Assembly (NCBI GenBank): GCA_003250395.1
Contig: QKGM01000007.1
Span: forward strand, 1-64,000
From: Bacteroidota bacterium
Lineage (GTDB): Bacteria; Bacteroidota; Bacteroidia; Bacteroidales; TTA-H9
Direction: 5' to 3'
Length of the DNA: 64,000 nucleotides
Shown: positions 1 through 64,000 of the stretch, in pieces
Layout of the letters: every line of letters begins with the position of its first letter
Numbering within the stretch: the stretch's first letter is position 1
The notes under the pieces: model-generated
Database searches by the model: none
Told to the model about the DNA's origin: nothing
What the model saw: the letters and a program-made list of their open reading frames with translations, nothing else
Position numbers and translations under genes: made by a program

Positions 1-322
1 GACCGGCGACGACGTCGTGGTGTTCGCCCTCCCGGGGGGCGTGGACAGGGTCGAGGACTTCTTCGCAGGCGGCCGTCATAAGATAAGAATAATTTCTGAG
101 GAATTTTGCCCGTTTGATAAATTGACGATTTCGAAGATATATTACATTAAATTCTTCGAATTTAGCTGTCTTATTATTCTCCTCTAGTGTAACCACGTCC
201 ACGGAATATCGGTCTTTGCTTAAATATTCAGCAAATGCCAATGTTCGATTGCTTGCAACCGAAACAATCGGAGGAAAATAAGTGGAGAGAATTATGATAT
301 GTCTCTTATTGGTTTTTGACAT
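1..322 (-). CDS. Glycosyltransferase N-terminus, truncated by window edge (partial)
   Basis: Minus-strand ORF from ATG at 322: MSKTNKRHIIILSTYFPPIVSVASNRTLAFAEYLSKDRYSVDVVTLEE..., a GT4-like N-terminus. The reading after about position 83 is doubtful because of a GC-rich junction. Confidence 0.6.
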   Translation of the reverse strand, partial: MSKTNKRHIIILSTYFPPIVSVASNRTLAFAEYLSKDRYSVDVVTLEENNKTAKFEEFNVIYLRNRQFIKRAKFLRNYSYLMTAACEEVLDPVHAPREGEHHDVVAG

Positions 323-328
323 ATTGTC

Positions 329-1231
329 TCAGCCCTTTAATAGGTCAATAATTGGCTTCAGCACCTTTTCTCGGGTAAAATGATTCTTTACGTAATCTAT
401 CCCTTCAATATTTTTTTGTAATTCTCCTTTTTGAAATAGGTCCATGTATTGCCTGATTCTCCTGATGATATCGTTGTCGTTTTTCACAAGCAAGGTAAGG
501 TGAAAAGGTTGAGAGTGTAATACATAGCGACCATAGAGTAATGACTCAAGTACAAAAAATGCGAATCCGTCATGCAAGGGAATTCTGAGTGTGATGCAGG
601 CTTTGGCAAAGGCAGTTGTCATATCCTGTACCCAGCCAAGGAAAATAATATTGGAAGGGACTTCTTGTCCTTTGCCATCCATTCCGGCAACATAAAACCT
701 GCATTCAGGTAATTCTTGGGCAATAGTAATCAACCTGGAGAATCCGTAATACTCTGGATTTGATTCCGGAATATAAATCAGAACGCCAAAATTATCGGGA
801 AACGGAATCATTGGTATATTTTGCTCCACAGTCATAAGCGGCTGAAAAGTTGCTTTTATTCCAATCGTTTCCAGCTCTTCTATAAGCCATTGGGCAACAG
901 CTAAATGTATAGGTCTCGTGATAAACTTTCTTTTAGCCTTTTTAACACGAATATCCTCAAGAGCCTGGATTACATCACTCCCCACCCAATGAAAAACTAT
1001 CCTCTTTCGCAATATCACTGCTAACCATATGACCTTACTCCCTGAAAGGGCTCCGTTGACCGAATACAGACAATTGCAAAACCATACTAACAGAAGATAT
1101 TGTAACCTGTCTTTTATAGAGTAATATGTGTTGAGGTAAACGTATTTGGATGATGGGTCGAATTCCTGTAGCTGCTTTGCAATTTTGTTGCCAAAAAATG
1201 GAAGGCCGGTGATTAATATGAGTCTTCGCAT
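329..1231 (-). CDS. Glycosyltransferase-like protein
   Basis: 300 aa ORF; GT-B-like pattern (HWVGSDV, IPLHDGFAFFVLESLLYGRYVLHSQPF); next to a flippase and another GT. Confidence 0.6.
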   Translation of the reverse strand: MRRLILITGLPFFGNKIAKQLQEFDPSSKYVYLNTYYSIKDRLQYLLLVWFCNCLYSVNGALSGSKVIWLAVILRKRIVFHWVGSDVIQALEDIRVKKAKRKFITRPIHLAVAQWLIEELETIGIKATFQPLMTVEQNIPMIPFPDNFGVLIYIPESNPEYYGFSRLITIAQELPECRFYVAGMDGKGQEVPSNIIFLGWVQDMTTAFAKACITLRIPLHDGFAFFVLESLLYGRYVLHSQPFHLTLLVKNDNDIIRRIRQYMDLFQKGELQKNIEGIDYVKNHFTREKVLKPIIDLLKG

Positions 1232-1234
1232 GCG

Positions 1235-2509
1235 TTATGTTTGTTGGGATAATGTTGCCAATTTCAGATACCATCTGATTAAAAATGTATAGTACACGAG
1301 CATTACCCCGCTAAGCATGTAAAAACCCGTCATAACATTGTGAGATACATAACCACCGTAAAATATGGAAAGTAAAATCAAAGAATTTCCAATAAGACTA
1401 ATAAGAAAGGCAATCTTTTGTTTGCCGATGATTAGCGGGAGAGTAGAAACAGGGCTGGTAATGAAATTAACACATAACCATGGTGCAATAGCTCCGGCAT
1501 AGAGGCCTGCTGAATACCAGGCCTTACCCAGAAGGAAAGAAAACAGTGGGCCACCAAACAACACCACCATACTAAATCCTGGAATTGCTATAAATGCAAG
1601 ACCTTTGATTAGTTTAAGCGTTAAGTCTTTTATGCTTTCGCCTCTGGCAATGCGACTGGAAGCCTGCTGGAAATAAATCTGGCCAATAGCAGTCCCGATA
1701 AGTGATGATGGTGCTGCCAATAACCTAAATGTTCTGGAATATGATCCTACAATTGTATCTGAAAAAAAGTAAGACAACAGGAAGATCAGCAGACTTTGTT
1801 GCAATATGTCGGTAAAGGCATGCAGGCTGTTTATTTTCGGAAAATCACTATAGCGTTTTGCCATTAGTAATATTTCTTTTCGATTAATCAGTCTCAGCTG
1901 CCGAAAATCCGCCTTTTTCACGAAACTAATTATTGTAACAAAAGAAATCGATATACCACCCAGGTAGGACCAAATTAACCCGGCATGACCAGTCTTAAGA
2001 AACCCGGTTCCAAGATTTAATAAAGCATTGGTTGTAGTTTGGGCTACTCTGCCTGTAGAAACTCCGGCAAACTGTTTTTGTCTTGTCATCCAGTAATTCA
2101 CAATCTGATAACTCCCCGTTAATAGTACACTGAGCGGAATAAGAAATAAATATGGCCCGACGGTATGATTGTTAAGCAAAGTGCATATACCATGATTGAA
2201 TATTGATATCACTATCAGAGAAACTACTGCTACTCCGCAGCATATCATAAAAGAAAGTGCAACAATGTTGATAGATTGCCGGTTGGTCTTCGGAAGCATG
2301 ATGGCTAGTTCATAGCGTCCGGTAGCTATAATAACAAACAGATTGGCTACACTTATATAGAGGGCCAGAACAGCAAATTGCGGAGGGGTAAATAATCGGG
2401 TAAGGATAGGTTCAAAAGCAAATGGGATCAATTGCGCAAGAGCACTACCCGTAAACAGCGTTAAAAAATTCCTGGCTGTTTCGTTATTTATAAAACGAAA
2501 TTTTACCAT
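1235..2509 (-). CDS. Wzx-type polysaccharide flippase / lipopolysaccharide biosynthesis protein
   Basis: 424 aa with many TM segments; N-terminus LTLFTGSALAQLIPFAFEPILTRLFTPPQFAVLALY is typical of polysaccharide biosynthesis proteins. Confidence 0.85.
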   Translation of the reverse strand: MVKFRFINNETARNFLTLFTGSALAQLIPFAFEPILTRLFTPPQFAVLALYISVANLFVIIATGRYELAIMLPKTNRQSINIVALSFMICCGVAVVSLIVISIFNHGICTLLNNHTVGPYLFLIPLSVLLTGSYQIVNYWMTRQKQFAGVSTGRVAQTTTNALLNLGTGFLKTGHAGLIWSYLGGISISFVTIISFVKKADFRQLRLINRKEILLMAKRYSDFPKINSLHAFTDILQQSLLIFLLSYFFSDTIVGSYSRTFRLLAAPSSLIGTAIGQIYFQQASSRIARGESIKDLTLKLIKGLAFIAIPGFSMVVLFGGPLFSFLLGKAWYSAGLYAGAIAPWLCVNFITSPVSTLPLIIGKQKIAFLISLIGNSLILLSIFYGGYVSHNVMTGFYMLSGVMLVYYTFLIRWYLKLATLSQQT

Positions 2510-2660
2510 CAGTAGTCTTCATGTCAGGTTTTTAAGTGATCCCATGCCTTTTGTCTTGTCTGTTAGTTCTGTATATAGTGTCAAATATGCCTGACTATTT
2601 ATTCTTCAAGTTCAGAAAACAACCCATTTATTTTTATTTTGGCTTTGGGTGATGCGAAGC

Positions 2661-3728
2661 CTATTTGATGCCTAATTTTTGATCAGTCAGAGAAAAATCG
2701 CTTAATATTCTCAGATACTTGTCAAAGACGAAATATTGGATCATGACGAAAGAGCTATCCTTTCCAACCAGTGCATACATTCTGTCCATATTGAACTGGT
2801 TTCCATATAACTCAGTATTTGCTTCACCCACTTCCATTCGCCAGGCTGTCATTGAACTTTCACTCCCATCATTGTCGATGACATTAAGCGTAAAAAAAGG
2901 CTGACTATTGATTATTGAATCGCGTTTGTGCGGATTAATATCACTGAGGAATGCTTCAAATTTTACACTGTTAAAAGCAGTCAGGTAGGAGAGTGCTTTC
3001 AGTGTATCAAAGGGTGCTACGGGTGCATAATGAATACCTCCTGATAAGGAAAGCGTGCGATTACCATTGTTGACAATTGAAAATGAGTGTTCGGGGGTTT
3101 CCGGATAACTCATCTTTACAGATTTCATCTGATCCAATTGCATGGCAAATATCGTGTGGTCTCGCCAATCGGATGGATTGGTGAAATAGCGTGCCTGTAC
3201 AAATCCCCGAAAACCGGGTTGGTAGACTATAAAAGGTATTGAAGAGCCCTCCATAAGCATATAGGTGCCGATATTATCACGGGCAACATCGCCCACATAG
3301 TATGTCTTTGTTAGTCTCTCCTTCATGAACAGGTTGAGCCCAAACCAGTCTATCAATGGTTTCATCTGATATATTTCCACTTTAATAGCATTGGCGGCCA
3401 TGATCTTCAATATATTGGCAGATGCTTTTTCTGCAACCGGACTTTCAACTGCCAGTTGAGAGGCAACGCCAAGAAAGGATTCAATTATCATTTTATGACC
3501 TTTGCTGGAATGATTTACAAGCCAACCTCCATTGGCACTGTCACGACTGATAAGTACACTTCGACCATTCTTATCGGCCATAAAAAATCGGGTAACTGTT
3601 GTTGTATCATCAATAGCAAACTGGCTGTCAGATTCATTGAAAGCTGATGAATTGCGGCTAAAATAAACCAAAATAGCTAACGCCACCAGTACAAAAGATA
3701 TGAGTAATAAACGGAGGTTCTTTTTCAT
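2661..3728 (-). CDS. DUF4340-like membrane-anchored protein
   Basis: 355 aa, N-terminal TM, then VTRFFMADKNGRSVLISRDSANGGWLVN... YYVGDVARDNIGTYMLMEG pattern. Confidence 0.6.
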   Translation of the reverse strand: MKKNLRLLLISFVLVALAILVYFSRNSSAFNESDSQFAIDDTTTVTRFFMADKNGRSVLISRDSANGGWLVNHSSKGHKMIIESFLGVASQLAVESPVAEKASANILKIMAANAIKVEIYQMKPLIDWFGLNLFMKERLTKTYYVGDVARDNIGTYMLMEGSSIPFIVYQPGFRGFVQARYFTNPSDWRDHTIFAMQLDQMKSVKMSYPETPEHSFSIVNNGNRTLSLSGGIHYAPVAPFDTLKALSYLTAFNSVKFEAFLSDINPHKRDSIINSQPFFTLNVIDNDGSESSMTAWRMEVGEANTELYGNQFNMDRMYALVGKDSSFVMIQYFVFDKYLRILSDFSLTDQKLGIK

Positions 3729-3770
3729 AGAAATAGAATGAAACGATTGATTTTATACCAGGATATTGTG

Positions 3771-3778
3771 CAAAAGTA
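3771..3778 (-). promoter_or_regulatory. Bacteroidota -7 box (TACTTTTG) upstream of DUF4340-like gene
   Basis: caaaagta on + strand, 43 nt upstream of the start codon. Confidence 0.55.
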
Positions 3779-3851
3779 CATAAAATAGGGCTCAGGTGAT
3801 GCGGTTAAGGTTTGCCGGTGGTTTTATTACCTTTGCAGAACAGATAGAGAT

Positions 3852-4625
3852 ATGCTACAACTATATACATCCGAAACAGGAGATGGTTTTCCTTTGATCA
3901 TTCTGCATGGTTTATTGGGAATGGGTGATAATTGGGCAATGATTGCCAAAAAACTTTCCGGGAGTTTCAGGGTAATTGTACCTGATTTGAGAAATCATGG
4001 CAGATCGCCGCATACTATCGACCATTCATATGAATTAATGGCTGAGGATATTTTCAACCTTTGTAAAACCAGGGGGTACGAAAAGGTTCATTTGCTGGGT
4101 CATTCAATGGGGGGGAAGGTAGCCATGACATTGGCCTGCAGCGAACCTTCGTTTGTGAACAAACTCATCGTTGCTGATATTGGCCCTGGCGCATACGCTG
4201 ATGCAAGCCGTCATATAAGCCTCCTTAATGTGATGATGGGTATTCGCCCCGGGGATTTTACTACACGCAGCGAAGTCGATAAAGCGTTATCGATGAAGAT
4301 TACTGACCAGCGAACCAGAATGTTCCTGCTTAAGAACCTGACCAGAAATGAAAACAATAAACTTTCCTGGAAAGCAAATCTGTCAGTTCTGCTATCAAAA
4401 AGTCAAAAAATACTGGAAGGTATCTCCCCGGATGGATTATTCACTGGAAAGTCGTTGTTTTTAAGAGGGGCTTTGTCAGATTATATATCTGAAGAGCAAT
4501 GTGAGATAATATATAAACAGTTCCCCTCGGCCAGTATCGTGACTATCAATGATGCAGGCCATTGGATACATGCTGATGCTACAGAAGTATTCACCCGGTA
4601 TGTCTTTGATTTTCTTACTTCCTGA
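3852..4625 (+). CDS. Alpha/beta hydrolase (YbfF-like esterase)
   Basis: LHGLLGMGDNW, DLRNHGRS, GHSMGGKVAM nucleophile elbow, GHWIHADA catalytic His. Confidence 0.9.
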   Translation: MLQLYTSETGDGFPLIILHGLLGMGDNWAMIAKKLSGSFRVIVPDLRNHGRSPHTIDHSYELMAEDIFNLCKTRGYEKVHLLGHSMGGKVAMTLACSEPSFVNKLIVADIGPGAYADASRHISLLNVMMGIRPGDFTTRSEVDKALSMKITDQRTRMFLLKNLTRNENNKLSWKANLSVLLSKSQKILEGISPDGLFTGKSLFLRGALSDYISEEQCEIIYKQFPSASIVTINDAGHWIHADATEVFTRYVFDFLTS

Positions 4626-5062
4626 TCAGTATAACATATAGGATTAATTGATCAGATGTATACTGAAAAGAATTGGATTCTTTGTTTTTCTATTCAAAAA
4701 TATCATGATTGATTAATAAACGCAGTTGATTACGTGGTATTCACTGACCAGGAAGTTTTAGGGCTCTCTGTTGTTTTGCTTTTTTGCGGCTGTTAGTGAA
4801 TCATTTTCCTATGACTAAATTGTCTGGAATCAGTTCATGCCGATGCCAGTCAGGAGTAACCGGAGATGTTTATCCGTAATTTTTCGGTTAAGTAGAAACT
4901 CCAATCACTCCTCGTTACAGTGACACAATCGGGTTTAGCCTATTTTAGTGGTATCCTGAATTTATTTATGATTTTGGTATTGCAGTACTTTTCCATTTGT
5001 CGGTTTCGACGAGGATTATTCTAATCAGTTTGAAGGAAAAGTGGCATCATTGCCATCGGTTG

Positions 5063-5875
5063 TTAGCGTCTTAAAGGCCTGCGTCTTGATGTTCTGTAGT
5101 ATGTGGATTTCTTCTTCGAGAGCAAAAGACCTCTGCTGAGGTTGTACTTAAGTCCAAACGCCGGAAAAACAAAATAATCATCCTGTGTCCCTGCCTGAAG
5201 CCCATCAAAGCGATCGCTTTTAATATGGTAGAATGTTACTTCAAATACGACATCCCAGTTTGGTGTTAGATATTTATTGATTCCAATACCGGCATATAAG
5301 GCAGTCTCATTTATTGGTTCTCGGTTCCATTTGTCTGTCAGAATTTCTTCTCCTGAATCCAGGTTTTTGAGTTTTGTTCTTATGTTCACAAGTCCGCCAC
5401 CTACTAAGCCATATAAGTATATGTCGGGGAAAACTTCGTTGGGTACACTGAATAGGTTAATAAAATCAACCATAATGTTTCCCCCGATCAGAATACTTGA
5501 TCCATCAACTAATCGGTTTACCTGAGTGTTTTCAGAGGTAAATCCCCCGTATGTGACTCTTGCCTGCAGCGCGAGCCATGGATTGATCTTGTTAGCAATT
5601 ACAAGCTGCCCCGAAAGCTTGCTTTCATTCAGGATTTTATTAAATGCATCTTTCCCATCCATACTTAGATCTCCGTAATATAACCCCGGGCCAATATCGA
5701 CCTGAACAGACCAGTTTTCAGTAACTAACCTGGTTAATTTGTTCTTGAAAGTATTTCTTGAGCCTAAGTTTCTGGATTGTGCAGGGGCTGTATTTCCGAG
5801 AAAAATAAATGCAGATATCAGCACCAATGTTATAATTGGTGATAAAGCATTCTCCACTCGTTTCATAAAGTCCAT
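5063..5875 (-). CDS. Outer-membrane beta-barrel protein
   Basis: 270 aa, signal peptide, alternating beta-strand pattern, basic C-terminal tail. Confidence 0.6.
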   Translation of the reverse strand: MDFMKRVENALSPIITLVLISAFIFLGNTAPAQSRNLGSRNTFKNKLTRLVTENWSVQVDIGPGLYYGDLSMDGKDAFNKILNESKLSGQLVIANKINPWLALQARVTYGGFTSENTQVNRLVDGSSILIGGNIMVDFINLFSVPNEVFPDIYLYGLVGGGLVNIRTKLKNLDSGEEILTDKWNREPINETALYAGIGINKYLTPNWDVVFEVTFYHIKSDRFDGLQAGTQDDYFVFPAFGLKYNLSRGLLLSKKKSTYYRTSRRRPLRR

Positions 5876-5943
5876 GCCCGTTTTACCTTAAATGTTGATA
5901 ATAGGTTACAATTAAATCAACGTTGATAGAGATGATTTGTTTT

Positions 5944-6810
5944 CTATTTATCAGAAGATTCTGATTGCGAAACATCTTCTGGTTTTCTTCCTACTCTGGC
6001 TGCTATGATGATGCTGAGTTCATACAGTGCCAGTAATGGTATAGTTACCATGATCTGGCTGAAAATGTCAGGAGGAGTTATGATTCCTGCAAGGATAAGA
6101 ATAATTATAGCCATGACCTTACGAAATTTTCGCATAATGCCGGCTGTAATAATTCCAATTTTCGCCAACACAAATACCAATACAGGTAGTTCAAAAACAA
6201 GCCCCACTGAAAATGTAAGCGAAGTGAGAGTAGAAATGTAAGAGGAGAGCGAAACCTGATTTTGAACAGCCCCTGATACCTGATAAGTACCCAGAAAGTT
6301 GACAGTAAGTGGAACCAACAGGTAATAACTAAAGGCGGTACCAAAAAGAAACAGGGCAGAGATGATCAGAACCGCTCCTGAGGAATAGCGTCGTTCACGT
6401 TCATGCAGGGCTGGTTTTACGAATTTCCAGAGTTCCCAGATAATATATGGAAAACCAGCAATTATTCCAGCCATTAGACTAATATACATGTGGGTCATGA
6501 ACTGTCCCGACATGGTAATATTGATAATTTGTAATGAGGAATTGTCAAGACATAATTCGGGAGTATGCATCCATTGGCCGAATTCGCAAAGCCATCGCAC
6601 CGTGGGAAAGTCGGGGCTCAGTGGCGCCAGAATAATCCGGTCGAAAATGAACTCCCTGTTCATCATTGCTACGATGGCAATAATTACTATCACAATAACA
6701 GACCTGACCAAACGCCATCGTAACTCGCTAAGGTGATCCCAAAACGACATATCCCGCTGCGTCTCAGGTTTAGGTTTTCCTTTTTTTCTATTAGAGAGAA
6801 TTTCGGCCAA
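5944..6810 (-). CDS. tatC: Sec-independent protein translocase TatC
   Basis: MSFWDHLSELRWRLVRS signature, FPYIIWELWKFVKPAL, ITPPDIFSQ. Confidence 0.95.
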   Translation of the reverse strand: MAEILSNRKKGKPKPETQRDMSFWDHLSELRWRLVRSVIVIVIIAIVAMMNREFIFDRIILAPLSPDFPTVRWLCEFGQWMHTPELCLDNSSLQIINITMSGQFMTHMYISLMAGIIAGFPYIIWELWKFVKPALHERERRYSSGAVLIISALFLFGTAFSYYLLVPLTVNFLGTYQVSGAVQNQVSLSSYISTLTSLTFSVGLVFELPVLVFVLAKIGIITAGIMRKFRKVMAIIILILAGIITPPDIFSQIMVTIPLLALYELSIIIAARVGRKPEDVSQSESSDK

Positions 6811-6832
6811 AATGTAAATATTCGTTCAATGG

Positions 6833-6840
6833 CAAAAGTA
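6833..6840 (-). promoter_or_regulatory. Bacteroidota -7 box (TACTTTTG) upstream of tatC
   Basis: caaaagta on + strand, 23 nt upstream of the start codon. Confidence 0.55.
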
Positions 6841-6903
6841 CAAAATCAGAAACTATATCATTGCCTTTACGAAGGTTTCTGCTATTTTCGCATAAAAACT
6901 GTT

Positions 6904-7431
6904 ATGGTTAATGAAGAAGATATTCGCCGCGAAACTGTAACCAGCGTTGCCCGCCAGATGCTGATCGCTGCAAGGACTGCCCCCAAAGGACGTGGCAGAG
7001 ACACTATTATTGCCGCGATGGCGACTGATGAAGAACGGTATAGAATTGCTGATAAAATGGAGCAGATTGCCATTAGTGAGAACCTGACATTTTTCGCCCG
7101 TGATGCATCTAATCTCAGAAGGAGTGATGCATTGATTTTATTGGGAACCCGGATTGAACCTTTAGGGTTAACATATTGTGGCTATTGCGGGTTTGATAGT
7201 TGTGGAGCCAAGAATGGTTTCCCTGCCGTTCCCTGTGCTATAAATCTTACCGATCTTGGAATTGCACTTGGCTCTGCCGTGAATGTGGCATCTCAATACC
7301 ACGTTGATAACCGCATCATGTATTCTGCCGGGAGGGGTGCACTTGAAATTGGCCTTTTTGAAGAAGGAGTTTCGGTCGTTTTTGCTATTCCGCTCAGTGT
7401 AAGTTCAAAGAGCCCTTACTTTGACCGATAA
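6904..7431 (+). CDS. DUF2148 ferredoxin-domain protein
   Basis: Start at ATG 6904 preferred over the longer ORF start at 6733; VARQMLIAARTAPKGRGRD, YCGYCGFDSCGAKNG. Confidence 0.85.
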   Translation: MVNEEDIRRETVTSVARQMLIAARTAPKGRGRDTIIAAMATDEERYRIADKMEQIAISENLTFFARDASNLRRSDALILLGTRIEPLGLTYCGYCGFDSCGAKNGFPAVPCAINLTDLGIALGSAVNVASQYHVDNRIMYSAGRGALEIGLFEEGVSVVFAIPLSVSSKSPYFDR

Positions 7432-7895
7432 ACCGGAAGGGACCAGGGAGGATTGGTTATAAACCCATTCTTTATCAAAATCCATAACCCGGCCAGTATA
7501 GCCTCAGCTGTATTGTGGTTTAGAACTCCTGCGACAGGCTGACTGCCCCAATGGCATGCAATGGTAGCATAGGCGACCGATAGCCCTTTAAGATCTCTGC
7601 AATACTGCCATTCTGATTGATTTATCAGATTTAGCCTCCATTCTTCTGCATGAAGGGTTTCTATCGTCCACCCTGTCCGTACAGCCATTGTTATCCATAA
7701 TTCTGAGATACGACCACCACCTTCCAGGACTAAAATCCCGGGTTCATTGAATTGAACAAGGATCGATCTGATTGCCCTCTTCAGCCGTTCTGTTGAACCA
7801 TAATTCTGCGACCGGTACCAAAGCAGCTTACCGTTTGATGTCCAGCAGGCAAGCCCTGTTTTAACACCCAGATCCACTGAAAGGAGTACTGTCAT
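7416..7895 (-). CDS. Small RuvC/RNase H-fold-like protein
   Basis: 159 aa; VDLGVKTGLA, LVLEGGGRI, NHNTAEAILAGLWIL acidic-motif order typical of RuvC-like folds. Confidence 0.6.
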   Translation of the reverse strand: MTVLLSVDLGVKTGLACWTSNGKLLWYRSQNYGSTERLKRAIRSILVQFNEPGILVLEGGGRISELWITMAVRTGWTIETLHAEEWRLNLINQSEWQYCRDLKGLSVAYATIACHWGSQPVAGVLNHNTAEAILAGLWILIKNGFITNPPWSLPVYRSK

Positions 7896-8614
7896 CGAGT
7901 CTGGAAGTTGAGATAGAAATCGCCCGTTAAAGTTTTATAGGCCTCTGAAAACGATCCATCCTCATTATGAACATACAATTCGGTAATGGTCACAGCGTCG
8001 GGATGCTGTAGTCTGAATTCTAACAGCCACCGGTGTGGAGCTTTCTTCGGATCAGATTTAATCAGGCATTTACGGGTAAGATAAAGACCTTTTTGATGAG
8101 CCAATTCTTCGAAGATATTACCCTCGGCAGAGGGTAATATAAATACTGCCCTGCCATTATCGTTTAATAGTTTTAACGATCCATCGATCAAATCCGGGAA
8201 ATTAAGTGAATCGTTGTGCCGGGCATTGTTGCGGCGTGTATTACCGGGTACACGCAAACTGTTGATGAACCAGGGCGGGTTACTGACTATAAGGTCAAAC
8301 TTTTTAATTGGCGATAAGGCGAAGCATTGTAACGACTGGTTATAAACCATGAGTCTGTGTTCCCATTTGCTTGAAGCAAAATTCAATCGTGTTTCTTCTG
8401 TTGAATCACTGTCGATATCAATGGCTGTAATTGTAAGGCTGGTAGAACGCGACGCCAGGATGAGTGAAATTACTCCGCAACCGGTTCCTATGTCGAGGGC
8501 ATTTGCCGCACCATCCAACTCGACCCATGCACCAAGCAACACGGCGTCTGTGCCTACTTTCATCGTGCTCCTGTGGTGTTCGACTTCAAAGGTTTTGAAA
8601 CGAAACCGGTTCAA
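7892..8614 (-). CDS. tRNA1(Val) (adenine-N6)-methyltransferase-like SAM methyltransferase
   Basis: ALDIGTGCGVISLILA, DLIVSNPPWF (NPPF/W motif); N-terminal FRFKTFEVEHHRSTMKVGTDAVLLGAW. Confidence 0.88.
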   Translation of the reverse strand: MNRFRFKTFEVEHHRSTMKVGTDAVLLGAWVELDGAANALDIGTGCGVISLILASRSTSLTITAIDIDSDSTEETRLNFASSKWEHRLMVYNQSLQCFALSPIKKFDLIVSNPPWFINSLRVPGNTRRNNARHNDSLNFPDLIDGSLKLLNDNGRAVFILPSAEGNIFEELAHQKGLYLTRKCLIKSDPKKAPHRWLLEFRLQHPDAVTITELYVHNEDGSFSEAYKTLTGDFYLNFQTR

Positions 8615-8618
8615 TACA

Positions 8619-9149
8619 TTATTTTTTTAGGTAAATATCCAACAGGCCAGGAGGCAGGTTCATATAAAATTTCTGTTCTTCGCGTGCAATGCGGTCAATG
8701 AAAGGATCGGCCAAAGGGACAAGAATTTCGGTCCCCTCGCGATCAATGCTGAGGAGCGGATTATTGGAAAGGTCGTAAACATCAGCTATGGAGCCTACTA
8801 ATCCGGTATTGATATCTATTAGCTGAAATCCAATAATTTCGTGGTAGTAAAACTTGTTTCCTTCCAACCGGGGTAAGCGGGTTAACGGGAGATATAAATC
8901 ATAGCCAACTAACTGTTGAGCTTTTTCAATGGAGTCTATATCTTCAAGTTTGACATAGGCAAGCTGTTTATTGCCCATACTGATTTTCTGTATGAAAAAA
9001 GGTACCAGAGCATCATCTATATCAACCAAAACGCTATCGAGCTGTTGGTAAGCGAGCGGATCATCAACATCGAGCCAAAAGGAGAGTTCTCCCAGGTTGC
9101 CATGAGTCCGGCTTATATTTCCCAGTTGGAAGCAATCGTCTTTAGTCAT
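8619..9149 (-). CDS. rimM: 16S rRNA processing protein RimM
   Basis: LGNISRTHGNLGELSFWLDVDDP..., GSIADVYDLSNNPLLSI, LVPLADPFI; start at 9149 preferred. Confidence 0.9.
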   Translation of the reverse strand: MTKDDCFQLGNISRTHGNLGELSFWLDVDDPLAYQQLDSVLVDIDDALVPFFIQKISMGNKQLAYVKLEDIDSIEKAQQLVGYDLYLPLTRLPRLEGNKFYYHEIIGFQLIDINTGLVGSIADVYDLSNNPLLSIDREGTEILVPLADPFIDRIAREEQKFYMNLPPGLLDIYLKK

Positions 9150-9160
9150 AAATGCCAGCT

Positions 9161-10351
9161 TTACATTAACTTCTGATATACCTGCCACCATCTGTCGGGA
9201 AGATCGTTGGAACATGCCGATTGGTAATCGCTATACGAGCATGGTACCAGGTAATGCCGGGCGAATTTGGTTTGCAGATAGGTCGGGCAGTTTACTTCCA
9301 TCCACCAACGGTCGCTTTTCGTGCTTTTATAGAAAATTACTTCATCTTTTTGTCCCTCTATGGCGACATAATATTTGAAGTAATGATCCTGTTCCTTTGT
9401 TTTAACCGGGAAATCATTCATCCTGTTGTAAAACCCTTCAACAAAGTACCATAGCATTTGAGCGATCAGGTGGGCGGTTTGCCCGTTACTGTCAAATTCA
9501 GGGTCATATTCATAGATACCCAACGAGGTAAGTTTGTCGCTCATACCGGCAAACCGCATAATCTGACATGCCTGTTCACCATAGAATCCATTCGGTGTGG
9601 CATTGGCGCATCCCGGAGCATCGCTTTGCCTGATTGAAGAAATGTCAAAAGAAAGCATGTCCGCGTTTCTTACCATTGGTTCCATTTCTTCGATGTTTCG
9701 ATTTACAAAACCTAGACGGTAGGTATCGAAAAACATTTTTTTCATAAGCCTTACCGCATCCTGATCGACGAAATAGGTCTGATAACCAATGTTGGTATAA
9801 TTAAACAGGTAATTGGGCTGATGCAGAATGATACGGCTGAGCCATGAACGTGACAGGCTGTCGGATGAATTCTCACCTATATCGAATCTTGAATCAACGG
9901 AGGCAATGTTGATGATTTGCCCTAGATTTTCGTATGCTTTGTAATTAGCCCATGACAGATGTTGCCCACCTCCGATTATGATGGGCAGAATACTCTTTTC
10001 AAGAAGCATTCCGACTATTTCAACAACCGCAACCCATGTGTCTTCAAGTGTGTTCCCGTTGAGCAGGTTTCCAAGGTCAACTATATTGAGTTGTTTCCTG
10101 GCGGGGAAAAGCTGGTAGAAAAAACGTCTGATTTCATCGGGCCCGTTCATTCGGGTACCCTGAAAATCTCTGCCCCGGTTCTCCGGAACACCTATAATGG
10201 CAATCTCTGCATCATCGAGATCTGGAAACGGTTTCTCGTTTGAATAGGTGCTTATCAGATGGCCCATGCGTTGATGGGAAAAATGTTCGGATTCGAAGAT
10301 GTCGGATGACACCGGGCTGAAGTACAGCGAAAGATCGGTCATGTTAGGCAT
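9161..10351 (-). CDS. Formimidoylglutamase-like arginase/ureohydrolase family protein
   Basis: GGGQHLSWANY, DSRFDIGE, LSFDISSIRQSDAPG: arginase-fold motifs. Confidence 0.8.
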   Translation of the reverse strand: MPNMTDLSLYFSPVSSDIFESEHFSHQRMGHLISTYSNEKPFPDLDDAEIAIIGVPENRGRDFQGTRMNGPDEIRRFFYQLFPARKQLNIVDLGNLLNGNTLEDTWVAVVEIVGMLLEKSILPIIIGGGQHLSWANYKAYENLGQIINIASVDSRFDIGENSSDSLSRSWLSRIILHQPNYLFNYTNIGYQTYFVDQDAVRLMKKMFFDTYRLGFVNRNIEEMEPMVRNADMLSFDISSIRQSDAPGCANATPNGFYGEQACQIMRFAGMSDKLTSLGIYEYDPEFDSNGQTAHLIAQMLWYFVEGFYNRMNDFPVKTKEQDHYFKYYVAIEGQKDEVIFYKSTKSDRWWMEVNCPTYLQTKFARHYLVPCSYSDYQSACSNDLPDRWWQVYQKLM

Positions 10352-10482
10352 TGTTCTTTTGAATTCAACAAGGCTTATACTGTTTCTTGGACAAAAAAGT
10401 TGCCGCTTGGCGTATTATACTCCTAATATTATCGTACAACAGGCAACCTGCCTGCTATATCAGTTATGGTATTTGTCGACCC

Positions 10483-12987
10483 TTAAGCTTTTTTAGGCTT
10501 TTTTTCTGATGTCTTTGATTTAGTCTTGCTCGCGGAAGTTTTTTTTACTTTGGCCTTTGCTTCAGTCGCAACATCCTTGGTTGTCTTTTTTGTAGGCTTT
10601 TTATCGGCAGTGGTTTTAGTCGCTGTTTTCTTTTTTGGAGCAGTCTCTTTTTTTGCAGCATCCGATTTCGGGCTTTTCGATTTTCCCTTCACAGCCATGT
10701 AAGCTTCCGAAAGTTGCCGGCAATCATCTAACGACAAGGTGGACGGGTCGGTTTTCTTTGGAATTGGGACATTCAGTTTTCCATTAGCTATGTAGGGTCC
10801 AAAACGTCCGTTCTTGATGATAATACTCTCGTCTTCGGCAAATGTTCTGATAATGCTCAGCCGGTCTTTTTCCTGTTTGGCAAGCATAATCTCTATTGCC
10901 TTTTCCTCGGTTACTGTGATGGGGTCAACAGAAGCAGGGAGGCTGTAGAATTTTTTCTGATGAAGCAGGTAAGGGCCAAATCTGCCTATGGCGGCAGTAA
11001 TGTCATCGTCCAGATACCGGCCAACCAGACGCGGAAATTTAAGCAAATCCAGCGCTTCGTTCAACGTGATGGTGTCCATCGACTGGCCTTTACGCAGACC
11101 TGCAAATTTTGGTTTTTCCCCTCCTTCGTTTTCTGTTTCTCCTAATTGGACAATGGGTCCAAACCTGGCTAGTTTAACACAAACCCTCTTTCCTGTTACC
11201 GGGTCTGTTCCAAGATCACGTTCTCCCTTCACTTTCTCTGTACTTTCGAGTGCTGTGTCAACAGTTTTATGGAAAGGGGTATAGAAAGATGCGATCATTT
11301 TGTTCCAAACCAACCTTCCTTCGGCAATCTCGTCGAAGTCTTTCTCAACGGTGGCAGTAAACTGGTAATCTACAATATCAGGGAAGTTTGTTACAAGGTA
11401 TTGGTTTACCAGTGAGCCTATATCAGTCGGGAACAACTTTCCCTTATCTGCTCCCACTTTTTCAGTTTTGACTTTAAAATCAGTTTTGCCGTTATGCAAT
11501 GTGATAACATCGTACTGACGAATAATCCCTGGTCTTTCACCCTTTTCAACATATTCTCGTTTCTGGATGGTACTGATAATCGGGGCATAGGTTGACGGGC
11601 GTCCGATTCCCAGTTCCTCAAGCTTTTTCACAAGGCTGGCTTCAGTATATCGGGGAGGTTGTTGCGAAAACTTCTGGGTTGCAGTAATTTCTCCTGCCTT
11701 CAGATCCTCACCCTTAGCTACTGGTGGTAACAATCCTTCTGTTTCATCTGAAAAGTCGTCATCAGTCGACTCGGTGTAAACCTTCAGGAAGCCGTCGAAT
11801 TTTATCACCTCTCCGCGGGCAATGAATTCTTCCTTTTCTGTTGTACTGATACCAATGTAAATATTGGTACGTTCGAGTTCGGCGTCTGCCATCTGGGAAG
11901 CAATGGTCCGTTTCCAGATCAGGTCATATAATCTTCGTTGTCCATCATCCGAACCTACTGCCTGCTGGTTAATGTATGTTGGGCGAATAGCTTCATGGGC
12001 TTCCTGGGCACCTTTCGTTTTTGTAGTGTATTGACGTACCTGACTATAATTGGTTCCCCAGTTTGTAACCACCTCGTGCTTTATCGAAGCGATAGCCGAC
12101 TCACTTAAGTTGACGCTGTCGGTACGCATGTAGGTGATGTAACCAGCTTCGTAAAGCTGCTGGGCAAGAGCCATTGTACGGGCTACCGGGTAGCCAAGCT
12201 TCCTTGCCGCCTCCTGTTGTAACGTGGAGGTGGTGAATGGTGGGGCAGGTGATTTCTTTCCAGGTTTTTTCTCCACTTCCGATACCCGGAACCCGGCATT
12301 TTTAAGCAATTCCAGAAACGCTATTGTTTCTTCAGCATTCGAAAAACGACGGTTTAATTCTCCCGTCAGAATGCCTTCTCCTTTATCGTTGTTTACAAAA
12401 AACTTACCAACAACCCGATACCAGCTCGTTACTTTAAACTCTTTGATTTCTTCTTCCCTGTCAACAATAAGCCTTACAGCAACCGATTGAACCCGGCCTG
12501 CCGAAAGAGATGGCTTCACTTTCCGCCAAAGTACAGGAGATAATTCATAACCGACCAACCGGTCGAGTACACGCCTGGCCTGTTGCGCATTGACAAGATT
12601 GATGTCGATTGAACGGGGAGCCTTTATGGCTCTGGTGATTGCCTGTTTCGTAATTTCATGGAATACAATCCTGCGGGTTTTCGCGATGTCAAGATTTAAT
12701 GCTTCTGCCAAATGCCAGCTGATTGCTTCTCCTTCGCGGTCTTCATCGGAAGCCAGCCAGACGGTTTCAGCCTCTTTAGCCGCTTTTCTGAGGTCGTTCA
12801 CAACCTTGATCTTGTCGGATGGTATTTCGTAGTCGGGCTGAAAGTTTTTATTGAGGTCTACTCCAAGTTGTTTTTTGTTCAGATCACGAATATGACCGAA
12901 ACTTGACTTCACCACATAGTCTTCTCCCAGAAAGCCTTCAATGGTCTTTGCTTTTGCTGGCGACTCAACGATTACTAGGTTTTTCAC
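10483..12987 (-). CDS. topA: DNA topoisomerase I (type IA) with Lys-rich C-terminal tail
   Basis: MKNLVIVESPAKAKTIEGFLG, ASDEDREGEAI, YITYMRTDSVNLS, IGRPSTYAPII; C-terminus KKETAPKKKTATKTTADKKPTKK... Confidence 0.97.
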   Translation of the reverse strand: MKNLVIVESPAKAKTIEGFLGEDYVVKSSFGHIRDLNKKQLGVDLNKNFQPDYEIPSDKIKVVNDLRKAAKEAETVWLASDEDREGEAISWHLAEALNLDIAKTRRIVFHEITKQAITRAIKAPRSIDINLVNAQQARRVLDRLVGYELSPVLWRKVKPSLSAGRVQSVAVRLIVDREEEIKEFKVTSWYRVVGKFFVNNDKGEGILTGELNRRFSNAEETIAFLELLKNAGFRVSEVEKKPGKKSPAPPFTTSTLQQEAARKLGYPVARTMALAQQLYEAGYITYMRTDSVNLSESAIASIKHEVVTNWGTNYSQVRQYTTKTKGAQEAHEAIRPTYINQQAVGSDDGQRRLYDLIWKRTIASQMADAELERTNIYIGISTTEKEEFIARGEVIKFDGFLKVYTESTDDDFSDETEGLLPPVAKGEDLKAGEITATQKFSQQPPRYTEASLVKKLEELGIGRPSTYAPIISTIQKREYVEKGERPGIIRQYDVITLHNGKTDFKVKTEKVGADKGKLFPTDIGSLVNQYLVTNFPDIVDYQFTATVEKDFDEIAEGRLVWNKMIASFYTPFHKTVDTALESTEKVKGERDLGTDPVTGKRVCVKLARFGPIVQLGETENEGGEKPKFAGLRKGQSMDTITLNEALDLLKFPRLVGRYLDDDITAAIGRFGPYLLHQKKFYSLPASVDPITVTEEKAIEIMLAKQEKDRLSIIRTFAEDESIIIKNGRFGPYIANGKLNVPIPKKTDPSTLSLDDCRQLSEAYMAVKGKSKSPKSDAAKKETAPKKKTATKTTADKKPTKKTTKDVATEAKAKVKKTSASKTKSKTSEKKPKKA

Positions 12988-13022
12988 TACTTCTTATATT
13001 ATGTATGTACGGAATTGCGGTG

Positions 13023-13030
13023 CAAAGGTA
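13023..13030 (-). promoter_or_regulatory. Bacteroidota -7 box (TACCTTTG) upstream of topA
   Basis: caaaggta on + strand, 36 nt upstream of the start codon. Confidence 0.6.
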
Positions 13031-13100
13031 TAACAATACAGTTATGCAATTCAACACTTGGCGGTGTAAACTGTTAGTCAACCGGGTTGTTTCTTTTGAG

Positions 13101-13108
13101 TATTTTTG
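13101..13108 (+). promoter_or_regulatory. Bacteroidota -7 box (TATTTTTG) upstream of miaB
   Basis: Perfect TAnnTTTG directly upstream of a hairpin leader. Confidence 0.6.
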
Positions 13109-13169
13109 CAGCAGCGCTTCCCTTTTAGCGGGAAGCGTTTTGGTTTATGAATTTTTTAACCTGTTATAT

Positions 13170-14504
13170 ATGTCTGAGGGTAAGGCTTTTTATATAGAGA
13201 CCTATGGCTGCCAGATGAACTTTTCTGACAGCGAAATTGTGGCATCGGTTCTGAGGGATGCCGGCTATCAATTTGTTGACAATGCCGGACAGGCTGGTTT
13301 AATTCTGATTAATACCTGCTCTATCCGTGATAAGGCTGAAAAGAGAATATGGAAGCGGTTAAGGGAATTGCATGCTTTTCGTAAGAAGAATCATGCTATA
13401 CAGATTGGTGTTATCGGGTGCATGGCTGAGAGGCTTAAAGATGAGTTGCTCGAAAGTGGTTTTTCGGTTGATTTGGTTGCAGGCCCAGATGCTTACCGTG
13501 TTCTCCCGACATTACTGACTGAAGTCGACGGGGGGCAGAAGGCGGCCAATATAGAGTTATCGGCCGAGGAAACTTATGATGACATTCAGCCGGTAAAGTA
13601 CCACAGCAACGGTGTCTCTTCTTTTATCAGCATCATGCGTGGATGTGAAAATTTCTGTGCCTACTGTGTTGTCCCGTTTACACGGGGCCGTGAACGAAGC
13701 CGTGACCCGCGTACTATCGTGAATGAGGCTGCCAGGTTATTTGACGAAGGTTTCCGTGAAGTGACTCTCCTTGGCCAGAATGTTAATTCCTATCGTTGGG
13801 ACGCTGACGGTGTCGTGACATCTTTTCCGGATCTGATGGGGCAGGTGGCTGCTATCAGCCCTATGCTCAGGGTAAGGTTTACCACTTCGCATCCAAAGGA
13901 TCTCAGCGATGATCTGCTTCGTGTAATGGTTTCTTATCCCAATATATGCAGGTCGGTACACCTCGCGGTACAATCGGGGAGCAATCGTGTTTTAAAACTG
14001 ATGAACCGTCGTTATACCCGCGAATGGTATCTGGAAAGGGTGGCTTCTATCAGGCACTATATGCCCGACTGTACCCTTTCAACCGATATTATAGCCGGCT
14101 TCTGCAGCGAGACCGATGAAGATCATGCCGATACCATTAGCCTGATGCAGGAAGCTGCCTTTGATAGCGCTTTCATGTTCAGGTATTCTGAAAGATCGGG
14201 CACGCTTGCATCGAAGCGCTACCCTGATGATGTTCCGGATGAGGTAAAAGCTGCCCGGCTCTCGGAGATCATCGCCCTTCAACAGAAATTATCTGCCAGG
14301 TCAAATCGTGCCGATATCGGGAAAGTACTCGAAGTACTCGTGGAGGGATCCTCAAAGCGCTCACCTGATTTCCTGATGGGCCGTACAAGCGGGAATAAGG
14401 TTGTGGTGTTTCCCGACAGGGGAAATAAACCGGGTGATTACGTTATGGTTAAGATTACAGGGAGTACTCCGGCTACACTGAAAGGCATAATAGCCGCTGT
14501 TTAA
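13170..14504 (+). CDS. miaB: tRNA-2-methylthio-N6-dimethylallyladenosine synthase MiaB
   Basis: FYIETYGCQMNFSDSE, SIMRGCENFCAYCVVPFTRGRERSR radical SAM CxxxCxxC, TRAM region; start at ATG 13170 preferred over 12903. Confidence 0.95.
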   Translation: MSEGKAFYIETYGCQMNFSDSEIVASVLRDAGYQFVDNAGQAGLILINTCSIRDKAEKRIWKRLRELHAFRKKNHAIQIGVIGCMAERLKDELLESGFSVDLVAGPDAYRVLPTLLTEVDGGQKAANIELSAEETYDDIQPVKYHSNGVSSFISIMRGCENFCAYCVVPFTRGRERSRDPRTIVNEAARLFDEGFREVTLLGQNVNSYRWDADGVVTSFPDLMGQVAAISPMLRVRFTTSHPKDLSDDLLRVMVSYPNICRSVHLAVQSGSNRVLKLMNRRYTREWYLERVASIRHYMPDCTLSTDIIAGFCSETDEDHADTISLMQEAAFDSAFMFRYSERSGTLASKRYPDDVPDEVKAARLSEIIALQQKLSARSNRADIGKVLEVLVEGSSKRSPDFLMGRTSGNKVVVFPDRGNKPGDYVMVKITGSTPATLKGIIAAV

Positions 14505-15586
14505 ACAAACTGCAAAACTCCGGTATAGAGGAGCGTCAGCGTTTGATGTTGGTAATCAGTTGTATATACTGGTAATTACAAACTATTTCAGATTTCACGC
14601 TTCAGGTGTGTATAAAAGTATGTGGCCGATAGCTACATCACCAGCTTTTTTGGGGCTGGTATTCGGGCTGACGTTCTCCAGAAAACCACATTATTCTACC
14701 ACAAACCACAATTTGTCAAATCATTGACAAACAGGGGTCATACATAGTGTAGGTTCGTTCTCGCTTCGAAGCAGCTTCGAAGCAGTTTCGTTGAAAAACG
14801 AAACCGAACCGAAACCATATCGGACGAACCCTTGTTTTGGTATAACCCTGGTAGGCGTCCGATTTGTTCAGAAATACCACAATGGCAAATTCATTTGATG
14901 ATTAGAATGTTAAATGATCAATTTGTTATGGGGTTTTGCGATCATTTCGATTCGTGCATGTAGCCCGGATTTTGGAAGGGTCATACCGAATTGAGGAATG
15001 ATTACATTTTAAGTCGGAAATGAGATTGTTGAATACAATCTGCCTGTTGCCAGAGCCTTTACAGTCATGATTAATCGCATATCTGGTGAGATGTTGGCGG
15101 TCTTTCCGGTTTGTATAATGTATTTACCAATGAATGGTGTTGTTCTGCCAGGGAATTGACGAATAACCCGGGCCAGGTTTATACCTTAACCAGTTCTCTG
15201 GAAGGAGGCAACAATCGGTCCTTTGCCCCGGCCAGTGACTTCTCCAACACCTTAAAGGAAATGGAGGAGGAACCGGACGAGCATGTTTTTTACATGAGCG
15301 TGCCCAATACGTAAGTAAGCCTTGCACAGCAAAACCGGTGGGTGCTATACTCCGTTAAAGCCGGGTATCGGTTCAGCTTCATGAAGAGATTGCGTTAATA
15401 AATTATTAATTCTCTGTTCTGAGACTGACCCTGAATATGATTTCAGGCCTCGGCCCTTGTTTCAGGTTTTACCCGGGGAAGTGGAGAGGGAGTTAAGTTA
15501 AAGTGATTGAATATCAGGGATTGTGGTCAAGCTAAGAATCCAGAAGGTTGTTCTTCCTGATTTTATTTCAAGTATTACATAACAGC

Positions 15587-16261
15587 TCAGTAGTCTGACA
15601 GCATTGATCTCAGATTATCAAACTTATGGCGATAGTCGTCCATGGCCAGTTTGATTACCTGTTGAGCTTCATCTGCGCCATATACATGGGTTACTTCAGC
15701 ATTTCGTTTGTCACGGCCAGGCAGATCTTTATAGGTTAGAAAATAGTGTTTTAGCCGTTCGATAATCAACTCGGGCAATTGTTCCAGATCTTTATATTCG
15801 CCGTATATAAGATCGTTTTCAAGAATGGCGATTATTTTATCATCAGCCTCACTCCCGTCAATCATCCTCAATCCGCCTATTGGCCTTGCCATAACAAGGA
15901 TATCGCCATGGGTTATATCCTTTTCTGTCAGGATACAAATATCTAATGGATCGCCATCTCCTTTTACATTTTCGCGCCCTGTTTTCTCGGCGCAGAAGTT
16001 TCCAACCCTTTCGGCACAGTAGGTTTGAGGGATGAATCCATAAAGTGCCGGAACAGTGTTGCTGTATTTCTGGGGCCTGTCGAGCCTTAGGTAGCCAGTG
16101 GCTTTATCCACTTCATATTTAACAGTATCTGTTGGAACCATTTCAATATAGCAGGTAATTACCTCCGGAGCTTGTGCACCTATTTCTACCCCGTGCCAGG
16201 GGTGACTTTTGTAGCGAAGTCCCATCAGTTTTCCGATGGGATCCATGATTGAGTTGGCCAT
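15587..16261 (-). CDS. ppa: Inorganic pyrophosphatase
   Basis: VDKATGYLRLDRPQKYSNTVPALYGFIPQTYC, GDGDPLDICILTE. Confidence 0.95.
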   Translation of the reverse strand: MANSIMDPIGKLMGLRYKSHPWHGVEIGAQAPEVITCYIEMVPTDTVKYEVDKATGYLRLDRPQKYSNTVPALYGFIPQTYCAERVGNFCAEKTGRENVKGDGDPLDICILTEKDITHGDILVMARPIGGLRMIDGSEADDKIIAILENDLIYGEYKDLEQLPELIIERLKHYFLTYKDLPGRDKRNAEVTHVYGADEAQQVIKLAMDDYRHKFDNLRSMLSDY

Positions 16262-16401
16262 TTTTTCGATATTAACTGGGGAAAAAAGTAATCTAATATT
16301 ATAACAACGTTAAAGAGGGGTAAAAGGTTGAAATAATCGTGATCAATCGAACCATATAGCTGATGATTGGTTACTTGTGTGTAAAATTAGGTAAAAACAC
16401 T

Positions 16402-16409
16402 TACCTTTG
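16402..16409 (+). promoter_or_regulatory. Bacteroidota -7 box (TACCTTTG) upstream of wza-like gene
   Basis: TACCTTTG 29 nt before ATG 16438. Confidence 0.6.
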
Positions 16410-16437
16410 CCTCGTTAGACATATAAACGATTATTTC

Positions 16438-17259
16438 ATGAACGTTAGTGAACAACAATTCCTGATGGAAAACAACTTTTTATCAAGGAGCAGAAACTCC
16501 TTATGGCTACTTATCCTTATTGTCTTGTTAACAGCATCCTGTGTTCCTCAAAAGAAAATTAAATATTTACAATCTGTCGTAGAAACTGACTCGAGCAGGA
16601 GTTTTGTCTACACTCCTTCTCCGGATTACCGAATTCGGGTAGGAGACAATTTGTATATTAAAGTTCAGAGTTTTGATGAAAAGACTTATCGTTTTTTCAA
16701 TCCTGACGGGGGAAACATAAACTCCAACGCGATGTACAATGATGCTGGTATATACCTCAACAGCTATCTGGTAGATAATGAGGGTTTTATTTCCTTTCCC
16801 TACATAGGGAAGGTACAGATTTTGAATCAAACTGTTGATGAAGTTAAGGCAACAATGCAGTCGATTATCGATCAGTACCTGAAAGAAACAACCCTGATTG
16901 TGAAAATGGTGAGCTTTAAGATTACAATTCTGGGTGAGATTAAGATGCCGGGCAGCTATCCTATTTACCAGGACAGGCTCAATATATTTGAGGCTATTGC
17001 GAAAGCAGGTGATCTGTCTGATTTTGCAAACCGGTCGCGTGTTGTGCTGCTTCGGAAGACAAAGGATGGCGTTCAGATGCACCGGCTTGATCTTACCCGG
17101 CAGGATATTCTGGAGTCGCCTTATTTCTTTCTGCAACCGAATGATATTCTGTATATAGAACCTCTGCGCGGGAAGCAATTTGCTTTCTCCCAGTTTCCAT
17201 ATACAATTCTCTTCTCGCTTATCAGCAGTACGTTGTTAATAATGAATTATTTCAAATAA
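16438..17259 (+). CDS. Polysaccharide export lipoprotein (Wza/BexD-like, SLBB domain)
   Basis: Lipobox LTASC; YRIRVGDNLYIKV; FKITILGEIKMPGSYPIYQDRLNIFEAIAKAGD. Confidence 0.92.
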   Translation: MNVSEQQFLMENNFLSRSRNSLWLLILIVLLTASCVPQKKIKYLQSVVETDSSRSFVYTPSPDYRIRVGDNLYIKVQSFDEKTYRFFNPDGGNINSNAMYNDAGIYLNSYLVDNEGFISFPYIGKVQILNQTVDEVKATMQSIIDQYLKETTLIVKMVSFKITILGEIKMPGSYPIYQDRLNIFEAIAKAGDLSDFANRSRVVLLRKTKDGVQMHRLDLTRQDILESPYFFLQPNDILYIEPLRGKQFAFSQFPYTILFSLISSTLLIMNYFK

Positions 17260-17269
17260 AGAAATCACT

Positions 17270-19765
17270 GTGAATACTAATGATCAAAGGCCTTTCCTTG
17301 ATGATTCAAGAGAAGAAACTGTAGATATAAAACAGTTGCTGTTCAAGTTTTTACGGTACTGGTATTTTTTTGCCATTACAGTATTTGTAGCCCTTGTTAT
17401 TGCCTTCCTATTTAATAAATATACAAAGCCGATATATGAAGTCTCCAGTACAGTGCTGGTACAGGATACGAAAAAGGGCGGTATGGCTGACGTTCAGTCG
17501 TTGTTGGGAGTAGGATTCGGAAATAGCCAGCAAAATTTGCAGAATGAAATAGGGGTACTTAACTCAAACTCTCTTGTGGTAAGTGCTGTTAAATCGTTAA
17601 ATCAGAAAGTCAGTTATTTTGGTGAGGAGAATTTTATTACCTCGGAGTTATATAAGACCAACCCCATCACAGTAATCCCCGATACAACACATCCTCAGCC
17701 TGCCAATATTAAGTTTTATGTTGTGATAAAGAATACCAGGCAGTTTGAAATTCAGGCTGACGGTGAAAATGCAAAGCTTTACGATTTCAGTTTGGATAAG
17801 TTTTATAGAGAAAATGATCAGGAAGTTATAGTCGACAGGATTAATCTGAACAAAACCTATTCTTTTGGTGAGACGATAGAAACTAAATATCTTAAGTTCA
17901 AGGTTTTATTAAATTATAACTATAATGCCGATAAACATCTGAATAAGAAGTTGTTTTTTCAGTTTAATGATCTTCCTGGTCAGGTTCAATTATTTAAAAA
18001 CTACAAAATTGAGCCGATCAACAGGGAAGCCTCTATTTTAGAAATCAAGCTTAAGGGAAACTCGGTGCAGAAATCAGTCGATTTTCTGAATACCCTAACC
18101 AGCGAATACCTTGCAAGGGGGCTCAACAAAAAGAATATGATCGCGATCAAGACCATTGAATTTATAGACAGGGAATTGATAGGAATACGGGATAGTCTGA
18201 CAATGGCTGAAATACAACTCGAGAATTTCAGGCGTGATAACCAGATTATGCAGCTGGATGTGGAGGCTCAACAAGTTTTTGAGTATATGAAGGATCTTGA
18301 TAAACAAAAGTCAGAGCTTTTAATGAAAGGTAAGTACTACCAATATCTCAAGACTTATATCGAAGAGAAAAATGATATAGATGATTTGGTAGTACCGTCG
18401 AGCATGGGTGTTGAAGATCCTTTGCTCACTCAATTATTGGGTGACCTGACGCGTTTGCATGAAGAAAAGGCTGCGTTGTTGCTTACTTCAACAAGAAAGA
18501 ATCCGGCTATCGGACAGATTGAATCAAAGATCAGAAATGCCAAGGCTAATCTTGTTGAGAACATTAAAAACATTGTCAATACTTCCAACATTGCTATACA
18601 CGACATAGAAGAACGGATTGCGGCCCAAACGGCCAAGATTTCTAATCTGCCTTCCAGCCAGAGAGAGTTACTTTCTGTTGAGCGGAAGTTTGATCTCAAT
18701 AACAATCTTTATACATTCCTGCTACAGCGCAGGGCTGAAGCCCAGATAACGAAAGCATCAAATTTGCCTGACAACGAAATTATAGATCAGGCGTTGTCGG
18801 AAGGCAAAAAACCCGTATATCCCAAAAAGAGTCTTAATTATCTGATAGCATTTTTGTTAGGGCTTATTCTTCCGGCCGTATATATTTACCTTAAGGACTA
18901 TCTGAACGACAAGATTATGGATCGGAGTGACGTCGAGCGGGCTTCCAATTATCCTCTTGTTGGAGTGATTATGCACAATAACCGGGATTCAAAACTTGTC
19001 GTGGCAGAATCTCCAAAGTCATCTATTGCTGAGTCTTTTCGTTCCGTCAGAACAAACCTGCTCTACATGACAAAGGGGAGTGAAAAGCAGACGATACTGG
19101 TAACGAGTGATATGGTGGCTGCAGGAAAAACGTTTATTTCCACTAATCTTGCCACAATATATGCACTGAATGGTCGCAGAACACTGCTGATCGGTTTCGA
19201 CCTTCGCAAACCAAAGATATTTCAGGAGTTTGGCCTGTCGAATACAGAAGGTGCCAGTAGCTATCTGATCGGGAAAAGCCAGCTGAATAAAATTATTCAT
19301 AAAACTTTTGTCGAAAACCTCGATGTGTTGTTGGCTGGTCCGGTACCACCTAACCCTGCAGAACTGATCGCATCAGAGAAAGCAGATGAATTGTTCAGGG
19401 AACTCAAGGAGATATACGACTATATCATCATTGATACACCACCGATAGGTCTGGTTACAGATGCCATATTACTGATGAAATACTCTGATGTTAACATGTA
19501 TGTTGTTCGTCAGGGGTATACGAATAAAAGAATTTTTGCCCAGGTTTCTAAGGATCTTGAATCCAGAGGGCTAACCAATCTCAGGATATTAATCAACGAT
19601 GTCAAAGTATCGAGGGAGGGCTATGGCTACGGCTATGGCTATGGCTACGGCTATGGTTATGGTTACGGTTATGGTTACGGCTATGGCTATGGTTATGGCT
19701 ATTATTCCGACGAGAATGAACAGCAAAAGGAGGGATTTCTTCGTAAGATTTTTAAGAAATCATAA
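17270..19765 (+). CDS. Wzc-like polysaccharide co-polymerase / tyrosine autokinase with (GY)14 C-terminal tail
   Basis: GTG start; Wzz-type N-terminus, Walker-like TSDMVAAGKTFISTNLA, FDLRKPK, YDYIIIDTPPIG, Tyr-rich tail. Confidence 0.93.
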   Translation: MNTNDQRPFLDDSREETVDIKQLLFKFLRYWYFFAITVFVALVIAFLFNKYTKPIYEVSSTVLVQDTKKGGMADVQSLLGVGFGNSQQNLQNEIGVLNSNSLVVSAVKSLNQKVSYFGEENFITSELYKTNPITVIPDTTHPQPANIKFYVVIKNTRQFEIQADGENAKLYDFSLDKFYRENDQEVIVDRINLNKTYSFGETIETKYLKFKVLLNYNYNADKHLNKKLFFQFNDLPGQVQLFKNYKIEPINREASILEIKLKGNSVQKSVDFLNTLTSEYLARGLNKKNMIAIKTIEFIDRELIGIRDSLTMAEIQLENFRRDNQIMQLDVEAQQVFEYMKDLDKQKSELLMKGKYYQYLKTYIEEKNDIDDLVVPSSMGVEDPLLTQLLGDLTRLHEEKAALLLTSTRKNPAIGQIESKIRNAKANLVENIKNIVNTSNIAIHDIEERIAAQTAKISNLPSSQRELLSVERKFDLNNNLYTFLLQRRAEAQITKASNLPDNEIIDQALSEGKKPVYPKKSLNYLIAFLLGLILPAVYIYLKDYLNDKIMDRSDVERASNYPLVGVIMHNNRDSKLVVAESPKSSIAESFRSVRTNLLYMTKGSEKQTILVTSDMVAAGKTFISTNLATIYALNGRRTLLIGFDLRKPKIFQEFGLSNTEGASSYLIGKSQLNKIIHKTFVENLDVLLAGPVPPNPAELIASEKADELFRELKEIYDYIIIDTPPIGLVTDAILLMKYSDVNMYVVRQGYTNKRIFAQVSKDLESRGLTNLRILINDVKVSREGYGYGYGYGYGYGYGYGYGYGYGYGYGYYSDENEQQKEGFLRKIFKKS

Positions 19766-19796
19766 TATTTTCGACATTGTAATTTGAACATAAATT

Positions 19797-20702
19797 GTGA
19801 ATACGTACCGTATAAAACATCTCAGGGAACTTGAAGCTGAGGCGATATACATCATTCGAGAAGTGGCCGCTCAATTTGAGCGGCCAGTTCTGTTGTTTTC
19901 GGGTGGTAAAGACTCGATTGTTCTGGTTCATTTATCTCTGAAAGCATTTTGGCCAGCACGGATTCCCTATCCGTTGCTTCATATTGATACCGGCCATAAT
20001 TTTGCTGAAACGCTGGCCTATCGTGATAGACTGGTTGAAAGGATCGGAGCGACTTTGTTGGTGGGTTCGGTTCAGGAAACCATTGATCAGGGGCGCGTAG
20101 TAGAGGAAAGAGGCGTAAATGCCAGTAGAAATGTATTACAGACTACTACTTTGCTCGATACAATTGCCCGATATAGATTTGATGCGGCTATTGGGGGAGC
20201 CCGACGTGACGAAGAAAAGGCAAGGGCGAAGGAAAGGATATTTTCGCACAGGGATGAATTTGGACAGTGGGATCCTAAAAATCAACGACCTGAACTTTGG
20301 AATATTTTTAATGGACGGAAATTGATGGGAGAACACTTTCGGGTATTTCCTATCAGCAACTGGACAGAAATGGATGTTTGGCAGTATATTCTGCTTGAGC
20401 AGATAGAAATGCCAAGCCTCTATTTTACACACCGGCGAAAGGTTTTCCAGCGTGATGGTGTATGGTTGGCTGATGCCCCTTTTATGATGAAGCGACAGGG
20501 AGAAGAGGTAGTTGAAATGGATGTACGTTGCAGAACAATTGGTGATGTGACATGTACAGGTGTGACGCTGAGTATGGCTGATTCTGTCGAGGATATCGTC
20601 AATGAAATAGCAGCAACCCGCGTTACCGAACGTGGGGGCCGTTATGATGACCGTCGTTCTGATGCTGCTATGGAAGATCGAAAACGTGAAGGGTATTTTT
20701 AA
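19797..20702 (+). CDS. cysD: Sulfate adenylyltransferase subunit 2
   Basis: GTG start; FSGGKDSIVLVHL PP-loop, GGARRDEEKARAKERIFSHRD, ERGGRYDDRRSDAAMEDRKREGYF. Confidence 0.97.
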   Translation: MNTYRIKHLRELEAEAIYIIREVAAQFERPVLLFSGGKDSIVLVHLSLKAFWPARIPYPLLHIDTGHNFAETLAYRDRLVERIGATLLVGSVQETIDQGRVVEERGVNASRNVLQTTTLLDTIARYRFDAAIGGARRDEEKARAKERIFSHRDEFGQWDPKNQRPELWNIFNGRKLMGEHFRVFPISNWTEMDVWQYILLEQIEMPSLYFTHRRKVFQRDGVWLADAPFMMKRQGEEVVEMDVRCRTIGDVTCTGVTLSMADSVEDIVNEIAATRVTERGGRYDDRRSDAAMEDRKREGYF

Positions 20703-20715
20703 TCAAATCTGAATT

Positions 20716-21993
20716 ATGACGCATAATCCTACACAGGGATACCTTGATATGGAACTGCTCAGGTTTACCACTGCTGGCAGTGTTGATGACGGGAAGAGTA
20801 CTCTTATTGGCCGACTGTTGTACGATAGTAAAGCAATTTTCGAAGATCAGATGGAGGCTGTAAGGAATTATAGCCTTCGCAAGGGTAATCAGGATCTTGA
20901 CCTCTCCCTTTTTACAGATGGTTTGCGGTCGGAACGTGAACAGGGAATTACTATTGATGTGGCATACCGGTATTTTGCAACACCCAGACGTAAATTTATA
21001 ATCGCCGATACCCCAGGCCATATTCAGTACACCCGTAATATGGTAACGGGTGCTTCAACTGCAAATGCAGCCATTGTCCTGATTGATGCCCGTAATGGAA
21101 TTACAGAGCAGACCCGCCGGCATTGTTTTATTGCTTCATTGCTTCGCATACCATATCTGATTGTTTGTGTAAATAAGATGGATCTGGTCGGGTTTGATCA
21201 AAAAGTATATGATGAAATTCTTGCGGACTTCAATTTGTTGAGGAGCAAACTTTCTTTTAACGATATCACTTTTGTTCCGATTAGTGCTCTGCAGGGTGAC
21301 AATGTGGTTGAAAAATCAGGAATGATGAGCTGGTATCAGGGAAGTACACTTTTGGATATTCTGGAGACACTTGATATTCAGACCGGATTAAACTATACCG
21401 ATGCACGTTTCCCTGTTCAATATGTTATCAGGCCTCATGATGACTCGTATCATGATTACAGGAGTTATGCCGGCCGGGTGGAAGGTGGCGTATTTAAACC
21501 TGGTGATAAAGTAGTGGTTCTGCCTTCCGGACTAACCAGTACTATTGAATCAATTGATGTTTTTCAAGGGAGCCTGCCAGAGGCATTTCCTCCACAATCG
21601 GTATCATTCAGATTGGCAGATGACATAGATATAAGCAGGGGAGATGTGATTTCTAAAGTCGATTCTCTGCCGCAAATCAGTCAGGAGATCGATGTAATGA
21701 TGTGCTGGATGAACCTGCGCCCGATGAAAGCTGGAGGAACCTATGTGTTGAGACAAACAACGCGGGAAGTGAAATGTATTGTAAAAGAGTTATATCATAA
21801 GATAGATATCAACACCCTGGAACCGGGAACAGATACTAATAATTTGGCTGCAAATGAAATAGGGCTGGTAAATCTAAAGGTTGCCAAACCGTTGGTTTAT
21901 GATGCTTATAGCCGAAACCGTCAGACAGGAAGCGTGATTTTGGTAGATGAGGGGACAAATGAAACTGTTGGAGTTGGAATGATCATCGGCTAA
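20716..21993 (+). CDS. cysN: Sulfate adenylyltransferase subunit 1 (no APS-kinase domain)
   Basis: GSVDDGKSTLIGRLLYDSK, DTPGHIQYTRNMVTGAS, NKMDLVGF GTPase motifs; 425 aa, ends before any CysC domain. Confidence 0.97.
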   Translation: MTHNPTQGYLDMELLRFTTAGSVDDGKSTLIGRLLYDSKAIFEDQMEAVRNYSLRKGNQDLDLSLFTDGLRSEREQGITIDVAYRYFATPRRKFIIADTPGHIQYTRNMVTGASTANAAIVLIDARNGITEQTRRHCFIASLLRIPYLIVCVNKMDLVGFDQKVYDEILADFNLLRSKLSFNDITFVPISALQGDNVVEKSGMMSWYQGSTLLDILETLDIQTGLNYTDARFPVQYVIRPHDDSYHDYRSYAGRVEGGVFKPGDKVVVLPSGLTSTIESIDVFQGSLPEAFPPQSVSFRLADDIDISRGDVISKVDSLPQISQEIDVMMCWMNLRPMKAGGTYVLRQTTREVKCIVKELYHKIDINTLEPGTDTNNLAANEIGLVNLKVAKPLVYDAYSRNRQTGSVILVDEGTNETVGVGMIIG

Positions 21994-22003
21994 ATAGATA
22001 TCC

Positions 22004-22510
22004 ATGAATTCGTTTATCATTACCATATTTCGCTTTATTATCATCGTTGCTGTTCAGGTCTTGCTGCTTAATAACAGGTATTTATGGCAGTCAATTAATC
22101 CACTATTATACCTGTTTTTTATAATTAAATTGCCTTATCAGACTCCGAAATGGGCATTGTTGGTTTGGGGTTTCGTGTTGGGAATAACGATAGATTTTTT
22201 TTGCGGAACGCCGGGAATGAACGCAGCAGCAACCCTGGTAGTTGCATTTACCCGGCCATTATTTCTCCAGATGGCCACAGGACGACGTGATCCTGATAAT
22301 ACCTCATCTCCATCCATTCGCGAAATGGGTTCCGGTTGGTTCGTATTTGTAGTGATGACTACACTATTGCATCATATGACCTTATTCGTGCTTGAGGACT
22401 TTGGTAACGGGCAATGGGGAATTATTTTTTTCCGGACCATTACGAGTGGGATTGCTACAGTAGCATTATTAACACTGACAGAATTCCTTGTAGCCAAAGT
22501 TAAGAGTTAG
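22004..22510 (+). CDS. mreD: MreD-like rod-shape-determining membrane protein
   Basis: 168 aa multi-TM; LPYQTPKWALLVWGFVLGITIDFFCGTPGMNAAATLVVAFTRP resembles Bacteroidota MreD. Confidence 0.7.
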   Translation: MNSFIITIFRFIIIVAVQVLLLNNRYLWQSINPLLYLFFIIKLPYQTPKWALLVWGFVLGITIDFFCGTPGMNAAATLVVAFTRPLFLQMATGRRDPDNTSSPSIREMGSGWFVFVVMTTLLHHMTLFVLEDFGNGQWGIIFFRTITSGIATVALLTLTEFLVAKVKS

Positions 22511-23007
22511 TCTGCTGTATCAGGGTTATTCTTTTTCTTTTCAATAACTGGTACCGCTTCAAAAGAAATCTGTTCTATACCCGGATTATCATATTTTCCG
22601 GTGTTGTTGTCGATTAGTATTTCATATCTCCCTTCCGAGGTAAATTCAAAAGACTCTCTGAAGCAGAAAGTATAATCCCAGCTTGCTTCACCAAATCTTT
22701 CGCCCCGTGGTGTATCATCTGTATTCCTGATCCAGATTTTCTTTTCCAGATAACTTTCACTGCCATCGGGCGATAGAATAAGAATATTCACAGGAAGTAC
22801 TCTGGGCGTGAAGTTCGCATTGAATCGAATAACAAGGTTGAGATCACGGGGAGACTCTTCAGTAAATCCCTCAACAATAAAAGTTAATGTGTCGAATTTT
22901 TGCCAGTTTTCGTTGACAAACTGATGCTCTTGTTTTATTGAAACAGGTTTTGAGCACCCTGCCATCAGGATGATAATCAGAATCACAAAATTTGAGAGCT
23001 TCTTCAT
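22507..23007 (-). CDS. Lipoprotein, possibly GldH-like
   Basis: Lipobox IILMAGC; 166 aa; NENWQKFDTLTF ... YEILIDNNTGKYDNPGIEQISFEAV is GldH-like in layout. Confidence 0.5.
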   Translation of the reverse strand: MKKLSNFVILIIILMAGCSKPVSIKQEHQFVNENWQKFDTLTFIVEGFTEESPRDLNLVIRFNANFTPRVLPVNILILSPDGSESYLEKKIWIRNTDDTPRGERFGEASWDYTFCFRESFEFTSEGRYEILIDNNTGKYDNPGIEQISFEAVPVIEKKKNNPDTAD

Positions 23008-23210
23008 GGGTTACAACGTTTAGAAAGCAAAATTAGTGATTTATCCTCTAATCAGGTTTACATGATTTATCATTCTACTGCTCTCTCTCTTTATCGTGTT
23101 ATTTAAACAGAATATAAATATTTAAATTGTGGTATCCATTTGCTTAATTAATTGTTGAGAGTTTCTAAAATTTATACATTTACGATGAATAAACTTAAAC
23201 AATATATACC

Positions 23211-24215
23211 ATGAAGGAAGACAAAAATCTATCAGACAGTCCGCAACAGGATGAGAATAATGCAAGACGTGGATTTTTAAAGAAACTTGGACTGGTGGTA
23301 GGGGCAGGAGCTGCGGTGACCGCCGGAGCAGTGTATTTGGGATATGACCATGAAAAGAAGAAAAATCCCGATGGGAAGAAAGTCAGAGTTTTAACAGCCG
23401 ACGGTCAACTTATGGAAGTAAGTGAGGCCGAGCTAATTCAGGCTGAGAATCAAACTGCTGATGAGGAAAGTGAACTTCAGCGTCGTGGCCGTGAAGGTTT
23501 GCCCGGTAAGCATTGGGTGATGGTAATCGATTTATCGAAATGCAGGAACGCGCGTATGTGCATGGCTGCCTGTCAGGGAGCTCATCACCTGCGGCCAGAA
23601 CAGCATCATATAAATGTACTGAGGATGCAGGATGCTGAACATACCGAGCCTTATTTTATGCCCAAGCCTTGCTTTCATTGCGACAACCCGCCTTGTACTA
23701 AGGTCTGTCCGGTAGACGCGACATTCAAGCGCCAGGATGGTATCGTTCTGATTGATAATCAACGTTGCATTGGCTGCAGGTTCTGTATTGCTGCCTGTCC
23801 ATACTCAGCAAGAGTATTTAACTGGATAGAGCCGCTCAAGTCTGAAGAGGATAAAGATCTGCCTTATGATGTTGAGCTGAATGTACCACAGAGGAAAGGA
23901 ACTATCTCAAAATGCCTGTTTAGTGCAGATTGTTTGAGAAAAGGTGAATTACCTTATTGTGTAAGGGCATGCCCCAATGGTGTTTATTACTTCGGGGACC
24001 TGAATGAGGATACCGTTACCAATGGTACTACAAGAGAAACTGTACGCTTTAGTGAACTAATCAGGAAGAATGGTGGTTATACAGTACTTGAAGAACTTGG
24101 TACCAAGCCTCAGGTTTATTACCTGCCTCCAAAAAACAGGTTGTTTCCCTATCAATATGAGGGTAAAACTACTATTGATCCTGATGACAGCCGCGTTGGC
24201 GGAGGAAGAGGGTAA
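23211..24215 (+). CDS. 4Fe-4S ferredoxin-type subunit (NrfC/PsrB-like) with Tat-type signal
   Basis: ARRGFLKKLGLVVGAGAAVTAGAVY; Cys motifs CFHCDNPPCTKVC and CIGCRFCIAACP, plus two variant motifs. Confidence 0.88.
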   Translation: MKEDKNLSDSPQQDENNARRGFLKKLGLVVGAGAAVTAGAVYLGYDHEKKKNPDGKKVRVLTADGQLMEVSEAELIQAENQTADEESELQRRGREGLPGKHWVMVIDLSKCRNARMCMAACQGAHHLRPEQHHINVLRMQDAEHTEPYFMPKPCFHCDNPPCTKVCPVDATFKRQDGIVLIDNQRCIGCRFCIAACPYSARVFNWIEPLKSEEDKDLPYDVELNVPQRKGTISKCLFSADCLRKGELPYCVRACPNGVYYFGDLNEDTVTNGTTRETVRFSELIRKNGGYTVLEELGTKPQVYYLPPKNRLFPYQYEGKTTIDPDDSRVGGGRG

Positions 24216-24261
24216 TATCTACCGGTCTTGATAAATTGACTTTTTTGAAATTTACCTGCCT

Positions 24262-25605
24262 ATGTCGGTTAATAAACTTTCGACTGAAGAGAGCTACAAA
24301 ACGCTCAACAAAATAGAGACGGATCTTCTTCGCCCGATGACCCATCATAAAGGTCTGGAATTGTGGATTCTATTCCTGGTTTTATTTTTTATCATTGGAG
24401 GATACGCTTATTTCATCCAGCTTCGTGATGGGTTAGGCGTAACGGCAATGAGGGATTACACTTCGTGGGGGATGTATATCGGGAACTTCGTCTTTTTTGT
24501 AGCGGCGAGCCTTATCGGTATGTTCATCAGTTCGGTTCTTGGCTTGCTGAAAATAAAATGGATTACACCAATTACCAGAATTGCGGAAATGATAGCACTG
24601 GCTTTTGCAATGTGGGCAGGCATTGTTATTGTAATTGATATGGGGCGTCCGGACAGATTGCTCAATGTTTTTCTCCACGGAAGGTTTCAATCACCCATTC
24701 TCTGGGATGTAACAGTAGTATCTACTTATGTAGCTATCAGCTTTCTGTTGTTGTTTTTGCCTCTTATTCCCGATGCGGCAGTTATCCGCCGTCGCTTACC
24801 CGGTCTTCCAAAATGGCAGATGAAGATATATGATCTTCTTTATCTGGGTTGGGAGGCTCGACCAGGGCAATACCTTATTATAAAAAAGTCGATGCGGATT
24901 CTGGCAATATTGATTATCCCGGTGGCTCTTGCGATCCATACTGTTACTTCCTGGCTTTTTGCATCCACACTACGTGCAGGATGGGATACAGCTATTTTTG
25001 GTCCCTATTTTGTTAGTGGAGCATTTGTTGCTGGTGTCGCTGCTGTTATTATCGCAATGTATTTTTTCAGGTATAATTATAAGCTGGGCGATTATATCAC
25101 CGACTTTCATTTCAACAGGATGGGACAGGTGCTTGTTTTGGTTTCAGCCATTTATATTTACTTCAATTTGAATGAGTACTTTGTTCCGGCGTACAAAATG
25201 AGGATAGCCGAGAAAGTACACCTGGTTGAAATGTTCACTGGTCACTGGTCTACTCTTTTCTGGTTTACCCAGATTATCTGCCTGGTGATACCAGCGTTTT
25301 TATTGATTTTTAAAAAGATGCGACGTCCTTCTATTATGCTGTGGCTATCAGTGCTTGTACTGCTAGGTGCCTGGTTGAAACGTTTCCTTATTGTTGTTCC
25401 GGTTCAGCAACATCCTTATCTGCCTATCCAGAATGTACCTGACAGCTTCCATCATTACATTCCGACAGGTATTGAAATAACCCTGACCATTCTGCCAATT
25501 GTTGGTGTTCTGCTAATTATTACCATTATTGCCAAACTTTTTCCGGTAATATCTGTTTGGGAGGTTGCCCATGAAAAGGGCGTTGATGAATCAATAATCA
25601 AATAA
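24262..25605 (+). CDS. NrfD/PsrC-like membrane quinone-interacting subunit
   Basis: 447 aa multi-TM; GLELWILFLVLFFIIGGYAYFIQLRDGLGVT, WGMYIGNFVFFVAASLIGMFISSVL, MGRPDRLLNVFLHGRFQSPILWDV. Confidence 0.88.
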   Translation: MSVNKLSTEESYKTLNKIETDLLRPMTHHKGLELWILFLVLFFIIGGYAYFIQLRDGLGVTAMRDYTSWGMYIGNFVFFVAASLIGMFISSVLGLLKIKWITPITRIAEMIALAFAMWAGIVIVIDMGRPDRLLNVFLHGRFQSPILWDVTVVSTYVAISFLLLFLPLIPDAAVIRRRLPGLPKWQMKIYDLLYLGWEARPGQYLIIKKSMRILAILIIPVALAIHTVTSWLFASTLRAGWDTAIFGPYFVSGAFVAGVAAVIIAMYFFRYNYKLGDYITDFHFNRMGQVLVLVSAIYIYFNLNEYFVPAYKMRIAEKVHLVEMFTGHWSTLFWFTQIICLVIPAFLLIFKKMRRPSIMLWLSVLVLLGAWLKRFLIVVPVQQHPYLPIQNVPDSFHHYIPTGIEITLTILPIVGVLLIITIIAKLFPVISVWEVAHEKGVDESIIK

Positions 25606-25618
25606 TTATATACCCGAA

Positions 25619-26569
25619 ATGATGAAATCAAACTCAAAAGTTTTGATAGCGATATATTTTTTGTTGAGCGCGACTGTAGTAATGGGACAGGCAACTGAAC
25701 CTTGGGTGGTACCTGCAGCAAAAAAGAGTGTTAAAAATCCTGTTGCTGTTTCTACTTCTGTTATTGAAAAAGGGAAGAGTCTCTACATGGCAAACTGTAA
25801 ATCATGCCATGGGGATCCAGGTAAAGGAAACGGGTTGCCGTTGGTTCCTAAACCAACTGACCCAGCAAGCGATAAATATCAGGCTCAGACTGATGGTGAA
25901 ATGTTCTACAAGATGCAGAATGGTCGCGGCGCTATGCCAAAATTTGCCGAGGTAATCCCAGATAATGATAAATGGGCCATTATTCATTTTGTACGTACGT
26001 TCAGTAAAAAAAAAAATAGTGCCGATGCAGGTAAGATAATGCCCGATACTTTACCTGCTGGTTCATCCTTTACCTCAACTTCTTTGAATGGAAAACCGAT
26101 CACACTCAAACTAAAGTTTAATGAACCAGATTCCACTTTGATTGCTACGGTTAGTACATTAAATGAAGATGGTGATTTACTGCCAGTTGAAGGAGTACCT
26201 GTTGGTTTTTTTCTGAAGCGTTATTTTGGAAGTCTTCCTGTTGGAGAGGAAATTGGTCGTACTGATAAAGATGGTCGTATTGAGGTTGCGGTTCCCCGCA
26301 ACCTGCCAGGTGATACATCGGGATTGCTTCATTTTATTGCCAGGGTCACTGATCCGGAGGTGTATGGTATTGCCATGGACTCAATTGGTGCTTCATGCGG
26401 AAAACCATTGGTAATAGTTAATATTACCGAGGAAAGAACTTTATGGGGACGTTCCCGTGTAGCTCCTCTTTACATTATTATCACCTTCTTTGGAGCCTTG
26501 GCGGCAGTATGGGGTACAATGGGGTATGTTGTGTCAAATGTCCTGAAAATAGCCCAAAAGGACGTTTAA
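25619..26569 (+). CDS. Membrane-anchored monoheme cytochrome c with Ig-like middle region
   Basis: Signal peptide; CKSCHG with downstream AMPKFAE Met ligand; beta-rich region; C-terminal TM APLYIIITFFGALAAVWGTMGYVVSNVL. Confidence 0.85.
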   Translation: MMKSNSKVLIAIYFLLSATVVMGQATEPWVVPAAKKSVKNPVAVSTSVIEKGKSLYMANCKSCHGDPGKGNGLPLVPKPTDPASDKYQAQTDGEMFYKMQNGRGAMPKFAEVIPDNDKWAIIHFVRTFSKKKNSADAGKIMPDTLPAGSSFTSTSLNGKPITLKLKFNEPDSTLIATVSTLNEDGDLLPVEGVPVGFFLKRYFGSLPVGEEIGRTDKDGRIEVAVPRNLPGDTSGLLHFIARVTDPEVYGIAMDSIGASCGKPLVIVNITEERTLWGRSRVAPLYIIITFFGALAAVWGTMGYVVSNVLKIAQKDV

Positions 26570-26687
26570 ATGCTGAATATGATTTTGATGAATTGTTATT
26601 AGGATATTTTTAAATTTCTAATTCGATACAGGGAAGAATCCGGCCCGGCTTCATTCCCTTTCACGATCTATAAAAGAAGTATTAACG

Positions 26688-29093
26688 ATGGTTGATTCAA
26701 AAAACATGCCTTGTTTTCATTGTGGCGAGGCATGTGGTACTGTGCCTGTTATTTACGACGGGAAATATTTCTGTTGTAATGGCTGTAAGGCAGTATACCA
26801 ATTGCTCAACCAGAATAATATGCAACAGTATTATACGATCATGGAAACCCCGGGGGTTAAATTTACACCGGAACACCGTCCTTTGAAAAAATCGTTCTCA
26901 TGGTTGAAAAATGAAGAACTTATTGAAAAACTAATCGATTTCAAGCAAGATAGTATTTACAGGGCAACCTTTTATATCCCTGCAATCCACTGTAGTAGTT
27001 GTATCTGGCTGTTGGAGAATCTTGAAAGACTTGATGACGGGATAAGTCGATCAGTCGTCAATTTTGTTAAAAAGGAGGTTACTATTACCTGGAATAATGA
27101 GAAAACAACACTTCAGCAGATTGTTCAATTACTGGCAGATTTGAACTATGAGCCCGAGATTACGCTTGAAGCCATGAGCCGAAGTGGTAAACGGAAAGAG
27201 AACCGACGAATTATATACCAGATTGGAGTAGCCGGCTTTGCCTTCTCAAATATAATGTTGCTGAGTCTGCCAGATTATTTAGCTCACAGAGAAGGGCTTG
27301 AACTTTCATTCCGCAATTTCTTCGGATGGATAAATCTTTTACTGGTTCTTCCTGTCGTTATTTATTCGGCCAGAGATTATTATGAATCAGCAATTGGTAA
27401 CTTAAGAAAGGGTGTCCTGAACCTTGATGTTCCTATCGCCATAGGTATAATTACCCTGTTTATTCAAAGTATCTACGAGGTGTCGGCTGCTATAAGCCCC
27501 GGATATTTTGATTCATTGGCCGGATTTGTTTTTTTTCTGCTTATTGGACGTTGGTATCAGGGCAGAACCTACCATGCTTTGTCATTTGAACGTGATTACA
27601 AATCCTATTTCCCGGTTGCAGTTACAAGGTTAAAGGGAGGTAACGAGGAGTCGGTGTTATTGAAGGACATTGCAAAAGGGGATTTGCTTTTAATACATAA
27701 CCTGGAGCTTATTCCTTCTGATGGCATATTAATTGATGGTGAGGCTATTATAAACTATTCTTTTGTGACCGGCGAATCAATACCTGTTAGTAAACGAGCA
27801 GGAGACGAGGTCTATGCCGGAGGCCGTCAAACCGGAGGCGCAATTGTTATTGAGATTAAAGAAGAGGTAGAGCAAAGTAAATTAACAAGGCTTTGGAACC
27901 AGAGAAATGATGATCATCCCAAACAGGGGATCGTTCGAATGGTAGACTTTGTTAGCCGACGTTTCACCCTGGGACTGCTTTTAGTTGCTTTATTAACCCT
28001 TATCGGATGGCTTCTTATAGATCCAGGTCGCGCAATGATTGCTTTCGTCTCTGTACTGATTGTTGCATGTCCATGCGCATTAGCCCTTACTCTTCCTTTT
28101 ACTTACGGAACCACTATGCAGATTTTTGGTCGACGTGGACTTTTTCTTAGGGAGTCAATGGTTGTTGAAAGTCTGGCAAATATTGATGTTGTTGTTTTTG
28201 ATAAAACTGGGACCCTGACTCTTGCCGACGATCGCAAGGTGCATTGGGAGGGAAGCCCATTAACAGGTACTGAGCGACAACTTATCAGATCTTTGTGTCG
28301 TAATTCAGTCCATCCATTGAGTCAGGCAGTAACCGGATACCTGACTGATTCAGAAGTTCTGCCTGTTATTAATTTCAGAGAGCTTTCAGCGCGGGGAATT
28401 TTAGGAATTGTAAAAGATGTGGAGGTAAGAGCTGGGTCGTCTACATGGCTTGAAATTCCTGTTGATGAATTGATAAACAGAAATGTTTCGGCTGTTCATA
28501 TTATGTTTGACGGGTATTACCGTGGTTTTTTTTCTATTGGTAACAGCTACAGGACCGGGCTTGACTTAATGATCCCTCACCTGAAAAAAATGGGACCAAT
28601 ACATGTAATCAGTGGCGATAATGATGCTGAGAGGGCAACACTACAGCATTTACTGGGAAGAGATACGTCCTTGTCATTCGATATGTCGCCTTCCGATAAG
28701 CTTCACTATATAAGGAATTTAACAAAGAACGGTTTGAAACCACTCATGATTGGTGATGGCCTCAATGATGCAGGAGCTTTAAAAGAAGCATATGCAGGAA
28801 TTTCTCTTGCAGATGATGTTTATCATTTTTCACCTGCCAGTGATGCTATCATTGAAGCTAAATCTTTTAACAGACTGGTAGATTTTCTTTATCTATCAAA
28901 AAGAGCCCTTTCTATCGTTAGAATGAGTTTCTTTATTTCCATTACATACAATGTCATAGGATTGGCATTTGCCATCCGTGGTGTACTATCTCCGGTTATA
29001 GCGGCCATTTTAATGCCTTTAAGCTCTGTTACTGTGGTAGTATTTGTTACCGGAATGGTTCATCTGGTTGCCCGACGGTTTGTTCTTAAATAG
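26688..29093 (+). CDS. ccoI: Cu-transporting P-type ATPase, cbb3 assembly type (CcoI/FixI)
   Basis: N-terminal CFHCGEACG/CCNGCKAVYQLL, HCSSCIW metal-binding, VACPCALAL, DKTGTLT, GDGLNDAGAL; next to ccoS/ccoN. Confidence 0.93.
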   Translation: MVDSKNMPCFHCGEACGTVPVIYDGKYFCCNGCKAVYQLLNQNNMQQYYTIMETPGVKFTPEHRPLKKSFSWLKNEELIEKLIDFKQDSIYRATFYIPAIHCSSCIWLLENLERLDDGISRSVVNFVKKEVTITWNNEKTTLQQIVQLLADLNYEPEITLEAMSRSGKRKENRRIIYQIGVAGFAFSNIMLLSLPDYLAHREGLELSFRNFFGWINLLLVLPVVIYSARDYYESAIGNLRKGVLNLDVPIAIGIITLFIQSIYEVSAAISPGYFDSLAGFVFFLLIGRWYQGRTYHALSFERDYKSYFPVAVTRLKGGNEESVLLKDIAKGDLLLIHNLELIPSDGILIDGEAIINYSFVTGESIPVSKRAGDEVYAGGRQTGGAIVIEIKEEVEQSKLTRLWNQRNDDHPKQGIVRMVDFVSRRFTLGLLLVALLTLIGWLLIDPGRAMIAFVSVLIVACPCALALTLPFTYGTTMQIFGRRGLFLRESMVVESLANIDVVVFDKTGTLTLADDRKVHWEGSPLTGTERQLIRSLCRNSVHPLSQAVTGYLTDSEVLPVINFRELSARGILGIVKDVEVRAGSSTWLEIPVDELINRNVSAVHIMFDGYYRGFFSIGNSYRTGLDLMIPHLKKMGPIHVISGDNDAERATLQHLLGRDTSLSFDMSPSDKLHYIRNLTKNGLKPLMIGDGLNDAGALKEAYAGISLADDVYHFSPASDAIIEAKSFNRLVDFLYLSKRALSIVRMSFFISITYNVIGLAFAIRGVLSPVIAAILMPLSSVTVVVFVTGMVHLVARRFVLK

Positions 29094-29213
29094 AGAGAAT
29101 TTGTTCTAATGTATTGATGAACAGGGATTATAACAAAATGATATCGACTAATTTAAAATTAAAATAAATTATTGATTGTCACTAAAAAGGTGTTAAGCAA
29201 CCTTTGATTATTA

Positions 29214-29221
29214 TATCTTTG
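29214..29221 (+). promoter_or_regulatory. Bacteroidota -7 box (TATCTTTG) upstream of ccoS
   Basis: Located in the 160-nt gap between ccoI and ccoS. Confidence 0.5.
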
Positions 29222-29253
29222 TTTTTAGGTAGTCTGATGCTTAATTAATAACC

Positions 29254-29463
29254 ATGAAAGTAATATTTATCTTGGTTGCGGCCAGTTTATTAGTTGCTTC
29301 AGGATTTCTGGTCGCTTTCCTTTGGGCGGTCCGTAATGGTCAGTATGATGATGATTATACCCCATCGGTAAGGATACTCTTTGATGAAGATAAAGTTCCA
29401 GAAAATAATATAGATATTGAGCAATCAGATGATGATTCTTTAGCAGAAAGTGATAATACATAA
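29254..29463 (+). CDS. ccoS: cbb3-type cytochrome oxidase assembly protein CcoS
   Basis: 69 aa; single TM then AFLWAVRNGQYDDDYTPSVRILFDE. Confidence 0.93.
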   Translation: MKVIFILVAASLLVASGFLVAFLWAVRNGQYDDDYTPSVRILFDEDKVPENNIDIEQSDDDSLAESDNT

Positions 29464-29481
29464 ATTCAAATAGTAGTATCT

Positions 29482-31977
29482 ATGCAACCAGAAATTTTTT
29501 CCTACGACAATAAAATCGTAAAGTATTTTACCTATGCCACAATCATATGGGGAGTAGTAGGCATGATCGTAGGGTTATTAATCGCCCTCCAGCTGGCTTT
29601 TCCGTATTTTAATTTTGATATAAGTTTCACGACATATGGTCGGCTTCGTCCCATTCATACAAATGCCGTGATATTCGCTTTCGTGGGGAACGCCATTTTT
29701 ACAGGCGTATATTATTCAATGCAGCGGCTATTGAAGACCAGGATGTATAGTGATTTGCTTAGCTATATTCACTTCTGGGGATGGCAGTTAATCATCGTTT
29801 TAGCAGCATTGACACTTGCCCTTGGATTTACCGCGGGCAAAGAGTATGCCGAGCTTGAGTGGCCTGTGGACCTGCTGATAGCTGTTGTTTGGATTGTTTT
29901 TGGTTGGAATATGTTCGGAACTATTGCGAGACGCAGAGTCCAACACCTCTATGTTGCTATCTGGTTTTATATTGCTTCATGGGTAGCTGTTACCATACTT
30001 CATGTGTTTAACTCTGTTGAATTACCCGTTTCGTTATTTAAAAGTTATCCGGTATATGCAGGTGTCCAGGATGCTTTGGTACAATGGTGGTATGGACATA
30101 ATGCTGTGGCTTTCTTCCTTACTACCCCTTTCCTTGGACTGATGTATTATTTTCTGCCAAAGGCCGCTAACAGACCTATCTATTCTTATAAACTTTCTAT
30201 CATTCATTTCTGGACGCTGATCTTCATTTATATCTGGTCGGGACCCCACCATTTGCTATATCAGGCTTTACCTGATTGGGCTCAAACCATTGGTGTGATT
30301 TTTTCGGTGATGCTCATTGCTCCGTCATGGGGTGGAATGATAAACGGCTTGCTTACTCTGCGCGGTGTCTGGGATAAGGTTCGTGAAACCCCCATGCTCA
30401 AGTTTATGGCTGTGGCGGTAACAGCTTATGGAATGGTGACTTTTGAAGGCCCTATGCTTGCCATCAAGACGGTCAATGGCCTCGTGCACTTTACCGACTG
30501 GATTATCGCGCATGTTCATATTGGCGGATTAGGCTGGAATGGATTTCTTACATTCGCTATGCTTTATTGGCTGATTCCCGTTTTATGGCGTACAAAACTG
30601 TATTCTAATAAACTGGCAAATATCCATTTTTGGCTAGGCACTCTTGGAGTCTTGTTTTATGCTATTCCGCTCTATTGGGCGGCCATCACGCAGGGGCTGA
30701 TGTGGAAGGAGTTTACCCCGGAGGGTTTTCTGCGTTACCCAAACTTTCTTGAAACCGTCGTACAGATTATCCCCATGTATGTTACCCGAATTGCTGGTGG
30801 AGTATTATACATCGTTGGCGTCGTTCTAATGGTTTATAATCTTGTTAAAACGATCAAACAGGGTTCTTTTGTTGCCTCGGAGGAGGTTAGTGCAATGCCG
30901 CTTGAGAAAATCAACAGACACCGTATTTTGGGTGAAACCATTCATGGATGGGTTGAACGAAAACCAGTACAGTTTACCTTCTGGGTTGCCGTTGCTTTAC
31001 TTTTTGGAAGTATAGTCAGTATTGTTCCGATGTTTGTGGTAAAGACCAATATTCCTACTATTAGTAGTGTTAAACCCTATTCCCCCCTTGAGTTACAAGG
31101 TCGTGATATTTATATCCGGGAAGGGTGTTATACTTGTCATAGTCAAATGGTCAGACCTTTCCGCAGTGAAACAGAACGTTATGGTGAATATAGCAAGTCG
31201 GGCGAATTTGTGTACGATCATCCTTTTCAGTGGGGTTCACGCCGAATGGGGCCAGATCTTGCCCGCACTGGTGTTGTAGAAGGTAAAATGTATAAGACTG
31301 CTGCATGGCATTTTAACCATTTTTATAATCCACAAGAGATGAACGCTGAAAGCCGGATGCCTGCTTACCCATGGCTGATTGCCAATAAAATGAACATAAG
31401 TTCTACACCGGCTAAAATTAATGCAATGATTATGCTTGGTGTTCCTTACCCCGAGGGATTCGCAGAAAGATCTGTTGATAGTCTTATGAATCAGGCCCGA
31501 ATGATTGCCGATGACCTGAAGCAATCAGGAATTGAAGTTGAACCTGATCGAGAAGTTATTGCTATGATTGCTTATATGCACCGATTAGGGAGGGATATCA
31601 GCGAACAAAAACCTGTGAAAACAGGATTGGTCATGAAAACTGATGTTCCTGGAATTCTTACTGATCAGGAGTCGGTTGATCTCGGAGCGCAGTTGTTTAA
31701 AGCCAACTGTGCTGCCTGCCACGGAGTATCAGGTGAAGGTAATGCAATTGGTCCTAATCTTACCGATAATTATTGGATACATGGGGGAGCACCTGATTCA
31801 GTTTATAATACTATCTATAATGGAGTGCCGGCAAAAGGAATGCAGGCATGGAAAGATTTGCTCACAAAAGATCAGTTACAACAGGTTTTCAGCTTCTCGA
31901 TGAAGATAAAGGGTACAAATATGAGTGGGGGAAGGGCTCCTCAGGGTCTGGAAGAGAAACCTCAAAAAATGGAATAG
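29482..31977 (+). CDS. ccoN: Fused cbb3 cytochrome c oxidase CcoN-CcoO with extra C-terminal cytochrome c domain
   Basis: 831 aa: heme-copper oxidase core (WWYGHNAVAFFLTTPFLGLMYYFLPK, HVHIGGLGWNG), CcoO CYTCHSQMVRPFRSE, then an additional CAACHGVSGEGNAIGPNLTDNYWIHGG. Confidence 0.95.
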   Translation: MQPEIFSYDNKIVKYFTYATIIWGVVGMIVGLLIALQLAFPYFNFDISFTTYGRLRPIHTNAVIFAFVGNAIFTGVYYSMQRLLKTRMYSDLLSYIHFWGWQLIIVLAALTLALGFTAGKEYAELEWPVDLLIAVVWIVFGWNMFGTIARRRVQHLYVAIWFYIASWVAVTILHVFNSVELPVSLFKSYPVYAGVQDALVQWWYGHNAVAFFLTTPFLGLMYYFLPKAANRPIYSYKLSIIHFWTLIFIYIWSGPHHLLYQALPDWAQTIGVIFSVMLIAPSWGGMINGLLTLRGVWDKVRETPMLKFMAVAVTAYGMVTFEGPMLAIKTVNGLVHFTDWIIAHVHIGGLGWNGFLTFAMLYWLIPVLWRTKLYSNKLANIHFWLGTLGVLFYAIPLYWAAITQGLMWKEFTPEGFLRYPNFLETVVQIIPMYVTRIAGGVLYIVGVVLMVYNLVKTIKQGSFVASEEVSAMPLEKINRHRILGETIHGWVERKPVQFTFWVAVALLFGSIVSIVPMFVVKTNIPTISSVKPYSPLELQGRDIYIREGCYTCHSQMVRPFRSETERYGEYSKSGEFVYDHPFQWGSRRMGPDLARTGVVEGKMYKTAAWHFNHFYNPQEMNAESRMPAYPWLIANKMNISSTPAKINAMIMLGVPYPEGFAERSVDSLMNQARMIADDLKQSGIEVEPDREVIAMIAYMHRLGRDISEQKPVKTGLVMKTDVPGILTDQESVDLGAQLFKANCAACHGVSGEGNAIGPNLTDNYWIHGGAPDSVYNTIYNGVPAKGMQAWKDLLTKDQLQQVFSFSMKIKGTNMSGGRAPQGLEEKPQKME

Positions 31978-31979
31978 AT

Positions 31980-32171
31980 ATGCAGTTTTTTCAACAACTT
32001 TTCAATCAGTCGGAATCAGGTTGGCTTTGGGCAATAGGCTCACTCCTTCTGTTTATTCTGTTTTTTACAGTAATGATTTGTATTGTAATGGGTCTCAGCA
32101 AAAGTTTTGTTGATCAGATGAAAAAAGCTCCGTTGCTTGAGGAGGAGGACAGAAATCTAAATATAGAATAA
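31980..32171 (+). CDS. CcoQ-like small membrane subunit
   Basis: 63 aa ORF from ATG 31980: MQFFQQLFNQSESGWLWAIGSLLLFILFFTVMICIVMGLSKSFVDQMKKAPLLEEEDRNLNIE; located between ccoNO and ccoP. Confidence 0.75.
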   Translation: MQFFQQLFNQSESGWLWAIGSLLLFILFFTVMICIVMGLSKSFVDQMKKAPLLEEEDRNLNIE

Positions 32172-32181
32172 AACATATACT

Positions 32182-32790
32182 ATGAATTACGAAGGAATCA
32201 ATAAAGAAAAGAGTATGCAATCCGAAGAGGATTCTACTGTTACTGATAAAGAGAAAAGCCTTCTGTTGCCTCACGAATTCGATGGCATCCGTGAACTCGA
32301 TAATCCACCCCCCAGATGGTTAATGTATATACTTTATATCACAGTCTTTTTTTCTGCATTATACTGGGTTCATTACCATACTTTCAGGCAAGGCCCAACA
32401 CAGGATGAAGAATACCTGGCTGAGATGGCTGCTTCAGTTGCTGCCAGAGATGCTGATTCATCTGTTGTTAAGCTGGCTCAACTCACTGATCAGGTCAACC
32501 TTGATGCCGGTAAGAAGATATATAATGAGAAACTGTGTTATTCGTGCCATGGTATGGCTGGTGAGGGGAATGCTGTCGGACCAAATCTTACGGATGACTA
32601 TTGGATACATGGTTCATCTATCGACAAAATTGTCGAAGTATTAATAAACGGTGTTCCGGCCAAGGGAATGGCTCCTTTCAAGGATCAACTGACTAAAGAA
32701 CAGATTCTTCAGGTAGCCAGCTATGTTCTTAGCCTTCAAGGAACAAACCCTCCCAATGCTAAAGCTCCCCAGGGTGAAAAGGCTGGTTAG
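32182..32790 (+). CDS. ccoP: cbb3 oxidase subunit CcoP (single c-heme form)
   Basis: EFDGIRELDNPPPRWLMYILYITVFFSALYWVHYH N-terminal signature; one CYSCHG motif. Confidence 0.93.
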   Translation: MNYEGINKEKSMQSEEDSTVTDKEKSLLLPHEFDGIRELDNPPPRWLMYILYITVFFSALYWVHYHTFRQGPTQDEEYLAEMAASVAARDADSSVVKLAQLTDQVNLDAGKKIYNEKLCYSCHGMAGEGNAVGPNLTDDYWIHGSSIDKIVEVLINGVPAKGMAPFKDQLTKEQILQVASYVLSLQGTNPPNAKAPQGEKAG

Positions 32791-32827
32791 GTTTTGCTGA
32801 ATTTTATGTAACTCACGGTTTATATAA

Positions 32828-33709
32828 TCATTCTGTACGGCGGTGTTTCCATCGCCTGTGAGACCATAACCAACTCCCAGGATTCGCTCTTATTTCTTTT
32901 TCCAGCATATTTGCATATCTACGCGTTATTTCTCCATATGGGAGATCATTAGGGTTATCAACCAAAGGTTCAATTACCAAATCGTACCAGCCACGCCTCT
33001 TCCTCACTATGTGGGCATAGACAATCGGAAGGTTGTTTGCACGCGCATGCTTTTCTGGTCCATGCAGAAATGCTGTTTCGCGTCCTAAAAAATTTACCCA
33101 GATTGCATTGTCAGGTTTTCCAGGATTCTGATCTGCCGCCATCAGATAAATCGTTGGGGTATCTTTAAGTTTCTCAAAGGTAAGGCTCGTTTCCCTGATC
33201 GAGACCAGTGATGTACCCCGTCGTTCACGTGTACGTCGTAACAACGTGTCTATATACGGATTGGAAAGGGTTTTGTAAAAGGCAACTACCCCGAAAGGTA
33301 CCTGAAGGCTGGCTGATGAAGCTCCCCATTCCCAATTGTTAAAATGAGCCGTTACGGCAATGAAACTTTGCCCCTTTTTGAAATAGGGTTGGATCACTTC
33401 AGGGTTTGATATACGATAACGTTTGATGAACTGTTTATCGGTCATCGTAAAGCCCTTGATCCCTTCTGTAAGAATATCAGTAAGATTTTGGTAGGTAGCT
33501 CTTTCAATTTTTTTAAGGTTTTCTTCTGGTTCATCCGGAAAGCAGCTGTGCAGATTTTGCATGACAACAGATCTGCGGTAACCTGCCATACGCCAGAAAA
33601 TCAACCTGAATAAATCGGAAATACGGTATAATAACCAGAATGGAGTCATCCAGAACAACACCATAAAGAGTCCGGCTATCAGAAAAAGAATAAGATTGAT
33701 TATAGCCAT
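32828..33709 (-). CDS. LpxL/HtrB-like lipid A biosynthesis acyltransferase
   Basis: VTAHFNNWEWG, AADQNPGKPDNAIWVNFLGRETAFLHGPEKHARANNLPIVYA; start at 33709 preferred. Confidence 0.9.
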   Translation of the reverse strand: MAIINLILFLIAGLFMVLFWMTPFWLLYRISDLFRLIFWRMAGYRRSVVMQNLHSCFPDEPEENLKKIERATYQNLTDILTEGIKGFTMTDKQFIKRYRISNPEVIQPYFKKGQSFIAVTAHFNNWEWGASSASLQVPFGVVAFYKTLSNPYIDTLLRRTRERRGTSLVSIRETSLTFEKLKDTPTIYLMAADQNPGKPDNAIWVNFLGRETAFLHGPEKHARANNLPIVYAHIVRKRRGWYDLVIEPLVDNPNDLPYGEITRRYANMLEKEIRANPGSWLWSHRRWKHRRTE

Positions 33710-33920
33710 CAGTTTTTGGTTACATAAACTTTGCAAAACTCCGGCGGTTTTCCCTCGGTTGAGGCAAAGGTCTGTCATTTTTAAATAATAGCAATGTAAA
33801 TTAGACGGTTTTTAGATGAATTTTTTCTATTAACAGAGTTTTGAATGAACTTGTAAAGAAAATAGCCCGATAGATTCCTGTATGGAATGTTAAGGAAACA
33901 GAGAGAATCAGAATATAATA

Positions 33921-33954
33921 ACAAAACCCCGTCACAAATATTCTTGTGACGGGG
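33921..33954 (-). terminator. Rho-independent terminator-like hairpin downstream of the GH97 gene
   Basis: ccccgtcacaa(33927-33937)...ttgtgacgggg(33944-33954) perfect 11-bp stem; on the minus strand followed by TTTTGT. Confidence 0.8.
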
Positions 33955-33975
33955 CTTCTCTCAATACTGGTTCGT

Positions 33976-36126
33976 TCAGGGTTTATATCTCTTAAGTTTT
34001 TTGTCGGTTTCAGTAGCCGGTCTGATGCTTATAGCTGCGCCTCCTCCGGGCGCAAGTTTAATCTTAAGTACTGTATTTTTATCAACCAGGCATTTGCTGA
34101 TGGTGTACGATTCGGGGTTGGTTTTCCAGTCAGCATCCGGAGCATCGGTGTAGAGGGTAGCAACATATTTTGTTTTTTCCGGCAGGAAATTAAGTGAAGC
34201 AGTGGCCATACGACCATTTTCATCGGTGATGGCACCTACAAACCATTCGTCTTTTCCTTTAGCTTTTCGAGCAACAGTAATATAATCTCCGGGTTCAGCT
34301 TCAAGATACCAACTGTTGTCCCAATCAACGGCTACATCTCTGATAAACTGAAAAGCATCGGGTCGGGCTTCATAGTTTTGGATCAGGTCGGCAGCCATTT
34401 GTAATGGGCTGTACATCGTCAGATAAAGAGCGAGTTGCTTGGTCAGGGTGGTGTGTACCATCATATCTTTTTTCTGCGGATCATATGTCGACATCTTCAT
34501 CCTGAAGATTCCGGGGGTATAATCCATGGGGCCACCCAGCAGACGGGTAAAAGGAAGGATGGTTTCATGTTCAGGTGGGTTCCCCCTGCTCCATGCATTG
34601 AACTCGTTGCCCCTTGCTGCCTCACAGGCTAATAAATTTGGCCAGGTTCTGTGAAGCCCGGTTGGACGAACTGGTTCATGAGCATCGACCATGATTTTGT
34701 ACTTCGCTGCTTTTTTAACAGCCCGTAGATAGTGGTTTACCATCCATTGACCATCATGGTTTTCCCCTCGGGGTATGATTCTGCCTACATAGCCCGATTT
34801 TACAGCATTGTATCCGTAATGTTTCATGAAGCGAAATGCAGTATCCATCCATCGTTCATAGTTTGTTACTGCACTTGACGTTTCATGATGCATTATCATT
34901 TTTACCCCTTTAGCTGCTGCATAACGTTGAATTTCTGCCACATCAAAGTCAGGATAAGGAGTAACAAAATCGAAAACATTTTCTTTGTAATTACCTGCCC
35001 AGTCTTCCCATCCAACATTCCAGCCTTCGACCAGAACGCCATCTATACCATTAGCGGCCGCAAAATCGATGTATTTTTTTGTGTATTCAGTGGTGGCCCC
35101 ATGCCGGCCATTAGGGGTAAGTTTGTTCCAATCGGTTTCGTCAAGTTTAACATTGTTGATATCTGCGTAGTTCCATGATTTTGTACCAACATGCATGTCC
35201 CACCAGATTCCAACAAACTTCATAGGTTTTATCCAGGAAGGATCCGCAATTTTGCAAGGTTCATTAAGGTTTAGTATGGTTTTAGAGGCCAGAATATCGG
35301 TGGCTTTATCGCTTAACAGTATAGTCCGCCATGGCGTATTGCAAGAAGCCTGAAGGTAAGCCATATTGCCGATAGGATCGGGTACCAGTTGCGATTCGAG
35401 ACAGAATGTCTTTTTATCAATGTGAAGGTGCATGGCAGGGTAGTTTACCAGCGTGGCTTCAAAGATGTTGATGTACAGGCCATCATCAGTTTTCATCATC
35501 AATGGGCTTTGCACGTAATCAGAACCTGGGATGGTCCGCGTGCCTATTTCGTATACCTTTTTCCCAATCTCAGCATCCACATCACTTAGCCTTGTGTGGT
35601 TATAGGTATATTCCTGTGATTCATAATCACCGGGAATCCAGAAGGTCATGTGGTCGCCTGTAAGCTGAAAACAGGTTCTTTCGTTGGTAACTGTGATGTA
35701 TTGTAAGCCTGGTTGTTCGGGAAATTCATACCGGAAACCAGCACCATCGTTGAATAGTCTGAAAACAATGCGAAACCATCGATTTGCTACTGCTGGTTGC
35801 TGTAACGTGATAGCAAGTTCACGGTAATGATTATTGATCTGGTTTACTTCTCCCCAAACTGGTATCCATGTTTCGTTGAATATTGCCGAGTCGATTTGTT
35901 TTATGGCACAGCCATTCGTGAAAGGGGGCTTATTTTTTATTTCAAGTCCCATCTTTGAAGGTAGAATGACAGGTTTGCTACCAAAACTCAGTGCATAGGT
36001 AGGTTCTCCCTCTGAAGAGAGGCTGAAGGAGAGACTTAACCGCCCGTCCGGCGATTTAATTGTCTGGGCATAGCTGCCAGAGATAAGCAAAAGGGCAGCA
36101 AGCATTATTGAAAGTTTTCTCAGCAT
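33976..36126 (-). CDS. Glycoside hydrolase family 97 (SusB-like alpha-glucosidase/galactosidase)
   Basis: 716 aa; signal peptide, KSPDGRLSLSFSL, GIWWDMHVGTKSW, DGVLVEGWNVGWEDW, MVDAHEPVRPTGLHRTWPN. Confidence 0.93.
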   Translation of the reverse strand: MLRKLSIMLAALLLISGSYAQTIKSPDGRLSLSFSLSSEGEPTYALSFGSKPVILPSKMGLEIKNKPPFTNGCAIKQIDSAIFNETWIPVWGEVNQINNHYRELAITLQQPAVANRWFRIVFRLFNDGAGFRYEFPEQPGLQYITVTNERTCFQLTGDHMTFWIPGDYESQEYTYNHTRLSDVDAEIGKKVYEIGTRTIPGSDYVQSPLMMKTDDGLYINIFEATLVNYPAMHLHIDKKTFCLESQLVPDPIGNMAYLQASCNTPWRTILLSDKATDILASKTILNLNEPCKIADPSWIKPMKFVGIWWDMHVGTKSWNYADINNVKLDETDWNKLTPNGRHGATTEYTKKYIDFAAANGIDGVLVEGWNVGWEDWAGNYKENVFDFVTPYPDFDVAEIQRYAAAKGVKMIMHHETSSAVTNYERWMDTAFRFMKHYGYNAVKSGYVGRIIPRGENHDGQWMVNHYLRAVKKAAKYKIMVDAHEPVRPTGLHRTWPNLLACEAARGNEFNAWSRGNPPEHETILPFTRLLGGPMDYTPGIFRMKMSTYDPQKKDMMVHTTLTKQLALYLTMYSPLQMAADLIQNYEARPDAFQFIRDVAVDWDNSWYLEAEPGDYITVARKAKGKDEWFVGAITDENGRMATASLNFLPEKTKYVATLYTDAPDADWKTNPESYTISKCLVDKNTVLKIKLAPGGGAAISIRPATETDKKLKRYKP

Positions 36127-36617
36127 AACGTTTTGGCGTTTAAAGGGCGAAGATAGGCATTTCGCCGCTTATAAGTTGCTGAAAATTTTAATTTTATGCT
36201 AAGTTTGATTTGGATTATTTCTGTGATAACCAGTTGTTAAAATTTCGTCTCTATCATGTTTGAACCTAGAGAATTCCTGTCTTTTTAGAATAGTCGAGCG
36301 AAGTTGAAAGGAATTCTTATCGTACTATGATATTATATAGAATAAACTGATAATCTGATTTTTAGTAAACCAAAGATAAGCCACAGCTGAGCCAGGTCAT
36401 TTAGCATATATCTTTTTGTCAGGATTACAGTATGTTAGGGGAATTTTATCCTTGTTTTATTGCCTAATGAGGGGTTATAGCTAAATCATGAACAGACCTA
36501 GCCTTCGGTTCGACAACAATACGATAACTCTTAACGGAATCGTTGATAAATAATACAGTAAGAATTATAAATATCTATTCAAGAGTTTCGGGATTCATCT
36601 GTAAAAAGAATTCCTGA

Positions 36618-38171
36618 TCAGATATCAAATTTTATACCTTGGGCCAATGGTAGTTTTGTACTGTAGTTGATGGTATTGGTCTGTCTGCGCATGTAGACTT
36701 TCCAGGCATCAGAGCCGGATTCCCGTCCTCCGCCAGTATCTTTTTCCCCGCCAAAAGCTCCACCGATTTCGGCACCAGAGGTTCCAATATTAACATTTGC
36801 AATTCCGCAATCGCTCCCTTCAGGGCTCAGAAACGTCTCCGCATCCAGTATGCTGGTGGTAAATATTGAGGATGAAAGACCTTGTGGTACTCCGTTTTGA
36901 ATTTCAATCGCCTCATCTAATGAAGTGTATTTTATCAGATAGACAATCGGGGCAAATGTCTCTTCCTGAACTATCTGGTAGTGCCCTTCTGCTTCGGCAA
37001 TACAAGGAACTACATAACAACCTGATTCGTATCCATCTCCTTGTAGTTTCGTGCCTCCATAAAGAATTCGGCCACCTTCCTGTTGTACTTTTCTTAAAGC
37101 AAATTCAAAGTCGCTTACAGATGCTTTAGAAACGAGAGGGCCGATGTGAGTTGAGGTTTCAAGCGGATGCCCGATTTGAAGCTGACTGTATGCTTTCACA
37201 AGTTTGTTTCGGAAATTTTCATAAATGCTTACGTGTATTATCATACGTCGTGTGGTGGTGCAGCGCTGTCCGGCTGTCCCTGCAGCACCAAACACAGTTG
37301 CTCTGATCGCCATGTCAATATTGGCAGAGGGTGTGATTATGATGGCATTATTACCTCCCAGCTCCAGCAATGATCTCCCCAACCGTTCGCCTACTATTCT
37401 GCTTACCTTTCGCCCGACTTCTGTACTGCCGGTAAAGCTAATCAGAGGTACACGCTTATCGGCAAAGAAATTGTTGCCAATCTCTTTTGATCCTGCAATG
37501 ATCAGATTAAGCACTCCCGCAGGTATGCTGTTATCTATCAATACTTTTTTTATAATATTGTGGACTGCTATTGCGCTCAGCATCACTTTTGATGACGGTT
37601 TCCAGATGACTACATCTCCAGCCACGAGCGCCAACATTGCATTCCATGCCCATACTGCTACCGGGAAGTTGAATGAAGTCACCACCCCTACGATGCCTAA
37701 TGGATGATATTGTTCATACATCCGATGCCGTTCACGCTCCGAATGCATGGTCAGACCGTAGAGCTGTCGTGACTGTCCTACGGCAAAGTCTGCAATATCA
37801 ATCATCTCCTGAACCTCGCCCAGCCCTTCCTGGTATATTTTCCCCATCTCGTATGAGACCAACCTTCCCAGATCTTCTTTATGATTACGAAGAGCGTTCC
37901 CTATAAGTCTTACAAGTTCACCTCGTTTGGGAGCAGGAACCATTCTCCAGGCTTTAAAGGCTTCCTGAGCCATTTTTACGGTATTTTCATAATCTTCGCT
38001 TGTGGCTTGTTGTACCTGAGCAATTGAGCGACCATCAGCCGGTGAAATCATGGTAGCTATTTCACCCGTTGTTTCCTTCCAGGCAAGGCCATCTGAAAGC
38101 CCGCAGTTGACTTCTTTTATTCCAAGATTTTCAAGAACAATGCGTATTGTATTCTGATCTTTATTTATCAT
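36618..38171 (-). CDS. Aldehyde dehydrogenase, ALDH7/aminoadipate-semialdehyde dehydrogenase type
   Basis: SFNFPVAVWAWNAMLALVAGDVVIWKPSSK, LELGGNNAIII, GTAGQRCTTTRR. Confidence 0.88.
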   Translation of the reverse strand: MINKDQNTIRIVLENLGIKEVNCGLSDGLAWKETTGEIATMISPADGRSIAQVQQATSEDYENTVKMAQEAFKAWRMVPAPKRGELVRLIGNALRNHKEDLGRLVSYEMGKIYQEGLGEVQEMIDIADFAVGQSRQLYGLTMHSERERHRMYEQYHPLGIVGVVTSFNFPVAVWAWNAMLALVAGDVVIWKPSSKVMLSAIAVHNIIKKVLIDNSIPAGVLNLIIAGSKEIGNNFFADKRVPLISFTGSTEVGRKVSRIVGERLGRSLLELGGNNAIIITPSANIDMAIRATVFGAAGTAGQRCTTTRRMIIHVSIYENFRNKLVKAYSQLQIGHPLETSTHIGPLVSKASVSDFEFALRKVQQEGGRILYGGTKLQGDGYESGCYVVPCIAEAEGHYQIVQEETFAPIVYLIKYTSLDEAIEIQNGVPQGLSSSIFTTSILDAETFLSPEGSDCGIANVNIGTSGAEIGGAFGGEKDTGGGRESGSDAWKVYMRRQTNTINYSTKLPLAQGIKFDI

Positions 38172-38208
38172 GTTGTTTATTTTTCTTTTTAGCTTTCCTG
38201 CGGTAGAA

Positions 38209-38442
38209 CTACCCCAGAAGCAGAGTATTTAAATCGTCAGTGAATTGTCTAATCTGAGAATCATTAAACCCTTTTTCTTTAGCCGCTTCAGCCAACGTTC
38301 CCCAGACAGGTTCTCCGCAACGCAGGCAACGGATTCCCTTTTCACTCAGATAGCCCACTGAAGCGGGATATTGCTCTACGAGGTCGGCAACTGTAATATC
38401 AGGATGGACGGGTTTGTGGTTCATGAGTAGAGGTATAGGCAT
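38209..38442 (-). CDS. DUF1858-type small protein
   Basis: 77 aa; PDITVADLVEQYPASVGYLSEKGIRCLRCGEPVWGTLAEAAKEKG. Confidence 0.8.
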   Translation of the reverse strand: MPIPLLMNHKPVHPDITVADLVEQYPASVGYLSEKGIRCLRCGEPVWGTLAEAAKEKGFNDSQIRQFTDDLNTLLLG

Positions 38443-38476
38443 AAAAAAACATGAACCCTTTGAAAAAGTTCATGTT
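38443..38476 (-). terminator. Terminator-like hairpin between pruA-like gene and DUF1858 gene
   Basis: aacatgaac(38449-38457)/gttcatgtt(38468-38476) with a T-run on the minus strand. Confidence 0.7.
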
Positions 38477-38502
38477 TTGAAAAACCGGTTATCGGTTGAT
38501 TA

Positions 38503-40134
38503 TTATTTTTCCCGCATAAAGGGGTAGTAATAAACTTTTGAGGGGAGGAAAGTTTCTTTAACGATACGTGGGCTTGTCCAACGAGTCAGATTTAGCATAC
38601 TGCCTGCTTTATCGTTGGTTCCTGAAGCCCGGGCGCCGCCAAAGGGTTGCTGTCCGACCACTGCTCCGGTTGGCTTGTCGTTGATGTAGAAGTTGCCGGC
38701 GGCATAGCGCAATAGGTCATGAGCTTTGATAATGGCCTGACGATCCCGTGCAAAAATGGCTCCCGTAAGAGCATAAGGCGAGGTTTTATCGCATATTTTA
38801 AGATAGTCTTCATATTCATCATCGGGGTATACCACAAGCGTGAATACCGGTCCGAAGATTTCTTCTTCCATAGAGAGGAAATGGGGATCAGTTGTCTTTA
38901 TAATTGTCGGTTCGACGAAATACCCGACCGATTTATCATATCCCCCACCTGCAAAGATTTCGGCATCAGGTGAATTTTTTGCTTCTTCTATGTACCGGGA
39001 GATGTTGTCGAAAGAGGCTTCATCGATCACGGCATTCATGAAGTTCGTGAAATCAATAGGGTCACCGGGCTTTATCTGACTGAGTTCCCTTGTTAACAAA
39101 TCCTTCAGTGATGGCCACATGGAGGCAGGGATGTAACCTCTCGAAGCAGCTGAACATTTCTGCCCCTGATATTCAAAAGCCCCTCTGATGATAGCTGTTC
39201 CTACCTCTTCAAAGTCAGCAGAGCTGTGTACAAAAATGAAGTCTTTACCTCCAGTTTCGCCAACCAGTTTAGGGTAACTGCGGTATTTAGAGAGGTTTTC
39301 ACCCACTTTTCGCCATAGATGGTTGAATGTGCCTGTCGATCCTGTGAAGTGAATCCCGGCAAGTTCAGGGTGCTCAAGAACAATTCCCCCTATTAGATTT
39401 CCTGAACCTGGTACAAAGTTAATGACTCCGGCCGGGAGTCCAGCCTCCTCGAAAACTTTCATCAGGTAATAATTTGAAAGTAATGCGGTAGATGCCGGCT
39501 TCCAGACTACAGTGTTTCCCATCAGGACAGGTGAAACATTAAGATTGGCTGCAATGGCAGTGAAGTTAAACGGTGAAACAGTAAATACGAATCCTTCCAG
39601 TGGACGATATTCGAGCATATTGAGGTTTTCTACCTCCGATAGGGGCTGGTCACTATATATCTTTGAACAGAAATAGCTGTTGAATGTCAGAAAGTCAATG
39701 GTCTCACAAGCTGAATCTATTTCCGCCTGATGTGCAGACTTACTTTGACCGAGCATGGTGGCAGCATTCAGTTTGGGACGGTACTTCTTCCTGATCAGGT
39801 CAGCTGCTTTCATCATGATGATAGTTCTATCGAGCCATGTGAAATTTGCCCAGATATCACGTGCTTTCAGGGCAGCATCAATTGCCATTTTTACCTCGGC
39901 TTCACCTGCCTGGTGACAATGGGCAAGAACATGTGAGTGGTTGTGTGGCATGACAACCTTTTGTGTTTTTCCTGTTCTGATTTCTTTTCCGCCAATAATC
40001 AGCGGAATATCAACAACCTGCGATAATTGTCTGTTAAGTTCATCTTTCAGACATACTCGTTCATTGCTACCAGGAGCATATGACAGAACGGGTTCATTTT
40101 TAGGTCGTTCAAAATTGTATAGTGCATTATTCAT
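38503..40134 (-). CDS. 1-pyrroline-5-carboxylate (L-glutamate gamma-semialdehyde) dehydrogenase
   Basis: NFTAIAANLNVSPVLMGNTVVWKPAST, VGETGGKDFIFVH, GAFEYQGQKCSAASR, PFGGARASGTNDKAG. Confidence 0.93.
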   Translation of the reverse strand: MNNALYNFERPKNEPVLSYAPGSNERVCLKDELNRQLSQVVDIPLIIGGKEIRTGKTQKVVMPHNHSHVLAHCHQAGEAEVKMAIDAALKARDIWANFTWLDRTIIMMKAADLIRKKYRPKLNAATMLGQSKSAHQAEIDSACETIDFLTFNSYFCSKIYSDQPLSEVENLNMLEYRPLEGFVFTVSPFNFTAIAANLNVSPVLMGNTVVWKPASTALLSNYYLMKVFEEAGLPAGVINFVPGSGNLIGGIVLEHPELAGIHFTGSTGTFNHLWRKVGENLSKYRSYPKLVGETGGKDFIFVHSSADFEEVGTAIIRGAFEYQGQKCSAASRGYIPASMWPSLKDLLTRELSQIKPGDPIDFTNFMNAVIDEASFDNISRYIEEAKNSPDAEIFAGGGYDKSVGYFVEPTIIKTTDPHFLSMEEEIFGPVFTLVVYPDDEYEDYLKICDKTSPYALTGAIFARDRQAIIKAHDLLRYAAGNFYINDKPTGAVVGQQPFGGARASGTNDKAGSMLNLTRWTSPRIVKETFLPSKVYYYPFMREK

Positions 40135-40178
40135 GAAGGTGATTTATTTTTGTTATGCAGCATGGTGCATAACGAGCG

Positions 40179-40186
40179 CAAATATA
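40179..40186 (-). promoter_or_regulatory. Bacteroidota -7 box (TATATTTG) upstream of P5C dehydrogenase gene
   Basis: caaatata on + strand, 45 nt upstream of the start codon. Confidence 0.55.
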
Positions 40187-40540
40187 AATATTTTATGACT
40201 TGTCACATAAGTTTATCAGTCTGTTGTAACAGTGATGTGATAAGTTCCTATAAACGAACTCCTATACCGCAATGTTCAATTGAAACTCAAGTTGTATTTA
40301 CAGTAAGGTGACGGATTATAGAATCAAAAATTTCTTCGGTTGAATATTAAAGTGTTCCGGTAGACATGTTCAGTTGGAACCTCTAGTATGAGACAATTAT
40401 CTGTGTATCTTCAAATGGATTGGTATGTTTGATTATAAAGGCTCAAATACAAACACGGCTTATTGCTCAATCTGTTATCAGGTTAATAACTGTATAATGT
40501 CTAAATGTTTTAAGAGTCTTATTAAAAGCAATAATTAAAT

Positions 40541-40578
40541 ACGAAAACATCCGGTTCCTGAGAACCGGATGTTTTCGT
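40541..40578 (-). terminator. Long perfect terminator-like hairpin
   Basis: acgaaaacatccggttc(40541-40557) ctga gaaccggatgttttcgt(40562-40578): 17-bp perfect stem downstream of the minus-strand OM-barrel gene. Confidence 0.8.
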
Positions 40579-40613
40579 TAGATAGGAAATGTTGGGTTAG
40601 CTAGTAGCAGGAT

Positions 40614-42335
40614 CTAAAAGCCGAAGGTTATGCCTCCAAGTATATTAATACCGTAATGCTTGTAATTATACCAGAACTCGTATCGGGACGAAAGAAGGTT
40701 GTTGATATCAAGGAATATGGAGAAACGTGGATTGAAACGGTATTCAGCTCCAACACCCAGGTCAAGGTATGGATCAATTTCCATAACTTTTTTACCAACT
40801 GGTGAAGCAAGCGGATTTAGAGAGAGTGTATCAATTCGGGCATACATCTTACTAAAGAATTTTGCTGATGCTTTGACTTTGAGTTCATGCGATATGTTGA
40901 TTTCACTATTTAACCAACCCTCGATTTCAGGAGTGTACCATGCCTGAGTTTCCCTGGTAGGACTACTCGACTGATAGGCCCCGCCTGCAATTAGCCGGAT
41001 TATATCTTTCTTTTGGTATGAAAATTCTGCAGAAATTCTCATCAGTGTTACATCATCGTATACTACACTCATCAGGTTACCAGGTTGAAAAAGGGCAGCT
41101 GGATGGTAATAGAGAGCCATATCTTCTACCTTTCCATTACTGAAAGTGCCGCTAAAATCTATGTACCTGCTGAAACTGGAATGGAATCCTCCATAGAGTT
41201 CTAATGTAGAGTTACTAAATTTCAAAGGCAATTCCCTTAAAACATATGGGTTAATAAGCGTAAGCTGGTCGAAACTGTTTCGATATTGACCACCCCGAAT
41301 CCCTGCATAAACTTCCAGAACATCCTTTATAACATTCAATCCGGCCCGGACATCGGGGTATATATGCCATGTACTTGAAGAGTCATTAGCCATTTCTATG
41401 TTGCCGCCTATTCTGATGGAGTATTCTGCAAATTCTACCAGGTAGAATGGACGCAGATTCAACAATGAACTGTTTGATGATGCAGCAATAGCCCATTGAT
41501 TGTTGTAGTAATCAAAATCGGACTTTATACCTATTTTCTGTTTCTGACTACCATCGAATATATCAACATCGACATCAGCATCGAAGTTTAATTTAAGATT
41601 TAGTTCGTTGGTACTAAAATGATCGGTGAGTATGGCAAAACGGGTTCCAAAAGAATAGTTAAAGGCAGAGCGACGGTTATTCTGACTGGTGAAGGTTATC
41701 CCTGCACTATAGCGATTGAACACTTGTTTTAGGCTGTCTTCCGAAGGGACCAAACCTTTGGCCAGCCCTACTGTATCGAAACCATAATAATGAATGGCAT
41801 GTCTGTTGTAGGCACCATCTATGTTAATGGCATAGCTTCTGGTTATGATCTTTCCATATATGTCAAAATTATTTAGGCTAAAACCATTTTGGAAAATTCC
41901 TTCACCATCTCCCTGAGATGATAAGTGGCGAAAGTGAAGCCCGAATGCATTGCTTTTCGATTGGGTTTTACCAGCAAAGAATTCAAGATAAGGTGTTGTA
42001 TAGTTTCCAAAGCCTAGCCTCGCATAATTTCTGAGGTATTTTAGATCTGGATCAGTTCTGTTTTTTAGAGGTTGAATATCAGATACAGGAAAATGCATTT
42101 GCCAGGGTATTGATATTATGCTATACTGCATTACCGGCATTTCGATGGAGGTATCTTTAACTACCGGACTTTTTATAATTTTGTTTGCTTCAGTGACTTT
42201 TGGCGAAAAATCGCCAATTATGGTCACCTCTTCAATCTGCTTGATCTCTTCTTGCGCAACAGCAACAGCAGAAGACCAGATGGATACGGAAAGGAAGACC
42301 AGAGCAATGAATCGGCTGTTTCGGAATATCTTCAT
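40614..42335 (-). CDS. Outer-membrane beta-barrel protein (TonB-receptor-like, Bacteroidota)
   Basis: Signal peptide; EEVTIIGDFSPKVTEANKI; many amphipathic strands; C-terminal YKHYGINILGGITFGF. Confidence 0.65.
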   Translation of the reverse strand: MKIFRNSRFIALVFLSVSIWSSAVAVAQEEIKQIEEVTIIGDFSPKVTEANKIIKSPVVKDTSIEMPVMQYSIISIPWQMHFPVSDIQPLKNRTDPDLKYLRNYARLGFGNYTTPYLEFFAGKTQSKSNAFGLHFRHLSSQGDGEGIFQNGFSLNNFDIYGKIITRSYAINIDGAYNRHAIHYYGFDTVGLAKGLVPSEDSLKQVFNRYSAGITFTSQNNRRSAFNYSFGTRFAILTDHFSTNELNLKLNFDADVDVDIFDGSQKQKIGIKSDFDYYNNQWAIAASSNSSLLNLRPFYLVEFAEYSIRIGGNIEMANDSSSTWHIYPDVRAGLNVIKDVLEVYAGIRGGQYRNSFDQLTLINPYVLRELPLKFSNSTLELYGGFHSSFSRYIDFSGTFSNGKVEDMALYYHPAALFQPGNLMSVVYDDVTLMRISAEFSYQKKDIIRLIAGGAYQSSSPTRETQAWYTPEIEGWLNSEINISHELKVKASAKFFSKMYARIDTLSLNPLASPVGKKVMEIDPYLDLGVGAEYRFNPRFSIFLDINNLLSSRYEFWYNYKHYGINILGGITFGF

Positions 42336-42381
42336 TTGATAGTATTTTTCTGCTTGTAACATATAGAATTTCAGTCGTAAG

Positions 42382-45300
42382 TTAGTTTTCTGAAGAATTT
42401 AATTTGTCGAGCCGTTGTTGAGCCTCCTGTTTCAGGTCTTCACCATCATAATTCTCAAGAATACTTTCAAGGGTTTGCTTAGCTTGGAATGCATTGTTGG
42501 TATTGGTATATACATCAGATAAAAGCAGGAATGATTTAACCCTCCAGTAATCATAAAGGGTATACGTGTTTATTACTTCAAAAGCCAGTTTCTCAGCTTG
42601 TTTCCAGTCTTTTTTCAACGACGATATGTAGGCCATAGAGTAAAGGGCTTCAGCACCGGCTTCCGTCTGGGTTAGTTTGTGGGTGATATTGAATTCACGT
42701 TCTGCCAGCTGAAGGTTATTGGTGGCTAGAGCGGCTTTACCAATGGTAAGATGTGCTTCGACAAGCAGATCAGTGGTAACTTTATCTGCTGTCATCAGAC
42801 GGGTCGCTGCAATGATAGCTGAATCGTTACTTCCGGTTCGGAAGTAGCATCTCATCATCCCTGCGGTCGATTCAAGGAGGTTGTCCTTGTTGTCAGCCAG
42901 CTGATTTAGTTGTTCAAACAGTCGAAGAGCTTCTCCATATTTCCCCTCTTTATATTCTAACTCGGAAGCACGGGCCAGTGCGTTTTCTGTAAAACGAGAC
43001 CTTGGCATTTTTGCAACTGCTTTGAAATCGGGAAGGGCTAAGGCTAATTCACCCTGGCGATACCGACAGTCACCCCGATAATAATATGCACTTGCTGAAA
43101 AGATACCTTGTGGATTTTTCTGCAGATAGTCGGAGAACCCTTTCAGAGAATTGTTGCAATCTCCTTTCATATATTGATTTTCGGCAGCCAGGTATGTGAG
43201 TGAGTCCTGACGTGCCATTGGAATCTTTGCAAATGGAACTGTCTGGATATAACTCAGGTAACTTGGAACATCATTCAACTCTACATAAATATTGCTTATG
43301 GTTTGAAGTGCTTCTCGGGAATCAGGGGTGCCAGGATATTGGGTTACTACTTGTTTTAACTGTTGAAGCGCCTGCTCATTTTGGTTTGTGTTATAGAATA
43401 TTAAGCCCCTGCGAAGCATGGCTCTGCTGGTAAAGCTGCTATTCGGAAATTTGGAGATGAGAACCTGTAAATTATCCAGGGCTTCGTCATTTTCGTTCAT
43501 GATAAGATAGGTAACAGCTAATTCATACAAAGCATCATCAACCAAAGGTGATTTCGGGAATTGCCGGATAAGTTGTTTCAGAGCAATAGTTTTGCCTTCA
43601 AAGTTTTTTGTTACCCCTTTGGCCATAGCTAACTGAAAGAACGCATAATCGGCATCGAAGCTTCCTGACCGGCTCACCTTTTCATACCAGTTTACTGCAT
43701 CGGCAAATTGTTTAGTGATAAAGTAGCAGTCGCCCAATCTAAGCTGTGCATCGGATACCATTTGAGGGTCTTTATTGGCAGTATTTCCAAGAAATTTTCG
43801 GAAAGAGATAATCGCTTCGCCATATTCTTTCATTTTATACCATGCATAACCGCTGTTGTATATAGCAATTGGATATTCGGGCATATCGTATGCGCCTCGA
43901 CTAATCAGGAACCTGTTGTACCACCCGATGGCTGGGCGGTATTCCCCCATTCGATAGGCTGCTTCTCCAGCCCAATAGAGTGACATAGGTTTGATCATTT
44001 TATCATAGTTCATCTCTGAAGCTCTTGTAAATCCTTCGATAGCATCATTGTATTTACGTGCATTAAAGAGTTCGATGGCACTATAGTATAATACTTTCTG
44101 TCTGGCCGTTTTGATTTTAATATCCTGAAATTTGACCTTATCCATGGCCTCGAGGGCAGCCTTATAATTTTTCGATACAAGAGCCAGATTTACAAGATAT
44201 TGCCAGGCTTCATCCGCACGTGGTGATTCAGGATAAGTGGAGACGTATTCTTGAAGTGCTATAATAGCTGCATTGTATGGGTCAGAGGAGAGTTCATAAG
44301 ATAGCTTAGCATAGTTGAAAAGGGAATTTTCTTTTGATGACTGATCATAAGAAATCTTGTACGCATCATAAAATGCCTTCTGAGCCAATGCTTTTTGTCC
44401 AGTTTTCAAATAGCAATCGCCAATATGATACATAGCATTCTGGCTTAGAGAGTCCCTCCCTCTTACAGCATTCTGAAAAGCCGGGATGGCTTTTTCAATA
44501 TCACCGGTTTTGTAAGCTGAAAATGCAAGCAGATAATTCTCGTTACGTGTGAGTGGCTTTTTTGACAATGACTCATATTGTTCGATGTAGAGAAGCGCTT
44601 TGGAATAATCATTTGTTTTATAAGCAGCATCAGCAATCATTGCAGCGATGGACCCTTTACGGTTCTGCTCGGCCTTTTCCAAAAGTGGGGGTGCTTCAGC
44701 CAGTAAGTCATTGTATTTCTGCTGAAGGTATAATATCTGTACGATGTAATAAGGGACAACATCTTCGTAATTACTGTCTTTCTGAAGTCGCCTGAATTCG
44801 GTAAGAGCGGTTTCGTATTTATTCTCACTATAGGCAATGTGTGCATAATAATACGTTGCTGAAGAACCCCATTTACTGTTAGTGTTTTTTATGTCATGGA
44901 AATATTTCGATGCACGAGCATTGTCTTTGATCATGAAGTAGGCATAGCCAGCTTTGAATTGATATTCACTCAGATCTTCTGGATTTAACGGAGAAGGGTC
45001 AACTATAGCGAAATGCTCTATTGCATCTTTCCATTTCGATTCACCGAAGTAGTGTAAACCCAGATAAAAATGAGCCGGTTGACTTTTGGAAGCCGAAGGG
45101 TGCTTTAGCAGGAACTGTTCCATGAGATGTGCTCCATCACCATTTTTTAATTTAATAGCACATAAAGCGGCATAAAAATCGGCATTGGTCTCCATTTGCG
45201 ATCCAGTTCCTTCCAACTGTGCTGACAGGTCTGTGAAAAGCTTGTGAGCTGGTGCAAATTTATCGCGGTCAAATAGCTCCAGTGCCCGTGTAAATTTGTT

Positions 45301-45390
45301 CCCAGGTTCTTCGTAAATGGCAGTTTGTTGTCCGAATGCGGAAATGCATGTCAGCAACAAGCTGATAAATAATGCGTTTAATCTGTTCAT
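42382..45390 (-). CDS. Large TPR-repeat protein
   Basis: 1002 aa with signal peptide and repeated TPR motifs (e.g. ALYWAGEAAYRMGEYRPAIGWYNRFL, LRLGDCYFITKQFADAVNWYEK). Confidence 0.88.
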   Translation of the reverse strand: MNRLNALFISLLLTCISAFGQQTAIYEEPGNKFTRALELFDRDKFAPAHKLFTDLSAQLEGTGSQMETNADFYAALCAIKLKNGDGAHLMEQFLLKHPSASKSQPAHFYLGLHYFGESKWKDAIEHFAIVDPSPLNPEDLSEYQFKAGYAYFMIKDNARASKYFHDIKNTNSKWGSSATYYYAHIAYSENKYETALTEFRRLQKDSNYEDVVPYYIVQILYLQQKYNDLLAEAPPLLEKAEQNRKGSIAAMIADAAYKTNDYSKALLYIEQYESLSKKPLTRNENYLLAFSAYKTGDIEKAIPAFQNAVRGRDSLSQNAMYHIGDCYLKTGQKALAQKAFYDAYKISYDQSSKENSLFNYAKLSYELSSDPYNAAIIALQEYVSTYPESPRADEAWQYLVNLALVSKNYKAALEAMDKVKFQDIKIKTARQKVLYYSAIELFNARKYNDAIEGFTRASEMNYDKMIKPMSLYWAGEAAYRMGEYRPAIGWYNRFLISRGAYDMPEYPIAIYNSGYAWYKMKEYGEAIISFRKFLGNTANKDPQMVSDAQLRLGDCYFITKQFADAVNWYEKVSRSGSFDADYAFFQLAMAKGVTKNFEGKTIALKQLIRQFPKSPLVDDALYELAVTYLIMNENDEALDNLQVLISKFPNSSFTSRAMLRRGLIFYNTNQNEQALQQLKQVVTQYPGTPDSREALQTISNIYVELNDVPSYLSYIQTVPFAKIPMARQDSLTYLAAENQYMKGDCNNSLKGFSDYLQKNPQGIFSASAYYYRGDCRYRQGELALALPDFKAVAKMPRSRFTENALARASELEYKEGKYGEALRLFEQLNQLADNKDNLLESTAGMMRCYFRTGSNDSAIIAATRLMTADKVTTDLLVEAHLTIGKAALATNNLQLAEREFNITHKLTQTEAGAEALYSMAYISSLKKDWKQAEKLAFEVINTYTLYDYWRVKSFLLLSDVYTNTNNAFQAKQTLESILENYDGEDLKQEAQQRLDKLNSSEN

Positions 45391-45491
45391 ATTTCCTGTT
45401 TGTGGTTGGCCGGATTCATCGGCTAATGTCTGTATAGGTAAGCGAGGTTGCTAATATCTTTGATAAACGGCTGAAATGTCGAACTATTTTA

Positions 45492-45962
45492 TCAGATGTG
45501 GTGGTAGGGTTCATTCTTCAATATTGTGAAAGCGCGGTAGAGTTGTTCCATGAAAAGAAGTCTAACCAGCTGATGGGGGAAGGTCATTTTTGATAATGCG
45601 AGTTTGAAGGAAGCCATTTGTTTTACTTCCGGATCGAATCCATAGGCTCCTCCAACGATAAAGCTGAGTTGTCGAATTCCTTGATTCATCCTCTGCTGAA
45701 GGAATTTAGAGAACTCTACTGAGGTAAACTCAATTCCTCCCTCGTCTAGCAGAACTGTATAATCGGAATTAGATATTAATTTTAATTGCGCTTCAGCCTC
45801 ACGTTGAATTACAGTTGAGGGGGGTAATGTTTGTCCACTGGTCACTGGTAGTATCTGAGTTAAAAAGGGTATGTACCTTGTCAGACGTTTTTCGTAGATG
45901 TCGCATCCATTGGCGACATAAGATTCAGTGGTACGACCGGTGGGAGCAAAAACAATTTTCAT
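45492..45962 (-). CDS. rlmH: 23S rRNA (pseudouridine1915-N3)-methyltransferase RlmH
   Basis: LLDEGGIEFTSVEFSKFLQQ, FIVGGAYGFDPEVKQMASFKLALSKMTFPHQLVRLLFMEQLYRAFTILKNEPYHH; start at 45962. Confidence 0.96.
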   Translation of the reverse strand: MKIVFAPTGRTTESYVANGCDIYEKRLTRYIPFLTQILPVTSGQTLPPSTVIQREAEAQLKLISNSDYTVLLDEGGIEFTSVEFSKFLQQRMNQGIRQLSFIVGGAYGFDPEVKQMASFKLALSKMTFPHQLVRLLFMEQLYRAFTILKNEPYHHI

Positions 45963-46045
45963 AAGTTTTGATTTCGACGGTAAAGATACAAACAACCCCG
46001 ATGATAAGACTCTAAAGGTAATACCCCTGACCAGTGAAAATTTCC

Positions 46046-46053
46046 TACATTTG
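46046..46053 (+). promoter_or_regulatory. Bacteroidota -7 box (TACATTTG) upstream of DUF4783-like gene
   Basis: TAnnTTTG match, 93 nt before ATG 46146. Confidence 0.45.
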
Positions 46054-46145
46054 CCGAAGATTTGTTAAGTAATTGATTTGGTTTGATTTTTGTGCTTTTT
46101 TATGTTCTTAGAATCGGAATTCGAAACGCTTAAAAATAAGTAACC

Positions 46146-46589
46146 ATGATATATGTACTGCGGAGTTTAAATAGTAATTTATTTGTAATCAAGCGACTCA
46201 GTGTAGCATTTCTTGTTTTGGGTTTTGTGTTAATCGGTGCAGAATCGATTCAGGCACAGGGGAAAGATATTATTGCGGAAGTAGAAAAAGCATTAACGGC
46301 AGGAAATTCGCAGCTTATTTCATCTTATTTCTCTGATCATGTCAATCTCTCTTTGCCAGGTGCCGATGGCGTATACAGCAAAGAACAGGCTGGGGTTATA
46401 TTAAAAGAATTTTTTAAACGTCATAAACCAACCCAGTTTAAAATTACACACAAGGGAAAATCGGGTGAAGGGGCTTCCTATTTTGTAGGAGCACTTACAT
46501 GTGGATCCCAAAAGTTTTCACTTTATGTCCTCATGCACAATGCAGCCAATAAATCAACTATTAAACAGTTCCAGGTTGAGGAAGATTAA
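46146..46589 (+). CDS. DUF4783-like secreted protein
   Basis: 147 aa; DIIAEVEKALTAGNSQLISSYFSDHVNLSLPGADGVYSKEQAGVILKEFFKRHKPTQFKITHKG. Confidence 0.75.
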   Translation: MIYVLRSLNSNLFVIKRLSVAFLVLGFVLIGAESIQAQGKDIIAEVEKALTAGNSQLISSYFSDHVNLSLPGADGVYSKEQAGVILKEFFKRHKPTQFKITHKGKSGEGASYFVGALTCGSQKFSLYVLMHNAANKSTIKQFQVEED

Positions 46590-46622
46590 TTCAACATTTT
46601 AGAATTTTTAAGTAATTACATC

Positions 46623-47456
46623 ATGACTATTGACGAGATTATCGCACTTACCCTTGCTGAGGATATGGGTGATGGCGACCATACTTCTCTTTCAACTATA
46701 CCGGCAACTGCAAGAGGAAAGGCCAGGCTACTGGTCAAAGAGGCTGGTATTCTTTCTGGTATTGATATTGCCCGTAGAGTTTTTTTAACAATAGACGATT
46801 CTATTGTTTTTACAGAATTCCTTCCTGATGGTACTGTTGTGAAGCCTGGTGATGTGGCTTTTGTAGTTGAAGGTCTATCCATCTCTTTGCTAGGTGCCGA
46901 GCGTACAGCACTCAACTTTATGCAAAGGATGAGTGGAATAGCTACTGCAACAAACCGTTTAGTGATGTTGCTTGATGGACTTAATACCCGCTTGCTTGAT
47001 ACCCGAAAAACTACTCCCTTAATGCGGGAATTGGAGAAGATGGCAGTAAAAACTGGAGGTGGAAGTAATCATAGGTTTGGACTATTCGATATGATTCTTA
47101 TAAAGGATAATCATGTTGATTTTGCTGGTGGAATAAATCAGGCCATTGAAGCCGCCAATTCTTATCTCATGAAGAACAAGAAGAGCTTGCCCATTGAGAT
47201 AGAGGTTAGGAATTTTAATGAGTTAGATGAAGTTTTATTGACGGGAAAGGTTAACCGTATCATGCTTGATAATTTTTCTCCAACAGATTTGAGGAAAGCA
47301 GTTGAAATAATTGATGGCCGTTATGAAACAGAGGCTTCAGGAGGAATCACGGAGGAAACCCTAAGATCTTATGCTGAAACAGGTGTCGATTTTATTTCAG
47401 TTGGGGCTCTAACCCACCATATTAAGAGTCTTGATTTGAGTCTGAAAGCATTTTGA
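46623..47456 (+). CDS. nadC: Nicotinate-nucleotide pyrophosphorylase (carboxylating)
   Basis: EDMGDGDHTSLSTIP, ERTALNFMQRMSGIAT, LDTRKTTPLMRELEKMAVKTGGGSNHRFGLFDMILIKDNH. Confidence 0.97.
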   Translation: MTIDEIIALTLAEDMGDGDHTSLSTIPATARGKARLLVKEAGILSGIDIARRVFLTIDDSIVFTEFLPDGTVVKPGDVAFVVEGLSISLLGAERTALNFMQRMSGIATATNRLVMLLDGLNTRLLDTRKTTPLMRELEKMAVKTGGGSNHRFGLFDMILIKDNHVDFAGGINQAIEAANSYLMKNKKSLPIEIEVRNFNELDEVLLTGKVNRIMLDNFSPTDLRKAVEIIDGRYETEASGGITEETLRSYAETGVDFISVGALTHHIKSLDLSLKAF

Positions 47457-47469
47457 TATATCAAACAGG

Positions 47470-48474
47470 ATGAATGTCAACCAATTGTTTAAAAACATAG
47501 AGGAAAGAGCAACCGAACGTTACCGTTCGTTTATGAATGGTCCTTTGGTTGATAGAGTTGAACGGCTTGCTCGCAGGTTAGTCTTGCCTGGTTTTGATGG
47601 TATGCCATTATATGATGTCCTGACCTTTTTTGTAAAAGGGTTATCGAAAGGAGCCCTTACCCTCCGTGCTGCTGCTTTTACTTATAACAGCTTTATAGCC
47701 ATTTTTCCTGCCATAATTTTCTTTTTTACTATTATCCCTTACATTCCGATTCCGCATTTTCAGGATAACCTACTTGCACTACTTCGGGATTTGATCCCTT
47801 TTTCGGTATACGAGACTGTTGAAAGTACGTTGTTTGACATTGTGAAGCGACCTCGCGGTGGTTTGCTTTCACTGGGGTTTGTATTGGCGTTGTATTTTGC
47901 TACCAACGGAGTGAACAGCCTAATTGAAGCCTTTAACCAGACATACCATTCCCTCGAAAATCGTTCTTTTGTCTTACAGAGACTGGTGTCTGTTTTATTA
48001 GTACTAATTATGGCCGTAATGGTTATTCTGGCAATAGGTTTGATTACCGCAGGTCCTCCTCTGATGAAAATGTTGGTTGATCTGGGTTTATTGCATAGGG
48101 ATTTTGTATATTATTTATTGCAGGGTTCCCGGTGGCTAATAATACTATCGCTATTTTTCTTTGGTTACTCTTTCCTTTATTACCTGGGTCCATCCAAGCG
48201 TAAAACATTCAGATTTATTTCGGCCGGGAGTTCATTAGCCACGTTTCTGAGTATTGCCCTTTCGTCGGGCTTCAATTATTATGTCAATAATTTTTCATCA
48301 TATAACAAGCTGTATGGTTCAATTGGAACCCTCATGATTGTGATGCTATGGATATATTTCAATGGATTGATTATTTTAATTGGTTTTGAGTTGAACGCGA
48401 GCATATACCATGCACGACAGCAAGTGATTGCTGATAGGGGTATTTCAATTTCATCGAGAGATGAAATTGAATAA
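47470..48474 (+). CDS. YihY/BrkB family membrane protein
   Basis: GALTLRAAAFTYNSFIAIFPAIIFFFTIIPYIP, YGSIGTLMIVMLWIYFNGLIILIGFELNA. Confidence 0.92.
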   Translation: MNVNQLFKNIEERATERYRSFMNGPLVDRVERLARRLVLPGFDGMPLYDVLTFFVKGLSKGALTLRAAAFTYNSFIAIFPAIIFFFTIIPYIPIPHFQDNLLALLRDLIPFSVYETVESTLFDIVKRPRGGLLSLGFVLALYFATNGVNSLIEAFNQTYHSLENRSFVLQRLVSVLLVLIMAVMVILAIGLITAGPPLMKMLVDLGLLHRDFVYYLLQGSRWLIILSLFFFGYSFLYYLGPSKRKTFRFISAGSSLATFLSIALSSGFNYYVNNFSSYNKLYGSIGTLMIVMLWIYFNGLIILIGFELNASIYHARQQVIADRGISISSRDEIE

Positions 48475-48642
48475 CGGGCCCTTCCATGTAATGTATAATT
48501 GGTAGAATTTGTTTTGCATTCCCGGTGATATTGCATATTTCAATTATCCGTCGCAATACAGAATAATTGAAATCCCATTTCAGCCGTTTTAATCCATATT
48601 AATTAGTTCTCAAGAAAAAAAGTACTTACATTATAGAGACTC

Positions 48643-48852
48643 ATGATTATGAGACGAATTGCTATTATACCTTTTTTATTAATTTCATTAGTAACTCTGG
48701 GACAGGGTGAAGGGAATATATGGTATTTTGGTACGAATGGTGGTCTTGATTTCAATTCTGGATCTCCCGTTGTGTTGGAGAATAGTGCCATGGAATCTTT
48801 TGAGGGTTCTGCTTCAATTGCTGATGGAAACGGTGATTTGCTATTAATATAA
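48643..48852 (+). pseudogene. Truncated N-terminal remnant of a large secreted Bacteroidota protein
   Basis: 69 aa: signal peptide then GEGNIWYFGTNGGLDFNSGSPVVLENSAMESFEGSASIADGNGDLLLI, stopping inside a motif that normally continues (NLLFYTDG-like). Confidence 0.6.
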
Positions 48853-49017
48853 CTAAAGTTCAGGTTCAAAAAACTGAAGAGGTGCGTAGTTCTTAGGGTA
48901 AAACCAACAGAGCTGAGATCGTTTTTAGTATTTAATTTTTCCCGCCCGCATTTTCCTTTCTTAGTTTCAATATGTAATCTAACCGGCTTTCTTGAAGTGG
49001 TTTTCGTCGATTAATTC

Positions 49018-49025
49018 TACCTTTG
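49018..49025 (+). promoter_or_regulatory. Bacteroidota -7 box (TACCTTTG) upstream of flippase
   Basis: 28 nt before ATG 49053. Confidence 0.6.
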
Positions 49026-49052
49026 CGTCATAATCTGTATGACCCCTAATCC

Positions 49053-50519
49053 ATGAAGGTAAATGTAAAAGAGCATCTTAAGCTGTCGGTCATTTATTCG
49101 GCTGTAGCCGCGGTGCCTTCGCTGCTTCAGGTTTTGGTTCAACCTCTTACCGAAGGGAATTCCCGACTTAATGCCACTGATTTTGCGCACATCGGGATAG
49201 CAGAAATGATTACTTCACTGGCGTTTACAGTGGTATTGTTTTCGATGGGTAATGCAGTCTCCCGCTTCTATTATGATTATACTGACGACCGAAAGGGATA
49301 TAACCGAATGGTGTCGTCAGTGTATAGTTCAATGCTGGTAAGAGGAGTTTTACTCCTTGGTGTAGCCTTTGTATTCAGAAACTATATAGGTAATCTATTT
49401 GAGCAGGTTGAATTGAAGGATTTCACCCGCTATGGTTTTGCTTCAATAGTTATTGGAATAAACAGAGCAATCAATATTACTGCAGCAACTTTATACCGTA
49501 ACGAGAAAAGAGTTTCCGCATTTGTAATTGTTAATATCTCGATGGCTCTGCTCAGGACGGGTTTTCAGCTTGTCGGATTGTTCTTTTTCGATATGTCGTT
49601 TCTGGGCTATGTATACGGAAGTGCTATCGGCGGGTCGCTTGTTACACTTGGTATACTGGTGTATTCTTACCGGAAATCCGGCTTTCATTACGATCGGGGA
49701 TTGTTGAAATCGATGTTCCAGTTTGCAGCCCCGCTTTTTCAATATGGTTTGTTGGTATGGGGCCTGACCTTTGCCGATAAGTATTTTATGGAGCGATTCC
49801 CATCAGAATTGGGTATCTATTTTACAGCTGCCAATTTCGCATTAGGGATGCAGATTATTCTACAAGGATTGCAGGGGGCAACTCAACCTGAGATCTTCCG
49901 TTACATGAAAGAAGGGATTAAAGCCAGGGAAGAGGAAATTAAATCGCTTTCGAATATGTTGATGGCACAAACACAAGCCCTGATCGCCATAACCATTATT
50001 CCGGTGATGCTCTTCTTGTACCTTTTTTACGAAACAGATGTAAGACTGGCCTATTCTTTTATTTCCATTATCTATATCAGGTATCTGCCGCGAACTCAAT
50101 ATATTATTTTCTCATTTGTACTCTACTATGAGAAGAAAACCCGATTCTTCTTCTATTTGAATCTGGTTACACTGGCTGTAAATATGTTGTTGAATTTTTT
50201 ACTTATACCCCATTTGCTAATCTATGGTGCAATTATCGCTGTATTGGTTTCAGACCTAATTCAGGTTGCTGGGACTTATATTTATGCACAGCGTGTTGCT
50301 CCAATCAGTTGGAATCTGAGCAAGATGTTGTACAGCCCCCTGATATGTGTTGTTTTGGTAATTATCACTGAGTTGATCAAAGATAAGCTTGGTGTTAGTC
50401 CGTTTATTCCCGCTGTGTTTTCAGTGGTGATTATGTTGTTTGCTCTGGTTTTCCTTTATCGTCGTGAGGTCAGAGGTGTTGTCAACAAGTATTTTAGATT
50501 CCGTTTAAATACAGATTGA
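49053..50519 (+). CDS. Polysaccharide biosynthesis flippase (Wzx-like)
   Basis: 488 aa multi-TM; LLQVLVQPLTEGNSRLNATDFAHIGIAEMI...; YGLLVWGLTFADKYFMERF. Confidence 0.85.
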   Translation: MKVNVKEHLKLSVIYSAVAAVPSLLQVLVQPLTEGNSRLNATDFAHIGIAEMITSLAFTVVLFSMGNAVSRFYYDYTDDRKGYNRMVSSVYSSMLVRGVLLLGVAFVFRNYIGNLFEQVELKDFTRYGFASIVIGINRAINITAATLYRNEKRVSAFVIVNISMALLRTGFQLVGLFFFDMSFLGYVYGSAIGGSLVTLGILVYSYRKSGFHYDRGLLKSMFQFAAPLFQYGLLVWGLTFADKYFMERFPSELGIYFTAANFALGMQIILQGLQGATQPEIFRYMKEGIKAREEEIKSLSNMLMAQTQALIAITIIPVMLFLYLFYETDVRLAYSFISIIYIRYLPRTQYIIFSFVLYYEKKTRFFFYLNLVTLAVNMLLNFLLIPHLLIYGAIIAVLVSDLIQVAGTYIYAQRVAPISWNLSKMLYSPLICVVLVIITELIKDKLGVSPFIPAVFSVVIMLFALVFLYRREVRGVVNKYFRFRLNTD

Positions 50520-50561
50520 CATATTAATGCTCAATTGTTTGTTATTTGCAGCAAATGAAAT

Positions 50562-52409
50562 TTGATTATGAAAGCCATTATAATAAAGAGGAAACTTTCC
50601 GGAGATGAAACAGCCCAATTGTTGACAAAGCTAAGCGATAATGTCGATATCAGGTTGCACATTTCAGGTATAGCCGATGAGAAACTGATGGCATTAAACA
50701 CGCCTGCTCCGGTTGACCTTTATTCGATTAAGAAAATGGTCAATGAAGTGGTACTTCATGAGTTGCTTGCCATGGGTGATAAGCTGGTCAAAGGAGAACG
50801 GGTAGCTGATCTGCTGTCATTCGAAAAGGCTGGGGTATGGTATTATCAGAGATTTAGAAGCTATTTCAGGGTACGGCAGATTGGGTATGAATATGAGGAA
50901 ATTTTACAGCTATTGAAAGTATATGACCAAATAGATTTCTATACAGGGGAAGATGGATTAAAACAGATAGACGAACTACCGCCTGGAGTGACTCTCTGTT
51001 TTCCTATAAAAGGTTCAGTCTCGAGAGTGAATTATGCCAGAATAGCTATTTATCTGATACACTTTATTCTCAGGCTGGTTATGCAGCCGTTTCAATTTGC
51101 CCATCCCTCAAAACGCAGGCATGTGGTGGTCGATCATGCTGGCCTCCAGAAATGCCTTCACGTGCCTGAAGGAAATTTTTCCTATGATAACTACATTCTA
51201 TCAGGGTTATTCGACAAACTTGATGCTGATTTTCTACTCCTTTCGGAGGTGGTTATGCCCAAATTTGATGGCCCGAATATATTTCGTTTGCGTTGGCAAT
51301 ATTACTTCAGGGCTGGAAAGAACCGTAATATTGTTTTTAATGAGGTCATTCTTTTCAGAGCATTGCTTTCGTCAAAGATCAGAAGTAAAGTAAAACAGGC
51401 CTCGGCCCGGCTTGTTGCCGGTTATAATGCTGTGGAGGCAGTTCCGCTCAGTATGTACGAAAGACTTATCCTGAAACACTACGTAGGTTATCATAAAACA
51501 AGCAGGTTTTATGTATTCCGTTACCTGGCATTTGATCAGTTTTTTAAACGGTATGCTTTTTCTACGATAAGCTCAATTGACGAGAACGGGCCTATTGTAA
51601 AGTCTATACTTGATGCTGCTAAGGCTAACCAGATGAAAACGATCGGAATTCAACACGGCAACTTTGGTAATAGCCACCCTGCTTATCTTTATACAGTTGC
51701 CGACAGATTAGCAGGCAGCATGGCCGATCATACACTGGTTTGGGGTGAATACTGGCGTGATTTTTTAGCTGCTGTCGGTAATTTCAGGCCCGATTCATTA
51801 GTTGTCACAGGCCAGATACGGACCGATGTTATTCCCTGGCTTCTGAAAAACGACCGAAGTGATTTACTGGGAGATCGTTGGACAAATAAGAAGATTATCG
51901 TGTTCGCTTCACAACCTCAACCCGATGCTTCGTTAAGGTACCAGGCAGCACTTGATGTTTTCTCCGCTGGTAAGTCTTTGAAAGATTCGTTGATCGTGGT
52001 GAAACTTCATCCTGCTGAACGTAATGATGTGATGTATTATGAGTCGATTGCCGGGGAAGCTGGATGTAAAAACTTCGAGATTCTATATAATATAGATTTG
52101 TATCTCCTGTTGTCTGCCTGCGATTTGCTGGTTACCTGTTTTTCAACAGTGGGAACCGAGGCAGTTTACTTCGGAAAACCATTAATTATTCTGGATTATA
52201 TGAAAGAAGACCTGCTTCATTATTGCAGTGAAGGTGTGGCTTTTCAGGCTGTTGATGCTGTCTCATTAGGCGAATTAATCTGGAGAATTATTACCGGTGA
52301 TCTGGTGGCAAACCCTGAAGCTTATGATAGTTTTATCAGAAAATATGCCTGGAAAATAGATGGGAATTCTGCCCAGCGATCAATCGACTATATCAAACGC
52401 CTGGCCTAA
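50562..52409 (+). CDS. GT-B-like capsular/surface polysaccharide glycosyltransferase
   Basis: 615 aa; GIQHGNFGNSHPAYLY, VVKLHPAERNDVMYYESIA, ACDLLVTCFSTVGTEAVYFGKPLIILDY. Confidence 0.6.
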   Translation: MIMKAIIIKRKLSGDETAQLLTKLSDNVDIRLHISGIADEKLMALNTPAPVDLYSIKKMVNEVVLHELLAMGDKLVKGERVADLLSFEKAGVWYYQRFRSYFRVRQIGYEYEEILQLLKVYDQIDFYTGEDGLKQIDELPPGVTLCFPIKGSVSRVNYARIAIYLIHFILRLVMQPFQFAHPSKRRHVVVDHAGLQKCLHVPEGNFSYDNYILSGLFDKLDADFLLLSEVVMPKFDGPNIFRLRWQYYFRAGKNRNIVFNEVILFRALLSSKIRSKVKQASARLVAGYNAVEAVPLSMYERLILKHYVGYHKTSRFYVFRYLAFDQFFKRYAFSTISSIDENGPIVKSILDAAKANQMKTIGIQHGNFGNSHPAYLYTVADRLAGSMADHTLVWGEYWRDFLAAVGNFRPDSLVVTGQIRTDVIPWLLKNDRSDLLGDRWTNKKIIVFASQPQPDASLRYQAALDVFSAGKSLKDSLIVVKLHPAERNDVMYYESIAGEAGCKNFEILYNIDLYLLLSACDLLVTCFSTVGTEAVYFGKPLIILDYMKEDLLHYCSEGVAFQAVDAVSLGELIWRIITGDLVANPEAYDSFIRKYAWKIDGNSAQRSIDYIKRLA

Positions 52410-52926
52410 ATCGCTTTTGACATATAAATCTGGTATATAGACACCCTGACATTTTGTACAGATATGCAAGTTGCTGTACAGCCTGATACTTTAATAATCA
52501 TTAGTACTGTTTGTCAACCAATCCGATAAGTATCAGTTTAGCCCTTTCATTTTTATTATGCATCACCTTTTTGGCGGATGTGAGACTTTAGCAGGTTTAC
52601 ATCTACTTCTGTTTTAAAATATTAAGTGTAGAAATTTGCCAGGAACCTTCGGCAATATAGCGGGTGATAAACGTGATGAATGTTGCTTTTAGAACAGAGC
52701 TTTCTTATCTGTCTGTTTCGCTTGTTTGGTGAACTGGATATGCTTATCCGTTACTCACACGACACTGGTGATTGTTGGGGCTTTAATAAATCCCCGTCTC
52801 AATTTTAATGACCTAGTTTCATTTTCCTCCTGATCGTCAACAAATTTTAAGGCAAGGCAACTGAAGGTTTATGCATCTTGTTCCGGGATCGCTATGTGTA
52901 TTTATACCGGGGTCTCTCAAAATTAT

Positions 52927-52981
52927 AACCGCGGATTAACCGCGGATTAACCGTAGATCAACCGTAGATTGACCGTACGGT
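52927..52981. repeat. 11-bp tandem repeat array (about 5 units)
   Basis: aaccgcggatt/aaccgcggatt/aaccgtagatc/aaccgtagatt/gaccgtacggt at 11-bp spacing. Confidence 0.85.
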
Positions 52982-53694
52982 CATGGTCAGTTCACGATTG
53001 ATTTTCGGTTGATATTCTTTTAAACAACTGTTGAAACAGGACAGGAATTGCGATAAAGCAAGTTGTCCTTGCTTTATCAGTAATGGAATGTGGATAATAA
53101 TTGGTTAGCAGGGAACAGCCCCGAAGGATTGTGATCGTGTACCCGGGTGTTATTACCTCATTATAACTAACCATTGTTTTAGAGGGAAGAATGGTTATGT
53201 CCCTCAGGAAGCTGGCTGTCAAAATGCTGGAAAATTTAACTATACCGCAAGTGGTGAGGTGGATGTTGGTTGAGAAAGATAGTTGTCAGTCTTCAGGCTA
53301 TTTTCCTTCGGGTCTCATGGTAAGAGGGGACGCACCATCCTGATGATGGAAGAAAATTTTGCGTATTCATATGATTTTGGATGGTTAACCCGACATGAAA
53401 TGAAAACCCGGCTGAATTTGAGAAATGGCTGCATGTTTAAAAAGGGAGCCTGTGAAATGGGTAAAAAGTATGTAGAATTAATTTGAGTGGAGAAAGATCT
53501 GCAGGCATCACCTGAACTGTTATAACGGAATGGATTGTACTCTATGAGGATGAAGGTAGATGTGCAAAGACAATACGCTGAACCCTAAGGCAGAAGTTAA
53601 TTGTCTGATTAAAGGATGCGAATTGTTTGATTTTGATTAAAGATTGCGTTCTGTCAAATTCAATGAGCAAGAGCGAGCCAGTCGACAGAATACA

Positions 53695-54402
53695 TCAGAA
53701 GCCAGAGTTTACCAACCGTTGATACATAAATTCGGCAAAGAGCCAATCGGTCTCAGTATCAAGATCAACAGAGTATTGAGCATCCATTACATATTTTATA
53801 ATTTTGCCATTACCTGTTTCAGCATTTGCATACCAATCGGTATCATAAATATACACGGCTCCATTAGCTTCCCACACATCCGGGCAATCCTGCCGGCGTG
53901 TATAAGTTCCGGTTTTTGACTTTTTTAAAAAGCCATTTTCGTCTTCTTCAAAAAGTACAAAGTATGGGTTAGCCTCCGTTTTTTTTACCGACATGACACC
54001 ATTAATCCCTGGTTTAAGCAATTCAATTGCTTCTGCAATATGAAAAGGTTGCCTAAGCGGTGAAGTTGGCTGAAGAAGTATGATGCGTTTATAGCGAATT
54101 CCAATACTGTTATAATAAGATAACGCGTGTAATATTACATCGCGGCTTGATGCTGTATCGGTAGCAAGGTTGTCGGGACGACGGAAGGGTACCGGAAGCC
54201 CCATTTGGTTGGCAACATTGGTGATATCACCACTATCGGTTGACAGGCAGATGTGTTTATCGGAAACAAAAGTTCTGGCAAGTTCAATGCTATATGCAAT
54301 AAGCGGTTTTCCTGCAAACAAACGGATGTTTTTTCCGGGTATTCCTTTTGAACCCCCACGGGCTGGAATGATAAAGAGTGTATCTTCTAACATACTATTC
54401 AC
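53695..54402 (-). CDS. neuA: Acylneuraminate/nonulosonate cytidylyltransferase (NeuA/LegF family)
   Basis: LFIIPARGGSKGIPGKNIRLFAGKPLIAYSIELA, STDSGDITNVA, LLQPTSPLRQ. Confidence 0.93.
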   Translation of the reverse strand: MNSMLEDTLFIIPARGGSKGIPGKNIRLFAGKPLIAYSIELARTFVSDKHICLSTDSGDITNVANQMGLPVPFRRPDNLATDTASSRDVILHALSYYNSIGIRYKRIILLQPTSPLRQPFHIAEAIELLKPGINGVMSVKKTEANPYFVLFEEDENGFLKKSKTGTYTRRQDCPDVWEANGAVYIYDTDWYANAETGNGKIIKYVMDAQYSVDLDTETDWLFAEFMYQRLVNSGF

Positions 54403-54423
54403 GGAAAAGGATTTATTTTTCTG

Positions 54424-55476
54424 TTAAAACCGGATATGATGAATGTCTTTGTTTGCTTTTTCGAAATCTTCAATCCGGCCTATATCTGTCCAGTAACCAA
54501 TGATAGGATAGTGAATCATTTTTAGCCCTTTCTCTATGATATCGTTCATGAGTTCAGTAGCATCGAACTTCTTCTTTTCCGGGACCAGGTTTAAAAGGGA
54601 TCTTTTAATAATATAGATGCCTGCATTGGCAAAATGGGTGAATACCGGTTTTTCCCGAAATGATAAAATACGGCTGCCCTCCGTTTCAAGGATGGCAAAG
54701 GGCATATTAACTTTATACGGTATTGAGGCTACAGCCATATCGGCTCCTTCGGTCAGGAATGTTTTGTAGAAATCTTCATAATCTATGTTTGTTAGTACAT
54801 CTGAATTCATTACAAGAACATGCTCACAGGTGAGGTTTTTGATAAGGCTGACAGCTCCAATAGTCCCTAACGGTTGATCCTCGGTTATATAATCAATTTT
54901 AATCGATTTTTTTGAACCATTGCCAAAGTAATCAGATATCTGATGGCTAAGATAACGTGTTGTTAAATGAAAGTCGTTGATGCCAAATTCGATCAAGCGA
55001 TCAATGTTGTGCTCCAGAATAGGTTTGTTGCCTAACAGTAACATTGGCTTTGGGGTTGTGTCGGTTAGTGGCCTCAACCTTTCACCTCTTCCTCCTGCCA
55101 TAATAACAACTTCAAGAGGAAGGACAGACTTTTTGCGGCTCAGATCAATAATTCGTACGATTCGGTGTTGCTGGTCGAGAACAGGAACCAGTTTTATGCG
55201 GCTTTGCCTGAAGCGTTCAATGTCATCAAGACAGAAATCCTTATCTCTGATAAATCTTGGGTTTCTGTAGATAATCTCTTCGACAGCGTTTTCGAGTGTC
55301 ACATCACGTAAAAGCCCGCGCCTGATATCACCATCAGTTACTGTACCCAGCAAAATCCCCTCTTCATTAACAGCAAATAGGGTTAAGGTATCCGGAACTT
55401 CGTTCAGCATGGCCATAGCTTCTCTGATGGTTTTCCGGGAATGAATGGAGTGACGGTTAAGTTCAGAAGCGTTCAT
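54424..55476 (-). CDS. CBS-domain sugar nucleotidyltransferase (PtmE-like)
   Basis: CBS pair (TIREAMAMLNEVPDTLTLFAVNEEGILLGTVTDGDIRRGLL) followed by VVIMAGGRGERLRPLTDTTPKPMLLLGNKPILE. Confidence 0.9.
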   Translation of the reverse strand: MNASELNRHSIHSRKTIREAMAMLNEVPDTLTLFAVNEEGILLGTVTDGDIRRGLLRDVTLENAVEEIIYRNPRFIRDKDFCLDDIERFRQSRIKLVPVLDQQHRIVRIIDLSRKKSVLPLEVVIMAGGRGERLRPLTDTTPKPMLLLGNKPILEHNIDRLIEFGINDFHLTTRYLSHQISDYFGNGSKKSIKIDYITEDQPLGTIGAVSLIKNLTCEHVLVMNSDVLTNIDYEDFYKTFLTEGADMAVASIPYKVNMPFAILETEGSRILSFREKPVFTHFANAGIYIIKRSLLNLVPEKKKFDATELMNDIIEKGLKMIHYPIIGYWTDIGRIEDFEKANKDIHHIRF

Positions 55477-56581
55477 ATTTTAAAATTTCGATTATTTTCT
55501 CAACGGCGTGGCCGTTGCCATATACATTGGAATAGGTGGGATTACCTGAAGATTCGATCAATTTTACTGCCTGAATAATCTGATCACGATTAAAATCGCA
55601 TGAAATGATATTGGGTGTAAGTACTCTCCCTTGTTGGCGGGTTCCTAAGTTAATAACCCATTTTGGGAAAAAGGAAGCATCAAAAAAGCCGCTTGAAGTA
55701 TTGCCCAGAAGGAAATTGCAATATTTCATACAAGAAAGGTATCCCAATGAACCAAAGTTTTCCCTTAGAATTATGTCAGGTTTTCGAGAGGCAAATTGCT
55801 CGAGCTTTTCTCTGATCATTAACCCTGTGGTATCAGCATTGGGCATGGTGATGATTATTTGGTACCTGGTTAGTTGATCGAGTGTATCGATCAGTTCTTC
55901 AGCATGTCTGCGATTATTTTCAAAAGATACGGTTTCGGGATGAAAAGTTGTTAAAATTGTGGGCTTTGAAAGGTCAATACCATGCTTTTCCAAAAATTCT
56001 TCTCTTGTGAGTAAGTTGGTCTGTCTAAGATAATCCAGACTAAGGGAGCCTGTATTGTAGACATGCATTTCATTGCCCTTTAGTTGGACAACTCGTTGGC
56101 GGTATTCTTCTGTACAGGTAAAATGGACTATTGACATGTGGGTAATTGCATTTCTGAATGCATCATCAACAGCTCCTTTTGTAGTTTCCCCGCCATGAAT
56201 GTGCCCGAATTTGACATTAAATGGAACACCGGATGCAACAGCCGCGAACATTTCGAATCGATCCCCAAGAGCAAGGACTATATCAAATGATTCATGTTTC
56301 CATAAATCTGCAAACATTTCCATGTTTTTCCCCATTGCTTCAACTATAGCTCCGGGAGTATCATCCTTCGGCATCATATCGATCTGATAACTCACTGAAA
56401 ATCCTTCATCTAAAATATGATTTATGGTCTTGCCAAACTTTTCACTCAAGTGGCTTCCGAAGGCAATCAGATGAAGATCAAAATAAGAATCGTGTTGGAG
56501 TTGGCGAATTAGTGGAAGATAGATACCAAAATCAGCCCGTGAACTTGTTAATACTCCTATTTTCACAGCAGGTCCTCCCAT
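55463..56581 (-). CDS. neuC: Hydrolysing UDP/GDP-N-acetylglucosamine(-like) 2-epimerase (NeuC/LegG family)
   Basis: VKIGVLTSSRADFGIYLPLI, LALGDRFEMFAAVASGVPFNVKFGHIHGGETTKGAVDDAFRNAITHMS, LLGNTSSGFFDA. Confidence 0.93.
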   Translation of the reverse strand: MGGPAVKIGVLTSSRADFGIYLPLIRQLQHDSYFDLHLIAFGSHLSEKFGKTINHILDEGFSVSYQIDMMPKDDTPGAIVEAMGKNMEMFADLWKHESFDIVLALGDRFEMFAAVASGVPFNVKFGHIHGGETTKGAVDDAFRNAITHMSIVHFTCTEEYRQRVVQLKGNEMHVYNTGSLSLDYLRQTNLLTREEFLEKHGIDLSKPTILTTFHPETVSFENNRRHAEELIDTLDQLTRYQIIITMPNADTTGLMIREKLEQFASRKPDIILRENFGSLGYLSCMKYCNFLLGNTSSGFFDASFFPKWVINLGTRQQGRVLTPNIISCDFNRDQIIQAVKLIESSGNPTYSNVYGNGHAVEKIIEILKYERF

Positions 56582-57582
56582 AGAAGTTTAGTGTTGGCAA
56601 TTCCCTTAGTTTGTATAGTTCGTCCAATAACCTGTTCCATTTGCATGGGGCTGATTCCGTCACCAGGGCGTTTCATGATCAGGTCAGCAGATGTTAAAAC
56701 ATGGCCATCTGGAAGGTCATGGGCAAGGTGGATACTTTTTCGTGCAGCGATTCTGTTTTTTATTTCGGAAGGTGTCGGCTTTTTGACACCATCACCGAGA
56801 GCTGCTTCTACTTTTCGGATGCTATCAACCATCTTTTTCAACTCATCGGGCTCAAGCGAGGATTTGTGATCAGGTCCCGGTAGATTGCGGTCTAGGGTAA
56901 AGTGCTTTTCAATGATTGTAGCTCCTAGTGTAACAGCTGCAATTGGAATTTCAATTCCCTGGGTATGATCCGAATATCCCGTCTCGAGCCCAAAAGTATC
57001 GCGCATGGTGACCATGGCTCTCAGGTTAACTTCATGAATGGGGGCAGGGTATTCTGTAGTGCAATGAAGCAGCGTAATTTTTCCTTTCGGCAGGCCTGCG
57101 TTTGTAAGCACGTTAATCGCTTCACTAATTTCTTCAATCGTAGCCATACCTGTTGAAAGGATTACTTCTCCCGCCGTTTTTCCGATTTTTTGCAGATAAG
57201 GTTTGTTGGTGATTTCCCCGCTGGGAATCTTAAACAAACTCATTCCTAATTTTGCTAAAAGATCGATGCTGTCATTATCGAAGGCGGTTGACCAAAACCG
57301 GATGTTTCGGGATTCACAGTATTTCATCAGTTCAAGATGCTGGCTTTTGGATAGTTCAAGCTTTCGAAGCATCTCATACTGGCTTTCATCTGTAATACCT
57401 GTATTTTTCTTTTGGTATCCTGCTTTTTTGGCGTCGACGGTAACCAGAAGGTCCGTTTTAAATGTTTGAAATTTGACGATGTCTGCCCCTGCATTGGCTG
57501 CAGCATCTATTAATTTGAATGCCAGTTCAGAACTTCCGTTATGATTGACACCTGCTTCGGCGATGATAAGTGTTCTATTCAT
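56563..57582 (-). CDS. neuB: N-acetylneuraminate/legionaminate synthase family (NeuB)
   Basis: IIAEAGVNHNGSSELAFKLIDAAANAGADIVKFQTFKTD, GYSDHTQGIEIPIAAVTLGATIIEKHFTLDRNLPGPDHKSSLEP, SAF/antifreeze domain; start at 57582. Confidence 0.95.
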   Translation of the reverse strand: MNRTLIIAEAGVNHNGSSELAFKLIDAAANAGADIVKFQTFKTDLLVTVDAKKAGYQKKNTGITDESQYEMLRKLELSKSQHLELMKYCESRNIRFWSTAFDNDSIDLLAKLGMSLFKIPSGEITNKPYLQKIGKTAGEVILSTGMATIEEISEAINVLTNAGLPKGKITLLHCTTEYPAPIHEVNLRAMVTMRDTFGLETGYSDHTQGIEIPIAAVTLGATIIEKHFTLDRNLPGPDHKSSLEPDELKKMVDSIRKVEAALGDGVKKPTPSEIKNRIAARKSIHLAHDLPDGHVLTSADLIMKRPGDGISPMQMEQVIGRTIQTKGIANTKLLWEDLL

Positions 57583-58225
57583 GAGAAGATCCAATGATTG
57601 TTGCGGGATTTCCGAAAAGTTTGAGATGATCGCCCACATTTTTTACAACTACTGAACTGGCTCCTATTAAGTTGAAGCTGCCAACAGAGATGTTGTTTAG
57701 AAGTGTTGAGTTGGTACCCAGGAAATTGTTGTCTCCAACCGTACAGTTTCCATTTACAACACATCCCGTTGACACATGATTGTGCGATCCAATTCTGGTT
57801 TCATGTTCGATGATGGCTCCTGTGTTTATAATGCAGTTCGCACCGATAATCGCCCCCGCATTTACAAATGCAAAAGGCATGATTAAGGTTCCCTGACCTA
57901 CTTTCGCGTGTTTTGAAACATGGGCTTTGGGAGAGATGAGAACAGGAAGATGACATCCTGATTCTACAAGGATATTGAAGATTCTAACCCTTGGTTCTGA
58001 TTTTCGAATCTGTCCAATGGTCACGAAAAAGTGTCTGTATTCCTTAACTAATTGCGGTAGATTTTCATCCAGGCCAATTACTTTATAACCCAGTACATTT
58101 TCGTTAAGCTGTCCCGGTTCTCCAACGATTCCGGCGATACTATAATAACCTCCGTCTTCAATTGCCTCGATGACGGATTTACAATGGCCTCCGGCTCCGA
58201 TTAATACTATTTCTTCTTTTGTCAT
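57575..58225 (-). CDS. neuD: NeuD/PglD-family sugar O/N-acetyltransferase
   Basis: LIGAGGHCKSVIEAIEDGGYY N-terminal domain plus left-handed beta-helix hexapeptides. Confidence 0.9.
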   Translation of the reverse strand: MTKEEIVLIGAGGHCKSVIEAIEDGGYYSIAGIVGEPGQLNENVLGYKVIGLDENLPQLVKEYRHFFVTIGQIRKSEPRVRIFNILVESGCHLPVLISPKAHVSKHAKVGQGTLIMPFAFVNAGAIIGANCIINTGAIIEHETRIGSHNHVSTGCVVNGNCTVGDNNFLGTNSTLLNNISVGSFNLIGASSVVVKNVGDHLKLFGNPATIIGSSHE

Positions 58226-58345
58226 TCAGGTACTTGAGATTAGAGGCGATAAATATTGCAGTTTAAAGCATCAGAAATCAATCGTTACTGATCGTCAGCT
58301 CCTGTTTTGGCAAGAATTACCTTATTTGCCTGACAGATCATAATA

Positions 58346-58353
58346 CAAAGGTA
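58346..58353 (-). promoter_or_regulatory. Bacteroidota -7 box (TACCTTTG) for the nonulosonate operon
   Basis: caaaggta on + strand, upstream of neuD start (58225). Confidence 0.5.
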
Positions 58354-58426
58354 AATTATTTAACGGATGGAAACATTAGATGGGGTATCCATCGTGGAAG
58401 TCTATCTCAGGCATCTGGATTAAACC

Positions 58427-58434
58427 TATCTTTG
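58427..58434 (+). promoter_or_regulatory. Bacteroidota -7 box (TATCTTTG) upstream of gpsA-like gene
   Basis: 17 nt before ATG 58451; divergent to the neu promoter. Confidence 0.55.
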
Positions 58435-58450
58435 CACTTTTATTAAAGCG

Positions 58451-59431
58451 ATGAGTGATTGTCAAACTATATGTATTGCCGGAGCTGGTACTATGGGAAC
58501 AGCTTTGGGTCATATTCTTGCAGATAAGGAATCCCTTGATGTAACATTGTTGTCGGTGGAGGCATCTGTAGTTGAGGAGATAAATATCAGTCATTATAAT
58601 TCTGCCTATTTCCCTCAGATTAAACTCAATCCAAGGCTCCAGGCCACTACCGATTCATCGATTCTGAATAATGCTGATATTGTATTTCTGGCCCTCCCTT
58701 CGGTAGTGGTTGTTAACTATCTGTTACAGATGAAGGGTGATTTGAATCCCAACGCACTGCTCGTTAATCTGTCGAAAGGGTTTGGAAACGATAATCATAC
58801 TATCGTAGAAAACCTGCAACAATTGCTTCCTAACCCGGTTTGTACATTAAAAGGGCCAACTTTTGCCCGGGAGCTGATTAACCATATTCCTACATCCATG
58901 ACAATAGGTGCTGCCGACATAGAGGTGGTGGATTGGGTAACCAAATTGTTTTCTTCAACAATCATTTGTACCGATTCAACCACAGATGTTACGGGAGTAG
59001 AATTGGTGAGTATTCTTAAGAATATTTATGCTATTATAATTGGCATAGTCGATGCACAGTTCAGTTCACCCAATCTTAGATTCTTAGTGTTTACCAAAGC
59101 TTTCAACGAAATGAGACATATCCTGGCTTATTCGGGTGGACACGAAGAAACGATGTTTCGTTATTGCGGGATTGGGGATTTCGGGTTGACTGCTCTCAAT
59201 GATCTGAGTCGTAATCGTACTCTCGGACTCTTGATCGGGAAAGGCTTTTTTAGTAGCGACATCCCCGATAAAGTGGTTCTGGAGGGTAAAATAGCCGTTG
59301 GTGTTTTCGTTGACAAATTCAGAAGAAGCGGGGTCCCTGAAGAGAAATATTTTCTTATGAATGAGCTCTATAAAGTGTTCAATGAGCCCTATAATATATC
59401 AACATTTGTCAGTCGTATTCTGGCCTCCTGA
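58451..59431 (+). CDS. NAD(P)-dependent glycerol-3-phosphate dehydrogenase paralog (GpsA family, divergent)
   Basis: CIAGAGTMGTALGHILA, LVNLSKGF, LKGPTFARELINHIPTSMTIGA, GVELVSILKNIYAI, CGIGDFGLTALNDLSRNRTLGLLIGKG. Confidence 0.85.
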   Translation: MSDCQTICIAGAGTMGTALGHILADKESLDVTLLSVEASVVEEINISHYNSAYFPQIKLNPRLQATTDSSILNNADIVFLALPSVVVVNYLLQMKGDLNPNALLVNLSKGFGNDNHTIVENLQQLLPNPVCTLKGPTFARELINHIPTSMTIGAADIEVVDWVTKLFSSTIICTDSTTDVTGVELVSILKNIYAIIIGIVDAQFSSPNLRFLVFTKAFNEMRHILAYSGGHEETMFRYCGIGDFGLTALNDLSRNRTLGLLIGKGFFSSDIPDKVVLEGKIAVGVFVDKFRRSGVPEEKYFLMNELYKVFNEPYNISTFVSRILAS

Positions 59432-60055
59432 AATACTATCCAGGAATTGGTCAGGATTGTCCATTAGGCCTATGTTTTTTTTAAGTACGGAGTAGTCCAT
59501 ATTCCACCAGGCCGATTTAAGTAACCGGTCTATCAATGCTGTTTCAAACCGGTACCTGAGGTGTCTGGCAGGTGTCCCGACAACAATACTATAGGGTTCA
59601 ACATCTTTGGTAACCAGTGAATGAGCCCCGATGATTGCGCCATGGCCTATATTAACACCGGCAAGTATTGTGCTGTTGGCTCCAATCCATACATCATTTC
59701 CAATAGTGGTTGGCTTCACTATCTGATCTTTAAAGTTCCTTCCCGCATCAACAAATCCATACTTTTTTTCATATGCGAAGGGGTGTGTACTGACCCATTC
59801 GGTAGGATGGTTTCCCAATCCGATTTTTACATTGTAGGCAATACTGCAGAACCGACCAATTGATTTGACACTTCTGTCTATGTGGCAGTTTTTATTAATA
59901 AAGGTATAGTCATCTATACGTCCGGCAATGATATGAGATCCACTTTCAATAGTTATTTTTTTTCCAAAACTGACTGATCGGCCAAGACTGGCAGCCCTGA
60001 TTTTGCATGTTGGGTTTAAAGCCCGTACGAGTATTATCCAGATAAATTGCAACAT
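59399..60055 (-). CDS. Hexapeptide-repeat acetyltransferase (CatB/LbH family)
   Basis: 218 aa; IGNDVWIGANSTILAGVNIGHGAIIGAHSLVTKDVEPYSIVVGTPARHLRYRF. Confidence 0.9.
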   Translation of the reverse strand: MLQFIWIILVRALNPTCKIRAASLGRSVSFGKKITIESGSHIIAGRIDDYTFINKNCHIDRSVKSIGRFCSIAYNVKIGLGNHPTEWVSTHPFAYEKKYGFVDAGRNFKDQIVKPTTIGNDVWIGANSTILAGVNIGHGAIIGAHSLVTKDVEPYSIVVGTPARHLRYRFETALIDRLLKSAWWNMDYSVLKKNIGLMDNPDQFLDSISGGQNTTDKC

Positions 60056-60076
60056 GATATATCTTCTTAAAAGGCT

Positions 60077-61393
60077 TTATGGTAATTGCTTTGCTTCTTG
60101 TGACGTTAGCTGATCTAATTCGCCGGCAATCGCTTCTGCCAGTTTTCTTCTGGAGTAACGGTTAATATCTCCGGTAATGGTGTTCATCCCTTTTTTATAA
60201 CGCTCAAAAAGAGAAAGAAGAACAGATTTTAAACTTGTTGAATCGTAGAAGTTAACAAACTCGCCGGCATTTAGTTCTTTAATAATTCTGGCACTGTCTC
60301 CTTCAGTCGGGCCGATACAAAGCAGAGGCCTGCGGGTAGCAAGATATTCGAAGACCTTTCCAGGGATTATACCCATCGAATTTGGGGTATTGTTGATAAG
60401 TAGCAGTAATACTGCCGACTCGCCTGAAAGTTCTAATGCTTTGTGGTGGGGTACATAGTCAATGTTTTCAACACAAGATGAAAGCCCGTTTTCCTCAATG
60501 CTCTCGAAAGCAGAAATGTCTGTCTTACCAATAAACCGTATAACAAGATTATCTCTGAATTCTTTAGATTCTCTGGATATTTCGCCAAGAGTTTTCCAAA
60601 GAAAGGCAGGATTTCGGTCTTTATTTAACGACCCTATATGTGTGAGTATAAACTTTTGGGGTTGCAATATGGCGGGTTCTGGGAAGTCGGCAGGATCAAA
60701 TCCGTTAGTGATTACCCTGAATTCGGGAGACCCATCGTTTTGAAAATCATTTGCCCAATTGTGGCTGACTGTGACAAGTCTGTCGGCTTTATTTAATACA
60801 GCTCTTTCAAGACGATGATGCTTTTTATCTGCCCAACATGTGAGTTTCAGGTCGTTGTAAAAGTCGATTCGGGTCCATGGATCACGGAAATCGGCAAGCC
60901 AGGGAAGTCCTGTTGCCTCCTTGAGCCCTAAGGCAATCAGGTGCATCGAATGTGGAGGTCCTGTCGAGACAATAGCATCCACCATGTTTTCCTTTAGCCA
61001 GTTCTTTAGAAACCGGATTGAAGGTTTGATCCAGAATACCCGGGCATCCGGTATAAAGAAGTTACCTCTTATCCAGACCATGAGATTTTGAGCTCTTGAT
61101 GGTCTTTTCCTTTCTGAGAGGAACCCTGCTGCAAGCCGATCATTCTTCTTCAATCCGATAAGCCGTTTATAAATATCGAAAGGTTCCCAAATAGGGTGTT
61201 TTATTACTTGAACACCTACAGGGATATCGTCCAAAAGTGACTGATCGATGGCAGGATACTCCGGGTTTTCGGGTGTGTAAATTATCGGTTCCCAGCCATA
61301 TTCTCTTAAATATTTCGTGAACTTCAGCCATCGCTGAACCCCTGCTCCACCACTAGGAGGCCAGTAGTATGTAATAATCAGCGCTTTTTTCAT
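60077..61393 (-). CDS. Glycosyltransferase family 4-like protein
   Basis: MKKALIITYYWPPSGGAGVQRWLKFTKYLREYGWEPIIYTPENPEYPAID, GKVFEYLATRRPLLCIGPTEGD; start at 61393. Confidence 0.9.
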   Translation of the reverse strand: MKKALIITYYWPPSGGAGVQRWLKFTKYLREYGWEPIIYTPENPEYPAIDQSLLDDIPVGVQVIKHPIWEPFDIYKRLIGLKKNDRLAAGFLSERKRPSRAQNLMVWIRGNFFIPDARVFWIKPSIRFLKNWLKENMVDAIVSTGPPHSMHLIALGLKEATGLPWLADFRDPWTRIDFYNDLKLTCWADKKHHRLERAVLNKADRLVTVSHNWANDFQNDGSPEFRVITNGFDPADFPEPAILQPQKFILTHIGSLNKDRNPAFLWKTLGEISRESKEFRDNLVIRFIGKTDISAFESIEENGLSSCVENIDYVPHHKALELSGESAVLLLLINNTPNSMGIIPGKVFEYLATRRPLLCIGPTEGDSARIIKELNAGEFVNFYDSTSLKSVLLSLFERYKKGMNTITGDINRYSRRKLAEAIAGELDQLTSQEAKQLP

Positions 61394-61399
61394 GTGGTG

Positions 61400-61424
61400 A
61401 AAAAAGCCCGGCAGTTTGCCGGGC
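61400..61424 (-). terminator. Rho-independent terminator of the YfhO gene
   Basis: Minus strand GCCCGGC-AAACT-GCCGGGC followed by TTTTTT; sits immediately 3' of the CDS ending at 61434. Confidence 0.9.
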
Positions 61425-61433
61425 CAAATGAGT

Positions 61434-63893
61434 TTATTTCTTTTTGACCGCTGGTAGAATGCCACCTTTGGATTTGAGATCGAAGAAAATTGCTGCTATT
61501 ATTAGTAAAAGAATCAATAATGATCCAAAGTAAGCAATAGTCTCGCCTGTATGATAAGCTTTCGGTTCAAATCTGAAGTCAATTGTATGCTGCCCGGCAG
61601 TTACCATCATCGCGCGAAGTACATAGTTGACCCTGAAGTGGGGTGCTAGCTTACCGTCAATATATGCATTCCATCCATGTGGGTAATAAATCTCAGAGAA
61701 TACAGCCAGCCGGTTAGTTGTTGTATTCGATTTATAAACAAGGTGATTGGGTGTATAAGACTCAAGACTGATAACCGAAAGTGTATCGGTCGCAGGAGTT
61801 AACCCATCAAGCAGGTTGGTAAATCGTTTGTCAACAATGGCAGTTGTTTTAGGATCAAAACTGCCTAGAGCCTCCATTTCCTGATTCGCGTTGTCGACTA
61901 TTCTGCATGAATCAACAAACCATGCATTTCCCAATGCTCCTGTATTGATTTGTACTTCTGGTTGACGCTTTTCATTGGGTATGATGAAGTACTTGGTATT
62001 GAGCATATGAAGAACATTCATGTTATTTTTCGATATCTGATGATCAATAAGCTCCTGGTAACGTTCAAGTTTTGCCCCGTGATAACCTCCTATACTCTTA
62101 TGAAAATAGGAAGTTGAGGCATCATTGAAGGTATTGGTGGCAAGATTCAGAACCCTGAAATCAGGGTCTGTATCCTTCATGATAAGTTTGTCTGCACTTG
62201 TAGGAACAAAGGGTTTGTCAACCAATGAAGCCTTTACAAAGTCTTTTTCATTAAGATATCTGCGGTTGATGGTATACATATCACCAATCACAAGCAGTGT
62301 GAGGGTAATAAATAAGAAAGCCTTGTGAAGTTTCATGTAACTCCAGACAATGATAACTGCCCCGGCAAGCAGTATGAACAGAAAACTTCTGAAAGCGTCG
62401 GCTTTAAATATTGCAATTCTGACCGCTTCCAGGCTGTTGGTAAAGAGCGAAACCTGTGTGGCAGCATCAGCACTTTTAGCTTTCATATCTGCATACTGGA
62501 TAGCTTCCTGAGCACTCATGAAATCGAAAAATGCAGAGGGGATTAGTGCGAATATTAATGTGACCCCGGCCGTGATCCCTATAGCAATCAATACGGGTTT
62601 TCGGAATTCATTGAAAGTTGTTTTTCCATTGACTATCTGGTTCAAAGCTAAAAAAGCAAGAATCGGCATACAGAGCTCTGCTATGACCAGCGTCATGGAT
62701 ACCGCCCTGAATTTGTTATAACCAGGAATATAATCGAGGAAGAAATCGGAGAGAGGCATAAAATTATGTCCCCATGCTAACGTAATGCTTAGTACTGTGG
62801 CAATTAACAGTGCCCACTTTAAAGTCCCTTTCACGATAATGAGCCCGAGCACAAACAGGAAAACAACAATAGCTCCTACATAAACAGGTCCGGAGGTAAA
62901 TGGTTGGTCTCCCCAGTAGGCGTTACTTTGTGCTACATATTGCCTCATCTGGGGATCAGCTTTTTGAAGCGCATCCTCATGATTACCGAGTGCATCGCTT
63001 GCCCCGCCTTTAATGTTGGGAATGAGTAAACTCCATGTTTCTCCGATACCATAACTCCATTGCGTAACATAATCCTTATCAAGACCGGCAGTCTGGTTCT
63101 TTTCATTAACAGTGAGTTCCGATTTTCCACGGGTAGACTCTTTTCCATATTCCCATGTTACCCATAAATTTGTTATGGAAGGAAGAACTGCAATGAGTGC
63201 TGCTGCTGCAAGCACCCCTGTAGCCTTAAGAAAAGTGGATAACTGCTTTTCTTTGAAGGCAACGATCTTTAATCCTGCCGCGATGATTAGCAATGTCAAT
63301 AGCAGATAGTATGTAATCTGAAGATGATTGGCCGTAAGTTGTAACGAGGCAGCTAAAGCAGTAAGGACTCCGCCTGCCAGGTATTTCCCACGGTATGTCA
63401 GAATTACACCTGCCACCACTGGTGCCATATATGCCATGGCATGTGCTTTGGAATTGTGTCCTGCTTCCAGAATTATAAAGAAATAGGAAGAGAACCCGTA
63501 GGCAAGGGCTCCGACAAGAGCCGTCCATGGGTCAGTCTTTAGTACAAGTAACAGAATAAAAAAGCCGAGAAAACTGATAAAAAGCAAACCTGCCGGCCCG
63601 GGTAACCCAAGCCTGAGAACAGAATCAACCTTTTTCATCAGGTTAGCAGGGTACTGGGTCGAAATTTGATATGCCGGCATTCCTCCAAACATTGAATTGG
63701 TCCAAAGCGGTTCTTCACCGGTTTTTGCCCTGAAGTCAATAATCTCTTTGGACATTCCGGTCCAATTCCTGATATCGCCTTGTTGTACTTTTTTCCCTTC
63801 TAATAATGGAGCAAAGTACACGAGCGAAATAACGAGGAAAATAATGATCGCGGTAATAATAGGGATCAGACGGGTTAACGGTCTTTTTTCCAT
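61434..63893 (-). CDS. YfhO-family multi-pass membrane protein
   Basis: 819 aa; WTGMSKEIIDFRAKTGEEPLWTNSMFGGMPAYQIS, YGFSSYFFIILEAGHNSKAHAMAYMAPVVAG, YYPHGWNAYIDGK. Confidence 0.9.
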   Translation of the reverse strand: MEKRPLTRLIPIITAIIIFLVISLVYFAPLLEGKKVQQGDIRNWTGMSKEIIDFRAKTGEEPLWTNSMFGGMPAYQISTQYPANLMKKVDSVLRLGLPGPAGLLFISFLGFFILLLVLKTDPWTALVGALAYGFSSYFFIILEAGHNSKAHAMAYMAPVVAGVILTYRGKYLAGGVLTALAASLQLTANHLQITYYLLLTLLIIAAGLKIVAFKEKQLSTFLKATGVLAAAALIAVLPSITNLWVTWEYGKESTRGKSELTVNEKNQTAGLDKDYVTQWSYGIGETWSLLIPNIKGGASDALGNHEDALQKADPQMRQYVAQSNAYWGDQPFTSGPVYVGAIVVFLFVLGLIIVKGTLKWALLIATVLSITLAWGHNFMPLSDFFLDYIPGYNKFRAVSMTLVIAELCMPILAFLALNQIVNGKTTFNEFRKPVLIAIGITAGVTLIFALIPSAFFDFMSAQEAIQYADMKAKSADAATQVSLFTNSLEAVRIAIFKADAFRSFLFILLAGAVIIVWSYMKLHKAFLFITLTLLVIGDMYTINRRYLNEKDFVKASLVDKPFVPTSADKLIMKDTDPDFRVLNLATNTFNDASTSYFHKSIGGYHGAKLERYQELIDHQISKNNMNVLHMLNTKYFIIPNEKRQPEVQINTGALGNAWFVDSCRIVDNANQEMEALGSFDPKTTAIVDKRFTNLLDGLTPATDTLSVISLESYTPNHLVYKSNTTTNRLAVFSEIYYPHGWNAYIDGKLAPHFRVNYVLRAMMVTAGQHTIDFRFEPKAYHTGETIAYFGSLLILLLIIAAIFFDLKSKGGILPAVKKK

Positions 63894-63967
63894 AATAATT
63901 AGTTTAAGCCTGGGTCAGAATCGGTAAATGATGATTGGTTGTGATAAACCGGTTAATAATTTCAAGT

Positions 63968-63975
63968 CAAAGGTA
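63968..63975 (-). promoter_or_regulatory. Bacteroidota -7 box (TACCTTTG) upstream of YfhO gene
   Basis: caaaggta on + strand, 75 nt upstream of the start codon. Confidence 0.55.
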
Positions 63976-64000
63976 GCAAAAAGGGTTAATGTAAGGATTA

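Follow-up and report, generated by a model that had tools for sequence, protein, structure and literature searches.

The locus analysed here raises the question of how quinol electrons reach a heme-copper oxidase in bacteria that carry neither a cytochrome bc1 complex nor alternative complex III (ACIII), as many oxidase-bearing genomes of the order lack both and the quinol-to-oxidase route therefore had no recognised answer. In the window, which is the whole stretch of 64,000 nucleotides analysed from contig QKGM01000007.1, a small set of Fe-S, NrfD-type and cytochrome c genes was noticed beside cbb3 oxidase genes, and the sequence-only reading had proposed it as a stripped-down replacement of complex III. 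Homology, conservation and genomic distribution indicate that the product of the three genes is very probably a menaquinol:cytochrome c oxidoreductase of the membrane, akin to ACIII but minimal, which takes the complex III role where ACIII and bc1 are absent.

Gene Layout of the Locus

The three-gene module and the cbb3 genes occupy the same strand in the following arrangement.

23155..23183, + strand: promoter-like TTG-N17-TACATTTA ahead of the three-gene module (weak, consensus match only)
23211..24215, + strand: Fe-S subunit gene (ORF call, 334 aa)
24262..25605, + strand: gene of the NrfD-type integral membrane subunit (ORF call, 447 aa)
25619..26569, + strand: cytochrome c subunit gene (ORF call, 316 aa)
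26688..29093, + strand: ccoI, copper P-type ATPase for cbb3 assembly (ORF and family matches)
29254..29463, + strand: ccoS-like small membrane protein of 69 aa (assigned by its position and by conservation in relatives)
29482..31977, + strand: ccoNO fusion carrying one more heme c domain at its C-terminus (CXXCH at 549 and 743)
31980..32171, + strand: ccoQ-like small membrane protein, 63 aa
32182..32790, + strand: ccoP with a single CXXCH

The intergenic gaps measure 46 bp between the Fe-S and NrfD genes, 13 bp between the NrfD and cytochrome c genes, and 118 bp between the cytochrome c gene and ccoI. The described composition of the set (a Tat-signal Fe-S protein, an NrfD protein and a membrane-anchored monoheme cytochrome c) was recovered in these reading frames, and its position directly upstream of ccoI-S-NO-Q-P on the same strand was borne out by the ORF and family checks. 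The claims that neither a molybdenum catalytic subunit nor a full Act set lies beside the module and that the window is free of bc1 genes also held, with no molybdopterin, ActA, ActD or ActF genes accompanying the module at the locus. Within the oxidase operon (29482-32790), the usual second heme c domain of CcoP sits instead at the C-terminus of the CcoNO fusion, and CcoP keeps one CXXCH. Further upstream (17270-19765), the window encodes a Wzc-type polysaccharide co-polymerase/tyrosine kinase in which a long Gly-Tyr repeat precedes the C-terminus.

Features of the Three Subunits

The NrfD subunit (447 aa) contains about 10 hydrophobic segments, matches PF03916 (E 2.9e-32) and is ActC-like by sequence and predicted fold. 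Only ActC of ACIII was matched in a PDB sequence search (E 1e-38 to 1e-45), and a profile built from ten NrfD sequences retrieved ActC, then ActF, and nothing else from the PDB. The predicted structure (mean pLDDT 74, pTM 0.79) gave the same picture in Foldseek, with four ActC structures on top at a TM-score of about 0.8, followed by ActF, and PsrC far below. In the NrfD tree, the oxidase-linked clade forms one side of a branch with an SH-aLRT of 99, apart from ActC (99).

The quinone-site, gate and half-channel residues listed for R. marinus ActC (PMC8076601) were located in the alignment. Ser164 and Asp169 of the quinone site and Arg395 of the gate are retained as S144, D149 and R374, and ActC His139 is replaced by Asp126, a position at which an acid is also found in PsrC (W. 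succinogenes), HybB, DsrP and QrcD (PMC8076601); D126, S144, D149 and R374 are all invariant in ten relatives. Three of the four named site residues are thus kept or conservatively replaced, the exception being the quinol-site Asp253, which is Leu232 in the module protein. ActC Glu394 corresponds to Lys373, an invariant lysine. Kept or conservatively replaced positions number 8 of 13 in the N-side half-channel and 4 of 6 in the P-side half-channel, the lost residues including H97, T100, R114, T125, D197 and Y323, so the ion path is only partly retained.

The Fe-S subunit exhibits a Tat-type start (RRGFLKK), four Cys motifs and no heme motif, and aligns to the C-terminal domain of ActB and to PsrB. 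Motifs II and III are complete; motif I reads C-x2-A-x2-C, with Ala114 in place of the second cysteine, and motif IV reads C-x2-S, with Ser238 in place of the second cysteine. Both substitutions are nearly fixed in the oxidase-linked clade, with Ala in 37 of 38 sequences (Val in one) at the motif I position and Ser in all 39 at the motif IV position, whereas the motif IV cysteine is kept in the more distant module clades (29/29 and 8/8); in R. marinus ActB, it is motif III that carries a Thr. In PsrB/DmsB-type proteins, motifs II and III hold the membrane-proximal cluster pair, while motifs I and IV hold the distal pair. With motifs II and III complete and I and IV altered, the wire near the quinol therefore appears unbroken, and the changes fall on the distal pair, the one expected to face a molybdenum subunit.

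The cytochrome c subunit carries one CXXCH at residue 60 and hydrophobic segments at both ends, and is divided into a signal peptide, a class I monoheme domain, a beta-sandwich (about 152-259) and a C-terminal membrane helix (about 284-313). A GRGxMPxF motif with M106 is invariant in its relatives. The heme domain is closest to c552 and ActE, but the module protein has an added beta-sandwich and C-terminal helix; the predicted structure is of modest confidence (pTM 0.40).

Probable Replacement of Complex III across the Order

Searches with the NrfD profile and for COX1, cytochrome b and ActD covered 295 genomes of the same order. Module proteins were taken at 480 bits or more, with the addition of a single partial match cut by the end of its contig, against about 195-250 bits for canonical ActC. 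An aa3 or cbb3 oxidase was detected in 98 genomes, 60 of them with the module, 44 with ACIII, 11 with both and 5 with neither; these five are all congeners of module carriers, so assembly gaps are likely. Module and oxidase co-occur strongly over the 295 genomes (OR 50, p 2e-29), and module and ACIII exclude each other among the 98 oxidase genomes (OR 0.034, p 1.3e-11), kinship being handled in these statistics by family collapse only: the 54 collapsed families comprise 26 with the module only, 17 with ACIII only, 11 with both and none with neither (p 5e-7). Among the oxidase genomes, 42 from 31 families carry the module but neither ACIII nor any form of cytochrome b, a count in which all genomes with long cytochrome b frames (900-aa, weak PF00033) were scored as having cytochrome b. 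Six module genomes gave no aa3/cbb3 COX1 match, several of them being fragmented or incomplete. By its distribution over genomes, the three-gene module stands in for complex III, and a unit replacing ACIII in 31 families would close the gap in electron supply.

Gene Neighbourhood of the Module

Conservation of the neighbourhood across relatives had been proposed as a check, and the same three-gene order of Fe-S, NrfD and cytochrome c was found in dozens of genomes, together with oxidase linkage in relatives; because the order is kept so widely, the set is not a chance arrangement. At 26 of 40 module loci in the same order, COX1 lies within 8 kb, always downstream and on the same strand, while no oxidase was found nearby at the other 14, some of which are cut by contig ends. 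The linked oxidase is aa3-type at 22 of the 26 loci and cbb3 at five, one locus having both, and the aa3-type genes by the module include SCO, CoxA, CoxC, CoxB with heme c, and UbiA. The idea that the module feeds the cbb3 oxidase is therefore supported as regards oxidase operon linkage but not as regards a specific partner, as most relatives pair the module with an aa3-type oxidase. The cbb3-linked loci (L074-L076, L087 and L102) are spread over at least three separate regions of the NrfD tree, namely the window clade, L087 and L102, so cbb3 linkage of the module probably arose more than once. Any recognised redox neighbour of the module in the oxidase-linked clade is an oxidase, and no constant fourth gene accompanies the three-gene unit in the loci examined. 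A missing catalytic subunit encoded nearby in relatives, which would have spoken against the proposed role, was looked for beside the oxidase-linked modules and not found.

Electron Donors in the Window's Own Lineage

The window genome (G000) is 76% complete in 56 contigs, and its congener G423 is 97% complete. The genome-wide search for bc1 and Act genes that had been suggested detected no PF00033 cytochrome b, Rieske protein or ActD in either genome, and NapC/NrfH proteins gave sub-threshold matches only, with none above cut-off in the two. The sole other NrfD protein of the window genome is PsrC-like and belongs to a PsrABC-type locus (L001 22-3568), which is followed by two small YeeE/YedE-like membrane proteins. 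A bd quinol oxidase is present in both genomes, so oxygen respiration need not use the three-gene module.

Sister genera in the same family (G314 and G519) carry a Rieske protein with an 11-heme cytochrome b complex, and NapC/NrfH-like proteins. At loci L156 (1586-4701) and L157 (21-3138), the Rieske gene adjoins a cytochrome b of 913 or 923 aa to which 11 heme c motifs are fused; a gene whose product has a molybdopterin-reductase-like Cys motif lies nearby, and similar long cytochrome b frames were observed in about 19 genomes of the order.

Proposed Electron Route and Alternative Explanations

In the proposed mechanism, menaquinol would bind at the periplasmic side of the ActC-like NrfD subunit and be oxidised there. 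The Tat-exported ferredoxin subunit would relay the electrons over its complete proximal Fe-S pair (motifs II and III) to the one heme, with His/Met ligands, of the anchored cytochrome c. This heme would in turn reduce the heme c domains of the oxidase, which is cbb3 in the window or aa3-type in relatives, so that the module would perform the complex III step in Bacteroidales-type genomes without ACIII and bc1. Formation of the complex, the quinone type, the electron path and its direction are inferred from homology, conservation and distribution. The stripped-down complex III reading gains strong comparative support from the ActC-like NrfD, the oxidase operon linkage and the ACIII replacement pattern, and from the finding of neither ACIII nor bc1 in the window genome or its congener and of no missing catalytic subunit beside the module in oxidase-linked relatives. 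A more far-reaching version, to which we give slightly less than an even chance, is that the module represents a self-sufficient third class of complex III, with three subunits, a single NrfD, neither ActF nor heme b, and an Fe-S wire with two three-Cys sites; it would then be the sole quinol:cytochrome c oxidoreductase in many Bacteroidales-type aerobes or microaerobes, and ACIII may have grown by added subunits from a core similar to it.

Among the alternatives, the module might be a general periplasmic donor that passes quinol electrons to cytochrome c for peroxide, nitrite, nitrous oxide or outer-membrane routes, with the oxidase as one customer. The 14 loci away from an oxidase fit such a role, as does the company of DUF5777 barrels, EB_dh heme-b proteins or multiheme cytochromes kept by the distant clade and the second subfamily; within the order, however, the occurrence of the module follows that of oxidases very closely, with the module replacing ACIII, and the oxidase is the recognised redox neighbour in the oxidase-linked clade, which makes this reading unlikely, if still a serious one. 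It is very unlikely that the three genes are the remnant or one part of a larger complex with its large subunits (ActA, the molybdopterin-like part of ActB, ActD, ActF or a DsrMK-type partner) encoded at other sites: of 66 module genomes, 55 lack ActD, and the same unit recurs in the loci examined without a constant fourth gene. In favour of this reading, NCBIfam scores the proteins highest as DsrO and DsrP, though under the family thresholds, and the window genome is just 76% complete.

Electron flow in the opposite direction, from periplasmic cytochrome c into menaquinone as in Qrc or Nhc, has a precedent in Qrc, which runs the same Fe-S/NrfD pair that way (PMC6303296). The NrfD subunit is nevertheless ActC-like and not QrcD-like, the class I His/Met monoheme cytochrome and the oxidase linkage favour quinol oxidation, and most of these oxidases would be left with no recognised source of electrons if the module were taken away, so that reversal is also very unlikely. 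Least probable of all is an accessory role in oxidase assembly or redox balance with no quinol oxidation of its own; the module does stand upstream of ccoI, an assembly factor, but its quinol-site residues, Fe-S motifs II and III and heme ligands are invariant or nearly so, and its distribution is that of a replacement for ACIII.

Comparison with Known Systems

The module shares with ACIII (ActABCDEF; 6BTM, 6F0K, 6LOD, 8K9E) an ActC-type NrfD by sequence and fold, an Fe-S subunit resembling the C-terminal domain of ActB, a monoheme domain resembling ActE, the same proposed reaction and adjoining aa3 oxidase genes. It differs from ACIII in its NrfD, which forms a separate well-supported clade from ActC, and in its Cys losses, which fall in motifs I and IV and not, as the Thr of R. 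marinus ActB does, in motif III. Four further features of ACIII are missing, namely the molybdopterin-like domain of ActB, the ActA pentaheme protein (none beside the module), ActD (none in G000 or G423) and ActF (none in G000). The best reading is that the three-gene module is related to ACIII but stands outside it. The bc1 complex would share the overall reaction and the chain position, whereas the module has no homologous cytochrome b or Rieske protein and no Q-cycle hemes b.

Closest to the module among earlier proposals is the cable-bacteria 'candidate ACIII' (TMH1-DsrOhPh-tetraheme; PMC11976967, PMC13047784), likewise an Fe-S, NrfD and cytochrome c unit proposed as complex III where none is present. 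That unit has a tetraheme cytochrome and a DsrP-type NrfD, whereas a monoheme anchored cytochrome and an ActC-like NrfD are found here, and the present module is additionally backed by the genome-wide replacement pattern and the oxidase operon linkage. The Fe-S/NrfD dimeric redox module is known to operate with varied partners (PMC6303296), and an NrfCD pair without a molybdenum subunit was called a quinol:acceptor reductase in a 2013 genome paper (PMC3534657). QrcABCD, NrfCD and PsrBC have this quinone-reactive pair in common with the module, whose partners are instead a monoheme cytochrome c and a heme-copper oxidase, with no Mo-type or multiheme catalytic subunit. In the literature searched, outside which most subscription papers lay, no description of a monoheme, oxidase-linked, ACIII-replacing unit was found. 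The module is also a very small natural system in which to ask whether NrfD alone couples quinol oxidation to proton movement.

The DsrJOP part of DsrMKJOP likewise combines cytochrome c, Fe-S and NrfD proteins, and NCBIfam places the Fe-S subunit closest to DsrO (178.6 of the 200 bits needed) and the NrfD subunit closest to DsrP (121.2 of the 350 bits needed), both below cut-off. No DsrMK was recognised beside the module, which has one heme against three, and membership of DsrMKJOP was rejected on the sub-threshold scores, the heme count, and the PDB and fold results. Recognition of the module would correct its likely mis-annotation as DsrO/DsrP or NrfCD. A plasmid search with the module DNA returned only short DsrO-like matches in Halomicrobium (NC_013201.1 64288-64445), in haloarchaeal proteins annotated as DsrO; the automatic DsrO label may thus cover non-Dsr proteins.

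Related Modules outside the Order

Related modules were observed in other orders of the class (L116-L140), some in genomes also carrying ACIII, and often with the heme domain split from an Ig-like membrane protein. Their neighbours include DUF5777 outer-membrane-type barrels, EB_dh heme-b proteins, and a CRP/Fnr regulator or Moco genes, and these modules possibly serve another electron route. A second NrfD subfamily (L141, L142 and L146-L150; about 310-375 bits) keeps the same Fe-S and NrfD order and, at some loci, adjoins multiheme c-type cytochromes resembling the MtrC/c3 families, or a DUF5777 barrel.
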